Assembly (NCBI RefSeq): GCF_018228765.1
Contig: NZ_CP073695.1
Location: 1,984,001-2,048,000, forward strand
DNA length: 64,000 nucleotides
Source of the DNA: Halorubrum ruber
Lineage (GTDB): Archaea > Halobacteriota > Halobacteria > Halobacteriales > Haloferacaceae
Reading direction: 5' to 3'
In this document: positions 1 through 64,000 of the stretch, one piece after another
Layout: each line of letters begins with the position of its first letter
Position numbering within the stretch: the stretch's first letter is position 1
Translations under genes and position numbers: made by a program
Notes under the pieces: generated by a model
What the model was told of the DNA's origin: nothing
What the model saw: only the letters and a program-made list of their open reading frames with translations
Database searches by the model: none

Positions 1-1
1 C

Positions 2-814
2 GGCGTCGGGCGCGTCACCGCCGACGCGCTTCACGCCGCCGGCTGCGACGTGGAGACGCTTAACGGCCAGCGCGACGGCCGGTTCCCGGGCCGGCCCAGC
101 GAGCCGACCGCGGCGAACTGCGAGACGGCCTGCGAGGTGGTCGCGGCGACCGACGCCGACCTCGGGGTCGTCCACGACGGCGACGCCGACCGGATGATGG
201 CGGTCGACGAGCGCGGGCGGTTCGTCGCCGGCGACGCGCTGCTCGCGCTGTTCGGCCGCCGCGCGGCCGACGCGGGCGACCGCGTGGCGGTCCCCGTTGA
301 TACCAGCCTGCTCGTCGCCGACGCGCTCGCGGAGGTCGGCGCCGAGGTGACGTACACGCCCGTCGGCGACGCGTACGTGGCCGCGGAGGCGGCGAAGCCG
401 GGCGTCGCCTTCGGCGGCGAGCCCAGCGGCGCGTGGATCTGGCCCGAGCGGACCCTCTGTCCGGACGGCCCGCTCGCGGCCTGCGTGCTGACCGCGCTCG
501 TCGGCGCGGAGGGGTCGCTCGCCGCGCTCGTCGACGCCCTTCCCTCCTACCCGATCCGCAGAGATTCGGTGCGGACGGAGTACAAAGGGGAAATCGTCGA
601 CCGCGTCGGCGAGGTCGCGGCCGCCGAGTACGACGACGTGTCGACGCTCGACGGCGTCCGGGTCGAGACGGACGCCGGCTGGTTCCTCGTGCGCGCGAGC
701 GGCACCGAGCCGCTGGTGCGGATCACGGCCGAGGCGCGCGACGAGGCCGACGCGGACGCGCTGTTCGAGACGGCGCGCGACCTCGTGGAGCGGGCCGCCG
801 CGGACGCGTCTTAG
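2..814 (+). CDS. glmM: Phosphoglucosamine/phosphohexose mutase, C-terminal part (5' truncated by window edge)
   Basis: This is the distal part of an alpha-D-phosphohexomutase; the reading frame is open from base 2 and the active-site serine domain lies outside the window. The metal-binding loop DGDADR is encoded at about 176-193, the sugar-binding loop GGEPSG at about 412-429, and the C-terminal phosphate-binding motif RASGTEP near 694-714. Family knowledge: these enzymes interconvert hexose-6-phosphate and hexose-1-phosphate, and the archaeal members near glmU and glmS act on glucosamine phosphate. The GlmU-type gene at 1968 and glmS at 11617 support the GlmM assignment, but phosphomannomutase activity cannot be excluded. 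Its stop codon overlaps the stop of the convergent gene by 4 bp. Confidence 0.85.
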   Translation, partial: GVGRVTADALHAAGCDVETLNGQRDGRFPGRPSEPTAANCETACEVVAATDADLGVVHDGDADRMMAVDERGRFVAGDALLALFGRRAADAGDRVAVPVDTSLLVADALAEVGAEVTYTPVGDAYVAAEAAKPGVAFGGEPSGAWIWPERTLCPDGPLAACVLTALVGAEGSLAALVDALPSYPIRRDSVRTEYKGEIVDRVGEVAAAEYDDVSTLDGVRVETDAGWFLVRASGTEPLVRITAEARDEADADALFETARDLVERAAADAS

Positions 815-1266
815 GCGGATCGGTCCGACTCGTCGTGGCGTCGCTCGACGCGCTCCGCGACCCAGTCGAGAACCGAGAACAGGACGTCGAGGTGGTGGTC
901 GCCGAGCGGTGACGGTTCGACGCCGTTCGCGTCCGACGGCGGGTGGAAGTGGGTCCTCGGCGCGTCGGTCTTCGGGTGGCGGCCCCAGCGGCACTGGAAG
1001 CGAGACGCTCCCCGCTCTTCGACGTAATGAAAGTAGTAGTCGCCCGTCACGAACCAGTGGACGTCAATCCGGGCGGCGTCGACCGCGGACGGATACGCGG
1101 TCGCGTCCAGCGTGAGCACCAGCGACCGGGGAGCGATCCGGTCCGGCTCGAACCGCCAGGACTCGACCAGCGGGTCTGTCGCCGCCCGGCGCCCGATCGT
1201 TTCCATCGTCGTCCGGTCGAGCCGACCGCTGTCTGCCGCGGTCTCGGCGTCGTCACCGTCCGACAT
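811..1266 (-). CDS. TumE-like (DUF6516-like) small protein, possible toxin partner of the upstream HTH gene
   Basis: A 151-residue acidic protein with no signal or membrane segment. After a disordered N-terminus it has a beta-rich core with the run YYFHYVE, then RFQCRWGRHP and a histidine-rich stretch ending in THFHPP, which resembles the haloarchaeal TumE/DUF6516 toxin-like family (pattern: aromatic strand, arginine-rich strand, PH-x-H). It lies 15 bp downstream of a winged-helix gene on the same strand, a regulator-plus-effector arrangement typical of toxin-antitoxin-like pairs. Toxicity is inferred only from this arrangement and the weak family resemblance. It ends convergently with glmM, overlapping by 4 bp. 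Confidence 0.6.
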   Translation of the reverse strand: MSDGDDAETAADSGRLDRTTMETIGRRAATDPLVESWRFEPDRIAPRSLVLTLDATAYPSAVDAARIDVHWFVTGDYYFHYVEERGASRFQCRWGRHPKTDAPRTHFHPPSDANGVEPSPLGDHHLDVLFSVLDWVAERVERRHDESDRSA

Positions 1267-1281
1267 GTGGCTCGGGAGGCC

Positions 1282-1839
1282 TCAGGCCGACCCGCGGAGG
1301 TCGGTCCCGTCGCGCCCGCGCGCCTCGGCCCGCGAGACGGCCCGCTGGAGGAGTTCGATGTCGTGCCGCACCGTGCGCCACCGCGACAGCGACTCCAGCC
1401 GGTCGTGGACCGCCGCGTGGTCGCCGCCTTCGACCGGCGCGACCGAGACGGCGTCCGGGTCGGGAACGCCGAACGACTCCTGGAGGTCGGCGTCCTCGGC
1501 GAGGAGGTCGTCTAAGCGCTCACGGAGCGCCGCTGCGGTGTGGTCGTCGGCCAGCGTCTCGACGCGCTTCCACTCGAAGTACGACTCGTTGCGGCGGTAC
1601 TCGGCGGGACGACTCCCGCGCCGGTCGACGATCCCCAGCTCGGCCAGCTGAGTGAGCGCGTTTCGCGCGCCGTCGGGCGAACAGTCCGCGCGCTCGGCGA
1701 TCTCGCTCGCCGACGCGTGTTCGGTCACGCCGGTCATCACGTCGTACACCCGCTGAAACGTGGTCCGGTCGCGTTTCCATCGACGCCGGGCCTCGCGGTC
1801 CTGATCCGACGACGAGTCGGCGGCGGTGTCGTTCGACAT
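1282..1839 (-). CDS. Winged-helix transcriptional regulator (DUF7342-like)
   Basis: About 185 residues with an N-terminal acidic tail, then a winged helix-turn-helix at roughly residues 25-95 (ASASEIAERADCSPDGARNAL is the recognition region, followed by a wing around RRGSRPAEYRR), and a helical C-terminal half that probably dimerises. The start MSNDT at 1839 is preferred over a longer reading from 1866 because a TATA-like box lies at 1864-1874, giving a leaderless transcript that begins close to 1839. It is probably co-transcribed with the downstream TumE-like gene and may autoregulate the pair. The fold is clear; the partner relation and targets are inferred. Confidence 0.75.
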   Translation of the reverse strand: MSNDTAADSSSDQDREARRRWKRDRTTFQRVYDVMTGVTEHASASEIAERADCSPDGARNALTQLAELGIVDRRGSRPAEYRRNESYFEWKRVETLADDHTAAALRERLDDLLAEDADLQESFGVPDPDAVSVAPVEGGDHAAVHDRLESLSRWRTVRHDIELLQRAVSRAEARGRDGTDLRGSA

Positions 1840-1863
1840 ACCGTCTAGTCGCGGTGTAAGAGA

Positions 1864-1874
1864 CATATATCTTT
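1864..1874 (-). promoter_or_regulatory. TATA/BRE promoter of the HTH-TumE-like pair
   Basis: Reading the minus strand, AAAGATATATG sits about 25-35 bp upstream of the ATG at 1839. The purine-rich A run resembles a BRE and TATATG the TATA box. It is an AT-rich island in otherwise GC-rich DNA. A second AT-rich patch (GAGATATAAC, 1882-1891) lies just beyond and could serve either direction. Confidence 0.5.
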
Positions 1875-1967
1875 GGTAGCAGAGATATAACGTCCAATAC
1901 TACGTATTCGATCCCGGCGACCGCACCGACCGCAGCGGCTAAACCCCGCCCCGCCGTCGGCCCGTCC

Positions 1968-3176
1968 ATGTACGGAGTCGTGCTCGCGGCCGGCCGCGGG
2001 ACTCGGATGCGACCGCTGACGGACCGCCGCCCGAAACCCCTCCTCCCGGTCGGAGACCGCTCGCTGCTGGAACAGGTGTTCGACGCCGCCCGCGACGTCG
2101 TCGACGAGTTCGTCGTCGTGACGGGCTACCGCGGCGACGCGATCCGCGATAGCATAGGCGAGTCGTACCGCGACCGCCCGGTCCACTACGTCGAACAGGC
2201 GGAGGCGCTGGGGACCGCCCACGCCGTGGCGCAGGCGGAACCGGTCGTCGACGACGATTTCCTCGTGCTCAACGGCGACGTCGTCGTAGACGCCTCGCTC
2301 CCGCGCGCGCTCGCCGACGCGGGCGCGCCGGCCGTGGCGGCCACCGAGGTCGACGACCCGCGGGCGTACGGCGTGCTCTCGACTGCCGCCGACGGCTCGC
2401 TCGCGGGGATCGTCGAGAAGCCCGCCGACCCGCCGACGAACCTCGCGAACGTCGGCTGCTACGCGTTCGAGCCGGAGGTGTTCGAGTACATCGAGCGCAC
2501 GCCCGAAAGCGAGCGCAGCGAGTATGAGATCACGACGACGATCGACCTGCTGCTTGGCGACGGCCGCCGGATCGACGTGGCGCGGTACGACGGGACCTGG
2601 CTCGACGTCGGCCGGCCGTGGGAGCTGCTGGAGGCGAACGAGCTGGCGCTCGCGGAGCTCGACGACGAGCGCGACCTCGCCGGTACCGTCGAGGAGGATG
2701 TCCACCTCCACGGGCCGGTCGTCGTCGAGGCGGGCGCGCGAGTCCGTTCGGGTGCCTATATCGAGGGCCCGGCGCTGATCCGCGAGGGCGCCGACGTGGG
2801 GCCGAACGCCTACGTCCGCGGGGCGACCGTCGTGGGGCCCGGGGCCCACGTCGGTCACTCGGTCGAGGTGAAGAACTCGGTGCTGATGGCGGACGCCTCG
2901 GTCGGCCACCTCTCGTACGTCGGCGACTCGGTGCTGGGCCGCGCGGTGAACTTCGGGGCAGGGACGAACGTCGCAAACCTCCGGCACGACGGCGAAAACG
3001 TCCGGCAGACGGTGAAGGGCGACCGCGTCGACACCGGGCGTCGGAAGCTGGGCGCGATCGTCGGCGACGAGGCGAAGACGGGGATCAACACGTCGCTGAA
3101 CGCCGGCGTCGTACTGGGCGCCGGAGAGACAACCGGGCCGGGCGAGGCGCTGACGCGCGACCGGCTCTCGGAGTAG
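1968..3176 (+). CDS. glmU: Bifunctional sugar-1-phosphate nucleotidylyltransferase/acetyltransferase (archaeal GlmU type)
   Basis: A 402-residue cytosolic enzyme with an N-terminal nucleotidyltransferase domain (LAAGRGTRMRPLT at the start binds the nucleotide; NGDVVVD near residue 105 carries the metal aspartate; VEKP near 150) and a C-terminal left-handed beta-helix of hexapeptide repeats from about residue 245. The distal part has the acetyltransferase-type segment GAGTNVANLRHDG and GRRKLGAIVGD with KTGINTS, typical of the archaeal bifunctional proteins that acetylate glucosamine-1-phosphate and then make UDP-GlcNAc. It belongs with glmM upstream and glmS downstream. Its exact substrate range is not visible; archaeal members can be promiscuous. 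Confidence 0.88.
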   Translation: MYGVVLAAGRGTRMRPLTDRRPKPLLPVGDRSLLEQVFDAARDVVDEFVVVTGYRGDAIRDSIGESYRDRPVHYVEQAEALGTAHAVAQAEPVVDDDFLVLNGDVVVDASLPRALADAGAPAVAATEVDDPRAYGVLSTAADGSLAGIVEKPADPPTNLANVGCYAFEPEVFEYIERTPESERSEYEITTTIDLLLGDGRRIDVARYDGTWLDVGRPWELLEANELALAELDDERDLAGTVEEDVHLHGPVVVEAGARVRSGAYIEGPALIREGADVGPNAYVRGATVVGPGAHVGHSVEVKNSVLMADASVGHLSYVGDSVLGRAVNFGAGTNVANLRHDGENVRQTVKGDRVDTGRRKLGAIVGDEAKTGINTSLNAGVVLGAGETTGPGEALTRDRLSE

Positions 3177-3200
3177 CGCGCTGGCGACACAAGAAGGGGC

Positions 3201-5444
3201 TCACTCCTCTCCCCGCGCGTACCGCTCGAAGACCTCGGCGACCGCGTCGGCCGACTCCTTGAGCCGCTCCGTGTATGCCGGGCGGTCCCACGTCGGCGGC
3301 ACGAACTCGAGGGATTCGAGGGCGCCGTCCGCGGCGCCCGGAGCCGCGTGCGTGAGGTTCGTTTCGGCGTCGAGCGGCCGCGCCGTCCCGTCGGCGCCGT
3401 CGGGGGCGTACGAGGCCGCGGCGACGTCGATCGACTCCATCGTCTCGTGGGTGTCGAGGCCGTCGGTCCAGAGGTCGCCCAGCCGACGCCGACGGCTCGG
3501 GTCGGCGACGTTAAGCAGCCCCCAGGGGAGCCGGAGCTCGATCGCGTCGCTCGACGGCGCGACGTGGACGTCCGCGAGCGAGTCGTACGCGGGCGACTCG
3601 GGGTTCCCGTTGCCGTAGCGCAGCTCCCCCGTCTCCACCGACTCGAAGGGGACGTACTCGTCCGTCACCGGGACGGTGTACCCGCGGTTGATCACCAGCC
3701 GGAGCGGGGTAAAGTCACCAGGGATGGGGTTTCGGTATCGGTCGAGGTCGAGGCCGGCCTCGGCGCCGTACTCGTACGCGAAGGCGTCGTACCGGGGGTG
3801 AACCGTCACCCGAGAGGTGTCGGGGCCGCCGAGGCGGACGATGAAGTCGGCGGGCGCCGCCGCGTCGACCCCGTACGGGAGCGCCCGTGCGCCGGCGTCG
3901 GTGGTCCCGATCGCCAGGAGGTAGTTCGTCGCGTCCCAGTCCGGTTCGCCGTCGAGGCCCGCGAGTTCGAGCCGGACGTTGAGGTACGCCGCGTCGCTCG
4001 TCACGCGGACCGCCGTCAGCTCGCGCGCCGCGTCGGCGCCGTCGCCGAGCCGGACGGGCTCGCGCTCAGCCGTCGCGGCGGTCGCGTCCGCCCACGCCTC
4101 GGGCGACCCGTCGAGCGGCACCGCGTCGGCCGGGTCGAACGCGAGGAGCCCGAACCGCTGTTCCGGCGTCTGGACGTTCGACCAGAACGGGCGGCGGTTC
4201 GGGTCCGAGAAGGGGGCAAGGTTCCACGTCCGCTTGAACCACTCGTCGTGCCAGCTGAACACGACCCCACCAGCGGTCCCGGCCTCGCGGATGTCCGCGT
4301 ACATCGCGGCGATGATCTCCCCCTGCTCGGTCTCGGTGTGTCCGCCTTGGTCGCGGCCGTGGACGTCGCGCTGGGCGATCCCGCGGGAGGCAGGGACGCC
4401 GAACTCCGCGACGAGCAGCGGGTGGTCGGTCGCGTCGACGAGGTCGTTCAGGTAGCCGGCGTAGCTGTTCGGCTCGCCGCGGTGGTCGACGTAGTCGACG
4501 TACTCCGGCGTCTCGTTCAACAGCGGCGGGTAGTACGGGTAGACGTGGTAGGCGGCGAACGTCCCGGCGTCGTAGGCGTCGGTCGCGACGACCGCGTCCG
4601 GATCGACGGAGACCGCATCCTCGTTGACGAACGGCTCGTACGGGTGCTCCAGCGGGTCGGTGGTCACCCAGTTGGTGAACGCCGCGGGCCGTTGCGCGCC
4701 GTACTCGCTCGCCTCGTACGCGACCGCGGCGTCGAGGCGGCCCGCGAGCCATGCCTCGAACGGGGAGCCGTCGGGCGCGGCGAGGAACTTTCCGTCGTAG
4801 CCGGTCGCCTCGTTCACCCGGTCCGTCTCCGCGACGACCGCCGGCGGCCACTCGATGCCGACGACGTAGCCGAGGACGGCGTCGCTCACGTCGGCGTCGT
4901 AGGTCCCGCTCGCGTACCCGGGTTCCGGCTCGACCGTCGTCGCGCCGTGGACGGCGTCGACGACCTGTCGCACCGAGCGGTCGAAGGCGGCCGACAGCGC
5001 CGTCGCGTCCCCCGCCTCGCGGAGCGTCTCCTCGCCGATCCAGTTGCCGTGGAGGACGTAGATCGGATCCGCGTGCGAGCGGTTGTACGCCGCGAGCGCC
5101 CGGTAGAACGCGGGCGGATGGACGGTGTACACGCGGACCACGTTGACGTTCAGCTCGCCCATCAGCCGTAGCCAGCGGTCGTACTCCGCGCGGGTGATCG
5201 CCGCCTCGCCCGGAAACCGCCCGGGCTTGGCCATTCCGAGGTTCACGCCGCGGACTGCGATCGGCTCGAAGCCGCCGTCGTCGACTGCGACCTCGAAGCC
5301 CTCGTCGGCGACGCGAAAACGGCGGGAAGGGTCCGCGCCGGGACCGTCGCCCCTTGACCCGTCGGCGTCGCCGCGGAAGCCGCAGCCGGCAGTGCCGACC
5401 GCTCCCGCGACCCCGACGCGACCCAGAAACCGGCGTCTGCGCAC
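3201..5444 (-). CDS. Tat-exported lipoprotein with a clan GH-A glycoside-hydrolase-like barrel
   Basis: A 747-residue protein starting at a GTG. It begins MRRRRFLGRVG, a twin-arginine signal, and has a lipobox-like GTAGCG with Cys21, so it is probably exported folded and anchored by lipid to the outer membrane face. Residues about 55-410 look like a TIM barrel of clan GH-A: Glu198 in GYVVGIEW fits the acid/base after strand 4, Glu347 in LLVAEFG fits the nucleophile after strand 7, and YHVYPYYP lies between them. Residues about 470-747 are beta-rich, possibly a carbohydrate-binding (CBM9/DOMON-like) module. Family-level substrate is unknown. It is divergent from the GAF kinase and close to the processive GT2, so a role in trimming or releasing an exopolysaccharide is inferred. 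Confidence 0.75.
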   Translation of the reverse strand: MRRRRFLGRVGVAGAVGTAGCGFRGDADGSRGDGPGADPSRRFRVADEGFEVAVDDGGFEPIAVRGVNLGMAKPGRFPGEAAITRAEYDRWLRLMGELNVNVVRVYTVHPPAFYRALAAYNRSHADPIYVLHGNWIGEETLREAGDATALSAAFDRSVRQVVDAVHGATTVEPEPGYASGTYDADVSDAVLGYVVGIEWPPAVVAETDRVNEATGYDGKFLAAPDGSPFEAWLAGRLDAAVAYEASEYGAQRPAAFTNWVTTDPLEHPYEPFVNEDAVSVDPDAVVATDAYDAGTFAAYHVYPYYPPLLNETPEYVDYVDHRGEPNSYAGYLNDLVDATDHPLLVAEFGVPASRGIAQRDVHGRDQGGHTETEQGEIIAAMYADIREAGTAGGVVFSWHDEWFKRTWNLAPFSDPNRRPFWSNVQTPEQRFGLLAFDPADAVPLDGSPEAWADATAATAEREPVRLGDGADAARELTAVRVTSDAAYLNVRLELAGLDGEPDWDATNYLLAIGTTDAGARALPYGVDAAAPADFIVRLGGPDTSRVTVHPRYDAFAYEYGAEAGLDLDRYRNPIPGDFTPLRLVINRGYTVPVTDEYVPFESVETGELRYGNGNPESPAYDSLADVHVAPSSDAIELRLPWGLLNVADPSRRRRLGDLWTDGLDTHETMESIDVAAASYAPDGADGTARPLDAETNLTHAAPGAADGALESLEFVPPTWDRPAYTERLKESADAVAEVFERYARGEE

Positions 5445-5534
5445 AGCCTCACGTACGGGAGGAGATGGTTAAGCCTGCTTCTCCGACGGAGCGAGGGGCA
5501 AGCGAAACTCGCGTTTTTATCCGACGGCCGCCCC

Positions 5535-5547
5535 TTACCGTCGGTAA
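5535..5547. promoter_or_regulatory. 13 bp palindrome in the divergent kinase/lipoprotein intergenic region
   Basis: TTACCG-T-CGGTAA is a perfect inverted repeat with a one-base centre, 17 bp upstream of the kinase ATG at 5565. A TATA-like TTTTTATCC lies at about 5514-5522, so the palindrome would fall near or just after the transcription start, a suitable operator position. Function is inferred from position and symmetry only. Confidence 0.4.
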
Positions 5548-5564
5548 CGGCCAGTTTACTCACC

Positions 5565-6728
5565 ATGTCACCCGACACGCCCCCCTCTGACCCCTTCAAG
5601 AGCCTGCTCGAGTTGACCGCGACCGACCTCTCGGCCGAAGAGCGCATTCGGAAGGCGATCGACGTCGGCCAAGAGCACCTCGGCGTGGACAACGGCGTGC
5701 TCTCGTACACCGGCGACGGCCGGTACGAGGTCGTCGAAACAAACATCCAGAGCGGTCCCTACGCGCAGGGCGGCGTCGTCGACCTCGACGGGACGTGGTG
5801 CCGCCACGTCGTCGAGAGCAGCGAGACGGTCGGGTTCGCCGACGCGCGCGACAGCGAGTACCGCGACGACGACGCGCTCGGGATCACCGGCCTCCACTGC
5901 TACGTGGGCGCTGTCATCGACATTGACGGCGAGACGTACGGGACGCTCTGTTTCTCCGACGAGGAGCCGCGCGACGACCCGATCACGGACGCGGAGCGCG
6001 ACTTCGTTTCGGTGCTCGCCGAGTGGGTTGGCAGCGAGCTCGAGCGGCAGAAACACTACGCCGAGCTGCGCGAGCAGAACGAGCGGCTCGACGAGTTCGC
6101 TGGTATCGTCGCCCACGACCTCCGGAACCCGCTGTCGGGGGCCATCGGGTTCACGGAGCTCGCGCAGGAGCACGTCGGCGGGCAGGCGGCCGACTTCCTC
6201 GACCGCGTTCAGGGGGCGCTCGGTCGCATGGAGTCGATGATCGCCGAGTGTCTGATGCTGGCGAAGGAGGGGACGGACGTGGGCGAGCGCACGCAGGTGG
6301 ACCTCGACGGAGTCGTCCGCGACGCGTGGGACACGGTCCGGACGCGGAACGCGACGCTGTCGGTCGAGGTCGCCGCTGGGACGACCGTCCTCGCCGACGA
6401 GGCGCGGCTCCGGCGGCTCTTCGAGAACCTGTTTCGCAACTGCGTCGAACACGGCGGCCCGGACGTGGCGGTGACGGTCACCGGCGACGCGCACGGCTTC
6501 GCCGTCAGCGACGACGGGCCGGGGCTCCCCGCGGACGTCGAACACGCGCTCACCGCGGCCGACACGGAGAACATCAAGTCGTTCGGACTCGGCCTGTTGG
6601 TCGTCCAGCGCGTGATATCGGGCCACGGCTGGGACCTCGCCGTCGACACCGGCGACGAGGGAACCCGCTTCGCTGTGAGCGACGTCAACGCCGCGGAGCC
6701 GGTCCACGAGGCGCTGGCCGGGGACTGA
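5565..6728 (+). CDS. GAF-domain sensor histidine kinase (soluble)
   Basis: A 387-residue protein with no membrane segment. Residues about 20-165 form a GAF-type sensor domain of the haloarchaeal kind, including a WCRHVVES segment and paired Cys/His residues (Cys79, Cys112) that could ligate a cofactor. A short coiled coil leads into the HisKA H-box, LDEFAGIVAHDLRNPL, with His184 as the expected phosphorylated residue. The HATPase region follows (N box LFRNCVEHGG, G1 box DDGPGLP, G2 box SFGLGLLVV). It faces away from the lipoprotein and towards the GT2-HEAT-response-regulator set, so phosphotransfer to the regulator at 9966 is plausible but not shown. The start at 5565 places a TATA-like box about 45 bp upstream, giving a short leader. 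Confidence 0.88.
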   Translation: MSPDTPPSDPFKSLLELTATDLSAEERIRKAIDVGQEHLGVDNGVLSYTGDGRYEVVETNIQSGPYAQGGVVDLDGTWCRHVVESSETVGFADARDSEYRDDDALGITGLHCYVGAVIDIDGETYGTLCFSDEEPRDDPITDAERDFVSVLAEWVGSELERQKHYAELREQNERLDEFAGIVAHDLRNPLSGAIGFTELAQEHVGGQAADFLDRVQGALGRMESMIAECLMLAKEGTDVGERTQVDLDGVVRDAWDTVRTRNATLSVEVAAGTTVLADEARLRRLFENLFRNCVEHGGPDVAVTVTGDAHGFAVSDDGPGLPADVEHALTAADTENIKSFGLGLLVVQRVISGHGWDLAVDTGDEGTRFAVSDVNAAEPVHEALAGD

Positions 6729-6754
6729 GCGCCCGCGGACTGAGCGGCCGGGGA

Positions 6755-8695
6755 CTACTCGGCGGGATCGGCCGTGTCGACCACCCAGACGAACCCCTGG
6801 TTGCCGGCGCCGGTCGCGGCGTCGGTGGTCCACACGAAGCCGCCGTCGCCCGCGCCGAGCGTCGGGTCGGTCGTCCAGACGAAGCCGCCGTCGCCGAGCC
6901 CCTCCGAGAAGTCCGTTGTCGCGGCGAGCCGGACGCTCCCGTCGGCGGCGGTCGCGAGGACGTAGCCGCCCTCGCCCGCGCCGAGCGCGGGGTCGGTCAC
7001 CCAGACGAACCCCCCGTCGCCGGCTGGGAAGTCGGTGGTCCAGACGAAGCCCCCCTCGCCGACGCCGACGGCCAGGTCCGCGACGGACGCGAGCATCCCG
7101 GGCTGGCCGTCGCTCGCGATACGGTCGAGCCACCGGAGGCCGTCGGTTCCGGGCTCGTCGGCGAGCCAGTCCACCCAGACGAAGCCGCCGTCGTCCGCGT
7201 CCTCGCGGTTGTCCGTGGCCGCGGCGGCCGCGGGCGCTGCCTCGACTGTGCCGCCGGCCGCAGCGGTTTCAGTCGCCGCGTCACCGAACCCGCGCCGCTC
7301 CATGACGCCCCACGACTGCTCGCCGCGGAGGAACTCGATTAGCCCGTGCCAGGCGACGACCGTCTTCCACTGGCGGTAGCCGAAGTTCTCTAAGACGCCG
7401 TACCAGAGCAGCCTGGCAGCGTCCTGCGGCGACTCGTAGCGGTTGTAGCTCCACACCTCGCTGAACACACCGAACCACGAGAGGAACACCCCGACACCCA
7501 CCGTGAGCAACAGGAAGGTGAGAAAGAACTCTATGTTGAGGATGCCGAGGTACCAGCCGAGCGGGAGCAGCACGTAGCCGAACCCCTCAATGAGCGGGCC
7601 GATCGCCTCCGCGGCGGTGAAGAAGGGGAGCACGACCGTGCCGACGCGGCCGTAGCGCCGGCGGAAGAAGAGGCCGCGGCTGGCGATCACTGTCTCCAGC
7701 ATGCCGCGGTACCAGCGGCGCCGCTGGCGACCCAGCGACCGGAGCGACTCCGGCACCTCCGTCCACGCGACGGGCTCTGGGACGAACTCGATCCGGTAGT
7801 CGATGTCGTTGTCCGAGAGGTACTCGTGGAGCCGGACGACCACGTCGAAGTCCTCCGTGATCGTGTCGTGGCGGTAGCCCCCGATCTCCCGGACGCGGTC
7901 GGTCCGGAACACGCCGAACGCACCGGAGATGAGGATCAGCCCCTTGAGCCGGGCGAGCCCGAGCCGCCCGGAGTAAAAGGCCCGCAGGTATTCCATCACC
8001 TGGACGCCGGCAAGGCCGGTCTTCGGCAGTTTGGTCTCTTTTACTTGGCCGTCTTGGACGACGCAGTCGTTGGCCACCCGGATGGTCCCGCCGCTGGCGA
8101 CCGTCCGCGAGGGCTCCTCGAGGAACGGCGCGACGACGTCGAGCAGCGCGTCGCGGTCGATCACGGTGTCAGCGTCGACCGCGCAGAACAGCTCCTGGTC
8201 GGTGAGCCAGACCCCGGCGTTGAGCGCGTCGCTTTTGCCGCCGTTCTCCTTGTCGACGACCAGCAGGTTCTCGTGGGTCGCCGAGCGGTACACCCCGCGG
8301 ATCGGTTCCGAGGGCACGTCGTATGGCACCTCGGCGTCGACGGGCCGCAACCCGAACGCCTCTTCGAGCCGGTCGAGGGTGGCGTCCGACGAGCCGTCGT
8401 TGACGACGACGATCTCCTGGTCGGGATAGTTGAGCGCCAGCATCGAGCGCACGCTCTCGACGATGTTCGCCGCCTCGTTGTACGCCGGCACGACCATCGC
8501 GACGCCCGGATAAAACGGGCTGTCGAACGCGCGGAACGACGGGTTCCACCCCGACTCGCGGACGTTGTCGCGGAGCTGGAACAGCGCGAGCACGTGGATC
8601 AGCAGGTAGCCGACGTTGATCAGCAGGTAGTACGTGACGATGAACACGCCCGACCCGACGACGAGCGTCGTCCCGACGCTCTCCAGCGTCGTCAT
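6755..8695 (-). CDS. Processive family-2 glycosyltransferase (polysaccharide synthase) with GGFVW-repeat tail
   Basis: A 646-residue membrane enzyme. An N-terminal membrane helix spans about residues 8-38. The GT-A catalytic domain follows with Asp100 (VVNDGSSD), the DAD motif at 174-176, TED at 280-282 and QRRRW at 324-328, the signature of processive synthases such as PgaC, BcsA and hyaluronan synthase. Two or more membrane helices lie at about 354-410. After a low-complexity Ala stretch (about 477-494), residues 500-646 carry seven copies of a (G/Q)GFVW-like motif, the last ones spaced exactly 15 residues apart, which is not part of known synthases. The start at 8695 overlaps the stop of the HEAT gene as ATGA, so the two are translationally coupled. 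Its place within a glm cluster suggests UDP-GlcNAc as donor (inference). Confidence 0.85.
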   Translation of the reverse strand: MTTLESVGTTLVVGSGVFIVTYYLLINVGYLLIHVLALFQLRDNVRESGWNPSFRAFDSPFYPGVAMVVPAYNEAANIVESVRSMLALNYPDQEIVVVNDGSSDATLDRLEEAFGLRPVDAEVPYDVPSEPIRGVYRSATHENLLVVDKENGGKSDALNAGVWLTDQELFCAVDADTVIDRDALLDVVAPFLEEPSRTVASGGTIRVANDCVVQDGQVKETKLPKTGLAGVQVMEYLRAFYSGRLGLARLKGLILISGAFGVFRTDRVREIGGYRHDTITEDFDVVVRLHEYLSDNDIDYRIEFVPEPVAWTEVPESLRSLGRQRRRWYRGMLETVIASRGLFFRRRYGRVGTVVLPFFTAAEAIGPLIEGFGYVLLPLGWYLGILNIEFFLTFLLLTVGVGVFLSWFGVFSEVWSYNRYESPQDAARLLWYGVLENFGYRQWKTVVAWHGLIEFLRGEQSWGVMERRGFGDAATETAAAGGTVEAAPAAAAATDNREDADDGGFVWVDWLADEPGTDGLRWLDRIASDGQPGMLASVADLAVGVGEGGFVWTTDFPAGDGGFVWVTDPALGAGEGGYVLATAADGSVRLAATTDFSEGLGDGGFVWTTDPTLGAGDGGFVWTTDAATGAGNQGFVWVVDTADPAE

Positions 8696-9963
8696 CCGCG
8701 CACCTCGTCGCGGAGCCGGTCCCGGTCGCGGGAGATGTCTCGCGCGAGGCGGTCGAAGCGGGTGTGTTCGGCCGCCCAGTCCCACGCGACGTCGAAGGGC
8801 GGCACAGCGGGGGCGGGCGTCTCCGGGTCGGGAGCGGACGGATCAGCGACCGCATCAGCCGACTGGTCCCCCGCCACGCCGGCGGAGTGCTGCGGCGGGT
8901 CGCTCGGCGCTGGCACGGCGTCCGGGCCGCGCTGGGCGACCAGCGTCTCGGCCGCGGCGACCTGCGCGCGCGGATCCGGATCGACCGTCCCGGCCGCCTC
9001 GATTGCCCCGAGCGCCGTCGCGTCGCCCCAGACCCCGAGCGCGCGATACGCGTCGGCGCGGACCGCCGGCGCCGGCTCGTCGGGGATCGCGTCGAGGTCG
9101 ATCGCGTCGCGGAGCCGACGGTTCCAGCCGTACGCGCCCAGCGCCCGCCACGCGGCCGCCCGCACGCTCGGATCCGCGCTCGACAGCGCCGCGACGACCC
9201 ACGAGAGGTCGGCGCCGCCAACCACGGTTGTGAGATGGCGGACGACGAGCAGCGCCTGCCGCTGGAGTGCCGGCGGCCACGTCGGGAAGTCGGCGGCCGC
9301 CCGCTCGAAGAACGGGCTCGGGTTGCCCTCGGCGACGCGGTACAGCGTGTCGACGCCGAACACCGAGAACGGGTCGGGGTCGTCACGGAGCAGGAGGTCG
9401 ACGCCAGTTGTCGCGCAGTCGTCCGTCCTGGCCGCGTACAGCACCCGGGCGGCAGCGGCGCGCTCGCGTGGCGTCTCGGTACAGTGCGCTCGAAGCAGGT
9501 CGCGGTCAGGGGCGTCGCGGAGCAGCGTGAGCCAGACGAGGGCGTGGCTGCGGTCCCAGTAGTCGCCGGCCGCGATCTCACGGCGGGCCCGCTCATTGAT
9601 TCCGAGCGCGCGGCCGAGCCCGGCCAGTTTCTCGGCGTCGCGGCCGTCGAGCTCGCGGAGATACACGTCGAGGACGGATTCGAGCTCGTCGCGTTCGGCC
9701 GCCGAGAGGCCGGTAACCCATGCGTCCCAAGCCGGCTCGTCGCGCCCGTAAAGCCGGTCGAGCAGTTCGCCGCGGAGCGCGGCGCGCATCGGCTCCCGTC
9801 GCCGGCGTCGGCGAGCCGCGAGGACCGAGTAGCCGAGGGTCACGAGCCCCGCCGCGAGCAACAGCGAACCGAGCACGAGGACGCCGATGGTGAGTACCCG
9901 CGACTGAGAGCCGGCGAGTGGACCGTAGAGGGACGCGACCACGGTCGAAGGCGCGAACAGCAC
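8692..9963 (-). CDS. Membrane-anchored HEAT-repeat protein
   Basis: About 423 residues from a GTG start placed two bases after the response-regulator stop. One membrane helix lies at about residues 22-48 (VLTIGVLVLGSLLLAAGL) followed by a basic cluster ARRRRRRREP, so the rest is probably cytoplasmic. The body consists of alpha-helical HEAT/PBS-lyase-like repeats, recognisable at SVRAAAWRALGAYG and AVRADAYRALGVWG, then a Pro/Ala/Asp-rich linker and a short charged C-terminus. HEAT repeats bind proteins; wedged between a receiver protein and a polysaccharide synthase, it is a good candidate for the adaptor that carries a phosphorylation signal to the synthase. That role is inference. A longer reading upstream would run through the response-regulator gene in another frame and was rejected. 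Confidence 0.8.
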   Translation of the reverse strand: MLFAPSTVVASLYGPLAGSQSRVLTIGVLVLGSLLLAAGLVTLGYSVLAARRRRRREPMRAALRGELLDRLYGRDEPAWDAWVTGLSAAERDELESVLDVYLRELDGRDAEKLAGLGRALGINERARREIAAGDYWDRSHALVWLTLLRDAPDRDLLRAHCTETPRERAAAARVLYAARTDDCATTGVDLLLRDDPDPFSVFGVDTLYRVAEGNPSPFFERAAADFPTWPPALQRQALLVVRHLTTVVGGADLSWVVAALSSADPSVRAAAWRALGAYGWNRRLRDAIDLDAIPDEPAPAVRADAYRALGVWGDATALGAIEAAGTVDPDPRAQVAAAETLVAQRGPDAVPAPSDPPQHSAGVAGDQSADAVADPSAPDPETPAPAVPPFDVAWDWAAEHTRFDRLARDISRDRDRLRDEVRG

Positions 9964-9965
9964 TC

Positions 9966-10361
9966 TTACCTCCCGACCAGTCGGTCGATGCGGGCCAGCA
10001 GCTCGTTCGGGCTGAACGGCTTCGTGAGGTACTCGTCGGCCCCGGAGTCGAGCCCCGCTAACACGTCGGCCTCCTGGCCGCGCGAAGTGAGCATCACGAC
10101 GGGCACGTCGGGGTCGACCGCGAGCTCGCCGCGCCGGATCGTCCGCAGCACCTGGGTCCCTTTCATCCGTGGCATCATCACGTCGAGGACGACGACATCC
10201 GGGGCCGCGCCGTTCTCGTTTAGCGCCTGCCGGCACTCCTCGCCGTCGTGACACACCGTCAGCTCGTAGCCCGCGTTCGACAGCTTGTACTGGAGGATCG
10301 ACCGGATCGTCTCGTCGTCGTCCGCGATGACGGCCGATTTCGACACACAGAGTATAGACAC
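9966..10361 (-). CDS. Single-domain response regulator (CheY-like receiver)
   Basis: A 131-residue stand-alone receiver domain. The acidic pocket is IADDDE (Asp14-Asp16), the phosphoacceptor is Asp60 in VVVLDVMMP, the switch Ser/Thr is in VVMLTSRG and the conserved lysine is in YLTKPFSP. No output domain is attached, so the signal must pass to another protein. It is the first gene of a three-gene set with the HEAT protein (2 bp gap) and the GT2 synthase (4 bp overlap). The start is a GTG at 10361; another GTG at 10346 is possible. The kinase at 5565 is the nearest candidate partner. Confidence 0.9.
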   Translation of the reverse strand: MSILCVSKSAVIADDDETIRSILQYKLSNAGYELTVCHDGEECRQALNENGAAPDVVVLDVMMPRMKGTQVLRTIRRGELAVDPDVPVVMLTSRGQEADVLAGLDSGADEYLTKPFSPNELLARIDRLVGR

Positions 10362-10406
10362 GTTACTCTACTTGACTCTTCTCCAACGGTACGGTATCGC
10401 GCGAAC

Positions 10407-10414
10407 GATTTAAC
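10407..10414 (+). promoter_or_regulatory. TATA box upstream of the second nucleotidyltransferase-glmS pair
   Basis: GATTTAAC is centred about 28 bp upstream of the ATG at 10439, which supports leaderless initiation at MATDSV rather than at the GTG nine bases earlier. Confidence 0.5.
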
Positions 10415-10438
10415 ACCCGGACGGGCGAGGTGTACGAT

Positions 10439-11614
10439 ATGGCTACCGACTCCGTGACCGCGGTGATCCTCGCCGCGGGCGAGGGCCGACGGTTGGCGCC
10501 GCTGACGAACCGACGGCCCAAGCCGATGGTCCCCGTGGCGAACCGCCCCCTGCTCGAACACGTCGTCGAGGCCGTCACGGCGACCGACATCGACCGGATC
10601 GTCCTCGTCGTCGGCTACGAGCAGGAGCGCATCCGGAACCACTTCGGCGACGGCGACGACTGGGACGTGACGATCGAGTACGTCGAACAGACCACCCAGC
10701 TCGGTACCGGCCACGCCGTCCTCCAAGCCGAACCGGTCGTCGACGGCCCCTTCGTCGTGCTCAACGGCGACCGGATCGTGGACGCGTCGATCGTCTCGCA
10801 GATGCGCGACCGGGCGCGCGACGACGACCTCCCCGCGATGGCGGTCACGACCGCGGCGAACCCCCGCCAGTACGGCGTCGTCACCCTCGACGGCGACCGC
10901 GTGACCGGCATCGACGAGAAGCCGGAGGGCCCCGTCGAGACGAACCAGATCAACGCCGGTGTGTACGCCTTTTCGCCGGCCGTCTTCGACGCGATCCGCG
11001 AGACGCACGCGACCGGAGAGTTAGCGATCACGGCGACGCTCAACGATCTCGCCGGTGACGAGTCGCTGTCGGCGGTCCGGTATGACGGTCGCTGGCTCGA
11101 CGTGTCGAACCTCTGGGACCTGCTCACCGTCAACGCGGGGCTGGTCGACGAGGCCACGGCGGCCGAGACCGTGGGCGCCAGCTTGGGTGCGTCAGTGACC
11201 GTCGCCGACGACGTGGCGCTCGCTGGCAACGTGCGCGTCGGGCCGAACGTCACGCTCGGCGGCAGCACCGCGATCGGGAGTAACGCGACGGTCGAGGCGG
11301 GCGCAGTCGTCGAGAACGCCGTGGTCTTCCCCGACGCCGTGATCGGCGCCGGGGCCGTGGTCCGGGACGCGATCGTCGCCGGCAACGCGCGGGTGGGGCC
11401 GAACGCGACGATCGCGGGCGAACCGGCGACGATCGTCGTCGGCGACGCGGTCCACCACAACGTGGAACTCGCGGGCGTGGTCGGGGACAACGCGACCGTC
11501 GGCGCCGGCGCGACGCTCACGGACGGCGCGGTCGTCGGCGACGACGTCAACGCCGACGCGGGAGTCGTGATCGACGACCGCGTTGAATCGGGCGCGGTCG
11601 TGCGGAGGGGGTAA
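10439..11614 (+). CDS. Sugar-1-phosphate nucleotidylyltransferase with left-handed beta-helix domain (GlmU-like paralogue)
   Basis: A 391-residue protein with an N-terminal nucleotidyltransferase domain (VILAAGEGRRLAPLTNRRPKPM; NGDRIVD with the metal aspartate; IDEKPEGP) and a C-terminal hexapeptide-repeat helix from about residue 250 to the end. Compared with the gene at 1968 it lacks the GAGTNVANLRHDG and GRRKLGAIVGD acetyltransferase segment, so it is probably a nucleotidyltransferase only, making a UDP- or dTDP-activated hexose or acting on GlcNAc-1-phosphate. It ends 2 bp before glmS, so the two are very likely one transcription unit. A 3-codon longer GTG start is possible but overlaps the expected transcription start. 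Confidence 0.85.
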   Translation: MATDSVTAVILAAGEGRRLAPLTNRRPKPMVPVANRPLLEHVVEAVTATDIDRIVLVVGYEQERIRNHFGDGDDWDVTIEYVEQTTQLGTGHAVLQAEPVVDGPFVVLNGDRIVDASIVSQMRDRARDDDLPAMAVTTAANPRQYGVVTLDGDRVTGIDEKPEGPVETNQINAGVYAFSPAVFDAIRETHATGELAITATLNDLAGDESLSAVRYDGRWLDVSNLWDLLTVNAGLVDEATAAETVGASLGASVTVADDVALAGNVRVGPNVTLGGSTAIGSNATVEAGAVVENAVVFPDAVIGAGAVVRDAIVAGNARVGPNATIAGEPATIVVGDAVHHNVELAGVVGDNATVGAGATLTDGAVVGDDVNADAGVVIDDRVESGAVVRRG

Positions 11615-11616
11615 CC

Positions 11617-13491
11617 ATGTGTGGGATTACCGGCTACATCGGTGACGGGATCGTACTGGACGACGGTGACGCGGACGGCGGCGAGGGCACCGCGAGCGAC
11701 GGCGGGACCGCCGGCGTCGGCGACATCGTCCACGAGGGGCTCCGTAATCTGGAATACCGCGGCTACGACTCGGCGGGCGTCGCGCTCGTCGGCGAGACGA
11801 GCGGGCTCACCGTCGCGAAGCGGTCGGGCGAGGTCGACAACCTCACCGTCCCCGACGTGCCCGACGCGGCGCTCGGCGTCGGCCACACGCGCTGGAGCAC
11901 CCACGGCCCGCCGACGGACGCCAACGCCCACCCGCACACCGACTGCGTCGGCGACGTTGCGGTCGTCCACAACGGGATCGTCGAGAACCACGAGACGCTC
12001 AAGCAAGAACTGGCCGACCACGAGTTCACGAGCGACACCGACACCGAGGTCATCCCGCACCTGATCGAGGAGGAACTCGCGACCGACCCCGGACTGGGCC
12101 TGCTCGACGCGGTCCGGAGCGTCGAGGACCGCTTGGAAGGGAGCTACGCGATCTGTGCGGTCCGCGAGGGCGACGACCGGATCGTCGTCGCGCGCCGCGG
12201 AAGCCCGCTCGTGTTAGGTCGCGACGACGACGCGACGTTCGTCGCCAGCGACGTGACGGCCTTCCTCGAACACACCCGCGACGTGACGTATCTCGAGGAC
12301 GGCGACGTGGCGGCGCTGTCGGCCGAGGGTGTCGAGATTTACGCCGACGGCGACCTCGTCGACCGCGGCGTCGAAACGGTGACGTGGGAGGCCGACGCCG
12401 CTGAGAAGGGGGGCTACGAACACTACATGCGCAAGGAGATCCACGAGCAGCCCGAGGCCTTGCGTCAGACCATCGCGGGGCGGCTCGACGTCGACGGCGG
12501 CGACGTCGATCTGGACGTCTCCTTCCCGCCGGGCTTCCTCGCGGACCTCGAAGAGATCCAGATCGTCGCCTGCGGCACCTCCAACTACGCGGGGCGGTAC
12601 GCCGCGCAGTTGTTCGAGGAGCTGTCGGGAGTGCGCGCGACCGTCGAGATCGCCAGCGAGTACGAGTTCGGCGCGGGGCGCAGTCCGGACCGGACGCTCG
12701 TCGTCGCGGTGACGCAGAGCGGCGAGACCGCCGACACGCTCGGCGCGGTCCGGCGCGCCAACGCCGCCGGCGCGCGGACGTTCGCCGTGACGAACACCCT
12801 CGGCAGCACCGTCACGCGCGAGGTCGACGACACCGCGTTCATCCGCGCCGGCCCCGAGATCGGTGTCGCGGCGACGAAGACGTTCGCCTCGCAGGTGGCG
12901 ACGCTGACGATGCTCGCGGTGGCGATCGGCCGCGAACGCGGCGCGCTGGCCGCGGCCGACGCGCGGCCCGTCCTGGAGGGGCTCCGCGACCTCCCCGGCG
13001 CGGTCCAGCAGGTGCTCGACGCCGAGCCGAAGGTCCGCGAGGCCGCCAACGAGTACGGCGACAGCGAGGCGTTCTTTTTCGTTGGGCGGCAGCTTGGCGT
13101 TCCGGTGGCGCTGGAGGGCGCGCTGAAGCTCAAGGAGATCTCCTACGACCACGCTGAGGGATTCGCAGCGGGCGAGCTGAAACACGGACCGCTCGCTTTA
13201 GTGACGCCCGACACGCCCGTGTTAGCCGTCCTGACCGACGGGTCGCGCGCCGACGAGACGATGAACAACGTCACCGAGGCACAGACGCGCGGCGCGCCCG
13301 CCATCGGCTGTGTGTCCGCCGGTGAGGAGTACGCCACGCTGGACGTGTCGCTGCCGGTTCCGGACGTGGGTCTCGTCGAGCCGCTGGTTGCGAACGTCTA
13401 CCTCCAGCTGTTCGCGTACCACGTGGCGAACGACAAGGGCCGGTCGATCGACAAACCGCGCAATCTGGCGAAAAGCGTGACCGTGGAGTGA
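11617..13491 (+). CDS. glmS: Glutamine-fructose-6-phosphate aminotransferase (isomerising)
   Basis: A 624-residue enzyme that makes glucosamine-6-phosphate from fructose-6-phosphate and glutamine. The N-terminal Ntn glutaminase starts MCGITGYIG with Cys2 as nucleophile after Met removal, followed by RGYDSAG and HTRWSTHG motifs; a short acidic insertion (DDGDADGGEG) sits near residue 25. Two SIS sugar-isomerase domains follow (CGTSNYAG, VTQSGETADT, then EGALKLKEISYDHAEG) and the protein ends in the usual AKSVTVE. Length matches the family. It is the entry step to the UDP-GlcNAc route whose later steps are encoded at 2 and 1968. Two bp from the preceding gene. Confidence 0.95.
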   Translation: MCGITGYIGDGIVLDDGDADGGEGTASDGGTAGVGDIVHEGLRNLEYRGYDSAGVALVGETSGLTVAKRSGEVDNLTVPDVPDAALGVGHTRWSTHGPPTDANAHPHTDCVGDVAVVHNGIVENHETLKQELADHEFTSDTDTEVIPHLIEEELATDPGLGLLDAVRSVEDRLEGSYAICAVREGDDRIVVARRGSPLVLGRDDDATFVASDVTAFLEHTRDVTYLEDGDVAALSAEGVEIYADGDLVDRGVETVTWEADAAEKGGYEHYMRKEIHEQPEALRQTIAGRLDVDGGDVDLDVSFPPGFLADLEEIQIVACGTSNYAGRYAAQLFEELSGVRATVEIASEYEFGAGRSPDRTLVVAVTQSGETADTLGAVRRANAAGARTFAVTNTLGSTVTREVDDTAFIRAGPEIGVAATKTFASQVATLTMLAVAIGRERGALAAADARPVLEGLRDLPGAVQQVLDAEPKVREAANEYGDSEAFFFVGRQLGVPVALEGALKLKEISYDHAEGFAAGELKHGPLALVTPDTPVLAVLTDGSRADETMNNVTEAQTRGAPAIGCVSAGEEYATLDVSLPVPDVGLVEPLVANVYLQLFAYHVANDKGRSIDKPRNLAKSVTVE

Positions 13492-13576
13492 GGCCGCGGT
13501 CGGCCACAAACAGACGGGAGAACCGTGGTCCGTTGCGGAGCGAGAGGATCGATTCTCTACGGCCTTTTACTAGCGC

Positions 13577-13739
13577 CGTGGACTGCTTCCGGACCTACGA
13601 AAGCCTCTCATTCGGCGACGCGACTATCGCTGTGTACATGAAGCGAGAGGGGATCGAATACCTCTACTCGTTTGACGACGACTTCGACGCGGTTCAGGGT
13701 ATCACTCGGCCGGAGACGGCGGACGACTCCTGTCGCTGA
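13577..13739 (+). pseudogene. C-terminal remnant of a VapC-type PIN-domain toxin
   Basis: The translated stretch from about 13577 reads like the last third of a haloarchaeal PIN toxin: LSFGDATIAVYMKREG (conserved Asp in SFxDA), then YLYSFDDDFDAVQGITR, ending at the TGA at 13737. The first two thirds of the domain, with its other acidic ligands, are absent and no antitoxin gene is adjacent. It is a relic of a lost VapBC pair. Confidence 0.65.
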
Positions 13740-13779
13740 AGCAGTCTCGACCGGTACCGCTCGGGGGATCGTCTCAAAC

Positions 13780-14604
13780 TCACTCAGCGCTCCTCCCCTC
13801 ATCCAGTTCCGTCCGCAGTTCTGTTGCCGCGCGCTCGAACTGATCGGTAAGATACTGCGTTCCCGAAGCCGCCCGCTCTTCGAGGAAGGAAACGGCGTCC
13901 GTGACCGCATTGGCCTTACGGTCGGTGGCCACGACACACGCAACATAGCCGTCGAGCGCGCGGGAGAACGCCTGCGAAAAGTGGTCGTACGCGCCGTCGA
14001 CGCGATCCATGTTGTCGTCGAGCGACTCGACGAGCGCTCGGTACACCCCGGCCGCCGCCGCGTTTCGGCCTTCCTCGCGGTACTCATTCGCAAGGTTGAA
14101 CCACTCCGCAAAGTCGATCGGCTCAAAGACGACGTAGTAGTCGGGATTCGTCTCCTCGAACCGCCGGTCGATAGCGGCGCGTAGCTCGTCGACCGACCGG
14201 GTTACCGGTTCGCCAAACCGGGCGAAGAACCGCTCGCGGAGGGTGACGTCGGTCGCCAGGACATCGCGGAGGAACGCTCGGAGGTCGTCGGGCTCTGTGC
14301 CATCAAGCGCGGCGTCGAGTCGGTCGCCCTCATCGAGCGGAACGTCCTCGACACAGCGGAGCAACACCGCGACGACGTGCTTACACGCGCCTGGGCCGTC
14401 GTACGGACAGCCACACCACGAGTCGAACCCCTCGGTGGCGAGATCGACGCGAACGTCGTACTGGCGACTCCCGCTCACGATAGCGGTCACAGTGTCGTCG
14501 ACGCGGTGAATCTCGCGGATACGGCCCTCGGCGAGATAGGTCTCTCCGCGCTCGAAGACCGCGTCCGTACAGATCTCTCGAACCGCCTCCTCAGTCACGT
14601 CCAT
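13780..14604 (-). CDS. SWIM zinc-finger protein
   Basis: A 274-residue soluble protein. The SWIM finger is at about residues 64-82: Cys-Gly-Cys, then PYDGPGACKH and VVAVLL, matching CxC...CxH. Upstream is a short N-terminal domain with FERGETYLAEGRI, the standard segment before a SWIM finger; downstream is a helical region of about 180 residues without a helicase or transposase domain. SWIM fingers bind nucleic acid or protein partners. It stands alone between two pseudogenes. The ATG at 14604 is in good context with an AT-rich upstream region. Specific function unknown. Confidence 0.8.
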   Translation of the reverse strand: MDVTEEAVREICTDAVFERGETYLAEGRIREIHRVDDTVTAIVSGSRQYDVRVDLATEGFDSWCGCPYDGPGACKHVVAVLLRCVEDVPLDEGDRLDAALDGTEPDDLRAFLRDVLATDVTLRERFFARFGEPVTRSVDELRAAIDRRFEETNPDYYVVFEPIDFAEWFNLANEYREEGRNAAAAGVYRALVESLDDNMDRVDGAYDHFSQAFSRALDGYVACVVATDRKANAVTDAVSFLEERAASGTQYLTDQFERAATELRTELDEGRSAE

Positions 14605-14775
14605 GGTCGCAAGTAGCGTTCCATCGCTACTTCGAAAAATTTGCGCTTAGATCGACAGAAGTCGCCCGAGCCAGCGCCGTGTTTGTCACTTCCCTTCGGC
14701 GACCAGCTGTTCCGTCCGACCCAAGTGAATGTCCCTCCCAACAGCGATTATGATCGAAATAATATTATCGTATAC
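14605..14775. other. Intergenic promoter-type region, AT-rich
   Basis: It separates the divergent SWIM gene and the decayed ATPase. The last 40 bp are markedly AT-rich (AATAATATTATCG and flanks), as expected for the lost promoter of the ATPase. No other gene or repeat is seen. Confidence 0.4.
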
Positions 14776-15045
14776 ATAATAATTGACAGGGAAACGGAGA
14801 TCGAGAGGCTCACGTCACACCTCTCTCGAGAAGAACGACAGCTCCTCGTTGTCTATGGACGGCGGCGAGTCGGGAAGACAACGCTAGTGACGACAGCGCT
14901 TGAGGAACTGGACATCGAGTCGGTTTACGCGCTCTTTTCGCGGTCGGGATTCACCGACGAACTCCGTACAACCGCCGCCGATCGGTCCGATTCATCCCTC
15001 TACGGGCTCGACGAACTCACAGATCTGTTCGAACGCACTCAGTGA
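14776..15045 (+). pseudogene. Internally deleted archaeal ATPase (DUF234-type AAA) remnant
   Basis: The frame from 14776 gives IIIDRETEIERLTSHLS, the usual start of archaeal DUF234-type ATPases, but with ATA where ATG is expected. The P-loop VYGRRRVGKTTLV is intact. Right after it (from about residue 45) the sequence jumps to a typical C-terminal segment of the same family, YALFSRSGFTDELR and SLYGLDELTDLF, so some 300 residues holding Walker B, sensors and most of the C-terminal domain are missing. The family is normally 430-470 residues. This is a decayed, probably non-functional gene. Confidence 0.7.
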
Positions 15046-15247
15046 TGGTCACACCCCTGTATGCTCTCGTTGATGGCCTCACCGCCCACACTCCGTATCG
15101 AGCAACCCGAGGAAGCATTTGTATGCGGGGCTGTCTCCTCTCTGCTCGCTGCCGTTGGTCGCTCGCGGAGGAGAGAGACTTAGCGCCTCAATTCAGCGGA
15201 TCGAACCAATCTCGTGAAAGAGATATCGGAGCTGCCTGTGATGGCAG
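15046..15247. other. Intergenic stretch, no gene recognised
   Basis: About 200 bp between the ATPase remnant and the end of the UDP-sugar dehydrogenase. Short open frames exist on both strands but none resembles a protein I recognise; given its neighbours it may be further gene debris. Confidence 0.3.
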
Positions 15248-16570
15248 TCACCAAGTCAGCCCTTCGTACGTGATTCCGTCCCGGCGCTCAATGATTCGCC
15301 GTCCGTCGACGACAATCGGGGTTGCCATCGCGTCGAATTCCTCGTCGAGCGCGGCGAACTCGTCCCAGTCGGTGACGACGACCGCCGCGTCGGCGCCGTC
15401 GAGTGCCGCCGCGGCCGAGTCGGCGTAGGTCACGTCGTCGACGTAGTTGGGGGCGTTGTCGGCCGCGACCGGGTCGTAGGCGATAATAGTCGCGCCGCGC
15501 GCCTGGAGATCCTTGATCACCGGAATTGCCCGCGAGTTTCGCATATCGTCGGTGCCGGGCTTGAACGCAAGGCCGAGCACGGCGACGATGGCGCCGTCGA
15601 CCCCACCGTCACGGTGGGCGTCGAGGTGGTCGGCCAGCATCGCGACCAGCCGCGCCGGCTGGCGGTCGTTGACCTCGACGGCCGCGTTCAACATCGCCGG
15701 GTCGTAGCCGGCCGCCTGTGCCGCAGAGATAATTGCGCGTACGTCTTTCGGAAAACAACTCCCGCCCCAGCCGACGCCGCTCTGGAGGAACTGTGCGCCG
15801 ATGCGGTCGTCGAGGCCGATCGCGTCCGCGACCTCGTAGGCGTCGACGCCGAGCGCCTTACAGATGTTCCCGATGTCGTTGATCAGGCTGATCTTCGCCG
15901 CGAGGAAGGCGTTGTTAGCGTACTTTATCATCTCGGCGGTGCGCGTGTCCGTCTCCACGACGGGCGCGGCGGCGGCCGCGATCAGCGCCTCGAACACATC
16001 GCGCATGTCCGCGAGCGCGCGGTCGTCGTCCGCGCCGAGGACGACCTTGTCCGGATTGAGGAAATCGTGGACCGCCGTGCCCTCGCGAAGGAATTCTGGA
16101 TTCATCCCGATGCCGAAGTCCTCGCCGGCAGTCTTCCCGCTCTCCCGTTCGAGGATGGGAGTGATCGTGTCCGCCGTCGAGCCGGGCACGACCGTGCTCT
16201 TGACGACGACCGTGTGCCAGTCGAGTTTGTTGGCGAGCGTCGCGCCGAGCTGGCTCGCGCCGGCTTCCATGACCGAGAGGTCGATGCTACCGTCGTCGTT
16301 CTGTGGGGTGGGAAGACAGAGGAAGGTGACGTCGGTGTCGAGGACGGCGTCGTAGTCTGTGGTGGCCCGAAGCCGGCCAGTTCCCTCGGGCCCGGCGTGG
16401 GCGGCGATGAGTTCGGCGAGTCCCTCCTCGTGGATCGGCGCGTCGCCGGCGTTGATCGTTTCGACGACCGACTCATCGATGTCGATGTTGACGACGTCGT
16501 GACCGAGGTCGGCGAAACAGGCCGCGACGGTCGTGCCGACGTAGCCGCTGCCGACGATAGAGAGGTTCAT
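15248..16570 (-). CDS. aglM: UDP-glucose/GDP-mannose dehydrogenase family protein (AglM type)
   Basis: A 440-residue cytosolic enzyme expected to oxidise a UDP-hexose to the uronic acid with two NAD+. The Rossmann start is LSIVGSGYVGTTVAACF; LPTPQNDDGS and VVKSTVVPGS are family motifs; NPEFLREG and YANNAFLAAKIS follow; the catalytic cysteine is in GGSCFPKD. A C-terminal UDP-binding domain includes GLAFKPGTDDMRNS. In Haloferax volcanii AglM makes the glucuronic acid of the S-layer N-glycan, and here the next gene, divergent, looks like a glucuronosyltransferase (AglG type). GDP-mannose or UDP-ManNAc dehydrogenase activity is possible. A TATA-like box at 16594-16603 supports the start. Confidence 0.85.
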   Translation of the reverse strand: MNLSIVGSGYVGTTVAACFADLGHDVVNIDIDESVVETINAGDAPIHEEGLAELIAAHAGPEGTGRLRATTDYDAVLDTDVTFLCLPTPQNDDGSIDLSVMEAGASQLGATLANKLDWHTVVVKSTVVPGSTADTITPILERESGKTAGEDFGIGMNPEFLREGTAVHDFLNPDKVVLGADDDRALADMRDVFEALIAAAAAPVVETDTRTAEMIKYANNAFLAAKISLINDIGNICKALGVDAYEVADAIGLDDRIGAQFLQSGVGWGGSCFPKDVRAIISAAQAAGYDPAMLNAAVEVNDRQPARLVAMLADHLDAHRDGGVDGAIVAVLGLAFKPGTDDMRNSRAIPVIKDLQARGATIIAYDPVAADNAPNYVDDVTYADSAAAALDGADAAVVVTDWDEFAALDEEFDAMATPIVVDGRRIIERRDGITYEGLTW

Positions 16571-16593
16571 CTACTCTACTATTCAGAGGTACT

Positions 16594-16603
16594 CAATAAG
16601 AAA
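16594..16603 (-). promoter_or_regulatory. TATA box of the UDP-sugar dehydrogenase gene
   Basis: Minus-strand TTTCTTATTG is centred about 28 bp upstream of the ATG at 16570, the spacing expected for a leaderless transcript. Confidence 0.45.
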
Positions 16604-16674
16604 TGCTTGATTAATGGGAGCAATACCAGACTATTGGACTGGGTAGCCGGGAACATATATCCACAAAAGAAATC

Positions 16675-16683
16675 CATTTACAT
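16675..16683 (+). promoter_or_regulatory. TATA box of the AglG-like gene
   Basis: CATTTACAT is centred about 27 bp upstream of the ATG at 16706. The whole 16571-16705 divergent spacer is AT-rich. Confidence 0.45.
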
Positions 16684-16705
16684 CAGTTGGTGATATCATC
16701 TTACA

Positions 16706-17620
16706 ATGCGAGTCTCGGTTGTCGTTTGTACGTATTCCCTAGATCTCTACGAACATGCTCGAGATGCCGCAGAAGCGGTGCTTAGCCAGACCTATGATGA
16801 CGTCGAGCTCGTTTTGATTTCGGATGGAAACGCCTCGGTGTATGAGTCTATGTGTGCTGACTACGCTGAACTAGAAAACGTCCGCATCGGTTGTAACGAC
16901 AAGAACCGCGGGCTCTCATACAGCCGTAACCACGGAATCAAACTCGCAAGTGGGGACGTGGTCGCATTCGTCGACGACGATGCGGTCCCTGAACCGGACT
17001 GGGTCGAACAGCTAGTTGCCACCTATGAGGAACGCGATGCGATCGCTGTGGGTGGAAAAATGACACCGATTTGGGTCGATGGAAAGCCGACCTTTCTCCC
17101 TGAAGAATTCTATTGGCTTATTGGCGTCACGCATCGGGGATATCCAGAGGAACAGTGTGAAGTCAGAAACACAAACGGATCCAATATGTCTTTTAGAAAG
17201 GATGTTCTTGAGAAGCTCGGTGGATTCAGCGAGGACCTCGGGCGTAAAGGCGATCAACAGATCCAGGGAGAAGAGACAGAGCTGGCGGCCCGGATGCGTG
17301 AAAAATACGGCCAGGGGATGTGGTATGTTCCGGATGCCGAAGTCGGGCACAAGGTATTCGACTATCGCACAGACCGTGTGTGGCTACTGAAACGCTCGTT
17401 TTGGCAAGGATATTCGAAACACGTTATGAGTAATCTCGTCGATAGTACTGGCAGCCAAGAGAGTGCTTTCCTGAGAGACCTCCTCTTACAGTTCGGCCCA
17501 CAACGTCTCGTGGAATTGATTAAACGGCCGTCGAAGCAGAAGGTCGATCAGCTCGGGATGCTCGTCGCACTCACAGTCGCCGTAGGGTTTGGATTTCTCT
17601 ACGGGATCCTACGCTACTGA
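16706..17620 (+). CDS. aglG: Family-2 glycosyltransferase, AglG-like (glucuronosyltransferase onto dolichol-phosphate glucose)
   Basis: A 304-residue GT-A enzyme: VSVVVCTYSLDLYE at the start, LISDGN near residue 38, FVDDDAVPEPDWV with the metal-binding DDD near 94, and the acceptor-side EVRNTNGSNMSFRKDVLEK. The stretch LLKRSFWQGYSKHVM near 235 and a terminal hydrophobic helix (LGMLVALTVAVGFGFLYG) match what I recall of haloarchaeal AglG proteins, which add the second sugar to the lipid-linked glycan. Together with the dehydrogenase next door this suggests a hexuronic acid at position two. The assignment rests on resemblance, not on a search. The gene is less GC-rich than the flanking chromosome. 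Confidence 0.75.
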   Translation: MRVSVVVCTYSLDLYEHARDAAEAVLSQTYDDVELVLISDGNASVYESMCADYAELENVRIGCNDKNRGLSYSRNHGIKLASGDVVAFVDDDAVPEPDWVEQLVATYEERDAIAVGGKMTPIWVDGKPTFLPEEFYWLIGVTHRGYPEEQCEVRNTNGSNMSFRKDVLEKLGGFSEDLGRKGDQQIQGEETELAARMREKYGQGMWYVPDAEVGHKVFDYRTDRVWLLKRSFWQGYSKHVMSNLVDSTGSQESAFLRDLLLQFGPQRLVELIKRPSKQKVDQLGMLVALTVAVGFGFLYGILRY

Positions 17621-17659
17621 ACGAACAAGAATAAGAACCGAAGTAGTCAACCTCGTCAT

Positions 17660-18796
17660 ATGTCCGACTCCGGCGTCTGTGTGGTCACCCATCCGCTTAG
17701 TTCAGCCGGTGAAAACGCCACTCGAACCCTTCTCAATATACTGGCTGAACTCGGTCCGGTGTCTCTCGTGACTGCCGACCTGCCGGAAGACTCTACGATC
17801 CGCGAAGACCGTGAAGTGATTGAACTCACAACGAAGGGAGCCGGCGATGGTATTGTTGTCGCAGCGGTTCGGTTTGTGTTGAACCAACTGCGGATGTGCG
17901 ATGCGATCCGACGCCGACCAGAAGAAGTGGTTTTGTTTTTCGGAGCTACCTCATATTTGCTCCCGATTCTCTTCGCGCGCAGCGTCGGGAAGATCGTCCT
18001 TGTGGAGCCTCGGGGAGATGTCCCATTGACACTTCAACTGAACTGGGAACAGCGTATGCCCAATATCGTCGCAAAGGCGCTTTCCGGGGCCGTCCGCGCA
18101 CTCGAACGCGCTGGGTTCGCTGCCGCAGACCGTGTCGTCACGTATACCCCGAATATGGCCCGCGAACTCGGTCTCGAACCGGACTCAGCAAATGTGTATC
18201 CGTACGGTGCCCGGTACGTCGATACCGATGAATTCTCTGTTCAGGTTCCTTTCGAGGAACGCAGCAATGTTGTTGGGTTCGTCGGCCGTATCGACGAGGA
18301 GAAAGGGATTCGAGAATTGGCTGAGGTGGCAAAACAGCTCCCAGAGGGAGTGACGTTTCGGTTCGTGGGTGACGGTCCGTTGTACAGTTGGCTCGAAACC
18401 GAACTTGCGAATGAAATTGCGACCGGAGACGCAGAATTAGCTGGATGGGTTGACCACAGTGACGTACCAGCAGAATTTAATAAGATGAAATTACTCGTGA
18501 TGCCCTCGCACCCAACCGAAGGCCTTCCGACGACAATATTAGAAGCAATGGCATGTGGGACTCCTGTCTACGCGACACCAGTAGCAGGGGTCCCAGACGT
18601 TGTGAAGTCTCAAAAAACTGGGATGCTAATGAAAAGTCGGGACCCACAGCTCATCACGAGAGATATCTCTGAACTCTTGTGCCAGAACAATTTGGCGACA
18701 ATGAGTAACCAAAGTCGTGGTTTGATCGAGGATAGATATAGCTTGGAAGAAGCTGTGAAACGATATCGTGGATTGCTTAGTTCCGTCAGAGGTTGA
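17660..18796 (+). CDS. GT4-type glycosyltransferase
   Basis: A 378-residue GT-B enzyme. The N-terminal half contains VTHPLSSAGENATRT (acceptor-side start); the C-terminal half opens with VGFVGRIDEEKGI and has the nucleotide-sugar motif EGLPTTILEAMACGTPVYATP (EX7E). FRFVGDGP is also typical. No signal peptide; it should act at the cytoplasmic membrane face on the lipid-linked glycan. It starts 39 bp after the AglG-like gene, with AATAAGA about 27 bp upstream of its ATG. Its 3' end overlaps the convergent flippase by 11 bp. Sugar specificity cannot be read from sequence. Confidence 0.85.
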   Translation: MSDSGVCVVTHPLSSAGENATRTLLNILAELGPVSLVTADLPEDSTIREDREVIELTTKGAGDGIVVAAVRFVLNQLRMCDAIRRRPEEVVLFFGATSYLLPILFARSVGKIVLVEPRGDVPLTLQLNWEQRMPNIVAKALSGAVRALERAGFAAADRVVTYTPNMARELGLEPDSANVYPYGARYVDTDEFSVQVPFEERSNVVGFVGRIDEEKGIRELAEVAKQLPEGVTFRFVGDGPLYSWLETELANEIATGDAELAGWVDHSDVPAEFNKMKLLVMPSHPTEGLPTTILEAMACGTPVYATPVAGVPDVVKSQKTGMLMKSRDPQLITRDISELLCQNNLATMSNQSRGLIEDRYSLEEAVKRYRGLLSSVRG

Positions 18797-20204
18797 CTGA
18801 CGCAGGAAGTAGAGAGAAGACTTTCGCTCGAACTTGCTTGGAAATTCCGAGCAATACTAAGGCATATACACTTGCACCTAATCCAACGAGACCGATTGTC
18901 AGGTAGTTACTTGGGGGAGTATACGAGATGATTGGATAAAGGCCAAGCATCATTATCGTACTGGCAACAACCTGTTTTCCAACCTCCAGTATAGGGAATT
19001 CCACTCCACCTAAACGCAGAATTATTTCCCTCCAGCTAATTACAAAATATAATAAGCTTGATAATAGGGTCGCAGTCGCTGCTCCGTACCAGCTAAATTG
19101 ATAGACTAATATTACATTCAGAACAACATTTGTGGTGATAAAAATGCCGTTAATCCTGAACGCGATATCCGGATAGTCAAGCGCATTTAGTGCGTTTAGG
19201 GCTTGACCTCCAAATGCGTGTACCATCCTGGCAGCGATTAAAATTACTAGAATCTCATTTCCGATGCTGAATTCTGGACTGTAAATCCGAAGTAACCGCT
19301 CACCGATTACAAACGCGCCGAACGCACCTGGAATCAGAAAGATCCCGGTATATATCAACGCATCATCTAGCAGATCTCTGACCCGGTCGTACTGGTTCTC
19401 CGAATCGAGAGCGCTAATTTCAGGGAAGAGGGTTGTTGCGATAGACCCTCCGACAATTGCCAGGAACGAAGAAAGCGTCCAAGACGCTTGATAGACACCG
19501 ACCAATTGGTCGCTTACAAAGAGCCCAAGAACTAATAAATCTGCCCAGCTGAGAGACACTGATTTTAGACTACCAAGCCAAGAATATTGGGCGAAACTTC
19601 GAATTTCTGAGAAAGCCTGTCGAGTCGGAATGGTGAGTTCCGATCGGAGCATGAGTAGTCCCAGAACACAAAATGCGAGTAACGAGAGCGCGTGACCGTA
19701 AACAAGACCAATAACCATGAAGCCTGCTAGTACAAACGAGATCTGCCCCCCCAACCGGAGGAGCTGTTCGGCGGTACCAATCCACCCCGAAATACTAACA
19801 CGCTTGAGGCCGACAAACCCAGATTTGACGAGATCGAAGATGAGATTTACTGCGATCAACAGGGCAAGCACGAGCGCGATATCAAGCCCAATGTATGAAT
19901 CAATGTAATCGCGCAAGAGCAGCATAAACACACCGACCAGAGCGGCATATAGTGTGAGAATTACTAAACCCGCAGAAAAGAACGCCGCTGATCGTGTGTC
20001 TGACTCGGACATACGCTTCGAGGCAGCAGAAGTAATGCTTCCACCGGGTAGTTTGATCCAAAAGAGTAGTGCCAGCGCCTGTGAATAGATACCAAGATCA
20101 CCAGCACCCAAGTAGCGAGCAATAAAAAACGTAGTTCCGAATCCAGCGACTGAGCGGATTACTTGTGCCGCAAAATGTGAGATCGCTACTTTGCCTTCCC
20201 TCAT
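18786..20204 (-). CDS. MATE/Wzx-type oligosaccharide flippase
   Basis: A 472-residue integral membrane protein with about 12-14 hydrophobic helices spread over the whole length and few charged residues between them. The first helix pair (VAISHFAAQVIRSVAGFGTTFFIARYLG) with GDLGIYSQALA fits polysaccharide-biosynthesis flippases (Wzx family; AglR in Haloferax is analogous). It would turn the lipid-linked oligosaccharide from the inner to the outer face before AglB uses it. The gene is AT-rich compared with the flanks and has a TTTTTACTC box about 27-30 bp upstream of the ATG. Confidence 0.88.
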   Translation of the reverse strand: MREGKVAISHFAAQVIRSVAGFGTTFFIARYLGAGDLGIYSQALALLFWIKLPGGSITSAASKRMSESDTRSAAFFSAGLVILTLYAALVGVFMLLLRDYIDSYIGLDIALVLALLIAVNLIFDLVKSGFVGLKRVSISGWIGTAEQLLRLGGQISFVLAGFMVIGLVYGHALSLLAFCVLGLLMLRSELTIPTRQAFSEIRSFAQYSWLGSLKSVSLSWADLLVLGLFVSDQLVGVYQASWTLSSFLAIVGGSIATTLFPEISALDSENQYDRVRDLLDDALIYTGIFLIPGAFGAFVIGERLLRIYSPEFSIGNEILVILIAARMVHAFGGQALNALNALDYPDIAFRINGIFITTNVVLNVILVYQFSWYGAATATLLSSLLYFVISWREIILRLGGVEFPILEVGKQVVASTIMMLGLYPIISYTPPSNYLTIGLVGLGASVYALVLLGISKQVRAKVFSLLPASVNL

Positions 20205-20265
20205 CTGTCGTTTGTTTCAACTTGTCTTGAGTAAAAACCCTTCAGAGTGTTACAACTGAACTGGC

Positions 20266-21738
20266 TCATCGTAGATATCCTAGATCAGCGAGCTTATTTT
20301 CCACATCTTCGGTTAACTCTCGCTCATCTGCCTCACCCACTGTCTGCACACCGTCTCTCAGATGCTGGAAGACCTCCTCCACGACCGTGGCAGCATCAGT
20401 ATCTTCGATCTCCTCCAAACTTCCGGTATCCCGAATACGGAATGTTCCCGTATTATCCCGTCGAGTCGCATATTTTACAACACCCATCTCATCGTCACGG
20501 TACACTGCCCGCCACGGACCGAAGTAGGGTTCCCGATCCGATTCACTAAGAGGCAGTTCATCTCCGGGAGGTTTGATACGATATGTAGAAGCTATTACTT
20601 GATCTTCATCGGGAACGAACGAGGCTACGGAAGAATCGTCAGAAAGGGTTTTTTTAACGACCTGCGCGAATTGTGTCAACGTCGCAATATCCTTAACGGT
20701 CTCACTGTTTTCTTGATGAGGACGCTTGACAAGGAGCGGAACATGTGTTTGGACTTCTCCGATACCCCAACTATGTCCACGAAGTCTGGCCTCTGAAAGT
20801 CTGCTTTTTTCACCAAAGGCTTCGCCGTGATCACTCGTAATAACAAGGAGAGTATTCTCATACTCACCCATATCCTTGAGGCGATCCACTAAGTTTGCAA
20901 CCACAGCATCAGCCTGACGGATACAACCATCATAGAGTGGCTCTAAAGAACCTAATTTCTCCCAGAACTCATCGCTAAAGCTCTCTATCTTTGAGGCATT
21001 TTGAACGTCCTCGTACAGCTCAACGTGTTCTTGATTGGCCCACTTATTGTATCGCGGTTCAGGAGCATACGGACTATGAGCATCCATTAGGTTTAGACAG
21101 GCTGCCCAGGGAGATCCCCGATTGCTGAGCCAATCGAAGAACTCGTCAACGTACACCTCACCAAATTCTGAACTTGGATCGTGAGAGCCACCGTGTGGTG
21201 TGAGATTCGAGTAGAGACCGTTCAAGATGGACCGGATGGGCTTGTCATGGGCGAGTGCTTCGCGTAGGAACCGTCTTGCATCTACTTCCCCTTCTATATC
21301 CATTGGCGAGAGCCCTTCGTCGAATATTCGGAATTTCGTCCGTTTTGGTCCAACTTTCGTGTCAAAACACTCTCCGAGATTGGATGCCTCGGTGATCACG
21401 ACGTTCGGCGAAAACATCCCTGTCGAGTATCCATGTTCTTGGCTGAGCTTGTGAAAGATGTTCGCAGACGGATTGAGATAGGAGGTGTGTTCTGTTACTT
21501 GATGCTCTTCAACATGATACCCGGAAAATATGCTGGCGTGACTAGCTATGCTGTGAATACTCGGTGCTCGTGCTTGTTCGTAAAGGGTTGCGGTCTCCTC
21601 AGCAAAATCAGTTAGGAATGGTGTCGTCTCCCTTTGATAGCCGTACGTACTACAATTTTTGGCGCGTACGCTATCCAAGACGATAAGTAACACATTCGGA
21701 CGACTATCATTTGATACAGAGTGATTCGGACGAGGCAT
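20266..21738 (-). CDS. Sulfatase/alkaline-phosphatase-fold enzyme, Ser at the nucleophile position
   Basis: A 490-residue protein of the sulfatase superfamily: NVLLIVLDSVRAKN at the start carries the metal-binding Asp22, GYQRETTPFL follows, and SDHGEAFGEKS near residue 305 holds the second metal site. At the nucleophile motif, where sulfatases have C-x-P-x-R, this protein has SIASHASIFSG with Ser63 in the Cys place and His67 in the Arg place. It therefore lacks the formylglycine sulfatase signature and may be a phosphotransferase, phosphodiesterase or a serine-type enzyme. No signal peptide is evident. It lies among glycan genes, so it probably modifies or hydrolyses a surface-glycan intermediate; this is inference. 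Confidence 0.8.
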   Translation of the reverse strand: MPRPNHSVSNDSRPNVLLIVLDSVRAKNCSTYGYQRETTPFLTDFAEETATLYEQARAPSIHSIASHASIFSGYHVEEHQVTEHTSYLNPSANIFHKLSQEHGYSTGMFSPNVVITEASNLGECFDTKVGPKRTKFRIFDEGLSPMDIEGEVDARRFLREALAHDKPIRSILNGLYSNLTPHGGSHDPSSEFGEVYVDEFFDWLSNRGSPWAACLNLMDAHSPYAPEPRYNKWANQEHVELYEDVQNASKIESFSDEFWEKLGSLEPLYDGCIRQADAVVANLVDRLKDMGEYENTLLVITSDHGEAFGEKSRLSEARLRGHSWGIGEVQTHVPLLVKRPHQENSETVKDIATLTQFAQVVKKTLSDDSSVASFVPDEDQVIASTYRIKPPGDELPLSESDREPYFGPWRAVYRDDEMGVVKYATRRDNTGTFRIRDTGSLEEIEDTDAATVVEEVFQHLRDGVQTVGEADERELTEDVENKLADLGYLR

Positions 21739-21795
21739 TCTATAGGGATTGTAACTGGCTCAGGGGGTTAGGATTTCTGTTCGCCCGGTGTCGTA

Positions 21796-22812
21796 TCATG
21801 ATGTTAGTTCGTCGTACACCTCTAAGTGTGTCTCTATCGCAGAGTCAAGAGTTAAGGGATTGCTATCAATGAACCCTAGCCCTCGTTGTACTTGGTCACT
21901 GTATCGCTCTTTATCGTTAAGCAGTTCCACGATTGTTTCATGTAACGCTTCAGCCGTGCGCTTTGAGTAGATGTACGCACCAGGTTCCACAGCGAACTCT
22001 TGGATATAACCTGTCGCTGTTGTAATGAAGGGCGTACCGCAGGCAATTGATTCAAGTCCGACGTTTGAGGTAACATCTGATAAGCGAGGACCAATTGTGA
22101 CATCAGCCGCGTTATAATAGTATGGTAATTCCCGGTTGTTTACATAACCTTCGTATCTCACATTGGGATTTTCTTCGATATCTGACCTCAATGGACCTTC
22201 TCCGATTACGATATAAATGAATTCGTCATTAAACGAGGCCGTTTCAGAAATGAGCTCAGCTCCATAATGATTTGTGAGTTCTCCAACATATAACACTACT
22301 TTGGAATCTTGTGAGATCCCCAACTCGTTGCGAACTTTATCAATCCTGTTTTCTGTATATGGATGGAAGATTTCTCGATCGATAGTCGCAGTACATATGG
22401 TAGTCTTATAGCCGAATTTTTTCCACTCACGGCCCTCATGTACCACAATTAGCCGGTTGATTCCTAAGAACTTACCAAGATGCTGGTAATACGATTCAAC
22501 TTGAATACCTGGTCCAACACCAGCCACTAAAGGACCTGAGTAAAATAATCGGACAAACGCTACTTGCCATATATTTATTGGGACATGAGCAACATCTGTA
22601 TTTGTGAACACAGTTTTTGTATTTTGAAACAGATCAACCGGTTTGTTTAGATTGATCTTTAATATATTAGCTTCCTCAGTTACGAGATCCGGTTCATTTG
22701 TAAGGACTGTCACTTGATGATCAGAATTCTCAGCAACTCCATTTATGATATCCCTAGCACGTGTTCGGGGTCCTGTTCCGGAAAGATTGTAACAGAAAAA
22801 ACTAATCCTCAT
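21796..22812 (-). CDS. GT4-type glycosyltransferase
   Basis: A 338-residue GT-B enzyme beginning MRISFFCYNLSGTGPRTRARDI. The C-terminal domain starts near VVLYVGELTNHYGAEL, with YIVIGEGPLRSDIEENPNVRYEGYV and the donor site SNVGLESIACGTPFITTATG (EX7E type). It lies 57 bp upstream of the sulfatase-fold gene on the same strand; co-transcription is possible. The sequence is one of the most AT-rich in the window and is preceded by an AT island (TTTTTATTATTG region near 22833-22845). Acceptor and sugar are not predictable. Confidence 0.83.
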   Translation of the reverse strand: MRISFFCYNLSGTGPRTRARDIINGVAENSDHQVTVLTNEPDLVTEEANILKINLNKPVDLFQNTKTVFTNTDVAHVPINIWQVAFVRLFYSGPLVAGVGPGIQVESYYQHLGKFLGINRLIVVHEGREWKKFGYKTTICTATIDREIFHPYTENRIDKVRNELGISQDSKVVLYVGELTNHYGAELISETASFNDEFIYIVIGEGPLRSDIEENPNVRYEGYVNNRELPYYYNAADVTIGPRLSDVTSNVGLESIACGTPFITTATGYIQEFAVEPGAYIYSKRTAEALHETIVELLNDKERYSDQVQRGLGFIDSNPLTLDSAIETHLEVYDELTS

Positions 22813-22905
22813 AGAATGAGACCTATGGATACAATAATAAAAAGGCTTATGAATAAATATAGATTATTATGTAAAATATATTATATAACAGATCCGCCTC
22901 AGCTA

Positions 22906-23619
22906 TTATGAAGATAAGTATTTGGCGACCAACACATGACCTGAGTTCCTGTCAGGCTCTGAGTCGATGATTTGATAACCACAATTATTTAACAATTTTT
23001 TTTTTACTCTTGACGTGGGTGCCCCTTTTGATGGATGTGTTTCAACAATGATAGTAGTTATATTGGCAGGTAACTGCGTAATTAGATCAACTTCTGCGCC
23101 CTCACAATCCATTTCTATTACGTCACAGTAAGGGAGTTCAGATGGATGGACTGTCTTAGCTTTGTCACCGGGTTCCTTCAAATTCGACATTTGTCCGACG
23201 ATAGCGTGAATAACACGGGTTTGATAAAACACGTTATTCAAGCGTAACGTATTTTTTTAATCCTCAACTTTCATTTGCCCCTTTAAATATGAAAACTTTA
23301 CCCCCTCCCCCCCCCTTCCGACTTTTTTCGCTGCCACCGTTGAAGAAATGCCGTACCCACCACCGATAACTACTACTGAGTCACCTTCTGCGACATACTG
23401 ATTGATAAAATCACAATTCGGCTTTTTGTGAGACTGGGGCCACGAGAAATCCACACCAAACCAACTATCAAGTAATTTCTCACACCTTTTAGATGAATAA
23501 ATGGTAACACCTTGTATATTTTGATGTTGCTCACAGGACAGATAGGGCCTGATCAGTCGGATATAAAAATGTTTGATAATTGCTCTGAATAGAGCGATGG
23601 CCCCCCTTCGTTGAAACAA
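22906..23619 (-). pseudogene. Disrupted FkbM-family methyltransferase
   Basis: Two open segments in the same frame (23619-23257 and 23241-22906) together make one FkbM-type SAM methyltransferase: VVVIGGGYGISSTVAAKKVG is the SAM loop, LNNVFYQTRVIHAIV the middle, and VIEMDCEGAEVDLI the conserved acidic core. They are split by an in-frame TAA at 23257-23259. Just upstream lies a run of nine G (minus strand; 23307-23315) followed by A and five G, and translation right after it no longer looks like the family, whereas a shift by one frame gives KVFIFKGANES, which does. So at least a frameshift in the G tract and a stop are present. The intact relative at 26250 shows what the region should look like. 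Confidence 0.75.
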
Positions 23620-23864
23620 ATCATATCTTTTTTCAGCGTATTTTTCATCCTTACTGGGAAATATTCTGCTTGGATATTATAAATCCTACACTACACAGTT
23701 TGAATGACAGTCCGTCTATTGGTTTCCGCTACGCTTACGTGTTCTATTCAGAATAAGGTACGTACAGTAAGAGGAAACCAATGATAAATTCACTTCTGAA
23801 TTGGACTCGGTCAAGCATACTGAATGTAATTTCAACAGTCGCTTAATCTAGTCAAGCGTCCACA
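23620..23864. other. AT-rich intergenic spacer with dyad and GT4 promoter
   Basis: The spacer between the broken methyltransferase and the next GT4 gene contains a 65 bp dyad (listed separately) and a TATA-like GCTTAATC at about 23841-23848, some 20-25 bp upstream of the ATG at 23865. No coding segment is seen. Confidence 0.45.
23718..23782. repeat. Imperfect 65 bp inverted repeat with perfect 10 bp ends
   Basis: ATTGGTTTCC at 23718-23727 is exactly complementary to GGAAACCAAT at 23773-23782. The inner 45 bp is partly self-complementary as well (TACG...TACGT...TATTC against GAATAA...TACGTA...GTA). Size and terminal symmetry fit a MITE-like relic or a transcript hairpin. No target duplication is obvious. 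Confidence 0.5.
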
Positions 23865-24947
23865 ATGGCCAGAAAAATTGCCATACTTGTTAAGGAATTC
23901 CCGCCAGACGTAATCGGTGGGACAGAGACGCAGACGAAACGAATGGCCCGTGAACTCGACGGCGCGGGTCACGAGATAACAGTGTACACGAAAGCTTACA
24001 AGACTGACCAGAGCGATGATTCACTTCCCTATGAAGTCGTTCGCGTGCCGAATTGGCGTATCAGTCCCTTCGTTTCCACGCTAACCTTCGTACTCGCGGC
24101 GACTTTCTTCCTACTGCGCGATGCACGTGAATACAACATCCTCCAGTGTATGATGATCTACCCGAACGGGTTTATTGGTCGTGTAGTAAACACCTTACGC
24201 GGCCTCCCCTATTTTGCGTGGATCCGTGGTGGTGACTACTACTTCATGAAGGACACGCCCGTTAAGAGATGGATGATCAGAAGCGTCCTCCGAGAGGCGC
24301 GTGTCCTCGTACAGACCGAGCGTATCGCAGCAGACGTCCGCTCCGAGTTCGATGAGTCTTCACTAACTGTTCTCGGAAACGGGGTAGATATCCCGTCGGT
24401 GACCGCGGAAGGTGATGAGATCGTTTTCGTCGGCCGCCTCAAAGATCAGAAAGGAGTTGATGTCTTCCTGCGCGCCGTTGCCGGCCTCAACGAGTCCGTG
24501 CTCATCGTGGGCGATGGCCCTGAACGCGAGAATCTCGAGGCACTTGCCGAGCGTCTCAACGTGGATGCCGAGTTTGCTGGAGAGGTTCCCCCGGATGTAG
24601 TCCCGGACTACCTACGCCGGGGGAAACTCTTCGTCCTTCCATCTGTCCGCGGCGAAGGACTGCCAAACGCTGTACTGGAGGCGATGGCGGTTGGACTTCC
24701 CGTGATTGTGACCGATACGGGAGGTGCCGCAGATGCTGTCGTAGACGGTGAGACAGGGTATCTCGTTAGTCCCGGAGATGAGGATGCCCTTGGTGACCGA
24801 ATTGAACAGCTCTGCCGCGATGAGGACCGGCGCGAGAGAATGGGCGAAGCCGCCCGCGCATGGGTCGTCAAGAACCACGGTTGGGAGACAATTGTGGACT
24901 CTCTTGAAGATGTCTACGCGGATGTAACTAATATGATGGATCGTTGA
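23865..24947 (+). CDS. GT4-type glycosyltransferase
   Basis: A 360-residue GT-B enzyme. The start KIAILVKEFPPDVIGGTETQTKRMARELDGAGHE is the classic GT4 N-terminus with a GGxE loop for the acceptor side. The donor domain opens at DEIVFVGRLKDQKGVDVFLRA, with ESVLIVGDGPERENLE and EGLPNAVLEAMAVGLPVIVTDTGG (EX7E), and ends with the usual helix. Its GC content is nearer the chromosome average than the genes on either side, suggesting the island is a mosaic of different origins. Transcribed alone, opposite to the preceding pseudogene. Confidence 0.88.
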   Translation: MARKIAILVKEFPPDVIGGTETQTKRMARELDGAGHEITVYTKAYKTDQSDDSLPYEVVRVPNWRISPFVSTLTFVLAATFFLLRDAREYNILQCMMIYPNGFIGRVVNTLRGLPYFAWIRGGDYYFMKDTPVKRWMIRSVLREARVLVQTERIAADVRSEFDESSLTVLGNGVDIPSVTAEGDEIVFVGRLKDQKGVDVFLRAVAGLNESVLIVGDGPERENLEALAERLNVDAEFAGEVPPDVVPDYLRRGKLFVLPSVRGEGLPNAVLEAMAVGLPVIVTDTGGAADAVVDGETGYLVSPGDEDALGDRIEQLCRDEDRRERMGEAARAWVVKNHGWETIVDSLEDVYADVTNMMDR

Positions 24948-25143
24948 AATTGCGTACCAGTCATTCAGGCGAACGGGGATGTGCCGGTATCGCTGATGGT
25001 GTGGCTATACTCGTTTTAATACGCTTACGACAGATCACACTGGCATCCCCGGGATCAAGGCGACTGAATATGTAGGTTACATTTGTACGATTATTGTCAT
25101 TAAGGCAGAGACATATTACATTCCGGATTTTTTAATAATATTT

Positions 25144-26253
25144 ATGTCCCATGGTAGTCTTCCCCAATCAAAGAATATGGATGTTCTCCTTTTTGGGAAG
25201 AACCATGGACAACATGGTCCCACTAGAGTCACAAGGGGAATCGGAAGTGCGCTACAAAAAATGGGTCATAGTGTTAGATTGATCACCTACGGCGATCGCT
25301 CTGATTCACCACATCCCGATATCGAAATTGATTCCCACCCACTTCCGGAACAATCTATATTGTCTTGGTGGAATCTGTATAAGAACGTTAAAAATGAGGT
25401 CTGTTCGAGTGAATACGACGTTTTCCATGCTTTAGAGCGCTATCCCTTCCGTTCCGACGTGAGAACTGTTCAATGGACTTCTGATTCATATATTGTATGG
25501 CGGCGGTCTCCCGAGTCGAGTCTACACGCTCGGTCCTTAGCGGGAGATATAATACTAAATTGGATGTCTCGAAGGGGTGCTAAGATGGCAAAATCAATTA
25601 TTGCGTCTAGTCCCGAGACGGAGGACCAGATGCGATCTCTCTGGCACCTACCCCCAGAGAAAATCGTTCCACTTGGAATCGAGTCTGCCTTCCGGTCCCC
25701 GCCGTCACCGGTTAAGAATAAGGTTGAAATTCTCTTTGTGGGGAGATTCGAACAGAGAAAAGGCTATGATCGAATTTTACCGCACCTAAATCCGGATAAT
25801 CCGGAATATAATATAAATATTGTTGGAGGTGTCAAGAGCGAGACTTACGCAGAGTCATTGCTTGGTCAGAAGTGGGAGAATCATTACCTCGGATATCTTA
25901 ATGACCGTGAGCTGGAGCGTAAGTACCAATCTACGGATATCGTGATTATACCCTCGTATCTAGAAAACTTTTCAATGGTTGCTTTGGAGGCGATCGCGAA
26001 AGGGTGTATCGTGATAATCACACGTGATTGTGGATTCGCACAGTTCAAATGGGCAAACCCAGATAATGGGATATATGTAGCAGATTCTGGAAGCGAGATA
26101 GTGGAATGGATAAACAAAATTTTGAAGAACAGAAATGATATTCAAAATAAAAAAGCAAGTGCTTTCAAGCTTTCTGAGCGACTCACATGGGATAACGTTG
26201 CCAAGGAATATACAAAAGTTTACGAGAGTCTGACTAGTGGTGACGAATCATGA
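25144..26253 (+). CDS. GT4-type glycosyltransferase
   Basis: A 369-residue GT-B enzyme. The N-terminal domain starts at MDVLLFGKNHGQHGPTRVTRG; the donor domain at VEILFVGRFEQRKGYDRIL, with YNINIVGGVKSET and the EX7E-type site ENFSMVALEAIAKGC. A TATA-like TTTTTTAATAA at about 25127-25137 would start the transcript near 25157, so the second methionine at 25177 may be the true start, which would also begin directly with the first beta strand. The stop overlaps the next gene's start as ATGA, so the methyltransferase is translationally coupled. AT-rich, island-type composition. Confidence 0.83.
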   Translation: MSHGSLPQSKNMDVLLFGKNHGQHGPTRVTRGIGSALQKMGHSVRLITYGDRSDSPHPDIEIDSHPLPEQSILSWWNLYKNVKNEVCSSEYDVFHALERYPFRSDVRTVQWTSDSYIVWRRSPESSLHARSLAGDIILNWMSRRGAKMAKSIIASSPETEDQMRSLWHLPPEKIVPLGIESAFRSPPSPVKNKVEILFVGRFEQRKGYDRILPHLNPDNPEYNINIVGGVKSETYAESLLGQKWENHYLGYLNDRELERKYQSTDIVIIPSYLENFSMVALEAIAKGCIVIITRDCGFAQFKWANPDNGIYVADSGSEIVEWINKILKNRNDIQNKKASAFKLSERLTWDNVAKEYTKVYESLTSGDES

Positions 26254-26900
26254 ACAGAATTCGCGAATTACTGAGGCATATTTATAATATTTCCATCCGT
26301 GAATGGCTCCCTAAAAAAATTGGATCCTACAATGGAGTAGCTGTTAGACGACCCAGATTGCTGGATTCAACAGACGTGTTTCCAGAGTATGAAACTACTC
26401 TTGTGTCACACATCAGACGACACCTCCCTAATAACTCAACTACTACGATTGTTGGAGGAGGGTTAGGGGTGTCATCAGTTGTGGCTGTACAATCAGGGAG
26501 CCAGAGTGTTAACACATATGAGGCTTCATTGGATAGATTAGATATAATTCAGGAAACAGCAAAGCTTAATAAAATGTCTAGTAAGATAACTCTCCATCAT
26601 GCGATTGTGGAATCTGGCATCCTGATTGAGGGATCGTCAACAGGTGCTGACCGAATCAAGGCTGACGCTCTACCAGAGTCAGATGTTCTCATTTTAGACT
26701 GTGAAGGTGCAGAGGAAGAAATTCTAGCAAATATAGATAGAAATCCTGATATGATAATTGTTGAGTGTCACCCTATGTTTGATGTAAACCCAAGAGAAAT
26801 CGTAGAACTGTTGGAAGACAAAGGATATACTGTAATCGATAGAGAAGATGAGAAGGTGAATAGAGGTAAAATAACAATTGTTACTGCTACTACTGATTAA
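26250..26900 (+). CDS. FkbM-family SAM-dependent methyltransferase
   Basis: A 216-residue enzyme. The SAM loop is STTTIVGGGLGVSSVVAV near residues 65-80, the acidic residue after strand 2 is in NTYEASLDRL, and the family core is VLILDCEGAEEEIL near 150 followed by MIIVECHPMF. FkbM enzymes O-methylate sugars or polyketides; next to glycosyltransferases the natural role is methylation of a hexose or uronic acid in the surface glycan. Coupled to the GT4 gene by a 4 bp overlap. It is an intact relative of the broken gene at 22906-23619. Confidence 0.85.
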   Translation: MNRIRELLRHIYNISIREWLPKKIGSYNGVAVRRPRLLDSTDVFPEYETTLVSHIRRHLPNNSTTTIVGGGLGVSSVVAVQSGSQSVNTYEASLDRLDIIQETAKLNKMSSKITLHHAIVESGILIEGSSTGADRIKADALPESDVLILDCEGAEEEILANIDRNPDMIIVECHPMFDVNPREIVELLEDKGYTVIDREDEKVNRGKITIVTATTD

Positions 26901-26976
26901 TATTATTTATGAACATTGAGTGAATAGAAATGTAGGGTTAACCAAATTACGCTGACCACGCTTTAATCATTACATT

Positions 26977-27266
26977 ATCCAGGGCGTTATACTCGCCGCA
27001 GGCAAGGGAACCCGACTTCCCCACTGAGTGACGACAAGTCGAAAGTTCTCGTCAAGGTTAACGACAAACCTCTCATTGAGAATGTGTTCAATAATCTCAA
27101 CGACGTCAGGCTCGACGAGTTAGTCGTCGTCAGCTACATGAAATAGAAAATAATCAAGCAGTACGGCGATGAGTAGCGCGGACGCTCGATAACGTACGCC
27201 CATTAGCGCAAACAATTAGGTCTAGCACACGCCCTCTTACAGGCCAAGCCGCACGTGGACGATGAT
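26977..27266 (+). pseudogene. Decayed glucose-1-phosphate nucleotidyltransferase (AglF-like) N-terminal half
   Basis: The reading IQGVILAAGKGTRL at 26977 is the start of a nucleotidyltransferase with ATC in place of the expected ATG. A frameshift follows at about 27020; the frame then gives SDDKSKVLVKVNDKPLIENV, DELVVVSYMK, a TAG stop, KQYGDE, another TAG, SITYAH, a third TAG, and QLGLAHALLQAKPHVDDD. Order and motifs match AglF/RmlA-type enzymes (V-x-Y-x-x-Q-x-x-x-GLAHA). Only the first 100 residues or so remain. It lies between the methyltransferase and an epimerase fragment. Confidence 0.75.
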
Positions 27267-27390
27267 CATTCGCAAGCGTATCGACTACGAACCTAATCAC
27301 ACCGTTCGAGAGGGCCTCTGGAAATTAATTGACTGGGACGAGCCGAATCGCGACTGGTACGAACCTCGCGTCAGAAATTCCAGACTGGGC
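27262..27390 (+). pseudogene. C-terminal fragment of an NAD-dependent sugar epimerase/dehydratase
   Basis: The frame from 27262 reads RIDYEPNHTVREGLWKLIDW and NRDWYEPRVRNS, the standard end of haloarchaeal extended-SDR sugar epimerases (a YEP, then EGL, then W). It follows the nucleotidyltransferase fragment without spacer, so a deletion appears to have removed the end of one gene and most of the next. The rest of that open frame (to 27459) shows no resemblance. Confidence 0.55.
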
Positions 27391-27493
27391 TGTTGTTTCG
27401 GCTCAATCAAACGAATCAAACCACCGTCCGACCCGCGAGACTCAGGTGGCGATACATGAAATTTCTATTTTCATACCATACATAAGTGATAGT

Positions 27494-28447
27494 CTATTCG
27501 GAAAGCACCTGTCGAATACTCTCTTCGACTGTTCGATACGACTCGAACCCGAGCTCGTTGGTGACGGGTGAAGTCTCCATAGCGAACCGTTCTGAAATCG
27601 CTTCGTCTCGAGGATTTTCGACACGCTCGATCGGTGGGGTGTGTCCTAGTTCGTCTTCGGCAATCCCCTGAACGAGCTCTGCGAGCTCCAATACCGAGAG
27701 CACCTGGTCAGATCCCAACGTGTACGTCGTTGCTCCATCTTCCGCATCAACGAGTGCTTCGACGGATCGGAGATACGCATCAGCGGCATCTTTGACATGA
27801 ATGAAGTTTCGAGCCTGCGTCCCGGGGTCGTACACTTTAAGCGGCTCGTTCGCTCTTGCGGCGTCAATGAAGAGATCAATAACGGTACGCTTCCGGATAA
27901 CCCCGTTATCGCCCTCATCGTGGGCACCAAACAGATTCGCCATCAGAAACACGTGAGCAGGGAACTTCCGAGACGACAGTGAATGTATGTCATCTTCGTT
28001 CATCTGCTTTGTGCTCCCATACACATTCAACGGATCCCGACGGAGTTCAGGTCGAAGTGGGAAAGACTCTGGCTCACCGAACACGGCGACGCTCCCCGCA
28101 AAAGATAGGGGAATACCTTTTTGGCGACATACCCATGCGACGTTTTCGGTGCCGACGACGTTCACGTCAAACGCGTGCTCTGGCGTCTCCTCACACGACT
28201 CAACATCACTGACTGCGGCTAAGTGAATAACTGCGTCGGCGTTCCCGATCACATCACGAACTGCTCGTCGATCCCGCACGTCGATGTGTTTCACTGCTTG
28301 GCCCCGAATTGATTCGACGCTTCCGGTGCTAAAATTGTCTACAGGGAGGACGTTATGACCCCCATCGAGTAGCGTCGCTACCACACAAGACCCGAGGTAT
28401 CCCGCGGCGCCAGTCACAGCGACCGTCAACGCACTCCCTTTCGTCAT
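27494..28447 (-). CDS. NAD-dependent nucleotide-sugar epimerase/dehydratase
   Basis: A 317-residue extended short-chain dehydrogenase. The NAD-binding glycine motif is VTGAAGYLGSCVVATLL; DVRDRRAVRDVIGNADAVIHLAA is the adenine-side region; the catalytic triad fits Ser in FAGSVAVFG and Tyr/Lys in NVYGSTKQ. Residues to about 250 and the C-terminal sugar-binding part (PPIERVENPRDEAISERFAM) follow the UDP-glucose 4-epimerase/UDP-glucuronate decarboxylase plan. Its position beside aglB suggests it supplies one of the N-glycan sugars. Divergent from aglB across a 195 bp spacer. Confidence 0.85.
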   Translation of the reverse strand: MTKGSALTVAVTGAAGYLGSCVVATLLDGGHNVLPVDNFSTGSVESIRGQAVKHIDVRDRRAVRDVIGNADAVIHLAAVSDVESCEETPEHAFDVNVVGTENVAWVCRQKGIPLSFAGSVAVFGEPESFPLRPELRRDPLNVYGSTKQMNEDDIHSLSSRKFPAHVFLMANLFGAHDEGDNGVIRKRTVIDLFIDAARANEPLKVYDPGTQARNFIHVKDAADAYLRSVEALVDAEDGATTYTLGSDQVLSVLELAELVQGIAEDELGHTPPIERVENPRDEAISERFAMETSPVTNELGFESYRTVEESIRQVLSE

Positions 28448-28610
28448 TGTATTCCAAACTACGACCGGCCCACAAGACTATTTTGTTTGTTAAGAAGGTA
28501 ACGCGTGGAGGTGAATTCAAATGGGTATGCTCGTATCCGGTTTTACAACCATGTTGTGATTTCGCATATGATTCTGCTACCTGTTCCAAGTGGCGTGTAG
28601 AGATGACAAG

Positions 28611-28618
28611 CCTTATGC
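28611..28618 (+). promoter_or_regulatory. TATA box of aglB
   Basis: CCTTATGC is centred about 28 bp upstream of the ATG at 28643, consistent with a leaderless aglB mRNA. Confidence 0.4.
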
Positions 28619-28642
28619 GCGTTTTGACAGTCCCTTGCGGTA

Positions 28643-31600
28643 ATGAGCGATTCGAACGATCCGCCGGACGAATCGGACTCGTCCCCGTCCGATCTCCTCG
28701 CACGGTGGTACCACGTTCCCGTCCTCCTCGGGATATCTGTGTTCATGCTGTGGACGCGACTGCGCTCGTACGGGAACTTCATCCAGAACGGCGAGGTGTA
28801 CTTCCGTGGTAACGACGCGTGGTACCACCTCCGTGAAACGACGTATCTCATGGAGAATTGGCCAAACACACTCCCGTTTGATCCGTGGACGGGATTTCCG
28901 TACGGGAACAGCGTGGGACAGTTCGGCACTCTCTGGGATCACATCATGGCTGTCGGGATCTGGATCGCCAGGCCGATTATGGGCGGCGCCGAGGAGGTTA
29001 TGCTCATCATGGCCCCCATCACTGGCGCGCTCGTCGCTGTGCCGACGTACTTCATCGCGCGGCGATTTGTCGACCGCGTGCCCGCGCTCGTCGGCGCGGC
29101 GACGCTGGCGCTGTTCTCGGGGACTTTCCTCCGGTATACGCTCGTCGGGTTTCCCGACCACAGCGCGGCGGAGATCCTCTTCCAGAGCACCGCCATCCTA
29201 GCGTTCCTCGTCGCGCTCGGCGTGGCGGAACGCGAGAAACCGGTATGGGAACTCGTCGTCGATCAGGACTGGGACGCGCTCCGTAAACCGATCGCCTACG
29301 CCGCCGCGGCCGGCGTCGCGCTCGGCCTCTACATGTGGACGTGGCAGCCGGGTATCCTGATGGTCGGCTTCACAGGGATCTTCCTCGCGGTCAAGCTTAC
29401 GAGCGACACCTACCACGAGAAGAGCCCCGAGCCGGCCGCGTTTGCCGGCACAGTCACGATGATCGTTGCGGGGTTGATGCAGGTCATCCCGCTCGACACC
29501 TTCTCGTTCAACCCGACTGACTACTCGCTCCTCCAAGTTGTCTTGCCGCTTGCCGTCGCGCTCGGCGCCGTCTTCCTCGCGTGGCTCGCACGCCAATGGG
29601 AGGCGCGTGACCTCGGGACCGACACCTACCCCGCGGCCGTCGGCGGCCTCATCCTCACGTCCGCAGGATTCGTCTGGCTCGCGATCCCTTCACTGTGGTC
29701 GACGATCGTCAGCAACCTCCTCAACACCGTCGCCTTCTCCGCGAGCGCCGGCGCCCGCACCATCGGCGAGGCCCAACCCCCCCTTCAGGGCGCCTCCTTC
29801 TCCAACTTCGTCCTCTCGCAGTACGGGCTCGCCTTCTTCCTCGCGCTCGCCGCGGTCCTCTACATCCTCGCACGCCCACTGTATCGCTCCGATGACACCA
29901 ATCACACCCTCTACATACCGGCCGCGCTCGCGGTCGTCGGCTCCGTCTACGCGGTCCCGCAGGCGTACGGCGCCATCGGCGGCCTCGTCGGCGTCGACTG
30001 GCAGGTGATCGGCCTGCTCATCGCCGCCGCCTTCCTCGTCGGCGCGACATTCCTCGTCGAGTACGACGCCGAGGAGCTGTACTTCGTCGTGTGGGCGGCG
30101 TTCATCGGCAGCGCGGCGTTCACCCAAGTCCGCTTCAACTACTACTTCGCCGTCGTCGTCGCGGTCGGCACGGCGTACTTCCTCCAGGTCGCGCTCGACG
30201 CGCTCGAGCTCACCTCGCTCGACGCGGTCCGCGAGATCGAGGGGTGGCAGATACTCACCGTCGCGGCCGTCCTCGCGGTCCTGATCGTCCCACTCGTCGG
30301 CGTCGCCACCCCGGTCTGGCAGGCCGGCAACTCCAGCCAGCCGGGCAGCGTCGTCCAGTGGGACGAGAGCCTCCAGTGGATGAACGACGAGACGCCCCAG
30401 CCGGGCGAGCTTGAGGGCGCGGACAACCCGATGGAGCTGTACGGCACCTACGAGCGCCCCGCCGACGGCGACTACGAGTACCCGGAGGGCGCCTACGGCG
30501 TCCAGTCGTGGTGGGACTACGGCCACTGGATCACCACGCGCGCCGAGCGCATCCCGAACGCCAACCCGTTCCAGCAGAACGCGGGCCAAGCGGCCGACTA
30601 CCTCCTCGCGCCGAGCGAGGAGGAAGCCGCGGAAGTGCTCGCGAGCCAGAGCACCGAGGGCAACGAGACCCGCTACGTGATGGTCGACTGGCAGATGGCG
30701 TCGCCGAATTCCAAGTTCAACGCGCCGGTCACGTTCTACTCGGGCAACGAGACGGTGCGCGACTTCAACGAAGTGCTCTACCAGCGGGTCCAGGGGCCGC
30801 AGGGCCAGCAGGGCGGGCTCCGGTTTGCGCTCCAGATGCGGACGCAGCGCTACCACGAGAGCCAGATGATCCGGCTCTACCAGCACTACGGCAGCGCGGT
30901 CGAGCCGCAGCCGGTCGTGATCGACTGGGAGCCGCAGACCGCGCAGACGCAGTCCGGCGAGCAGGTCGAGATCAAGGTGCTCCCGACGGACGGCCAGGCG
31001 ATCCGCCGGTTCGATAACCTCTCGGCGGCGCAGTCGTACGTCGAGGCGGACGGTTCCGCGCAGGTCGGCGGCGTAATGGGCGTCCCCTCCGAGCGCCTCG
31101 ACGCGCTCGAACACTACCGGCTGGTCCACGCGACGGCCGAGACGCCGGGGCGGTCGCCGTACGCCCAGCAGGCGCAGATCCTCGCCCAGCGGTTCGGCGT
31201 CGACCTCCAGGCGACGTTCGGCGAGTCGCTGTTCGGCGCGTTCACCGACGACTTCGTCAAGACGTTCGAACGCGTGCCGGGCGCGACCGTCGAGGGCTCG
31301 GGCGCCGAGCCCGGCCAAGAGGTCAAAGCGACCGTCGAGATGGAGAAGCCGTCGGGCGAGACGTTCGAGTACACGCAGTACGCGACCGCCGACGAGGACG
31401 GGAACTTCGAGTTCACGCTCCCGTACTCGACGACGGGCTACGACGAGTTCGGGCCCGAGAACGGGTACACGAACACGAGCGTCCGCGCGACCGGGCCGTA
31501 CAACATCACCACCGAGCGGACGACCGGCGACGACCTGTACACGACCCAGCGCGTCGGGCAGGTCGAGGTGACCGAGGGTCAGGTCGTCGGCGTCGACGAC

Positions 31601-31789
31601 GCCGCGGCGACGGTCGAGCTCGAAGAGCGGATCATCGACTGTCCCAGCGGCGACCCCGAGTGCCCCGTCGACGGCAGCGGGAGCGACGGCGGCGATTCGA
31701 CGAACTCGACCGACGCGGGGGCGCTGATCGGCGCCGAGCCGGTCGCGACGACGGCGACGGCCGCCACGACGGCGACCGCACCGAACTGA
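28643..31789 (+). CDS. aglB: Dolichyl-phosphooligosaccharide-protein glycotransferase AglB
   Basis: A 1048-residue STT3-family oligosaccharyltransferase that moves the lipid-linked glycan to Asn in N-x-S/T of exported proteins, on the outer membrane face. One membrane helix precedes the first external loop with GNDAWYHLRET (the DxD-like metal site); about 12 more helices run to residue 570. The catalytic WWDYG motif is at residues 623-627. The globular C-terminal half includes a Thr/Ser-rich acidic end rather than a transmembrane anchor. The length is normal for haloarchaeal AglB. It closes the glycan locus, and its composition returns to the GC-rich chromosomal level, so the gene is probably part of the stable backbone. 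Confidence 0.97.
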   Translation: MSDSNDPPDESDSSPSDLLARWYHVPVLLGISVFMLWTRLRSYGNFIQNGEVYFRGNDAWYHLRETTYLMENWPNTLPFDPWTGFPYGNSVGQFGTLWDHIMAVGIWIARPIMGGAEEVMLIMAPITGALVAVPTYFIARRFVDRVPALVGAATLALFSGTFLRYTLVGFPDHSAAEILFQSTAILAFLVALGVAEREKPVWELVVDQDWDALRKPIAYAAAAGVALGLYMWTWQPGILMVGFTGIFLAVKLTSDTYHEKSPEPAAFAGTVTMIVAGLMQVIPLDTFSFNPTDYSLLQVVLPLAVALGAVFLAWLARQWEARDLGTDTYPAAVGGLILTSAGFVWLAIPSLWSTIVSNLLNTVAFSASAGARTIGEAQPPLQGASFSNFVLSQYGLAFFLALAAVLYILARPLYRSDDTNHTLYIPAALAVVGSVYAVPQAYGAIGGLVGVDWQVIGLLIAAAFLVGATFLVEYDAEELYFVVWAAFIGSAAFTQVRFNYYFAVVVAVGTAYFLQVALDALELTSLDAVREIEGWQILTVAAVLAVLIVPLVGVATPVWQAGNSSQPGSVVQWDESLQWMNDETPQPGELEGADNPMELYGTYERPADGDYEYPEGAYGVQSWWDYGHWITTRAERIPNANPFQQNAGQAADYLLAPSEEEAAEVLASQSTEGNETRYVMVDWQMASPNSKFNAPVTFYSGNETVRDFNEVLYQRVQGPQGQQGGLRFALQMRTQRYHESQMIRLYQHYGSAVEPQPVVIDWEPQTAQTQSGEQVEIKVLPTDGQAIRRFDNLSAAQSYVEADGSAQVGGVMGVPSERLDALEHYRLVHATAETPGRSPYAQQAQILAQRFGVDLQATFGESLFGAFTDDFVKTFERVPGATVEGSGAEPGQEVKATVEMEKPSGETFEYTQYATADEDGNFEFTLPYSTTGYDEFGPENGYTNTSVRATGPYNITTERTTGDDLYTTQRVGQVEVTEGQVVGVDDAAATVELEERIIDCPSGDPECPVDGSGSDGGDSTNSTDAGALIGAEPVATTATAATTATAPN

Positions 31790-31869
31790 CCGCGGGCGCC
31801 GAGGCGGCGGCCGAGGCGGCCGTCTGATACCCGGCCCTTCTTTACCGCGGCTGCGCTTTTTGCGAGCAG

Positions 31870-32814
<945 letters not shown>

Positions 32815-32851
32815 CTGGCGGAGTCGGTCACTGGTCTACGGTGAGTGAGAA

Positions 32852-33196
32852 TCACAACCAGTCGGTGGTGATGTACGTCACCGCCTTCATGGCGTCCCGG
32901 TCGGGATACACCTCGACGACGCGCTGGATGATGTGATAGAGCTCGTGCGTTTCGAGTGATTGATCGGGCACGTAGAATACGCCACTGTGCGAGTCGACCG
33001 ACATCTGGACAAAATCGTCGTCACTGGTGACGATGAGACGGTCGTGTTCGACGGCGTACCGGCGAATCGCGACGTCGTCGACGCCCTCACCGAGCTCGCT
33101 CACGGCGACGACGCGCTCTACGTCGTGGCCCGCTTTGGCGAGTTTGTCTGCCAGTGGAGCCGCGATGTTCTCATCGAGCAGAAATGACACCCGCAT
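32852..33196 (-). CDS. DUF5615 PIN-like protein (putative toxin)
   Basis: A 114-residue protein starting MRVSFLLDENI, where the DEN motif is the DUF5615 (Mut7-C/PIN-like) signature; VTSDDDFVQM near residue 58 provides the second acidic cluster. This fold is found in predicted RNases of toxin-antitoxin systems. It begins 3 bp after the stop of the DUF433 gene, the classic partner order. A C-terminal tail of about 30 residues ends TTDWL. RNase activity is inferred from the fold. Confidence 0.8.
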   Translation of the reverse strand: MRVSFLLDENIAAPLADKLAKAGHDVERVVAVSELGEGVDDVAIRRYAVEHDRLIVTSDDDFVQMSVDSHSGVFYVPDQSLETHELYHIIQRVVEVYPDRDAMKAVTYITTDWL

Positions 33197-33199
33197 GCG

Positions 33200-33505
33200 C
33201 TACGCGTCCGACAAGTCCTCGGGACCGGTGACGACGTTCGGATCGTTCGCTGCGGCGTCGTGTAGCTCCCGACGGCGTTCTTCGACGGTTCGCATCTCCT
33301 CCGGGTGGTCGTGATAGTACGCCAGCGCGTGGTAGACCTTCGCGGCGGTGAGGTCGAACCGATCCGCGACCGTCTGTGCGTCGAGCCCGCGCTCCTCCAC
33401 CAGCGCGTGGATATGACGCACGGTGATTCGTCGGTCTCGAACGTGCGGCTCGTCATGGACGTCCGACTCGTCACCAGAGACAACGGTGTTCATTTGCCTC
33501 GACAT
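33200..33505 (-). CDS. DUF433 protein (putative antitoxin)
   Basis: About 101 residues from the ATG at 33505 (a second ATG at 33493 is nearly as likely). The core reads RDRRITVRHIHALVEERGLDAQTVADRFDLTAAKVYHALAYYHDHPEE, a DUF433 helix-turn-helix fold that binds DNA and usually masks a DUF5615 toxin. It directly precedes the DUF5615 gene (3 bp gap). ACTAAAGG on the minus strand near 33530-33538 may be its TATA region. A longer upstream frame (to 33922) only shadows the thioredoxin-like gene. Confidence 0.78.
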   Translation of the reverse strand: MSRQMNTVVSGDESDVHDEPHVRDRRITVRHIHALVEERGLDAQTVADRFDLTAAKVYHALAYYHDHPEEMRTVEERRRELHDAAANDPNVVTGPEDLSDA

Positions 33506-33632
33506 ATCAGCAGCTACCGGCGTAGTGGCCTTTAGTCTTTGCCGGCGCGTTGGGGCGCTGAACGTTCTGCGACTGAACAGGTTATCGATACGTCGCGCAA
33601 CGCCTTTTCGGCTCCCGCTCGTACATCTGCGC

Positions 33633-34193
33633 ATGGTCCAGATGGAATCCGACTCGGAACTCGACCGTGGCGACGCCGCCCCCGACTTCGAGTTGCCCGG
33701 CGCGGACGGCGAGACGTACGCGCTCAACGACTTCGAGACGGACGCGCTGCTCGTCGTCTTCACCTGTAACCACTGCCCGTACGCGAAGGCGAAGATCGAC
33801 CTCCTGAACGAGCTCGCCGCAGAGTACGACGACCTCGCGGTCGTCGGGATCAACCCCAACGACGCCGACGCGTACCCCGAGGACTCCTTCGAGGCGATGC
33901 GCGAGCGGGTCGCCGACGGCACGGTCGCGTACGACGCGTACCTCCGCGACGAGACCGGCGAGGTCGCGGCCGCCTACGATGCCGTCTGTACCCCTGACCC
34001 GTTCCTCTTCGGCCGCGAAGACGGCGCGTGGCGGCTGCGCTACCACGGGCGGCTCGACGACGCGCTCAACCCCGACGACGAGCCGACCGAGTTCTACGTC
34101 CGCGACGCAGTCGACGCCGTCCTCGCGGGCGAGGACGTCGAGATTCCGGACCGCCCCTCGCGCGGCTGTTCAATCAAGTGGCCCGACGCCTGA
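33633..34193 (+). CDS. Thioredoxin-fold AhpC/TSA-type redoxin
   Basis: A 186-residue soluble protein. The segment APDFELPGADGETYALNDFE is the usual peroxiredoxin/redoxin entry, and the active site is VFTCNHCPYAKA near residue 48, a CxxC that contacts the next helix. It belongs to the thioredoxin family type in which CNHCPY replaces the TxxC of peroxiredoxins. A C-terminal Cys occurs in RPSRGCSIKW. The role is thiol-disulfide or peroxide reduction; the electron donor is unknown. The start at 33633 (GCGC-ATG-GTC) is followed by another ATG three codons on. Confidence 0.85.
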   Translation: MVQMESDSELDRGDAAPDFELPGADGETYALNDFETDALLVVFTCNHCPYAKAKIDLLNELAAEYDDLAVVGINPNDADAYPEDSFEAMRERVADGTVAYDAYLRDETGEVAAAYDAVCTPDPFLFGREDGAWRLRYHGRLDDALNPDDEPTEFYVRDAVDAVLAGEDVEIPDRPSRGCSIKWPDA

Positions 34194-34284
34194 GGCTCGG
34201 GGACCGTCGCCGGACGCGGCGGGTGGTCTCGGATCGGGGTTCCGCCGGAGACGGGTTAACAAGCGTCCGGGCCGAACGGGTGGT

Positions 34285-34986
34285 ATGGGAATGAAAGGCG
34301 ACGAGCCGGACCTCCACGAGATCGATCGCTACGACAGCGGCGTCGGCTGGATCGCGTACCCCGACGAGATGATGGAGCGCGCGAGCCACGCGTTCGCGGT
34401 CGAGAACGAGGAGACGGACGCGGACGACGTGTGGGTGGTCGACCCGGTCGACGCGCCCGGCGTCGACGACTTACTCGCCGAGCTCGGCGACGTCGCGGGC
34501 GTCGTGGTCGGGCTCGACCGCCACGTGCGCGACAGCGGCGAGCTCGCCACGCGCCACAACGCCCCGGTGTACGTCCCCGAATGGATGACCGGCGTCGCCG
34601 AGGAGCTGGATCCGGACGTCGACGTCGAGCGGTTCGGCGCGCGGCTCGCGGACACCGGCTTCGAGGCGATCCGGATCCGCGACTCCTCGCTGCCGCCGTG
34701 GCAGGAGGTCGGGCTCTTCGACGGGGAGACGCTGATCGTTCCCGAGTCGCTCGGCAACGCCTCGTACTTCCGCGGCGACCGCGAGCGCCTCGGCGTTCAC
34801 CCCATGTTACGACTCACGCCGCCGACGGCCGCGCTCTCCGGGCTCGACCCCGAGCGCATCCTCGTCGGTCACGGGGTTGGGGTCCACGAGCGCGCAGCGG
34901 TCGCCCTCGAGGACGCGCTCTCCGACTCGCGGCGCAAGGCGCCGAGACTGTACGCGAAGACGCTCAAGTCGGCGCTCCCGTTCTGA
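34285..34986 (+). CDS. Conserved haloarchaeal protein, unknown function (possible degenerate MBL-like fold)
   Basis: A 233-residue soluble protein with no membrane segment. It begins LHEIDRYDSGVGWIAYPDEMMERASHAF; the middle has VVVGLDRHVRDSG and APVYVPEWM, and near the end comes ERILVGHGVGVH. The order of strands and a late GHG-x-GVH motif resemble the frame of metallo-beta-lactamase-fold proteins, but the HxHxDH zinc motif is missing. The fold is therefore a guess. It stands alone with no operon partner; the starts at 34285 and 34291 are equally possible. Confidence 0.65.
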   Translation: MGMKGDEPDLHEIDRYDSGVGWIAYPDEMMERASHAFAVENEETDADDVWVVDPVDAPGVDDLLAELGDVAGVVVGLDRHVRDSGELATRHNAPVYVPEWMTGVAEELDPDVDVERFGARLADTGFEAIRIRDSSLPPWQEVGLFDGETLIVPESLGNASYFRGDRERLGVHPMLRLTPPTAALSGLDPERILVGHGVGVHERAAVALEDALSDSRRKAPRLYAKTLKSALPF

Positions 34987-35064
34987 GCGCGGTCAGGAAC
35001 GCTGCGGTGCCGGGCGACCCGTGCGTGACCTTTTGCCAATGCGTCCCGTAGCGGCTCCCGACCA

Positions 35065-35481
35065 GTGATCTACGTCACCCGCGATCTGTTGACGGTGCTG
35101 CGCGAGCGCGCCGCGAGCGAGGACCCCGACGAGGCGAACCTTCGCCTCTCGGCGACGCCCGCCGGCGAGTTCGAGACCAATCTCGGCCTCGACCCGGAGA
35201 CACCGGTGGTGACCCACTTCACGCTCCCGTCTGTGGGGGAGTCCGTCAGCTCCGTGTTCGGCGTCGACCTCGGCACGCCGGCGGGCGAGGGCGGTGCGCG
35301 GTTCGTCTCGCACCCGGACGGGTTCCTCGGAATCTCGCGGACCGACGACCTCGCCGGCGTGGTGATCGTCGCCGTCCCGCCGTACGACGACGACTCGGTC
35401 GCCGCCTTCGACCGGGCCGGAGACGGGGTCGAGCTCGCCGTCGTCGACGCCGAGCCCCCGACCGAGTCCGTGCCGGAATGA
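35065..35481 (+). CDS. Hypothetical haloarchaeal protein
   Basis: A 138-residue acidic protein from a GTG start (MIYVTRDLL). It looks like an alpha/beta single domain with strands at VVTHFTLPSVG, SSVFGVDLG and AGVVIVAVPPYDD. No motif I can name. The codon usage and strong acidic bias are those of a real haloarchaeal gene, and it lies between two other small genes on the same strand (56 bp before the next). Confidence 0.65.
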   Translation: MIYVTRDLLTVLRERAASEDPDEANLRLSATPAGEFETNLGLDPETPVVTHFTLPSVGESVSSVFGVDLGTPAGEGGARFVSHPDGFLGISRTDDLAGVVIVAVPPYDDDSVAAFDRAGDGVELAVVDAEPPTESVPE

Positions 35482-35536
35482 GCGGGACGCGCCGAGAGCA
35501 GGGGTTTCAAGCCGTCGGAGGAAGTACCACGCCGTA

Positions 35537-35863
35537 ATGGCAGCACGGCCACCCGGCGGCGGCGATACGAAGGAGCCGGAGGCGATCGAGTTCGGGATCG
35601 CCGCGCTCGACGCCCGGCTCGACGAGGCGGACGTGTCGTTTCCCGCGACGGCCGCGGAGCTACGGGACGCGCTCGGCGACCAAGAGGTGCCCTACGACGC
35701 GCAGGGACGCTCCATCGCGCTCGCGGACGCGCTCGACCGCGTGCCCAAGCGGGAGTTCGAAAACGAGACGGCGTTTCTCGACGCCTTATACCCGGTGTTC
35801 GACGAGGCGCGCCGCGAGGAGCGCGGCGTGATCGCCAGCCTCCGCGACGCGCTTCCGTTCTGA
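35537..35863 (+). CDS. DUF5789-like small haloarchaeal protein
   Basis: A 108-residue helical protein. The segments EFGIAALDARLDEADVSFPATAAELRDALGD and VPYDAQGRSIALADALD fit the haloarchaeal DUF5789 family as I remember it, whose function is unknown. Six to eight residues at the N-terminus are probably flexible. The start ATG follows GCCGTA directly, with no Shine-Dalgarno. Confidence 0.7.
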   Translation: MAARPPGGGDTKEPEAIEFGIAALDARLDEADVSFPATAAELRDALGDQEVPYDAQGRSIALADALDRVPKREFENETAFLDALYPVFDEARREERGVIASLRDALPF

Positions 35864-35900
35864 ACGCCGCGCGCGACGCGGCCGACTGATCGAGAATCGG

Positions 35901-36206
35901 TTACGTCGACTCCGCGAGCTCGCTCGGCTCCTCCTCCGAGTCGCCGGTGTCGTACCGCTCGATGACGTCGTTGATCAGGACGACGTCGCCGACCGCGCGG
36001 ACCCAGCGGTACGGGACGACGACGCCGGTCGAGCCGTCCACCTCTCCGGCGAACAGCTCGTGGTTGAGTTCAGCGAGCGCGAGGCCGGTCACGGAGCGCG
36101 CGTCCAAGTCGAGCTGGATGTCTTCGATCTCACCGACGAAAACGCCGTTGCTCGAGTACACCTCGCGACCGACGAGCGCCGTGATCTCTTCGGGGGCTGC
36201 GTTCAT
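35901..36206 (-). CDS. PRC-barrel protein, CdpB1-like
   Basis: A 101-residue protein made almost entirely of one PRC barrel: ITALVGREVYSSNGVFVGEIEDI, then LAELNHELFAGEV and VVPYRWVRAVGDVVLI, followed by an acidic tail. In Haloferax volcanii the PRC-barrel proteins CdpB1 and CdpB2 are needed for cell division and link SepF to other divisome parts; from memory CdpB1 (HVO_1691) lies beside lactate-utilisation genes, as here. The start MNAAPEE at 36206 is preferred over a longer one at 36221 because a TATA-like box at 36230-36239 is about 28 bp upstream of it. Confidence 0.8.
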   Translation of the reverse strand: MNAAPEEITALVGREVYSSNGVFVGEIEDIQLDLDARSVTGLALAELNHELFAGEVDGSTGVVVPYRWVRAVGDVVLINDVIERYDTGDSEEEPSELAEST

Positions 36207-36229
36207 ACACGATACGGACACGAGCGCGC

Positions 36230-36239
36230 CTAATAAGCG
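36230..36239 (-). promoter_or_regulatory. TATA box of the PRC-barrel gene
   Basis: Minus-strand CGCTTATTAG is centred about 28 bp upstream of the ATG at 36206 and rules in favour of that start. Confidence 0.5.
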
Positions 36240-36296
36240 TTCGTTGTCGAACGACGCGCGTCCGACGCCGGCGGGTTCCCGGTACCCGGGACCGGG

Positions 36297-38576
36297 TCAC
36301 CCTCGCGGCGCGATCACTTCGATCGGATGCCTCGGGGCGGCGTCGAGCAGGGCGTCGAGCTGCTCGGTACAGGACGTGCCGGGGGCGACGACCGTGCGGT
36401 CGGTGTCGCCGAACTGCTCGCGCAGCGGCTCGCCGACGTCCACGCTCAGCTCGTAGTAGTCCGTCTTGTAGCCGAACGAGCCGGCCATCCCGCAACACTC
36501 CGTGTCGGAGACGCGCACGTCGTAGCCGAGCCGCTCGAAGGTCGCGGTCGCGTACTCGCCCACCTCGACCGTTCGGGCCTGGCAGTGCGGGTGGTACGCG
36601 ATCCGTTTCCCGGACGCGACCGGCCCGGTCCCCTCGCTCGGCGCGCGCAGCCCCGCCGGATCGGCGCCGTTCTCCAGTAGACCGAAGACGTACTCCATCG
36701 CGTCGTAGCTCGCGTCCGCGAGCCGCTCGGACGACTCGCTCGGCAGGAACCGCTCGTACTCGCGGCGGAACGTCGCGAGGTCGCTCGGCTCGATGACGAC
36801 CACGTCGCGTCCGGCGTCGAGGTGCGGCGCCAGCCCGGCGTAGAGGTCCTCGGCCGCGGCCTCGGCGGTCGCGACCATCCCCTGTGACAGCGGCGGGCGG
36901 CCGCTCCCGGGGAGGTCCGGTACGCGAACGTGAACGCCGAGCGCCTCCAGGGCGCGCACGGTCGCCTTCCCGCGCTCGACGTCGACGTAGTTCGTCGCGG
37001 TGTCCGGGTAGACGACGGCCTCGCGGGTCGCCTCGTCGGCCGGGACCGCGGGGCCCCCGCGGGCGTCGAACCACTCGACGAGCGACTCGCGCGCGAACTC
37101 GGGGAGGTCGCGCCGGCGGTCGATCCCGGCCACCCGCTCGGCGAGCGCGCGCACCGGACCGGCGTTCGCGAGGCGGTTGGCGACCGGCGCCGTCTTGTGC
37201 CCCCACTCCGCGAGCGTCGCGTAGTTGCCGACCAGCCGGGTGCCGAGGTCGAGTCCGCCGGGCTCCTCGTCCGGCACCAGCTCCTCGAACGCCCAGTCGA
37301 GCTGGCTCGGGTCGGCCTCGCCGCGGTTGATCCGGTCGCGGACCGCGGTGTTGATCCACGGAATGTCGATGCCGACCGGACAGGCGGGCACGCAGCGCGA
37401 GCAGCCGGTACAGAGGTCGTTGAACTCGGCCGCGACGTCGAGCCCCTCGATGCCGGCCTCCCACCCTGTCGCGATCCCGCCGGAGTACGTCTCGCCGCCG
37501 AACGCGTGGCCGCCGACGCTCTGGAAATTCCCGCAGGCGTTCGAGCAGGCCGAACAGCGGATGCAGTACAGCGTCTCCTTCAGCGTCTCGTCGTCGCGCA
37601 TCGCCAGCCGGCCGTTGTCGATGAGGACGAGGTGGAAGTCGCGGTCGGCGTCGGAGCCGTCGGCGAGCGGTTCCTGATCGCTTCCGAAGTCTGGCACCGG
37701 CGAGTCGACTGGCGGCGTCAGCGTCGAGATGTAGGAGGTCACGTCCTGACCCGTCCCCGACCGGCCGATCAGCTCGACGAACGGAGAGAACTCCTCGACG
37801 GTCGGGACGAGCTTCTCGACGCCCGCGACCGCGACGTGCGTGTCGGTCGCGGTCACCGTCTTCCGGGCGTTCCCCTCGCTGGTGACGAGGAGCATGGTGC
37901 CCGAGTCCGCGGCGATGAAGTTCGCGCCGGTCATCCCGAGATCGGCGTCCTCGATCAGCTCGCCGAGCCGCTCGCGGGCGAACATCGTGAGCTCCTCGGC
38001 GGTCTCGGGCGGGTCGTCCGGGTCGAACCGCTCGGCGAACAGCTCCGCGATCGCCTCGCGCGACTTGTGGATCGCCGGCGCGACGATGTGCGAGGGCTCC
38101 TCGTCCGCTAACTGGAGTACCCACTCGCCGAGGTCGGTCTCGACGACGTCGACGTCGTCCGCGGCGAGCGCGTCGTTCACTTCGATCTCCTCGGAGGTCA
38201 TCGACTTCGATTTCACCGCGCGCTCGGCGCCACGCTCGGCCGCGATCTCGCGGATGTATCGGTTCGCGTCGGCCGCGTCGTCGGCGAGGTACACCGTGCC
38301 TCCGTTGGCCTCCACCGTCTCCCTCACCTCGTCGATGAGATCGGGGAGCCGCTCGATCGCGTCCTCCTTGATGGCGCGCGCCTCGTCTTTCAGCGCCTCG
38401 TAGCCGTCGAGGCGGCCGGTCGACTCGTAGCGCCCCGCGTTGAACCCGCGGGTGTTCTCGGCGACCGCGTCGCCCTCGGTCGCCAGCAGCTCGCGGATCC
38501 GCTCGGCCTTCGCCTCGCGGTCGGGGTCGCTCGCCTCCGGCCCCTCACCGGCGCCGCGCTCGGCGTCGCTGCTCAT
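36297..38576 (-). CDS. LutB-like iron-sulfur lactate-oxidation protein (LUD + 4Fe-4S + CCG domain)
   Basis: A 759-residue protein. Residues about 60-300 form a LUD domain (ADSGTMLLVTSEGNARK), followed by two 4Fe-4S clusters in CIRCSACSNACGN and CTGCSRCVPACPVG near 360-440, and then a cysteine-rich CCG region ending with HPHCQARTVEVG and ECCGMAGSFGY. It thus carries LutB plus the C-terminal part of LutA in one chain. With LutC it oxidises lactate to pyruvate; the electrons go to the membrane pool. It overlaps lutC by 4 bp (ATGA). Only one CCG module with its conserved Cys pair is obvious here; LutA/GlpC proteins usually carry two. Confidence 0.85.
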   Translation of the reverse strand: MSSDAERGAGEGPEASDPDREAKAERIRELLATEGDAVAENTRGFNAGRYESTGRLDGYEALKDEARAIKEDAIERLPDLIDEVRETVEANGGTVYLADDAADANRYIREIAAERGAERAVKSKSMTSEEIEVNDALAADDVDVVETDLGEWVLQLADEEPSHIVAPAIHKSREAIAELFAERFDPDDPPETAEELTMFARERLGELIEDADLGMTGANFIAADSGTMLLVTSEGNARKTVTATDTHVAVAGVEKLVPTVEEFSPFVELIGRSGTGQDVTSYISTLTPPVDSPVPDFGSDQEPLADGSDADRDFHLVLIDNGRLAMRDDETLKETLYCIRCSACSNACGNFQSVGGHAFGGETYSGGIATGWEAGIEGLDVAAEFNDLCTGCSRCVPACPVGIDIPWINTAVRDRINRGEADPSQLDWAFEELVPDEEPGGLDLGTRLVGNYATLAEWGHKTAPVANRLANAGPVRALAERVAGIDRRRDLPEFARESLVEWFDARGGPAVPADEATREAVVYPDTATNYVDVERGKATVRALEALGVHVRVPDLPGSGRPPLSQGMVATAEAAAEDLYAGLAPHLDAGRDVVVIEPSDLATFRREYERFLPSESSERLADASYDAMEYVFGLLENGADPAGLRAPSEGTGPVASGKRIAYHPHCQARTVEVGEYATATFERLGYDVRVSDTECCGMAGSFGYKTDYYELSVDVGEPLREQFGDTDRTVVAPGTSCTEQLDALLDAAPRHPIEVIAPRG

Positions 38577-39151
38577 CGTTCGGCCTCCGCGTCGGGGGTG
38601 TCGTTCGGTCCGTCCGCCGCGTCGTCGTCGCGCAGCAGGACCACGTGGACCTCCTTCGGTCCGTGCGCGCCGTGGACGAGGCCGCCCATGTCCGCGGTGG
38701 CGCTCGGACCGGTCGCGAACACCACGTCGACCGACTCGTCGCGCGCCCGCGGCCCGAGCCAGTCGAAGGCGTCGGGCATGTCGGGGACGATGTCGGCCTC
38801 CCGGAGGACGACGACGTGACGGTCGATGAAGAGGCTCACCGGCTCCGTGCCGGCCGGGTCCGCCTCCAGCGCGACGCTCCCGTACTCGGCGACGCCGAGC
38901 GACGCGGCGGTGACGCCGGTGTGAGCCGCGCGCAGGTCGGCGGTCGTCGGCTCCGTCTCGACTCGGTCCGGGAGCGTCGCGGGCGAGTCGGCGAGCCCCT
39001 CGGGCCCCGAGCGACCGAGCGGCACGCCGACCACGGGCTCGCCCGCGGCCGCCTCGACCATGGTCGCGCACTCCTCAGGCGGGCCCGTAGCGACCGCGAC
39101 GCCGAGGTCGTCGAGCCGCCGGGTGAACGTCGACGCGTCTGCGAGTGACAT
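38573..39151 (-). CDS. LutC-like LUD-domain protein
   Basis: A 192-residue protein with a single LUD domain: AHTGVTAASLGVAEYGSVAL, then VSLFIDRHVVVLREADIVPD and FATGPSATADMGGLVHGAHGPKEVHVVLL, which is the characteristic LUD ending. LutC is one of three parts of the bacterial lactate oxidation complex. It is the first gene of the minus-strand operon with the LutB-like gene. The start MSLADAS at 39151 lies about 25 bp from a TATA-like box; longer frames upstream enter the divergent dehydrogenase gene and are not credible. Confidence 0.85.
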   Translation of the reverse strand: MSLADASTFTRRLDDLGVAVATGPPEECATMVEAAAGEPVVGVPLGRSGPEGLADSPATLPDRVETEPTTADLRAAHTGVTAASLGVAEYGSVALEADPAGTEPVSLFIDRHVVVLREADIVPDMPDAFDWLGPRARDESVDVVFATGPSATADMGGLVHGAHGPKEVHVVLLRDDDAADGPNDTPDAEAER

Positions 39152-39171
39152 GGTCGTGCCTTCGCCGGCCA

Positions 39172-39179
39172 GTATATGG
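39172..39179 (-). promoter_or_regulatory. TATA box of the lutC-lutB operon
   Basis: Minus-strand CCATATAC is centred about 25 bp upstream of the ATG at 39151. It lies in the 159 bp divergent spacer shared with the dehydrogenase gene, whose own weaker box (AGTTTTTCA, 39279-39287) is about 27 bp upstream of 39311. Joint regulation by lactate is likely but no operator is evident. Confidence 0.5.
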
Positions 39180-39310
39180 GTTTTGCGACGGCTCCCGGGC
39201 GGCGACAGCGCGCCCGGCACGCGGCGGGCGAGACCGCCGCGCGGGCGATCGAATTCTCGGGACGCGCAGACGGCAGGAAGTTTTTCACGGTTCGACTGCG
39301 AGGGGTTCGC

Positions 39311-42300
39311 ATGGCGACAAACACCCCGGGTCCCGACCCGGCGGACGGCGGGGACTTCGACTACACCGGCGGCGCGGTGGAGCGACCGGATCTCGTCGAC
39401 GCGCTCGATCGCCGCGTCGCGGGCGACGTGCGGTTCGACGACTACTCCAAGCGGCTGTACGCGACCGACGCCTCGGCGTACGAGGTCACCCCGATCGGGG
39501 TCGTGATCCCGGAGTCGACCGCGGACGTCGCGGCCGTCCACGAGCACTGCTTCGAGGAGGGGATCCCCGTCCTCCCGCGCGGCGGCGGCACCTCGCTGGC
39601 CGGGCAGACCGTCAACGAGGCGGTCGTCCTCGACCTGACCGGCGAGATGGACGGCGTGCTCTCGACCGATCCCGACGCCGAGCGGGCCCGCGTTCAGGCG
39701 GGCGCGTACGTCGGCGACCTCAACGCCGCGGTCGAGGGCGACGGGCTGAAGTTCGCGCCCGACCCTGCGTGGCGCGACAAGTCCGCGGTCGGCGGCGCGA
39801 TCGGCAACAACTCCACCGGCTCGCACTCCCTGAAGTACGGGAAGACTGACCACTACGTCGAGGAGCTGGAGGTCGTCCTCGCCGACGGCACCGTGACGAC
39901 GTTCGGCGAGGTCGCGGTCGAGGAACTTCGGGAGTCCGCAGACCCGGACGCCGACGACCTGCTGCCCCGGATCCACGCCGAAGTCGTCCGTATCTTAGAC
40001 GAGGAGGCCGACGAGATCGACGAGCGGTTCCCGGAGCTGAAGCGGAACGTCTCCGGCTACAACCTCGACCGCCTGCTCGCCGAGTACCGCGGCGAGTACG
40101 GCGAGGAAGGCGTCGTCAACCTCGGCCGCCTCATGGCCGGCAGCGAGGGGACGCTCGCGACGGTGACGGAGGCGACCGTCTCGCTCGTCGAGATCCCCGA
40201 GACGAAGGCGGTCGCGCTGCTCACCTACGACGACCTCCTCGACGCGATGGAGGACGTGGCGGCGTGTCTCGAACACGACCCCGCCGCGGTCGAGGTGATG
40301 GACGACGTCCTGTTAGGGCTCGCCGCCGACACGCCGGAGTTCGAGGACGTCGTCGGAATGTTGCCCGACGGCACCGACTCCGTCCTCCTCGTCGAGTTCT
40401 ACGCGGAGAACGACGCGGAGGGGAAACAGAAGGTCGCGGACCTGATCGCGGACCGAGTGGGCGGGGAGGAGAGTTCGGCAGCGGCCCGCGTCGACACCGC
40501 GGCCGACCCGAGTGCGGGCGCCGCCGAGACGACGAGTCACCCTCGCCGGGCGGCCCACGCGATGGAGGCGCACGACCCGGAGCAGCGCGACCGCTTCTGG
40601 AAGATGCGCAAGGCGGGCCTCCCGATTCTCCTCTCGCGAACCACCGACGAGAAGCACATCTCCTTCATCGAGGACTGCGCCATCCCGCCGGAACACCTCC
40701 CCGAGTACACCCGCGAGTTCCAGCAGATCCTCGAGGACAACGACACGTTCGCCACCTTCTACGCGCACGCCGGTCCCGGCGTACTCCACGTCCGCCCGCT
40801 GATCAACACGAAGGACGTCGACGACGTCGACGCGATGCTCGACATCGCCGACCGCGTCACCGACGCGGTGGTCCGGCTCGGCGGGTCGGTGTCCGGCGAA
40901 CACGGCGACGGCCGCGCGCGCACCCAGTGGAACCGGAAGCTGTACGGCGACGACCTCTGGGAGTCGTTCCGCGAGCTGAAGACCGCGTTCGACCCCGACT
41001 GGCTGCTCAATCCCGGGAACGTCTGCGGCGACTTCGACATGCGCGAGAACCTCCGGTTCGACGCGGAGTACGAGTACGACGCCGGCTTCGACCCCGCGAT
41101 GGAGTGGGCGGTCGACAACGGGATGCAGGGGATGGTCGAGCTCTGTCACGGCTGCGGCGGCTGCCGCGGCCCGCAGGAGACGACCGGCGGCGTGATGTGT
41201 CCGACCTACCGCGCGGCGGAGGAGGAGATCCAGGCGACCCGCGGCCGGGCGAACATGCTTCGCGGGGCCATCTCCGGCGAGCTCCCCGACGACCCGACCG
41301 ACGACGAGTTCGTCACCGAGGTGATGGACCTGTGCGTCGGCTGTAAGGGCTGTAAGGTGGACTGCCCGAGCGGCGTCGACATGGCGAAGCTGAAGGCCGA
41401 GGTCGAGCACGCCCACCACGAGGAGCACGGGGTCGACCTCCGGACGCGGCTGCTCGGCCGCTTCGAGTCGCTCGCGCCGCTCGCCTCGAAGCTCGCCCCG
41501 CTCTCGAACCTCCCGAACAAGATTCCCGGGAGTGGTCTCATCGCGGAGAAGGCGCTCGGGATCGCGAAAGAGCGGGACCTCCCCACGTTCCGCTCGGAGA
41601 CGCTCGTCGACTGGTTCGAGGCGCGCGGCGGCGCGGGCGTCCCGCGCGAGGAGGCCGCCCGCGAGGTCCTGCTGTTCCCCGACGTGTACACGACCTACAC
41701 GAACCCCGGCGCGGGGAAGGCCGCTGTACGCGTCTTAGAGGCCGCCGACTGCCACGTTCGGATTCCGGACGTTGACGGCAGCGGGCGCCCGCCCCACTCG
41801 AAGGGGATGTTGGACGTGTCGCGTGCGACCGCCAAATCCGCCGTGGAGACGCTCGCCCCCGACGTCCGCGACGGGTGGGACGTGGTCGTCGTCGAGCCCT
41901 CGGACGCCGTGATGCTCCAGTCAGACTACCACGACCTGCTCGACGGCGATGCCAGCGACGTGCCCGACGCCGACGTGGCGGCCGTCTCGGAGAGCGCCTA
42001 CGGCGTCATGGAGTACGTCGACGCCCACCGGCTCGACGAGGACCTCGCACTCGACGCGTCCACCGAGTCGCTCACCTACCACGGCCACTGCCACCAGAAG
42101 GCGACGAAGAAGGACCACCACGCGGTCGGTGTGCTCCGGCGCGCCGGCTACGGCGTCGACCCGCTCGACTCCTCCTGTTGCGGGATGGCGGGCTCGTTCG
42201 GCTACGAGGCCGAGCACTACTCGATGAGCAAGGCCATCGGCGAGAACCTGTTCGAGCAGGTCGACGCCAGCGACGGCGACGCCCTCGTCGCGCCGGGCAC

Positions 42301-42388
42301 CTCCTGCCGGACGCAGTTGGAGGAAGGCCCCGGCGAGGTCCCGGAGCCGACGCACCCGATCGAGAAGCTGGCGGCCGCGCTGGCGTAG
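39311..42388 (+). CDS. FAD-linked D-lactate dehydrogenase fused to 4Fe-4S and CCG domains (GlcD-GlpC type)
   Basis: A 1025-residue fusion. The N-terminal FAD-binding (PCMH) domain has VLPRGGGTSLAGQTVN and GGAIGNNSTGSHS; the substrate domain includes YAHAGPGVLHVRP and GGSVSGEHGDGRARTQ (conserved active-site His). A ferredoxin-like segment follows with CHGCGGCRG and CVGCKGCKVDCPSG, then a cysteine-rich CCG region with HGHCHQKATKK and SCCGMAGSFGYEAEHYSMS. Such proteins oxidise D-lactate or glycolate and pass electrons to the quinone pool. The C-terminus parallels that of the divergent LutB-like protein. The start ATG at 39311 is chosen over longer readings by the TATA-like box 27 bp upstream. 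Confidence 0.88.
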   Translation: MATNTPGPDPADGGDFDYTGGAVERPDLVDALDRRVAGDVRFDDYSKRLYATDASAYEVTPIGVVIPESTADVAAVHEHCFEEGIPVLPRGGGTSLAGQTVNEAVVLDLTGEMDGVLSTDPDAERARVQAGAYVGDLNAAVEGDGLKFAPDPAWRDKSAVGGAIGNNSTGSHSLKYGKTDHYVEELEVVLADGTVTTFGEVAVEELRESADPDADDLLPRIHAEVVRILDEEADEIDERFPELKRNVSGYNLDRLLAEYRGEYGEEGVVNLGRLMAGSEGTLATVTEATVSLVEIPETKAVALLTYDDLLDAMEDVAACLEHDPAAVEVMDDVLLGLAADTPEFEDVVGMLPDGTDSVLLVEFYAENDAEGKQKVADLIADRVGGEESSAAARVDTAADPSAGAAETTSHPRRAAHAMEAHDPEQRDRFWKMRKAGLPILLSRTTDEKHISFIEDCAIPPEHLPEYTREFQQILEDNDTFATFYAHAGPGVLHVRPLINTKDVDDVDAMLDIADRVTDAVVRLGGSVSGEHGDGRARTQWNRKLYGDDLWESFRELKTAFDPDWLLNPGNVCGDFDMRENLRFDAEYEYDAGFDPAMEWAVDNGMQGMVELCHGCGGCRGPQETTGGVMCPTYRAAEEEIQATRGRANMLRGAISGELPDDPTDDEFVTEVMDLCVGCKGCKVDCPSGVDMAKLKAEVEHAHHEEHGVDLRTRLLGRFESLAPLASKLAPLSNLPNKIPGSGLIAEKALGIAKERDLPTFRSETLVDWFEARGGAGVPREEAAREVLLFPDVYTTYTNPGAGKAAVRVLEAADCHVRIPDVDGSGRPPHSKGMLDVSRATAKSAVETLAPDVRDGWDVVVVEPSDAVMLQSDYHDLLDGDASDVPDADVAAVSESAYGVMEYVDAHRLDEDLALDASTESLTYHGHCHQKATKKDHHAVGVLRRAGYGVDPLDSSCCGMAGSFGYEAEHYSMSKAIGENLFEQVDASDGDALVAPGTSCRTQLEEGPGEVPEPTHPIEKLAAALA

Positions 42389-42439
42389 GGGGCGGCTGCG
42401 CGCCATCTCCGGACGACTCGACCGATCCGGACGCGTCTG

Positions 42440-42649
42440 TTACTCCGCGCTCGGCCAGACGTTCGCTCCGACGACGGCGATCAGGTACGAGAACGCCGGG
42501 AAGGTCACCGCGACCACGACGAGGAACGCCGGGTTGAGCCCGGCGGGGTCGGCGGAGAGCCACCCGGTGTATTGGAGGACCGCCAGCGTCAGGACCACGA
42601 CGGCCGTGTTGAGCGCGTACTCGGAGAGCGGCGGGGTCGGGAACCGCAT
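42440..42649 (-). CDS. Small membrane protein
   Basis: A 69-residue protein from MRFPTPP with two predicted membrane helices (LNTAVVVLTLAVLQYTGWL and AFLVVVAVTFPAFSYLIAVVG) and a short cytoplasmic tail. A start five codons upstream is possible. No family recognised. It lies between the end of the dehydrogenase gene and the DUF5787 gene. Confidence 0.6.
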   Translation of the reverse strand: MRFPTPPLSEYALNTAVVVLTLAVLQYTGWLSADPAGLNPAFLVVVAVTFPAFSYLIAVVGANVWPSAE

Positions 42650-42670
42650 ACGGCCGGGTGGCACCGCTGC

Positions 42671-43666
42671 TCACTCAACGCTTTCGACGCGGTCCCGCTC
42701 GCGTTCTCGCCGCCGGGCCAACACCCGTTTGAACCCCTTCCCCGGCCCGCCCTCGACCGGCCACCCCTTCGTGCGCCACTGGGGCGGTTCCGGCGAGAAA
42801 TCCGGACAGGAGCCCGAACACTCCCGCGCGGTGGGGATTTTCTCCTTCGCGGCGCAGTATGGGACGAGCCCGCGCCCCTCGCGCCGCAGTTCGAAGTGTC
42901 GACAGTCGGGGCGCATCGTCTCGTGGAACGAGCGCCACCCCTTCCCGTAGGCGCGCTCGGCGATCTCCAGCCGCAGCGTCTCCGTCTCGGGGTCGCGGCG
43001 CTCGCCCTCGCCCGGCGCGAGGTCGGTGGCGTGCCACGCCACGCTCCCCGCGTCGGCGTCGACGCTCGCGGAGAAGTCGGTCGCGAGGATGCCGGCCTCG
43101 ACCGGCAGCTCGCGGAGCAGGGCTGGCTCGACGCGCTCGCCGGTCGTCTCGGTGGCGAGCCACGCCTCGTCGGCGAGCGCCGTCTCGACGTCGTGGTCGA
43201 GCTGGTCGGCGAGGCGGTCGGCCGCCGAGCGGTTCAGATCCGGCTTGTTCTCGACCGCGACAATCCGCTCGACCCAGTCCGGGTACGGTCGCTTCCGGCG
43301 GATCTCGATTCGGTTGCCGTCGCGGCGCTTCTCGATCAGGTCCCGACCCGCCGCGCGGTGAACCGCCTGCCGGACGTAGCGCCACGGGTAGCCGGGGTGC
43401 GGCAGCGCGTCGCGATAGAACGCCCACTCGGCGGGCGCGCCCCGGATGACGTGGAGGAGGTCGGAGTCGATGGTTCGGTCGCCGAACTCACGCCGCCGTT
43501 CGAACGCGGCCGGATCGACTTCGATAACGACGGTGTCCCACCGCCGGTCCTTGGTGCCGAGCTGGCGAGCGACCAACGCGGGACGGGACCCCTCGCTCGG
43601 GTGCCAGGCCAACTCGGCGTACCGGCAGACGAGAAGCTCGTAGCCGAACTCGGCGTCGGGCGTCAC
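42671..43666 (-). CDS. DUF5787 family protein
   Basis: A 331-residue protein from a GTG start (VTPDAEFGYELLVCRYAELAWH). It contains VVIEVDPAAF and VERIVAVENKPDL near the middle, which look like nuclease-type or PD-(D/E)XK-like E-x-K strands, and late in the chain the cysteines of CRHFELRREGRGLVPYC and ARECSGSCPDF, four of which may bind a metal. DUF5787 is a haloarchaeal family of unknown role; the ENKPDL motif makes a DNA-binding or nuclease role worth testing. A longer frame upstream (to 44524) is a shadow of the NUDIX region. Confidence 0.7.
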   Translation of the reverse strand: MTPDAEFGYELLVCRYAELAWHPSEGSRPALVARQLGTKDRRWDTVVIEVDPAAFERRREFGDRTIDSDLLHVIRGAPAEWAFYRDALPHPGYPWRYVRQAVHRAAGRDLIEKRRDGNRIEIRRKRPYPDWVERIVAVENKPDLNRSAADRLADQLDHDVETALADEAWLATETTGERVEPALLRELPVEAGILATDFSASVDADAGSVAWHATDLAPGEGERRDPETETLRLEIAERAYGKGWRSFHETMRPDCRHFELRREGRGLVPYCAAKEKIPTARECSGSCPDFSPEPPQWRTKGWPVEGGPGKGFKRVLARRRERERDRVESVE

Positions 43667-43749
43667 TGGTCGACCCGTCGAGCGGAGCGGACAAAAGCGA
43701 ACCGCTCGGAGGCGGGGCAGTCGTCGCCCGCGCCGCCCGAGCGTCCCGG

Positions 43750-44196
43750 TTAGACGTACTTGCCGTTCTCCTCGTCTTTCCGCTCGTCGAGGTAGTCGTG
43801 GGCCTCCTCTAAGATGTCGCGCGGCCCGTCCTGGGTGATCGTGTTGAGCGCCTGGTCGTAGTCGCGCCACTGGAGGTCGCGGTGTTCCTTCGAGAGCTCC
43901 GCGCTCGCCTCGAACGAGCGGGCGATGAACAGGTGGACCGTCTTGTGGATGGTCTTCCCGTTCGCCTCGAACACGTAGTCGTACTCCCTGCGGAACCCGT
44001 CGATCAGCCGGAAATCCTCGATTCCGGCCTCCTCGCCGACTTCTCGTATCGCCGTCTGCTGGAGCTCCTCGTCCCCCTCGACCCCGCCTTTGGGGAACTC
44101 CCAGTCCCCCGGTCGGCTCTTCAGGAGCAAGTACTCCCGTTCGCCGCGGGTATCGCGGAAGAGGATGGCTCCGGCACTGGTCGCTTCGACCGTCAT
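43750..44196 (-). CDS. NUDIX hydrolase (diadenosine polyphosphate hydrolase type)
   Basis: A 148-residue enzyme with the Nudix box GGVEGDEELQQTAIREVGEEAGI near residues 41-63. It begins TVEATSAGAILFRD and has KSRPGDWEFPKGG before the box and a typical C-terminal strand with DYDQALNTI. These features suit the Ap4A-type hydrolases (bis(5'-nucleosyl)-tetraphosphatase), which clean up damaged or signalling nucleotides. The start MTVEAT at 44196 is chosen; an upstream ATG at 44217 is possible. Confidence 0.85.
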   Translation of the reverse strand: MTVEATSAGAILFRDTRGEREYLLLKSRPGDWEFPKGGVEGDEELQQTAIREVGEEAGIEDFRLIDGFRREYDYVFEANGKTIHKTVHLFIARSFEASAELSKEHRDLQWRDYDQALNTITQDGPRDILEEAHDYLDERKDEENGKYV

Positions 44197-44369
44197 TAGC
44201 CGCAGGTAAGCGATCACCCCTAAAGAGCGTGTCGGACTTCCGAACAGAGACGAGCGTCTCGGCGGCGTCGACCGGTCTCCGAGCGGGATTCGCGGCGCGG
44301 GCGGCCGGCCCGACGACGGGTAGATGCGTTTTTACCGCTCGGGCGGCCATTGGCGGACGACCCCCAGCC

Positions 44370-44702
44370 ATGACCTTCGTCACGAAACTCGACTTCGCGT
44401 CCGGCGACCGCGACGTGCTCGTCGAGACCGTCCAGGAACTCAAAGAGACGCTCGAACGCAAAGGCGCCGAGTGCAAGGGCCCGCACGCGAGCCCCTCGGA
44501 GAACGTCACCGTTCCGCTGTACAAGAACCTCTCGCCGGGCGACGAGTTCTCGCCGTGGCGCTACGACGTGTATCGCCGCTCGATGGAGATCCACGGCGCC
44601 GACGACATCGCGCGCGACGTCGTCGGCCGCGACTTCCCCGACTCGATCCACGTCGAGGTTGAGGTCGACCGGAAGAAGCCGGCCGGCCACCGCCGAGACT
44701 GA
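44370..44702 (+). CDS. uS10/mL48-like ribosomal-fold protein
   Basis: A 110-residue protein beginning MTFVTKLDFASGDRDVLVETVQELKETLERKG, followed by CKGPHASPSENVTVPLYKN and SPWRYDVYRRSMEIHG. This is the S10 beta-alpha-beta layout with the conserved SPW-x-Y-x-VY region of uS10/mL48-type proteins. It is not the main ribosomal S10 gene (which sits with tef1a in archaea), so it is probably a paralogue found in haloarchaea. A TTTTTACC box lies near 44330-44337. Confidence 0.7.
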   Translation: MTFVTKLDFASGDRDVLVETVQELKETLERKGAECKGPHASPSENVTVPLYKNLSPGDEFSPWRYDVYRRSMEIHGADDIARDVVGRDFPDSIHVEVEVDRKKPAGHRRD

Positions 44703-44795
44703 GGCGACCACCCCCGAACCGACGGGCGACGCGGTCACGGCTGCGGTTTTCTCGGGGCACGCGACGCATTCACAGACCAGCGAGCGCCCCGCTCG

Positions 44796-46274
44796 TCAGC
44801 CGAGCGTCCGCAGATTCTCAGTCTCGACGCGCTCTGGCAGCCGTTCGAGCGCGCGGTCGCACCACGCGTCGTGACCGAGCGTGAGCGCCGTCTCGGGGTT
44901 GGCGTCCGCCAGCGCGACGACCCCCTCCGCGGCCGCGACCTGCGCCGCGTCGTCGGTCCGCTCGGGCACCTCGGCGGTGAGCGGATACGTCTCCGAGAGC
45001 GCGGGCGGGTAGGGGCCGAACGGCGGCTTCACGCGCCACACGGCGTCGTAAGTGTGGTTCGAGGGCGCCTTCGACTCGGTGAGGAGGAGGTCGTCGGGCG
45101 CCGCCAGTCGGGCGAGACGGGTCTGGTGTCGCTCCACTTCCGGCCGGCGCGCCGCCTCGTGAGAGGTGTAGAAGAACGCGTCCTTCGAGCCGGGGTCGGT
45201 GCGCTCTAACTCGTCGGCGTGGTCGAGCAGCGCGCGGTAGCCGTCGAGCATCGCCGGGTGGCCGCGGGCGCGGCGGTCGACTAAGTCGAGCAGGTTCCCG
45301 GAGCGGATCGCCTCCTTCACGCGGCGCAGCTCCTCGAAGGTGACGTGGAGGTTGTGCTCGGCGAGCAGCCGCTCCGTCTCGCCGTCGTCGAAGCCGCGGA
45401 GGTCGGCGGGCGTGTGGTCCGCGCAGACGGGACACGAGCACGGGAAGTAGTCGAGCTCTTCGAGGTGTTCCGTCCCCGAGACGGTCAGGTAGCGGCCGTC
45501 ACGCGCCATCAGCGCGTAGGCGGCCGAGTCGAACAGGTCGCAGCCGGCCGCCACCGCGAGCGCGAGCATCATGGGGTGGCCGGCGCCGAACAGGTGGACC
45601 GGCGCGCCCGGCCCGAGCCCGCGCTTCGCCGCGCGCACCGCCTCGACGACCTCGGCGTAGCGGTAGGAGTTCAGGAGGGGAACCATCGCGCCGACGGGGA
45701 ACACGTCGAGGTCGGTCGCGGCCGCGTGCCGCCCCGCCTCCTCGCGGAGGTCGGCGTACGTCGACCCCTGGACCGGGGCGTTGACCAGCATCTCTCCGGT
45801 CTCGGCGTCCTCCGCGTCCGCGAGCGCCTGCTTCGTCGTCGCCAGCTCGCGCTCCGCCTGCTCGCGGTCGGCGTCCGGCGGCGTGGGCACGTCGACGGGT
45901 GTCGCCACGTCGCTGCCGATCCGCCGCTGGAACTCGATGATCTCCGCGGTCGTCACGTCGATGTCGCCGTACTCGGCTAACTGGAAGGAGCCGGAGTCGG
46001 TCATGATCGCGCCGTCGAAGCCGAGGAAGTCGTGGAGCCCCTCGTCGACGACGCGGTCGCGGATGCGGTCCGTGCTGCGGATGATGTAGGAGTTCGTGAT
46101 CAGCATCTCCGCGCCGAACTCCCCGCGGAGCCGCTCGGGCTCGATCGTGAGCACGTTGGGGTTGACCACGGGCAGAAGCGCCGGCGTCTCGACCGTGACG
46201 TCGGCGCGCGGGACCTCCAGCCGACCGATCCGCCCGGCGGCGTCGTGGTCCCGGATCTCGAAGTGATCGCGCAT
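44796..46274 (-). CDS. tgtA: tRNA-guanine(15) transglycosylase (archaeosine synthesis, TgtA)
   Basis: A 492-residue enzyme that exchanges guanine-15 of tRNA for preQ0 as the first step of archaeosine formation. The catalytic domain includes [25 protein letters not shown] with the conserved Asp, VDVPTPPDA and, near residue 275, the Zn ligands CSCPVC with a later His. The C-terminal half is the short archaeal extension without a PUA domain; a separate ArcS gene would be expected elsewhere. Start MRDHFE at 46274 is chosen over the 24-residue longer reading, which begins in low-quality sequence. Confidence 0.92.
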
Positions 46275-46356
46275 ACCCCGACTGCGCGGACGCGAGCGGT
46301 AAGGGTTGCGTTCGCCGGCGAGCGCGTCGCCGACGCCCGGTCGCAACGATCGCCGA

Positions 46357-47133
46357 CTACAGCCCGGTCGGGTGCGAGAGGTACGTCGTCTCGACGCCCC
46401 AGTCGTCCGTCAGCGACTGGAGCGCGCGGACGCCGAACGTCTCCGTGGCGTAGTGCCCGGCGAGGAACACGGTAATTCCGGCCTCCCGCGCGTCGTGGTA
46501 GACCTGCTGTTTCCCCTCGCCCGTGATCAGGGCGTCCGCGTCGGCCGCGACCGCCTCGTCGAGCCAGTCGACCCCGGAGCCGGTGACGACCGCGACCCGC
46601 TCGATCTCGTCGGGGCCGAAGTCGAGTACCCGCGTGGGCGACGCCTCGCCGTCGGGCTGGCCCTCGAAGTCGTCGAGCGTCTCGCGAATCGCGGCCGCCG
46701 ACCGCGGCGACGCAGTCTCGCCGATCGTCCCGATCGTCACCGGCCCCATCTCGCCGAACGGGTCGCGGTCGGAGAGCCCCACCGCGTCCGCGACCCCCGC
46801 CGCGTTGCCCAGTTCCTGGTGCCCGTCGAGCGGGAGGTGGGAGACGTACAGCGCGAGGTCGTTTTCGACCAAGGCCGCGATCCGGTCGTGAACGCGGCCC
46901 GTGACGCGCTCGATGCCGCCCCACGAGAGCCCGTGGTGGACGACGAGGACGTCCGCCCCCGCGTCCGCGGCGGCCTCGATGGTCGCCGTCGCGGCGTCGA
47001 CCGCGAAGGCGACGCGCTCGACCTCGCCCTCGTCCGGACCCACCTGTAACCCGTTCGCGCTCGCGTCGACGTCGGCATACGCGGCCGTGTCGAGTTCGTC
47101 GTCGAGTCGCTCGACGTACTCGGAGAGCTTCAT
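46357..47133 (-). CDS. Nif3-like dinuclear metal centre protein
   Basis: A 258-residue protein of the Nif3/DUF34 family. Metal ligands are visible at [12 protein letters not shown] (tandem His near residue 65), [13 protein letters not shown] and GHYATETFG near the end. Hexameric dinuclear proteins of this kind occur in all domains; a GTP cyclohydrolase-like role has been proposed. The start [14 protein letters not shown] at 47133 follows a GGAATAAAGCG box about 26 bp upstream, which argues against the longer frame from 47220. Confidence 0.88.
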
Positions 47134-47154
47134 ACCGGTCCGTCGTGCGGGCGG

Positions 47155-47165
47155 GGAATAAAGCG
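47155..47165 (-). promoter_or_regulatory. TATA box of the Nif3-like gene
   Basis: Minus-strand CGCTTTATTCC is centred about 26 bp upstream of the ATG at 47133. Confidence 0.45.
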
Positions 47166-47225
47166 CGGCGGTCCGGCGGGATCGGATCCGTTCGCAGGTG
47201 CGGTCGATTTTGAACTTCACGGACG

Positions 47226-47472
47226 GCCATTTATAAATGAATGCGCGGTGGCGCGTGCCGACGAGCGGCCGCAGGCCGCGAGTCGCACGCGCGAGGGAGT
47301 CGGTCGCCGAGCGAAGCGACGGCGACCGACGAGGCTGGGGAGGCGTGAGGCGCTGTGCGGTGCGGTCGGGTGGGACTCAAAGGGGCAGCCGCGAGGCGGG
47401 CGCAGGCGACGTAAGCACCGCAGGAACGAGCGAAGCGAGTGACGAGGAGCGCAACGAGCGTGCGTCCGCCTC
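47226..47472. other. Repeat-rich intergenic block with hairpins
   Basis: The region begins with GCCATTTATAAATGAA (47226-47241), which matches the end of the 57 bp repeat unit listed below, so half a unit is separated from the main array. It then holds GC-rich, hairpin-forming sequence: GGTCGCCG and CGGCGACC form an 8 bp stem near 47307-47332, and CAGCCGCGAGGCGG (47386-47399) is the exact complement of CCGCCTCGCGGCTG (47466-47479). Open frames here have no recognisable protein similarity. The gap between the Nif3 start and the hemA stop is 629 bp in all. Confidence 0.6.
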
Positions 47473-47479
47473 GCGGCTG
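47386..47479. repeat. Long inverted repeat, 14 bp perfect arms
   Basis: CAGCCGCGAGGCGG at 47386-47399 pairs perfectly with CCGCCTCGCGGCTG at 47466-47479; the stem can extend imperfectly inward. The loop contains GAACGAGCGAAGCGAGTGACG. The right arm overlaps the first 57 bp repeat. It looks like a dispersed haloarchaeal repeat element with possible transcript-hairpin function. Confidence 0.6.
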
Positions 47480-47757
47480 GGGCTTTGGAGGCATTCGCCC
47501 TCGATCTGCCAGCTGCCATTTATAAACGAGCGGCTGGGGCTTTGGAGGCATTCGCCCTCGATCTGCCAGCTGCCATTTATAAACGAGCGGCTGTGTCGTT
47601 GGGAGTGGTCGCGGTCGATCCGCCAGCAGTGATTTATAAATAAGCGGCTGTGTCGTTGGGAGTGGTCGCGGTCGATCCGCCAGCAGTGATTTATAAATAA
47701 GCGGCTGGGGCTGCTGAAGAGTTCAGCGCCGATCCGCAGACAACCGCTTATAAACAA
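47473..47757 (+). repeat. Tandem array of five 57 bp units (pattern A-A-B-B-C)
   Basis: Units start at 47473, 47530, 47587, 47644 and 47701, each beginning GCGGCTG and each exactly 57 bp. Units 1 and 2 are identical, units 3 and 4 are identical to each other but differ from the first pair, and unit 5 is a third variant. Each unit ends with a palindromic ATTTATAAA-like core (CTTATAAAC in unit 5). Pair-wise identity implies recent duplication of single units. Because 57 is a multiple of three, long open frames appear on both strands, but their 19-residue repeats are an artefact. The array ends 5 bp before the hemA stop. Confidence 0.85.
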
Positions 47758-47762
47758 CAAAC

Positions 47763-49103
47763 TTAGTCGTCCAGTTCCTCGGCGACGGAGTCGGGGACCG
47801 CGTCCGGGCCGCCGGCCGCGGCGTCGGCGATGTCCGCCTCCTCCGGCCCCTCGGCCCCCGACGTGAACTCGGGATCGAACAGCCGGAGCGCGGTCCGGAT
47901 CGTCTCCCAGTCGTCCTCGCCGGCGGCGTCCCGGAGCGAGCGCGTCGGCGCCGCGAGCAGTTGGCCGACGAGCGCGTCCGCCAAGTCTTCGACCGTCTCG
48001 CGCTGCTCGTCGGTCAGCCCGCCCTGCGCCTCGAGCTTCGACATCGCGCGGTCGAGCTCGCGCGCCTTCACCTGGTCCGCGCCGGCGTACATTGCCGAGA
48101 TGGCGTCGTCCGCGCGCTTGCGCTTGTACGCCTGAAGGATGCGGTCGAGCTCCTCGTCGATGATCGACTCGACCTTCCGGGCCTCCTCCGCGCGGCTCTC
48201 GCGGGTCCGCCGGGTGACGTCTTCGAGGTCGTCGATGTCGTAGACGGTGACGCCCTCGCGGGCGCCGGCCGCGGGGTCGACGTCGCGCGGCTGCGCGATG
48301 TCGATACAGACGACGCGACCGGCGCCGTCGACGTACGACGGGTGGACGACGAGGTCGGGGCTCCCGGTCGCGGTGACGACGAGGTCGGCGTCGGGGATGA
48401 TCGCAGGGAGGTCCGCGAGCGACACCGCCTCGGCGGCGGTGTCGACCTCCTCGACGACGAACTCCGCGTGCGGCACGGTGCGGTTCGCGACGACGATCTC
48501 CGAGACTGCGGTGTCGTCGAGCGTGCGAGCCGCGAGCGTTCCCATCTCGCCGGCGCCGACGACGACAGCGGTTCCGTCCGTCAAATCGATCTCGCTGGCC
48601 GCCAGCCGGACGGCCGCGGAGCCGAGCGAGACGACGCCCTCGTTGATCTCCGTCTCCGTCCGCGCGCGCTCGCCGACGTGGAGCGCCTTCGTCACGGCGT
48701 CTTTGAGCACCGGGCCGATGCCACCGGCGGACTTCGACTCCTCGTAGGCCTCGCGCAGCTGGCCGATAATCTGGTCTTCGCCGAGTACGAGCGACTCCAG
48801 CCCGGAGGCGACTCTCATTAGGTGCTCTAAGCTCTCCTCGTGGTCGAGGCGGCGGACCGCGCCGCCGCGCACGTCCGGCGCGAACGTCGACAGCGCCGTC
48901 GTGCCGTCGACGGTCCGGTCGGTGACGACGTACGCCTCCGAGCGGTTACACGTCTGCACCGCGAACGCCTCCTCGACCCCTTCGCGCGCGAGCAGGTCGG
49001 AGACGGTCGCGCGGACGCCGTCGCCGCCGGCGGCCTCGATCTCGTCGACGGTCGCGTCGGCGTGGGCGACGCTCACGCCGGCGATCGCACCCGTCTCTCT
49101 CAT
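47763..49103 (-). CDS. hemA: Glutamyl-tRNA reductase
   Basis: A 446-residue enzyme that reduces Glu-tRNA to glutamate-1-semialdehyde, the first committed step of tetrapyrrole synthesis. The catalytic cysteine is Cys52 in AVQTCNRSEAYVV; GEDQIIGQLREAYEESK (substrate region) and the NADPH fold AVVVGAGEMGTLAARTL follow; the dimerisation helix lies near residues 300-385, and the end is an acidic tail. It overlaps the upstream precorrin-2 dehydrogenase gene by 4 bp (ATGA). The first third, including VSVAHADATVDE, is normal in length. Confidence 0.95.
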   Translation of the reverse strand: MRETGAIAGVSVAHADATVDEIEAAGGDGVRATVSDLLAREGVEEAFAVQTCNRSEAYVVTDRTVDGTTALSTFAPDVRGGAVRRLDHEESLEHLMRVASGLESLVLGEDQIIGQLREAYEESKSAGGIGPVLKDAVTKALHVGERARTETEINEGVVSLGSAAVRLAASEIDLTDGTAVVVGAGEMGTLAARTLDDTAVSEIVVANRTVPHAEFVVEEVDTAAEAVSLADLPAIIPDADLVVTATGSPDLVVHPSYVDGAGRVVCIDIAQPRDVDPAAGAREGVTVYDIDDLEDVTRRTRESRAEEARKVESIIDEELDRILQAYKRKRADDAISAMYAGADQVKARELDRAMSKLEAQGGLTDEQRETVEDLADALVGQLLAAPTRSLRDAAGEDDWETIRTALRLFDPEFTSGAEGPEEADIADAAAGGPDAVPDSVAEELDD

Positions 49104-49813
49104 CGGTCGAGTACCTCCTCAATCACGGTGTCAGCCTCTTGCCGTCCGTTGGATCTCCCCTTTTGTAAACCCTTCCAAACCCCCCGGGATCTGACAACGC
49201 GTCGGACCGCTTCCCGCCGCTTTTCGGGGGCGACACCCGCCGTTTTCAGCTCCTCGCGGATCTCCCCCGAGAGCGCCGCCATCTCGCCCGCACCCTCGAT
49301 CTCGGCCTCGATCCGCTCTCGGAGCGCCTTCGCCAAGGCGGGACTCGTTCCCCCCGTCGAGAGGGCAACGGTCACCGGGTCGTCCTCGACCGTCGCGGGC
49401 ACCACCACGCTCCCGGGGTCGCGACCGCCCGACACGTCCGTGCGGTTGACGAGGATTCCCCGGTCGAGCGCGGCCGACTCCACGGCCGCGTTGACCGCGG
49501 CGTCGTCCGTCGCCGCGACCGCGAGCGCGGGATCGAGGCGGTCGATCCACTCCGCGACGGCGTCGGCATCCGGCGCGGCGCGGACCAGTTCGACCGACGG
49601 CCCGTCCGGGCCCTCGTCCCCGTCTCGTTCGTCGGCCTCGCGCTGGTCCGCATCCCGCTCGTCCGCGAGCTCGCGCACCCGCTCGTCGAACTCTGGGCTG
49701 ACGACGACGATCCGGCCCGCCTCGTCGAACCCGGCAGCCTTTCGCGAGCCGACGGCACCGCCGCCGAAGACGGCGACCGTCTCGCCCGCGAGGTCGTGGT
49801 AGAGCGGGGTCAC
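49100..49813 (-). CDS. Precorrin-2 dehydrogenase/sirohydrochlorin ferrochelatase-type protein (Met8/CysG N-terminal type)
   Basis: A 237-residue protein from a GTG start. The NAD-binding segment is TVAVFGGGAVGSRKAAGF; the central domain has LAVAATDDAAVNAAVES, NRTDVSGGRDPGSVVVPATV and ALSTGGTSPALAKALRER, all typical of Met8/SirC enzymes. It oxidises precorrin-2 to sirohydrochlorin (and may insert iron). A charged insertion of about 30 residues (around ADERDADQREADE) is haloarchaeal in style. It sits between the AhbAB-like gene and hemA on the same strand, giving a siroheme/heme operon. Confidence 0.87.
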   Translation of the reverse strand: MTPLYHDLAGETVAVFGGGAVGSRKAAGFDEAGRIVVVSPEFDERVRELADERDADQREADERDGDEGPDGPSVELVRAAPDADAVAEWIDRLDPALAVAATDDAAVNAAVESAALDRGILVNRTDVSGGRDPGSVVVPATVEDDPVTVALSTGGTSPALAKALRERIEAEIEGAGEMAALSGEIREELKTAGVAPEKRREAVRRVVRSRGVWKGLQKGRSNGRQEADTVIEEVLDR

Positions 49814-49844
49814 GCTCGCCCTCTGAATCCCGCGATCCGGCGGA

Positions 49845-50930
49845 TCACGCCGTGTTGCTGTCCGCCCGGTCCGCGATGCGGATGCCGGTCTTCTTCAGGA
49901 TGCGCGTCGAGAACAGGGTGTCCCAGTCGTCGGCGCCGACATCCCAGTGCTCGTCCATCAGCTCCCGCACCTCCGCGATCCGGCGCTCGCTCTCCGCCTC
50001 CGTGCGCCCGTGCGTCATCGCGAAGAAATTGTACTCCCAGACGCCCGCGTGGCGCGGGCGCTCGTAGCAGTGCGTGACGAAGTCGAGTTCCGCCACCGCG
50101 GGGCCGACCTCGTCTAAGACGTCCTCGGGCACGTTCCAGACGGTCATCCCGTTCTCCGTGTAGCCGAGCGCGTAGTGGTTGGGGATGACGCCGACGCGGC
50201 GCACCTTCCCCTCCCGCTCGAACCGCTTGATCGTCTCGATCACCCACTCCACGTCGGCGTCGAGCGCGGCCGCGACGTCGGTGTAGGGGGTCTCCGTCAC
50301 CGGGAGCCCGCCCTGGATCTCGACGACGAGGTCGCGCTCGTCGGGCGTGAGCGTCCCGCGGTCGCTGGGCTCCACGTCGGGCCCCAACTCCGACAGGTCC
50401 ACGTCGCCCTCGGGAACCGGCCCGTCGACGAGGAACTTCGCGCCGACGTGGAACTCCCGGAGCTTCGGGAGGTTGTACGTCTCCTGACCCGTCGCGGCCT
50501 CGATCTCGTCGAGCACCTCCTCCACCCGGTCGTTCCCGTCCTTGTCGGGGTCCGGGTGGTCGGCGACGCTCACCACGAACCACATGTTGAGGTGGGGGTG
50601 TTCCCGCTCGTAGTTGTGCGCCACCGCGGTGAACTCGTTGACGGCCTCCGCGATCTCCTCGTAGCGGTCCTCGGGCGCGTGTATCGCGACGAGCGAGGCG
50701 GCGCCGCCGATCTCCTCGGCGTTGACGAGCGCGCCGAACCGCGAGAGGATTCCCTCCTCGTCGAGCTCGCGGACGCGCTCGCACAGCTCCGGGCCGGTCA
50801 CGTCGACGCCGCGCTCGCGGAGCGCGGCTGCCGCCGCGTCGAAGGGGCGCTCCGTCACCGGGAACCCGCCCTGGAACGCGTTGATGATCGCGCGGTCGAG
50901 CGCCGTCAGATCCGCGTCGACCTCTTGCAT
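49845..50930 (-). CDS. Siroheme decarboxylase, fused AhbA-AhbB (two Lrp/AsnC-like halves)
   Basis: A 361-residue protein made of two homologous halves. Each starts with a winged helix (LTALDRAIINAFQGGFPVTE; LTPDERDLVVEIQGGLPVTE) and continues in an AsnC-type domain. The first half has RFGALVNAEEIGG, EFTAVAHNYEREHPHLNMWFVVS; the second RRVGVIPNHYALGYTENGM and THCYERPRHAGVWEYNFFAM, including the NH-x-x-LG motif. This is the AhbA/AhbB (NirDLGH) pair that decarboxylates siroheme to didecarboxysiroheme on the alternative heme route. Usually the two are separate genes; here they are one chain. Lrp-type transcription regulation is a less likely reading because these motifs are the enzyme's. Confidence 0.85.
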   Translation of the reverse strand: MQEVDADLTALDRAIINAFQGGFPVTERPFDAAAAALRERGVDVTGPELCERVRELDEEGILSRFGALVNAEEIGGAASLVAIHAPEDRYEEIAEAVNEFTAVAHNYEREHPHLNMWFVVSVADHPDPDKDGNDRVEEVLDEIEAATGQETYNLPKLREFHVGAKFLVDGPVPEGDVDLSELGPDVEPSDRGTLTPDERDLVVEIQGGLPVTETPYTDVAAALDADVEWVIETIKRFEREGKVRRVGVIPNHYALGYTENGMTVWNVPEDVLDEVGPAVAELDFVTHCYERPRHAGVWEYNFFAMTHGRTEAESERRIAEVRELMDEHWDVGADDWDTLFSTRILKKTGIRIADRADSNTA

Positions 50931-51005
50931 GGCGCGACATCGGGCCCGAGCGAGAATAAGCGATCCGGCCTGACGCCGCGGGGCTTCTGGCCTGACGCCG
51001 CGGGG

Positions 51006-51473
51006 CTACTCGTCGACGTCGCGCGCGATGTCCGCGAGCGACGAGCGCGGCCCGCGGTTCGCGTCGTACACGGTCCGCTCGCCCGGTATCCGAAGCCCGT
51101 ACAGCTCGCCGGGCACCACCACGTCGAGGACGACGCTGTCGCCGGGCTCCCGGCCGTTCGCGTCGAGCCACTCGACCAAGCGGTTCGCCCCCTCGCCGGC
51201 CTCGCGCGCGAGCCGCCGGTTGTCGAACGCGCCGCGGAGGAGGCGGCCCTTGGAGTCGCTCGCGACCCGCGCGTGGTGCTCGCCCCCGTCGAACGCGACG
51301 CGGATCAGGTCGCCCTGACTCACGTCGAGTGCGTCGCAGCTTCCGGACTCGACGCGGCCGTCGAGCGCGTCGTCGTCGGGGAGCCGGACGCAGGGGCGAC
51401 GAGTGCCGCCGCTCCGGGCGAGCGAGACGCGGATCGAAGAGACGTCCTCGCCGTCGGAGGGGACGCGAGGCAT
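51006..51473 (-). CDS. DUF7112-like haloarchaeal protein
   Basis: A 155-residue acidic protein with a beta-rich first half (IRVSLARSGGTRRPCVRLPDD; DLIRVAFDGGEHHARVASD) and a second half with ESVRDNRRLAREAG-like helix and VVLDVVVPGELYGLRIPGE. It resembles the haloarchaeal DUF7112 family as I recall it; no function known. It starts 10 bp after the eS6 stop on the same strand, so it is probably translated from the eS6 mRNA. Confidence 0.65.
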   Translation of the reverse strand: MPRVPSDGEDVSSIRVSLARSGGTRRPCVRLPDDDALDGRVESGSCDALDVSQGDLIRVAFDGGEHHARVASDSKGRLLRGAFDNRRLAREAGEGANRLVEWLDANGREPGDSVVLDVVVPGELYGLRIPGERTVYDANRGPRSSLADIARDVDE

Positions 51474-51483
51474 CGCGGCGTCG

Positions 51484-51888
51484 TTACTCGTCGGCGTCGT
51501 CGTCCGCGTCGCCCTCGCCGAGCGCGGCCGCAACGTCGCCGTCGCCGTCGACGACACTCGCGTTGATCTGCGCGACGTCGTCGTCGATCTCGCGACCGCG
51601 GACGGTGATGCGCTTGCGCTCGCCCTCGCGGGACGGCTCGAAGCCGACGCCGCCCTCTAAGAGGAGCTCCTTCAGGCGCGTGCCGGAGACGTCCTCCCGC
51701 ATCGGGCGCCCGGTCTCGTCGGAGCCGCCGGTGAGTTCGATGGTGTGATCGGAGAGCCCGACCGCGTCGCCGCCGATCTCGTCGCCGAGTTCGCGACCGA
51801 GGAATCGGTTGGCGTCCTGTCCGTCGACCTCTCGCTGGAACGTCTCGCCGGTCTCGGGGTCGGCGACGACGACTTTGAATTCGGCCAT
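51484..51888 (-). CDS. rps6e: 30S ribosomal protein S6e
   Basis: A 134-residue protein beginning MAEFKVVVADPETGETFQREVDGQDANRFLGRELGDEI, with GLSDHTIELTGGSDETGRPMREDVSG and ERKRITVRGREI, the standard archaeal eS6. A TATA box at 51910-51918 is about 26 bp upstream of the ATG at 51888. The downstream gene (DUF7112-like) follows by 10 bp. Two acidic tails replace the basic C-terminus of eukaryotic S6. Confidence 0.95.
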   Translation of the reverse strand: MAEFKVVVADPETGETFQREVDGQDANRFLGRELGDEIGGDAVGLSDHTIELTGGSDETGRPMREDVSGTRLKELLLEGGVGFEPSREGERKRITVRGREIDDDVAQINASVVDGDGDVAAALGEGDADDDADE

Positions 51889-51909
51889 GCGCGAACCCAG
51901 TCCCCCGCG

Positions 51910-51918
51910 CATAAAAAG
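51910..51918 (-). promoter_or_regulatory. TATA box of rps6e
   Basis: Minus-strand CTTTTTATG is centred about 26 bp upstream of the ATG at 51888, giving a leaderless mRNA and fixing the start at MAEFK. Confidence 0.55.
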
Positions 51919-51954
51919 CACGTCGAAACGTCGAAAGCGCGCGCCGCGGCGCGC

Positions 51955-52719
51955 TCAGGCGTCTGCCCCGTCGACGCGGACGATCTCGCGCTCGCCGTCG
52001 CCCCACGGCCCGTCGACGAACGCGGCCTCGACCGCGCGGGCGACGGCCTCCGAGTCGTCCGGGCCGCCCGCGTCGGCGACGCTCCCGACCGACTCCGGAT
52101 CGAACGGCACGTCGAGCGCGTCGTAGACGGGCTCGGTGACCCGCGCGATCGGCTCAGGATCGTCGGCCGAGACGACGAGGACGCCCGCGACGAGCGTCGC
52201 GTCGGCCCGGACGCGCTGGGCGAGGCCCGCGACCTTGCCGCCGACGACGACGCGCTCTGCGCCCTCGGTCGCCGCGCCGTCCGCGGTGCGCTCCCCGCCT
52301 GCGACCCGAAGCGAGTGGTCGCCGGGACAGAAGGCGTCCGGCGGCTCCCCCCGGACTACGTCGGCGCCCAGGTCACGGAGCGCGTCGCGGAGCGTCTCGG
52401 TCGCGGTCTCGTACCGCGAGTCGATCGACCCGCGCCCGTCGCCCGTCGGCACCGCGACGCCGAACGAGAGCGTCGACCCCGTGTACGCGACCGCGCGCCC
52501 GCCGACGTCGCGCTCGACGGGCGGAAACCCCGCCTCCTCGGCCGCCCGCTTCGCCGCCTCGAACCCGGACTCGCGGACGTCGCGCCGACCGAACGCGACC
52601 TGCCGCGGCGGCGCGGCCACGCGCACGGCCGGGACGCCGTCAGCGGCCGACGCGAGGAGGTCCGCCGTCGGCTCGCGGTCCGCGGCGGGCGTCTCGAACT
52701 CACCCCTGTACACGCGCAT
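51955..52719 (-). CDS. Lipoate-protein ligase A-like protein
   Basis: A 254-residue protein of the biotin/lipoate A/B ligase fold. Motifs: ERDVGGRAVAYTG (substrate loop), VGGKVAGLAQRVRADATLVAGVLVV (the invariant lysine of the GxKIAGxAQ motif is present) and VTEPVYDALDVPFDP. Such proteins attach lipoate or octanoate to E2 or glycine-cleavage H subunits. Lacking a C-terminal accessory domain it may need a separate LplB-like partner, as in some archaea. The start MRVYRGEFE at 52719 is divergent from the kinase at 52865. Confidence 0.82.
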   Translation of the reverse strand: MRVYRGEFETPAADREPTADLLASAADGVPAVRVAAPPRQVAFGRRDVRESGFEAAKRAAEEAGFPPVERDVGGRAVAYTGSTLSFGVAVPTGDGRGSIDSRYETATETLRDALRDLGADVVRGEPPDAFCPGDHSLRVAGGERTADGAATEGAERVVVGGKVAGLAQRVRADATLVAGVLVVSADDPEPIARVTEPVYDALDVPFDPESVGSVADAGGPDDSEAVARAVEAAFVDGPWGDGEREIVRVDGADA

Positions 52720-52864
52720 GCCGGACCAGACGACTGGAGCGCACAAGCCCTTTGCGCCGGGCGCGGTCGCCCGTCGGCGCGCTGAGAGCCCCGGTGACGA
52801 GACGGCCCGTCGGCCGGCGCGTGACACAACAGTTTTGTCGGCTCTGGAAGTGGTTCAGATATCG

Positions 52865-54541
52865 ATGAGCGACCTCGGCGCGCTGCCGGTCCAAGCGTAC
52901 CTGACCGCCTGCCTGCTGGCGGGTGTCATCGGGCTCTGGCTCGGCCGGGTCGCGTGGCGCGAGCGCGACGAGCCCGGGGGGATCGAGGTCGCCCTCTACC
53001 TGCTGTGCGGGGGCGGCGTCTCCCTCCTGTACGCGCTCCGCGTCGCCGCGCCCGGCGAGGTCGCGATGACGGTCGCGTTCAACCTGGCGACGCCGCTCAT
53101 GGGGGCGTTACCCGTCCTCTGGATGCTCTTCGCCTTCGCGTTCACCGGGCACGACCGCTGGCGGACGGAGAACCGGATCGTCGCGCTCGCGACCCCCGCG
53201 TTCGTCTGGGTGCTGCTCGCGTGGTCGAGCGGCACCCACGGGCTCGCGCGGCGCTCGGTGGCGCCCGTGGTCGACGGGCCGTTCACCCTGCTCGGCTACG
53301 GGCTCGGCCCCGTCGGGGGCGCGTTCGTCCTCCTCGCGTACGGGCTGTGCATCGCCGGCGTCCTCCTCGTCGTCGACCTCTACGAGCGGACCGGGAACCG
53401 CTACCGGCTCCAGACGTTCGTCGTGCTGCTCGGCACGCTGTTCCCGTTCCTGGCGGGGATCGCGACGTTCGTCGACGTCGGGAGCTACGCGCACCTCTCG
53501 TGGCTCCCGACGGCGTTCGTGATCCACGGCGTGTTCCTCTACGGCACCGTCTTCTGGCTCGGTACCCTCGACGCCGCTGTCGTCGCGCGCGACACCGCCG
53601 TCGAGGTGATGCAAGACCCCGTCATCGTCTCCGGCTCGGACGGCCGCATCCGCGACCTGAACCCCGCCGCCGAGGCGATCCTCCCGCCGGACGCGGTCGG
53701 CTCGTCGCTGTCGGAGGCGTTCCCCCGCCTGGAGGGTGGCGACGAACACCCGATCGCCATCGGCGACCGGCAGTTCGACATCCAGGAGAACCCGATAACC
53801 GACCCGCGCGGGACCGACCGCGGGCACGTGTTCCTGCTGCGCGACGTGACCGCGAGAGAGCGGCGACAGACCGAACTCGAACGCCGGGAGGCCGAACTCG
53901 AACGCCAGAACGAGCGGTTAGAGGAGTTCGCCGGCGTCGTCTCGCACGACCTGCGGAACCCCCTCGCCGCCGCGTCCGCGGCCGTCGAACTGGCCCGCCA
54001 GCGCGGCGACGACCCGGACGGCGCCTTGGAGCGGGCGGCGAACGCCCACCAGCGGATGGACGACATGATCGAGGGCCTCCTCGCGCTGGCGACGGCGGGG
54101 GAGACGGTCGACGACCTCGACCGCGTCTCGCTGGACGCGACGGCCAGGCGGGTCTGGTCGCGGCTGGAGACCGCGGACGCGACGCTGACCGTCGAGGCCG
54201 ACGCGACCGTGCTGGCCGACCGCGACCGCCTCGAACAGCTGCTCTCGAACCTGTTCCGTAACGCGATCGAGCACGCTGGCGAGGATGTCGCCGTCACCGT
54301 CAGCGTCGCGACCGACGGCGACGGGGTCGCGCTCGCGGTGGGCGACGACGGCCCCGGGATCCCGCCCGCTGAGCGCGAGCGCGTCACCGAGCGCGGCGTG
54401 TCGCTCGGCGACGGTACCGGGCTGGGGCTCGCCATCGTCGGCGACATCGTCGAGGCGCACGGGTGGACGCTCTCGGTCGCCGAGTCCGACGCCGGCGGCG
54501 CGGAGTTCGTCATCGAGGGGATGGAGGCGGCGGAGTCGTGA
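52865..54541 (+). CDS. Sensor histidine kinase with 7TM N-terminus and PAS domain
   Basis: A 558-residue membrane kinase. About seven membrane helices occupy residues 8-235 (histidine-kinase 7TM type), a PAS domain follows at about 240-335 (DPVIVSGSDGRIRDLNPAAEAILP), then a charged coiled coil, the H-box FAGVVSHDLRNPLAAASAA with His near residue 362, N box LLSNLFRNAIEHAG, G1 box DDGPGIPP and G2 box GDGTGLGLAIVG. It would phosphorylate an unlinked regulator. The stop overlaps a GTG start of the next gene (GTGA), an unusual coupling for a kinase and a non-regulator protein. Start at the ATG at 52865; longer frames upstream cover the divergent gene. Confidence 0.9.
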   Translation: MSDLGALPVQAYLTACLLAGVIGLWLGRVAWRERDEPGGIEVALYLLCGGGVSLLYALRVAAPGEVAMTVAFNLATPLMGALPVLWMLFAFAFTGHDRWRTENRIVALATPAFVWVLLAWSSGTHGLARRSVAPVVDGPFTLLGYGLGPVGGAFVLLAYGLCIAGVLLVVDLYERTGNRYRLQTFVVLLGTLFPFLAGIATFVDVGSYAHLSWLPTAFVIHGVFLYGTVFWLGTLDAAVVARDTAVEVMQDPVIVSGSDGRIRDLNPAAEAILPPDAVGSSLSEAFPRLEGGDEHPIAIGDRQFDIQENPITDPRGTDRGHVFLLRDVTARERRQTELERREAELERQNERLEEFAGVVSHDLRNPLAAASAAVELARQRGDDPDGALERAANAHQRMDDMIEGLLALATAGETVDDLDRVSLDATARRVWSRLETADATLTVEADATVLADRDRLEQLLSNLFRNAIEHAGEDVAVTVSVATDGDGVALAVGDDGPGIPPAERERVTERGVSLGDGTGLGLAIVGDIVEAHGWTLSVAESDAGGAEFVIEGMEAAES

Positions 54542-55533
54542 CCGACGCAACGGTCTCGCTCCCCGCGGACGTGGTCGAGCGGTACGAGAAGTTCTCGCGG
54601 TTCAACTCCCCGTACCCCGCCCACGACCGCGGCCGCGCGGTCGACCTCTACCCGGGCGACGGCGTCGGGCGCTCGCCGGTCTCCGGGACCGTGCGTGAGG
54701 TCCGCACCGTCGGCTGCCCCGATCGCCCGTACGCGGCCGCCGAGGACCACCTGATCGTCGTCGACCTCGCCGACGAGTGGTGCGCCCGCGCCGGCGCTCC
54801 GCCGGGCACCGTCGCGCGGATCCTCCACGTGATCCCCGAGGTCGACCCCGGCGACCGGGTCGCTGTCGGCGACGCGCTCGGGCCGACGACGCGCTCGGGC
54901 TTCTTCGGCCAGTGGGTCGACGACCACGTCCACCTCGGCTTCCGCCCGCCGGGCGCGAACCCCCTCCGAGCCAGCGGGTCGCTGCCGGTCGCGGCCGACG
55001 TCCCCGTCGAGCCGGTCGCGTGGGACGGGACGGGAGCCGTCGTCGAGCGCGGCCCGACGCACGTCGTTCTCGACGGCCCGCGACGCGCTGCCGGCGCCGA
55101 CCGGTCGTTCGCCGCGCTCGCGAGCGACGAGGGAGTTCCGCTCGACGGCGGGCTGACGCACTACGCGGGCGGCGGGACGTTCGAGGCGGACGAAGGCGCG
55201 CCCACGACGGGGGACGCGGAGGAAGGCGCATCCGCGACGAGGGACGCGGAGGAAGGCGCATCCGCGGCAGACGGGACGACGCTGTCGCTTCTCGGAACCA
55301 AGGTCGGAACGGTCCGAGCGGACGATACGGACGCCGGGGCGCCGCGCGTCGAGTGGGCGGCAGTCGACGTCCGCGCGAACGGCCGGCGCGTCACCGGGCT
55401 GTCGCTGTTCGCCGCGCGCGGCGATCGGTTCGGCGTCAAGGTGGTCTGCCCGGACCGCGAGTTCGAGATCGGCGAGTCGGTGACGCTCGACATCGTCCCG
55501 AGCGACGACCCGATCCGGCTCGGCGTCGGGTGA
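54538..55533 (+). CDS. Unknown protein with an M23-like (LytM) core, coupled to the kinase
   Basis: A 331-residue protein from a GTG start overlapping the kinase stop by 4 bp. It begins VERYEKFSRFNSPYPAHDRGRAVDLYPGDGVGRSPVSGTVREV, and further on has DHVHLGFRPPG. A strand with an Asp after a Gly-rich turn, a repeated V-x-G-TV pattern and an HxH motif near residue 140 are reminiscent of LytM/M23 metallopeptidases, but the HxxxD half-site is not clear, so enzymatic activity is doubtful. The middle (about residues 215-245) has a direct duplication reading ATRDAEEGASA. No signal peptide. Function unknown; coupling suggests a partner or target of the kinase. Confidence 0.6.
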   Translation: MTDATVSLPADVVERYEKFSRFNSPYPAHDRGRAVDLYPGDGVGRSPVSGTVREVRTVGCPDRPYAAAEDHLIVVDLADEWCARAGAPPGTVARILHVIPEVDPGDRVAVGDALGPTTRSGFFGQWVDDHVHLGFRPPGANPLRASGSLPVAADVPVEPVAWDGTGAVVERGPTHVVLDGPRRAAGADRSFAALASDEGVPLDGGLTHYAGGGTFEADEGAPTTGDAEEGASATRDAEEGASAADGTTLSLLGTKVGTVRADDTDAGAPRVEWAAVDVRANGRRVTGLSLFAARGDRFGVKVVCPDREFEIGESVTLDIVPSDDPIRLGVG

Positions 55534-55606
55534 GCGGACGGGAATCGATCGCCGGTTGTCGTGCGTTTCCGGGGAGTACAAGCCGTCCCGGGATATTCCC
55601 CGGAAC

Positions 55607-56104
55607 ATGGACCGCACGGAGATCGCGGCGATGGACCCGCTCCCGGACGGGGCGACGGAGTTCGTCAGGCGGAAGTTAGAGGACGACCACGGCTACCTCT
55701 CGTGGCTGAACACGGAGGTAGAGACGATCGAACGCGGCCGGGTCGTGCTCTCGATACCCTTCGACGACAAGCTGACGAACGCGGACGGCCGGACGATCCA
55801 CGGCGGCGTCGCGGCGACGCTTATCGACACCGCGGGCGGCGTCGCCCAGCGTACGACGTTCGAGGACCCGCTTGACGGCGGCGTCGCGACGGTGAACCTC
55901 AACGCGAACTACCTCCGCCCCGCGAACGGCGACCTCCGCGCGGAGGCCAAGGTGGTGCGGGCCGGGGGATCGATCGGCGTCAGCGAGATGACTGTCACCA
56001 CCACCGGAAACCGGGGCGAGGGAGCCGCGGGAGACGACGAGAGCGACGCCGACCGCTCGGAGGTCGTCGTCGGTCAGGGGTCGTTCCGGCTGTTCCGCGA
56101 GTAG
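55607..56104 (+). CDS. Hotdog-fold thioesterase (PaaI family)
   Basis: A 165-residue enzyme. It begins MDRTEIAAMDPLPDGATEF; the hotdog core has LTNADGRTIHGGVAATLIDTAGGVA with the conserved HGG, and VATVNLNANYLRPANGDLRAEAKVV. An acidic insertion (NRGEGAAGDDESDADRS) precedes the final strand. PaaI-type thioesterases hydrolyse acyl-CoA. It converges with and overlaps the MoeA gene by 31 bp at its 3' end. The start at 55607 is chosen over a 17-codon longer frame. Confidence 0.85.
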   Translation: MDRTEIAAMDPLPDGATEFVRRKLEDDHGYLSWLNTEVETIERGRVVLSIPFDDKLTNADGRTIHGGVAATLIDTAGGVAQRTTFEDPLDGGVATVNLNANYLRPANGDLRAEAKVVRAGGSIGVSEMTVTTTGNRGEGAAGDDESDADRSEVVVGQGSFRLFRE

Positions 56105-58092
56105 CCCGGGAGGTCGGCGAGGATCGCATCGAGGGCCGCACCGTCCGCAGTCGCGTCTGCGTCGTCGTCACCGCCGAGTTCCGCCGCCAGCGCAGCGACC
56201 GGCCCGCGGTCGACGCGGTCCGCGGCGGCGCGCACGACGACCGACTGCTCGCCCAGCGAGACGAACCCGCAGCCCAGCCGCTCGGCCGTCTCGCGGAGGC
56301 CGAGGCCGGCGTCCGCGTCGCTGGCGGCGACGGCGCGGGCCGGGCTCTCGAACGCCTTCGCAGTCCGCTCGTAGCCGTCGATATCCTCGGCGAGTTCGCG
56401 GCGGTCGGCGTCGCGCTCGGCCGCGAGGTCGTCGAGCGCGGCGTCGAGGCTCCGGCGGAGCCCCGAGACGGTCGGCCGGTTCCGGAAGCGGAGGTCGCGG
56501 TCGATCAGGTCCGCGATTCCTTCGATTCCCTCGGGGTTCCCGTCGGGGACGACGAGCCCCCACTCGCGGGTCCAGCCGCCGAGCTCCGCGGCGTCGACGT
56601 CGCGGTCGGTCGGCCCCGCGGTCACGGCCACGTCCGGGACGCCGTCGCGGAGCCGCCGGAGGCCTTCGCGCGAGCCGACCGGGAGGTAACGAGGGTTGTC
56701 GAGCCGGTCGAGCAGGCGGTTGAGCGCGGGGTCGTCCTCGCCGACGCCGAGCAGCGTCGGCGGGCGCACGTCGGGCGAGAACAGGTCGACAGAGACCGTC
56801 TCGCCGACGTCGAGGTACTCGGTGTCGGGGTCGACCGCGACGACGCCGTCCGCCTCGACGAGGCTCGTCGTCGCGCCGGAGCCCTTGTCGACCGGGTAGA
56901 CGAGCGGGCGGTCGTCGCCCGCGTCCCGCGCGTCCGCGCCGAGGTCAAGCAGGCCGACCGGCATCAGCCGCAGCCGCCCCTCGGCGTACCGCTCCTCGAC
57001 GCCCATCCGGCCCTCGACGGTCGCCGTTGCCGGCTCCGGCTGCCCGGCCGCCTCGCGGATCGCGGGCGCGACGAACGTCCGGAAGATCGTGAGCGCGGAC
57101 ACCGGGTAGCCGGGGAGGCCGACGTAGGCGGACTCGCTTCCCCGGGAGTCGTCAGCCTCTTCGGTACGGTCGAGCCGCCCGATCAGCATCGGCTTGCCGG
57201 GCTTGACCGCGACGCCGTGGAGAAGCAGCTCGCCGCGCGCCTCGATCACGCGGTAGATGACGTCGACCGCGCTCGCCGAGGTCGACCCCGAGGAGAGCAC
57301 GAGGTCGCACTCGTCGGCCGCGCGGCGGAGCAGGCGCTCCATCTCGTCGTAGTCGTCGCCGGCGTGCGGGTACAGCACCGGCTCGCCGCCCGCCTCCTCG
57401 ACGCCCGCGGCGATCGTCGTCGAGTTCACGTCGTAGATCTCGCCGCGCGAGGGGTCGAGCTCTTCCCCGGGTCGGACCAGCTCGTCACCGGTCGAGACGA
57501 TGCCGACGCGCGGCCGTCCCCTGACCGGGACCTCGTCGACGCCGAGCGCCGACAGCAGCCCGATCTCGCGGGGCGTGAGCCGCGTGCCCGGACCGAGCGC
57601 GCGGGCGCCGGCCGCGATGTCGGTCCCGGCGGTCATCACGTGGTCGCCCGGGGCGACCGAGGTTCGGACCGCGATCCGGGCGGAACCCTCGTCACCGTCG
57701 CCGCCCCCGCCGACCTCGTCGGTGCGCTCGACCATCACGACCGCGTCCGCGCCGTCGGGCATCACCGCGCCCGTGGAGATCTCGGCGCACGTCCCCGGTT
57801 CGACCGTCACGTCGGGCGCGGCGCCCGCGTGGACCGCGCCGACGAGGTCGAGCTCGGCGGGGTCGGCCTCGTCCGCGCCGAAGGTGTCGCGCGCCCGCAC
57901 CGCGTACCCGTCCATCGAGGCGCGGTCGAAGCCCGGCACGTCGATGTCGGCGTCGACGCGCTCGGCGAGGACGCGCCCGCGGGCCTCGCGCAGCGGGACC
58001 GTCTCCGGCGCCGGAGAGAGGTCGAGCGACGCGATCGCCTCGCGGGCGGCCTCGGGGGTCGCGAGGTCGCGGAACTCCTTGCGGTCGCTCAT
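56074..58092 (-). CDS. moeA: Molybdopterin molybdenumtransferase MoeA with C-terminal PBP-like domain
   Basis: A 672-residue protein. Residues 1-415 are a complete MoeA: VPGFDRASMDGYAVRARDTFG, AEISTGAVMPDGADAVVMVERTDE, VGIVSTGDELV, SSGSTSASAVDVIYRV and VGLPGYPVSALTIFRTFV. The remaining about 230 residues form a periplasmic-binding-protein-like domain (substrate-binding domain of the molybdate/tungstate type), starting near LLGVGEDDPALNRLLDR; fusions of this kind occur in haloarchaea and probably help select Mo versus W. It overlaps the upstream MoeA paralogue by 4 bp (ATGA). Confidence 0.9.
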   Translation of the reverse strand: MSDRKEFRDLATPEAAREAIASLDLSPAPETVPLREARGRVLAERVDADIDVPGFDRASMDGYAVRARDTFGADEADPAELDLVGAVHAGAAPDVTVEPGTCAEISTGAVMPDGADAVVMVERTDEVGGGGDGDEGSARIAVRTSVAPGDHVMTAGTDIAAGARALGPGTRLTPREIGLLSALGVDEVPVRGRPRVGIVSTGDELVRPGEELDPSRGEIYDVNSTTIAAGVEEAGGEPVLYPHAGDDYDEMERLLRRAADECDLVLSSGSTSASAVDVIYRVIEARGELLLHGVAVKPGKPMLIGRLDRTEEADDSRGSESAYVGLPGYPVSALTIFRTFVAPAIREAAGQPEPATATVEGRMGVEERYAEGRLRLMPVGLLDLGADARDAGDDRPLVYPVDKGSGATTSLVEADGVVAVDPDTEYLDVGETVSVDLFSPDVRPPTLLGVGEDDPALNRLLDRLDNPRYLPVGSREGLRRLRDGVPDVAVTAGPTDRDVDAAELGGWTREWGLVVPDGNPEGIEGIADLIDRDLRFRNRPTVSGLRRSLDAALDDLAAERDADRRELAEDIDGYERTAKAFESPARAVAASDADAGLGLRETAERLGCGFVSLGEQSVVVRAAADRVDRGPVAALAAELGGDDDADATADGAALDAILADLPGYSRNSRNDP

Positions 58093-59345
58093 TCGGTCAC
58101 CTCCCACAGCTCCACGTCGACGGTCTCGCCCGCGTCGAGCCCCTCCCGCGGCTCGGGGACGACGACCCAGCCGTCCGCGAGCGCGACGCTCGAGAGGATG
58201 CCGGAGCCGCTTGCGCGCGTCGGCGTCGCGGTCGGGAGGGCGTCGGCGCTCTCGTCGCCGTCTCCGTCGCTTTCGTCCTCAGAGAGCGACACCCGCGCGA
58301 ACGTCCGCACGCCGGGCTCGCTGGCGACCTTCCGTTCGAGCGTCGCGCGGCGCGTCGGGAACGGCTCGGCCTCGGTCCCCCCCGCGCGCTTCAGGGCGGG
58401 CCGGAGGAACTGCGCCGCGTTGACGATACACGCGACCGGGTAGCCGGGTAAGGAGACGATCGGCGTCCCCTCGGCCTGACCGAGACACACCGGGTGACCG
58501 GGCTTCAGCGCGACGCCGTGGACGAGCACCTCGCCGAGGCCGTCGACGACCTCGGGGATCAGGTCGCGCTCGCCGACGGAGGAGCCGCCGGTGGTGACGA
58601 CAACGTCGGCGTCGAGGTCGGCCGCGACCGCCTCGCGGAGCGCGTCCGGGTCGTCGGTGACGACGTCGCGGTAGCGCGCCTCGCCGCCCCAGCGCTCGAC
58701 GAGCCGGGAGACGGTGAGCCCGTTCGTCTCGATCACCTCCCCCGGGCCGGGGTCGGACTCGACCAGCTCCTCGCCGGTCGGGATCACGGCGACCTCGGGC
58801 GGCTCGTGGACGGTCACGCTATCGAGCCCGACCGAGCGCAGGAGGCCGAGGTCGGAGGGGCGCAGGACGTGGCCGGGCTCGTACAGCCGCTGGCCGTCGG
58901 AGACGTCCTCGCCGGCCTCGCCAACGTTCTCGCCGGTCGCGACCGCGTCGAACACCTCCACGTCGTCGCCGACTTCTTCCACCTGTTCGATCATCACGAC
59001 CGCGTCCGCGCCCTCGGGCACCGCGCTCCCGGTGTGAACGCGCTCGGCCTCGCCGGGCGCGACCGCGTCCGATTCGGCGGGCTTGGCCGCGAGGACCGCG
59101 GGCGAGCGGTCGCCCGCACCGAAGGTGTCGCTCGCGCGGACCGCGTACCCGTCCATCGCGGCCCGGTCGTACCCCGGAACCGGCGCGGGCGCATCGATCG
59201 GTTCGGCGACGACACGGCCGTCCGCCGCCTCAACCGGGACCGATTCCGTCCGGTCGAGGGGGGTGACGGCGTCGAGCAGCGTCGCCCTCGCGTCCGCGAC
59301 CCGGGTCCGTCGCTTGAACCCGGACTCGCGTCTGTCGTGGCTCAT
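58089..59345 (-). CDS. moeA: Molybdopterin molybdenumtransferase MoeA (single-domain paralogue)
   Basis: A 418-residue MoeA: VPGYDRAAMDGYAVRASDTFG, RVHTGSAVPEGADAVVMIEQVEE, EVAVIPTGEELVESDPG, VVTTGGSSVGERDLI, VSLPGYPVACIVNAAQ. It lacks the PBP domain of its neighbour. MoeA inserts molybdenum (or tungsten) into adenylated molybdopterin; the tandem pair may split the Mo and W routes, as proposed for archaea with two moeA genes. Start MSHDRRES at 59345; the ORF upstream is a GC-rich shadow. The downstream stop overlaps the next start. Confidence 0.9.
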   Translation of the reverse strand: MSHDRRESGFKRRTRVADARATLLDAVTPLDRTESVPVEAADGRVVAEPIDAPAPVPGYDRAAMDGYAVRASDTFGAGDRSPAVLAAKPAESDAVAPGEAERVHTGSAVPEGADAVVMIEQVEEVGDDVEVFDAVATGENVGEAGEDVSDGQRLYEPGHVLRPSDLGLLRSVGLDSVTVHEPPEVAVIPTGEELVESDPGPGEVIETNGLTVSRLVERWGGEARYRDVVTDDPDALREAVAADLDADVVVTTGGSSVGERDLIPEVVDGLGEVLVHGVALKPGHPVCLGQAEGTPIVSLPGYPVACIVNAAQFLRPALKRAGGTEAEPFPTRRATLERKVASEPGVRTFARVSLSEDESDGDGDESADALPTATPTRASGSGILSSVALADGWVVVPEPREGLDAGETVDVELWEVTE

Positions 59346-59424
59346 GCGATCACATTCGCGGCCGCGGGCAAAAACCCCGTTCTCCGCGCGCGCCGCCAGG
59401 AGGGCCGCCGGCGGCCGCGACCCG

Positions 59425-60351
59425 TCAGGCGAACCAGGAGAGGAGCCGCCGCGTGCGGTGGATCGACTGGAGCGCGGCGACCTTCGCGGCCACCGCACCG
59501 TCCACCGCGGTCCGCTTGGTGGCCCGCGCGCCGCGGGCCGCGCCGGTCCGCGCGTAGTACGCCGAGCGGCGCCCGGCCGCACCGACGTAGTGTTTCGCCG
59601 CCATCCGGATCGGCGCGCGGCGCCCCTCGACGGTCGTCGTGCCGCGGCGGATCGCCGCCAGCACGTCGTCGGCCGTGACCTCGCGGACCGACTCGGCGCC
59701 TTCGACCGTCAGCTCCGTGAACGCCCGGCCGACGTACTGGAGGTGATGCGCGTCGCTCGCGGCGACGCCGGGGTAGCCGTGTTCGGCCGCGAACCGCCGC
59801 GCGCGACGGTTGCGGTACCCGGTGAACAGCCACGCGTTGAACACTTCGATCGCGTCCACCTCGGCGACCGCCGCGGCTGGTCCCGGATCCGGGTCCGGGT
59901 CAGCTTCGACGCCTTCGCCTTCCGGGGCGCCGTCGGCCGCGACGGGTTCGTCCGCGTCCGCGGCCGACCCGGGCGTCGGGATGTTGCGCTGGCGGACGCC
60001 GTGACGCGATCGCTGGAACGGATGGGGGACGATGGCGACCCCGCCGCGGTCGCGGATCCAGCGGACTGTCTCGGCGTACGAGCGCCCGCGGGGCGGCATC
60101 CGGTCGATGCCGATCGCGAGCAGGTGCCCGTGTGCGGTCGACACCTCCACGCCGGGAATGCCGATCAGCCCGTACTCGGAGGCGATCGCCGCGGCGCGTT
60201 TCGACTCCCGGATCACGTCGTGGTCGGTGATGACGACCGCGTCGAGCCCGATCTCGGCCGCGTGTTCGAGTATCAGCTCGACCGGCTCGTGGCCGTCGTA
60301 GCTCCCTTCAGAGTGGACGTGCGGGTCGATACTGACGGTGACGCTGGACAC
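59425..60351 (-). CDS. PHP-domain phosphoesterase
   Basis: A 308-residue protein of the PHP family (TIM-barrel metal phosphoesterase). Metal ligands: DPHVHSEGSYDG at the start, DAVVITDHDVI, GVEVSTAHGHLLAIG, PHPFQRSRHG and GVAASDAHHLQYVG. A low-complexity acidic insertion (around EGVEADPDPDPGPA) interrupts the barrel, as often in haloarchaea. The GTG start at 60351 is chosen because a TATA box lies about 27 bp upstream; the longer frame runs into the dispersed 57 bp repeat. Substrate unknown. Confidence 0.83.
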   Translation of the reverse strand: MSSVTVSIDPHVHSEGSYDGHEPVELILEHAAEIGLDAVVITDHDVIRESKRAAAIASEYGLIGIPGVEVSTAHGHLLAIGIDRMPPRGRSYAETVRWIRDRGGVAIVPHPFQRSRHGVRQRNIPTPGSAADADEPVAADGAPEGEGVEADPDPDPGPAAAVAEVDAIEVFNAWLFTGYRNRRARRFAAEHGYPGVAASDAHHLQYVGRAFTELTVEGAESVREVTADDVLAAIRRGTTTVEGRRAPIRMAAKHYVGAAGRRSAYYARTGAARGARATKRTAVDGAVAAKVAALQSIHRTRRLLSWFA

Positions 60352-60371
60352 GCTCGGACTACGCGGCGGGG

Positions 60372-60382
60372 GATATATAAAT
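60372..60382 (-). promoter_or_regulatory. TATA box of the PHP gene
   Basis: Minus-strand CATTTATATATC is centred about 27 bp upstream of the GTG at 60351. It is one of the strongest boxes in the window. Confidence 0.55.
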
Positions 60383-60435
60383 GGGCGAACGACGGCCGTC
60401 GGACGACTGCCTCGCGTCCATTCGCAAATTGACTC

Positions 60436-60492
60436 GCGGCTGGGGCTTTGGCGGTGGTCGCCGCCGATCCGCCAGCAGCCATTTATAAGCAA
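60436..60492 (+). repeat. Dispersed single copy of the 57 bp repeat unit
   Basis: From GCGGCTGG to TTATAAGCAA this 57 bp stretch matches units of the array at 47473-47757, closest to units 1, 2 and 5 in its first half and 3-4 in GATCCGCCAGCAG. A second copy starts at 60493 (GCGGCTAG) but breaks off. It lies between the PHP promoter and the MaoC-type gene, again upstream of a gene start. Confidence 0.7.
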
Positions 60493-60578
60493 GCGGCTAG
60501 ACCTCAGAGTGCGTCACTACGGGTGGCCACACGGTCGAGAGCGGTACCGATTTCACGTCGCCGGTCGAGCGAGGGTCC

Positions 60579-61064
60579 ATGCCCGGACTGTACTACGAGG
60601 AGTTCGAGGTCGGCGAGACCATCGAGCACGCGAAGCGACGGACGATAAGCGAGGCCGACAACCAGCGCTTCTGCGATATGACGATGAACCAGCAGCCGCT
60701 CCACCTCGACGCCGACTTCGCCGAGGAGACCCAGTTCGGCGAGCGACTGGTGAACGGGCTGTACACGATGTCGCTCGCGGTCGGCATATCCATCCCGGAG
60801 ACGACCGACGGCACCATCGTCGCGAACCTCTCGTACGACGACGTCGAACACCCGAACCCGGTGTTCCACGGGGACACGATCCGCGCGCAATCGACGGTCA
60901 CCGACAAGCGGGAGACGAGCGACGGCGAGCGCGGCGTCGTCACCATGCGCGTGGAGGCGTTCAAGGTCGTCGACGGCGACGACGACATCCTCGTCTGCGA
61001 GCTCGAGCGGACGGTGCTCTCCGAGAAGCGGCCGGAAGACGCCGAGAGCGACGCGGACGACTGA
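60579..61064 (+). CDS. MaoC-like hydratase (R-specific enoyl-CoA hydratase type)
   Basis: A 161-residue hotdog-fold protein: MPGLYYEEFEVGETIEHAKRRTISEADNQRFCDMTMNQQPLHLD holds the MaoC N-terminal motif and the Asp/His catalytic region (NQQPLHLD), and ANLSYDDVEHPNPVFHGDTIRA the second half with the HGDT motif. It hydrates enoyl- or mesaconyl-type CoA esters; the exact acyl chain is not predictable. Acidic C-terminus. Its start codon follows GGGTCC without Shine-Dalgarno. Confidence 0.85.
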   Translation: MPGLYYEEFEVGETIEHAKRRTISEADNQRFCDMTMNQQPLHLDADFAEETQFGERLVNGLYTMSLAVGISIPETTDGTIVANLSYDDVEHPNPVFHGDTIRAQSTVTDKRETSDGERGVVTMRVEAFKVVDGDDDILVCELERTVLSEKRPEDAESDADD

Positions 61065-61082
61065 CGCGCGGTTCCGTCGAGC

Positions 61083-61682
61083 TCAGTCCTCCTCGCCCGC
61101 CAGCAGCAGCCCGAGGTAGGAGGTCCGGACCTGCTCGTCCGCGTCGAGGCCGAGCCGGTCGAGCGCCGCTATCGCCGCCTCGCGCGCCGTGTCGACCTCG
61201 CCCTCTTCCGCGACCTCCCGCTCGATCTCGACGTACTCGTCGAGCCCGGTGACGGCGTCGAGCGTCACCGTGAACCCGTCGTACGACCAGAACTCGCGGC
61301 GCTTCTCGACGGTCGCGGCCGGCTCGAAGCCGAGCCCCGAGAGGACCGCAGCGAGCGCCTCGCCGTCGTCGACGCCCGTCTCGTGTTCGGTCCGCGTCTT
61401 CGAGGCCGCCTCGATGAGCGGGCCTTTATAAGTAACCGTCGCAGACGCGGCGGGTTCGGCGTCCGACGGCGCCTCTCCCTCCGACGACGATCCCCCGTCC
61501 TCCGCCAGCGGCGTCTCGCGCCGGATCCGGAGCGCCTCGTCCGTCTCGGCGAACTCGCGGTGCGGCGCGTCGTAGTAGGTGTCGCGCTGGCGGCGCGCGT
61601 CGACGCGCTCGGCGCCGGCCTCGCGGAGTCGCTCCCGCGTCGCCTCCAGGTCGGCCGGGACCTTGATCTCGACCTCGTACAT
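61083..61682 (-). CDS. CYTH-domain protein (class IV adenylate cyclase / thiamine triphosphatase type)
   Basis: A 199-residue CYTH protein. The ExExK signature is the YEVEIKVP at the start; further conserved charges are in QRDTYYDAPHREFAETDEALRIR, KTRTEHETGV and KRREFWSYDGFTVTLDAVTGLDEYVEIE. CYTH proteins hydrolyse or cyclise triphosphates; the class cyaB is common in archaea without proven cyclase activity. The start MYEVEIK at 61682 is favoured by a TATA-like box at 61705-61714, 27 bp upstream, over an MNAPAAP start at 61709. Confidence 0.83.
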   Translation of the reverse strand: MYEVEIKVPADLEATRERLREAGAERVDARRQRDTYYDAPHREFAETDEALRIRRETPLAEDGGSSSEGEAPSDAEPAASATVTYKGPLIEAASKTRTEHETGVDDGEALAAVLSGLGFEPAATVEKRREFWSYDGFTVTLDAVTGLDEYVEIEREVAEEGEVDTAREAAIAALDRLGLDADEQVRTSYLGLLLAGEED

Positions 61683-61704
61683 GTTCGAGGGTGCGGCCGG
61701 GGCG

Positions 61705-61714
61705 TTCATAAGCG
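61705..61714 (-). promoter_or_regulatory. TATA box of the CYTH gene
   Basis: Minus-strand CGCTTATGAA is centred about 27 bp upstream of the ATG at 61682, which decides the start of the CYTH gene. Confidence 0.5.
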
Positions 61715-61826
61715 ACGCGGGACTCCGCGGGCTCGGCGGCCGGTCGACGGGACCCGCTGGGCGGCCGTGTCGACCGCCGAACCGCCGCTGTCGCCCGTTC
61801 GTCGGCGGCCTTCGGGCCGAACCGTG

Positions 61827-61836
61827 CTTCTTAAGG
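61827..61836 (+). promoter_or_regulatory. TATA box of the FKBP gene
   Basis: GCTTCTTAAG is centred about 27 bp upstream of the ATG at 61859, consistent with leaderless start. Confidence 0.45.
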
Positions 61837-61858
61837 GTGTAACAGGTGACGTTCGGGT

Positions 61859-62794
61859 ATGAGCGATCAGGAGCAAGCGGACGCGGCCGACGAGGCCGAG
61901 GAGAGCGAGACCGAGACTGACGCCGGCGGACTCGAGGACGGCGACTTCGTCCGCGTCGCGTACACGATCCGCACGGCCGACGACGGCCGCGTCATCGACA
62001 CGACCGACGAGGAGACGGCCGAGGACGCCGAGATCGACACCGACGAGTACGACTTCGAACCCCGCATCATCGCGCTCGGCGCCGGGCACGTGTTCCCCAC
62101 CGTCGAGGAGGCGTTCGTCGGCGGCGCCGTCGGCGACGAGGGCACGATCGACGTCCCCGCCGAGGACGCCTTCGGCGAGTACGACCCCGACGAGGTCGAG
62201 ACGGTCAAGGCCGACAAGATCCCCGAGGACGACCGCTACCCCGGCGCGCAGGTCCAGATCGACAACCAGCAGGGCCACCTCGAGACGATCATCGGCGGCC
62301 GCGCCCGCGTCGACTTCAACCACCCGCTGGCCGGCGAGGACCTCGAGTACGAGTACGAGATCCTCGAAGCGATCGACGACCGCGAAGAGCAGGCCGCCGG
62401 CATGCTCGGGATGTACCTCCAGGAGGCCCCCGAGGTCCGTATCGAGACGGAGACCGAGGAGGAGGAGACCGTCACCGAGGACGACGACGGCGAGGAGACC
62501 GTCGAGACCGAGGAGGTCGAGAAGGACGTCCTCTACGTCACGGCGACGCAGGCGATGCAGATGAACCAGCAGTGGATGTTCCAGAAACAGCAGATCGCGC
62601 AGGACCTCATGGACCGCCTCGACCTCGACCGCGTGGTCATCGAGGAGGTCATCGAGGGCGGCGGCATGGGCGGTCTCGGCGGCATGATGGGCGGCATGGG
62701 CGGCGCCGGCGGCGGCGACGTCGACATCGAGGAGGCGCTCGAAGACGTCGACGTCGACGCCGACGAGATCGTCGACGAGATCGACGAAGAGTAG
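61859..62794 (+). CDS. FKBP-type peptidyl-prolyl cis-trans isomerase (SlyD-like), Gly/Met-rich segment near the C-terminus
   Basis: A 311-residue chaperone-like isomerase. The FKBP domain includes VRVAYTIRTADDGRVIDTT, ALGAGHVFPTVEEAFVGGAVGDE and DAFGEYDPDEVETVK, with an IF domain inserted (PGAQVQIDNQQGHLETIIGGRARVDFNHPLAG), the SlyD/long archaeal FKBP layout. Acidic repeats follow (around residues 190-220), then a helical part, and a glycine-methionine run GGGMGGLGGMMGGMGGAGGG with an acidic end. The Gly-Met run recalls the flexible tail of chaperonins, though no evidence links them. It assists folding of proline-containing proteins. Confidence 0.88.
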   Translation: MSDQEQADAADEAEESETETDAGGLEDGDFVRVAYTIRTADDGRVIDTTDEETAEDAEIDTDEYDFEPRIIALGAGHVFPTVEEAFVGGAVGDEGTIDVPAEDAFGEYDPDEVETVKADKIPEDDRYPGAQVQIDNQQGHLETIIGGRARVDFNHPLAGEDLEYEYEILEAIDDREEQAAGMLGMYLQEAPEVRIETETEEEETVTEDDDGEETVETEEVEKDVLYVTATQAMQMNQQWMFQKQQIAQDLMDRLDLDRVVIEEVIEGGGMGGLGGMMGGMGGAGGGDVDIEEALEDVDVDADEIVDEIDEE

Positions 62795-62927
62795 TCGACT
62801 CCGCTTTCCTATCCACCCGAATTTCGCGTTTTTCCTGCCCGGCGAGCGGCCGCCCTCGCTTCGCCGCGAGCGGCCGCTCCGACCGGCGAACGGAGCCCTT
62901 TTGCCCGCCGACGCGTCCACACCGAGT

Positions 62928-63188
62928 ATGGAGATCGAACGGGCACGCGAGGACGCGCTCGTCGCCGGGGTCGCGGGCGCGGCGACGGTCGCGCTCGCGC
63001 TGCTGTCGAGTTTCACCGGCGTCGTCTCGGTCGCGACGCTCCCGACGCTGGCGCCGCTCGCCGTGTACGCGCTGTACCTCTTCTCGCGGAAGGGCGGGCC
63101 GTACGGGGCCGCCGACACCGCGCGCAACTGGGCGGTCGCGGCGGCCGTCGTCGGCGCGGTGGTGCTCCTCGCGTCCGCCGTACTGTAG
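62928..63188 (+). CDS. Small membrane protein
   Basis: An 86-residue protein from MEIERAREDAL with three hydrophobic helices (VAGVAGAATVALALLSSFTGVV, ATLPTLAPLAVYALYLF, NWAVAAAVVGAVVLLASAVL) and a short RKGGPYG loop. No family I recognise. An ATG nine codons upstream is less likely. Confidence 0.6.
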   Translation: MEIERAREDALVAGVAGAATVALALLSSFTGVVSVATLPTLAPLAVYALYLFSRKGGPYGAADTARNWAVAAAVVGAVVLLASAVL

Positions 63189-63214
63189 GCTCGGAACGCC
63201 GACGAACGGCCGCC

Positions 63215-63955
63215 TCAGGCGATGTCGCGGCTCGTGTCGACGGCGACCTCGTCGGTGAGCTTCAGCTTCAGCGGCTCTTCGAGGGCGGCGCCACCCCGGA
63301 ACTTGGGGACGACAAGGCGGTTCGCGATCTCGGTCCCGGTGACGGTGGTGCGGAGGTCGAACACCACGTCCGCGACCTGCTCCGTGACGCGTCGCGTCCG
63401 CGGGTCCTCGCCGCCGCGGAGCGCGTGGAGCAGCGCGACGCCGCCGGCGTCGACCACCCGCGACCGCACGTCGTCGAGGAACTCGGCGTACGCCGCCGGG
63501 GACGCGCTCTCTTCTACCGGCCCCACGGAGTCGACGATCAGCGTGCCCTCCTCGGGGAGATCGTCGGTCAGCGACGCCAACTCGTGGAGGTCGCCGGCGT
63601 CGTCCGTGGCCTCGACGCTCGTCTCCTCGTCGCCGTCGCGGCTGAGCGCCGCGGCCACCGCGTCGGCGGACCGGACGGTCGTCAGGTAGCGGCACTCCCG
63701 GACCCGGGCGAACCGGTTCAAGATGAGTTCGGACTGGCTGTCGGGGTTCGCCTTCAACACGACGACGCTACCGCTCGGGAGCCCTCCGCCGAACTGTCGG
63801 TCCAGCACCGAGATCCCAGTCGGAAGCGTCTCCATACGATCGCTGCCGCCTGTGGACGCTTGGGTCTGTCGATGGCGGCTCTCTCGGCCGCTCGTGACCC
63901 CGTCGTCCGCCGTTTCGGCGCCGCCGGTAGGGGCGATCCTCACGCGATCTGCCAC
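63215..63955 (-). CDS. RecA-fold ATPase-like protein with degenerate P-loop (HTR/KaiC-like)
   Basis: A protein of up to 246 residues (or about 206 if it starts at Met41, 63835). The core reads METLPTGISVLDRQFGGGLPSGSVVVLKANP, a RAD55/KaiC-type entry; where the P-loop GxxxxGK(T/S) should be it has ANPDSQSE, without the lysine, so nucleotide binding is doubtful. GTLIVDSVGP is a good Walker B, and VADVVFDLRTTVTGTEIANRLVVPKFRG is the usual KaiC-like C-terminus. The first 40 residues are disordered. The GTG start at 63955 would overlap an upstream gene end by 16 bp. Confidence 0.78.
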   Translation of the reverse strand: MADRVRIAPTGGAETADDGVTSGRESRHRQTQASTGGSDRMETLPTGISVLDRQFGGGLPSGSVVVLKANPDSQSELILNRFARVRECRYLTTVRSADAVAAALSRDGDEETSVEATDDAGDLHELASLTDDLPEEGTLIVDSVGPVEESASPAAYAEFLDDVRSRVVDAGGVALLHALRGGEDPRTRRVTEQVADVVFDLRTTVTGTEIANRLVVPKFRGGAALEEPLKLKLTDEVAVDTSRDIA

Positions 63956-64000
63956 CCGCTCGCCGCCTCGATCTCGCCGAGCCGTGAAGCGAGGCCGTCG
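63940..64000 (-). CDS. C-terminal end of an upstream gene (cut by window edge)
   Basis: On the minus strand the last bases read DGLASRLGEIEAASGWQIA followed by TGA at 63940-63942. The frame is open to the window edge and codon usage is haloarchaeal, so this is probably the last 20 residues of a gene that precedes the RecA-fold gene in an operon. Too short to name. Confidence 0.4.
   Translation of the reverse strand, partial: DGLASRLGEIEAASGWQIA

Follow-up and report, generated by a model that had tools for sequence, protein, structure and literature searches.

A receiver, a HEAT-repeat protein and a putative processive glycosyltransferase form a conserved gene module in haloarchaea and many bacterial phyla

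We analysed a stretch of 64,000 nucleotides of Halorubrum ruber DNA (contig NZ_CP073695.1, positions 1,984,001 to 2,048,000), referred to here as the window; the host genome is a single 3.02-Mb contig. The five genes picked out by an initial annotation made from the sequence alone are all open at the stated positions, and all but the lipoprotein gene carry the expected Pfam domains (Table 1). The genes for the stand-alone receiver (REC), the HEAT-repeat protein and the family 2 glycosyltransferase (GT2) are adjacent and translationally coupled; the 2-bp gap between the REC stop codon and the GTG start of the HEAT gene, and the ATGA overlap shared by the HEAT and GT2 genes, were both confirmed. 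The HEAT protein has one hydrophobic segment (residues 23-41), a predicted N-terminal transmembrane helix, and a predicted cytosolic α-solenoid. The adjoining kinase, described at the outset as soluble, matched GAF, HisKA and HATPase, and a scan for hydrophobic segments found none. Searches of the host genome returned a single match for the HEAT protein and, for the GT2, one further, weak relative. The nearest named relative that we found is Halorubrum lipolyticum, with 88% identity in the GT2. The repeats in the GT2 tail are common only to the three closest same-genus homologues. A glmM gene, truncated by the window edge, also flanks the block.

Table 1. Features of the module and its flanks in the Halorubrum ruber window
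Feature	Position	Strand	Remarks
Stand-alone receiver (REC)	9966..10361	(-)	131 aa, no output domain; Response_reg 4e-28 (Pfam); phospho-acceptor Asp60, acidic pocket Asp15, Lys114
HEAT-repeat protein	8692..9963	(-)	423 aa; HEAT_2 8e-10 (Pfam)
Putative processive-type GT2 polysaccharide synthase	6755..8695	(-)	646 aa; Glyco_tranf_2_3 1e-19 (Pfam)
GT2 C-terminal tail, seven GDGGFVWTTD-like repeats	6758..7195	(-)	alignment and motif scan
Soluble GAF-HisKA-HATPase histidine kinase	5565..6728	(+)	Pfam; His within IVAHDLRNPL
Predicted Tat-exported lipoprotein glycosidase	3201..5444	(-)	747 aa; GH-A barrel and C-terminal beta-rich region
Archaeal GlmU	1968..3176	(+)	flanking gene, outside conserved module
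GlmU-like sugar-1-P nucleotidylyltransferase	10430..11614	(+)	flanking; just below model cut-off; few loci
GlmS	11617..13491	(+)	flanking gene, few loci, outside conserved module

The expectation that these genes would prove co-conserved was borne out far more strongly, and over a wider range, than anticipated. A phyletic profile of the order covered 195 genomes; with cut-offs of E ≤ 1e-6 for HEAT and E ≤ 1e-70 for the GT2, both queries matched the identical 28 genomes, spread over 16 of the 66 genera. One of the 28, G143, has two full HEAT copies and likewise two GT2s. The glycosidase query matched 15 genomes, all of them among the 28 carriers of HEAT and GT2, and in five (G068, G189, G030, G122 and G179) the gene is unlinked to the module. 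The probability of the HEAT/GT2 overlap is around 1e-34 (1e-15 at genus level) and that of the glycosidase nesting around 4e-15 by the hypergeometric test (1.5e-5 at genus level), all naive figures that are inflated by kinship between genomes. Six genomes of the same genus lack HEAT, GT2 and glycosidase, and the carriers are scattered over many families; hence common ancestry alone is insufficient to account for the co-occurrence. The order REC-HEAT-GT2 is kept, with REC beside HEAT, in 26 of the 28 haloarchaeal loci, most of the HEAT-GT2 junctions fall within about 10 bp, and at 8 further haloarchaeal loci a close homologue of the kinase adjoins the module. Elsewhere in the phylum, outside Halobacteria, the HEAT search returned only weak partial HEAT-repeat matches, which were left uncounted. 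Two loci (L053, 10613-12003, and L069) have the GT2 frame in two pieces, through a frameshift or an assembly error. In G143 the glycosidase lipoprotein occurs as three tandem copies beside one module (L047, 10891-17885), and the second, diverged REC-HEAT-GT2 (L067) has a degenerate receiver.

The module had been put forward as a haloarchaeal speciality, a view overturned by its recurrence across many bacterial phyla. When species genomes were scanned with the GT2 as sole query, 80 loci were kept, four haloarchaeal and most bacterial, from Bacteroidota, Bacillota, Pseudomonadota, Gemmatimonadota, Myxococcota, Acidobacteriota, Actinomycetota, Nitrospirota, Elusimicrobiota and Bdellovibrionota, among others; a haloarchaea-only origin is ruled out by these bacterial loci. 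HEAT adjoins the GT2 or is fused to it in 78 of these 80 GT2-selected loci, and Pfam HEAT_2 was matched by 68 of the 75 scanned ORFs that lie directly 5' of the GT2, the window itself supplying one of the 75. Our own bacterial HEAT profile matched at 76 of the 80 loci, a count that is partly circular since its training ORFs were chosen by position; the independent figures are the Pfam count and a separate sample of Bacteroidota, the phylum of a Flavobacterium locus. In that sample the GT2 was present in 44 of 198 genomes, and among the flanks examined HEAT lay directly 5' of the GT2 in 20 out of 20, with a receiver in view in 17. Across the 64-kb window the HEAT profile matched a single ORF, and the surroundings of E. 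coli PgaC, YaiP and BcsA and of the second GT2 of the host gave no match. A same-strand REC accompanies 66 of the 80 loci, upstream within 3.8 kb in 62 and just downstream in four, and the upstream REC is C-terminal in its protein, being either stand-alone or part of a longer protein. In two Bacillota loci (L127, 6489-9428, and L170, 6543-9443) HEAT and GT2 are one protein, encoded directly after the receiver protein. These two natural fusions tie HEAT to the synthase.

Further genes accompany the module at some loci. Diderm relatives often add TPR repeats and a β-barrel (YaiO), an outer-membrane exporter of the kind known from PgaA and other synthase-dependent secretion; among 91 neighbouring ORFs, YaiO barrels, typically with TPR repeats, account for 20 and sulfatase-fold proteins for 11, and PgaD/PgaB-type partners fall outside the 25 commonest families. 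Of the 80 GT2-selected loci, 13 have a homologue of the glycosidase lipoprotein.

The glycosidase had been described as a Tat-exported lipoprotein with clan GH-A catalytic glutamates, and both its N-terminus, (V/M)RRRRFLGRVGVAGAVGTAGC, which holds a twin-arginine motif and a lipobox, and its predicted structure agree with this. The AlphaFold2 model (pLDDT 83, pTM 0.86) contains a GH-A barrel in which Glu198 follows strand β4 and Glu347 lies on β7, the clan GH-A pattern. Its best match is the GH157 endo-β-1,3-glucanase LaGH157 (Z 32.4, 2.4 Å, 311 residues), followed by GH2 β-glucuronidases and galacturonidases at Z around 27. Bacterial homologues all have Glu347, and nearly all have Glu198. The catalytic region gave no sequence match in Pfam, NCBIfam or the PDB. 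The model thus has the GH-A fold and the 4/7 catalytic glutamates of GH157, but the protein is only 16% identical to LaGH157 and differs from it in an extra C-terminal region, in being a Tat lipoprotein and in its co-inheritance with a synthase. This marks out a GH157-like glycosidase family for which Pfam and NCBIfam have no model.

Taking these data together, we consider it probable that REC, HEAT and GT2 make up a membrane polysaccharide synthase complex that is switched by the receiver through HEAT, with the glycosidase acting outside the cell. The GT2 would polymerise a nucleotide sugar and move the chain across the membrane. HEAT, anchored by its one helix, would serve in the cytosol as a scaffold, binding the GT2 and offering a docking surface for the receiver; that REC and GT2 meet on HEAT is suggested by where HEAT lies, by its membrane anchor and by the fusions. 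The neighbouring GAF kinase, or a similar one, would phosphorylate REC, alter the REC-HEAT contact and so switch synthesis, and since REC has no DNA-binding or enzymatic output the kinase would act through that contact. We infer both the physical complex and the direction of control, a relay from kinase to REC to HEAT to GT2. The GH157-like lipoprotein would trim or release the polymer outside the cell, and in Gram-negative relatives the TPR-YaiO barrel would export it. Several findings count against this mechanism: the glycosidase is absent from most loci, no REC-HEAT fusion was seen among the 28 haloarchaeal and 80 GT2-selected loci, and, as described below, some bacterial receivers lack the phospho-Asp and the top structural match of the GT2 domain is PcManGT.

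The regulatory part of the proposal was examined through the conserved residues of the receiver. Every one of the 26 archaeal receivers examined retains Asp15 and Asp60, and 25 of them also Lys114; judged from the sequences, the kinase His and the receiver Asp and Lys of a two-component pair are retained in the host. Phospho-switching is therefore likely in haloarchaea, with the GAF kinase a candidate phosphodonor. Of the 66 receivers at the GT2-selected loci, 55 have Asp at the phospho-site, nine have Glu and two Asn, and the receivers beside both HEAT-GT2 fusions carry Glu. Phosphorylation is hence not universal, and some bacterial receivers may be locked on or structural. The same 11 substitutions would suit an arrangement in which REC and HEAT are a constitutive scaffold for the synthase, the receiver fold being structural and phosphorylation no switch; the near-complete conservation of the archaeal residues and the kinases that adjoin the module speak against this, and we regard it as unlikely. 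Receiver-switched synthesis, our preferred reading, would in the host operate without c-di-GMP, as the initial annotation had anticipated. Neither GGDEF nor PilZ gave a match in the host genome, control genomes did give matches, and Pfam found no PilZ domain on the GT2. The usual c-di-GMP/PilZ control of the module is therefore unlikely in the host and was rejected there on these zero matches, although GGDEF is fused to the partner receiver in 7 of 66 scanned bacterial loci.

We then considered whether the GT2 is a processive synthase, as had been claimed. The complete processive motif set is present (D, D, DxD, TED and QRRRW), and QxxRW is found in 91 of 92 family members. The best NCBIfam model is PgaC_IcaA, at 137.9 bits against an equivalog cut-off of 422 bits. 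In the tree, haloarchaeal and bacterial GT2s separate, the bacteria with one Thermoplasmatota row forming one side with support of 99; both sides have the same HEAT partner. The E. coli enzymes PgaC, YaiP and BcsA lie very far from the family, on long branches. An AlphaFold2 model of the L127 HEAT-GT2 fusion (pLDDT 80, pTM 0.71, with no domain-error map) has a GT2 domain whose top structural match is PcManGT (Z 31.9 over 340 residues; VIA-align), followed by hyaluronan synthases (Z 29.5 over about 400 residues, reaching the C-terminal end), E. coli BcsA (Z 25.1) and Chs1 (Z 23.1). PcManGT, an N-glycan enzyme, is non-processive yet has a minimal cellulose-synthase-like fold; the fold by itself is thus no proof of processivity, and on this point the gene context, with its YaiO barrels and sulfatase-fold proteins, says more. 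The PcManGT match, together with the presence in the same window of glm genes and of a UDP-glucose dehydrogenase of AglM type, would fit a lipid-linked, non-processive transferase of N-glycan or S-layer assembly that REC and HEAT regulate or assemble, but the near-universal QxxRW, the hyaluronan synthase alignment through to the C-terminal end, and the TPR-YaiO barrels and extracellular glycosidase, which suit an exported chain much better, make this quite improbable. The initial assignment therefore stands as a prediction: a complete motif set and, in a homologous domain, a modelled cellulose/hyaluronan-synthase-like fold point to a processive enzyme of synthase-dependent secretion.

It is very hard to credit that the receiver belongs to another pathway and is adjacent merely through shared transcription, since the TPR-YaiO gene that separates REC from HEAT in several Pseudomonadota and Bacteroidota loci is outweighed by REC lying beside HEAT in nearly all haloarchaeal loci and near it across phyla, and by L126, where REC and HEAT are still adjacent with the GT2 some 6 kb off. 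Returning to the receiver-switched synthase complex, the more specific claim is that the receiver, through the HEAT solenoid, directly gates a processive synthase post-translationally in archaea and many phyla, in place of c-di-GMP/PilZ or PgaD logic; we see the case for and against this claim as evenly balanced.

Several known systems share some of these features. The closest named GT2 model is PgaC/IcaA with PgaD, the c-di-GMP-regulated poly-GlcNAc synthase, whose operon likewise combines a membrane GT2 and small partner with TPR-barrel export (PgaA) and a glycoside hydrolase (PgaB). In contrast, the partners here are HEAT and a receiver, the E. coli pga locus has no HEAT match, the present host lacks GGDEF/PilZ matches, and the GT2 scores 138 against 422 bits. 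BcsAB cellulose synthase shares a processive synthase fold, a TPR outer-membrane channel and a companion glucanase (BcsZ), but the module GT2 has no C-terminal PilZ, and a receiver and HEAT partner replace BcsB. Hyaluronan synthases (Chlorella virus, Xenopus) are the best full-length processive structural match, but are only 16-17% identical to the module GT2 and are not known to need a receiver or HEAT partner. E. coli yaiO-yaiP-yaiS likewise has a YaiO barrel and a GT2 near each other, but shows no HEAT or receiver match, and YaiP is very distant from the module GT2 and lacks QxxRW.

No HEAT gene was found at the published EPS loci checked, and searches of open-access full texts turned up no description of a polysaccharide system built on receiver, HEAT and GT2, in keeping with the initial claim that none is described; an earlier description in subscription papers is possible. 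The module is widespread and seems to be an undescribed variant of the synthase-dependent route to polysaccharide production and export, and its proposed control mechanism is well motivated. For most known processive synthases of biofilm polysaccharides, the switch that has been described is c-di-GMP. If the proposal is true, the module would provide a direct protein-phosphorylation route to biofilm polysaccharide, usable without c-di-GMP, and a candidate matrix polymer for haloarchaea and many environmental bacteria, the unit being present in about a fifth of the Bacteroidota genomes sampled and sporadically in haloarchaea.

As to the polymer itself, glmM, GlmU-type and glmS genes do flank the module in the window, as first reported, but the UDP-GlcNAc substrate deduced from them is not supported. 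Flanking glm genes occur in only 5 of 29 haloarchaeal loci, namely the window, its three close relatives L042, L043 and L044, and L059, and so the use of UDP-GlcNAc does not follow from the conserved system; as a fixed substrate it was rejected. The GH157-/GH2-like similarity of the lipoprotein, together with a UDP-glucose dehydrogenase gene just 3' of the module in three Bacillota loci, makes β-glucan, GlcNAc and uronate-containing polymers all possible, and the product may accordingly be a β-linked glucan, an aminoglycan or a uronate-containing chain. The AglM-type UDP-glucose 6-dehydrogenase of the window (15248-16570, minus strand) lies about 5 kb from the module. In L145, L163 and other Bacteroidota the GT2 has a fused C-terminal sulfatase-fold domain, which suggests that the polymer is decorated with phosphoglycerol or a similar group.
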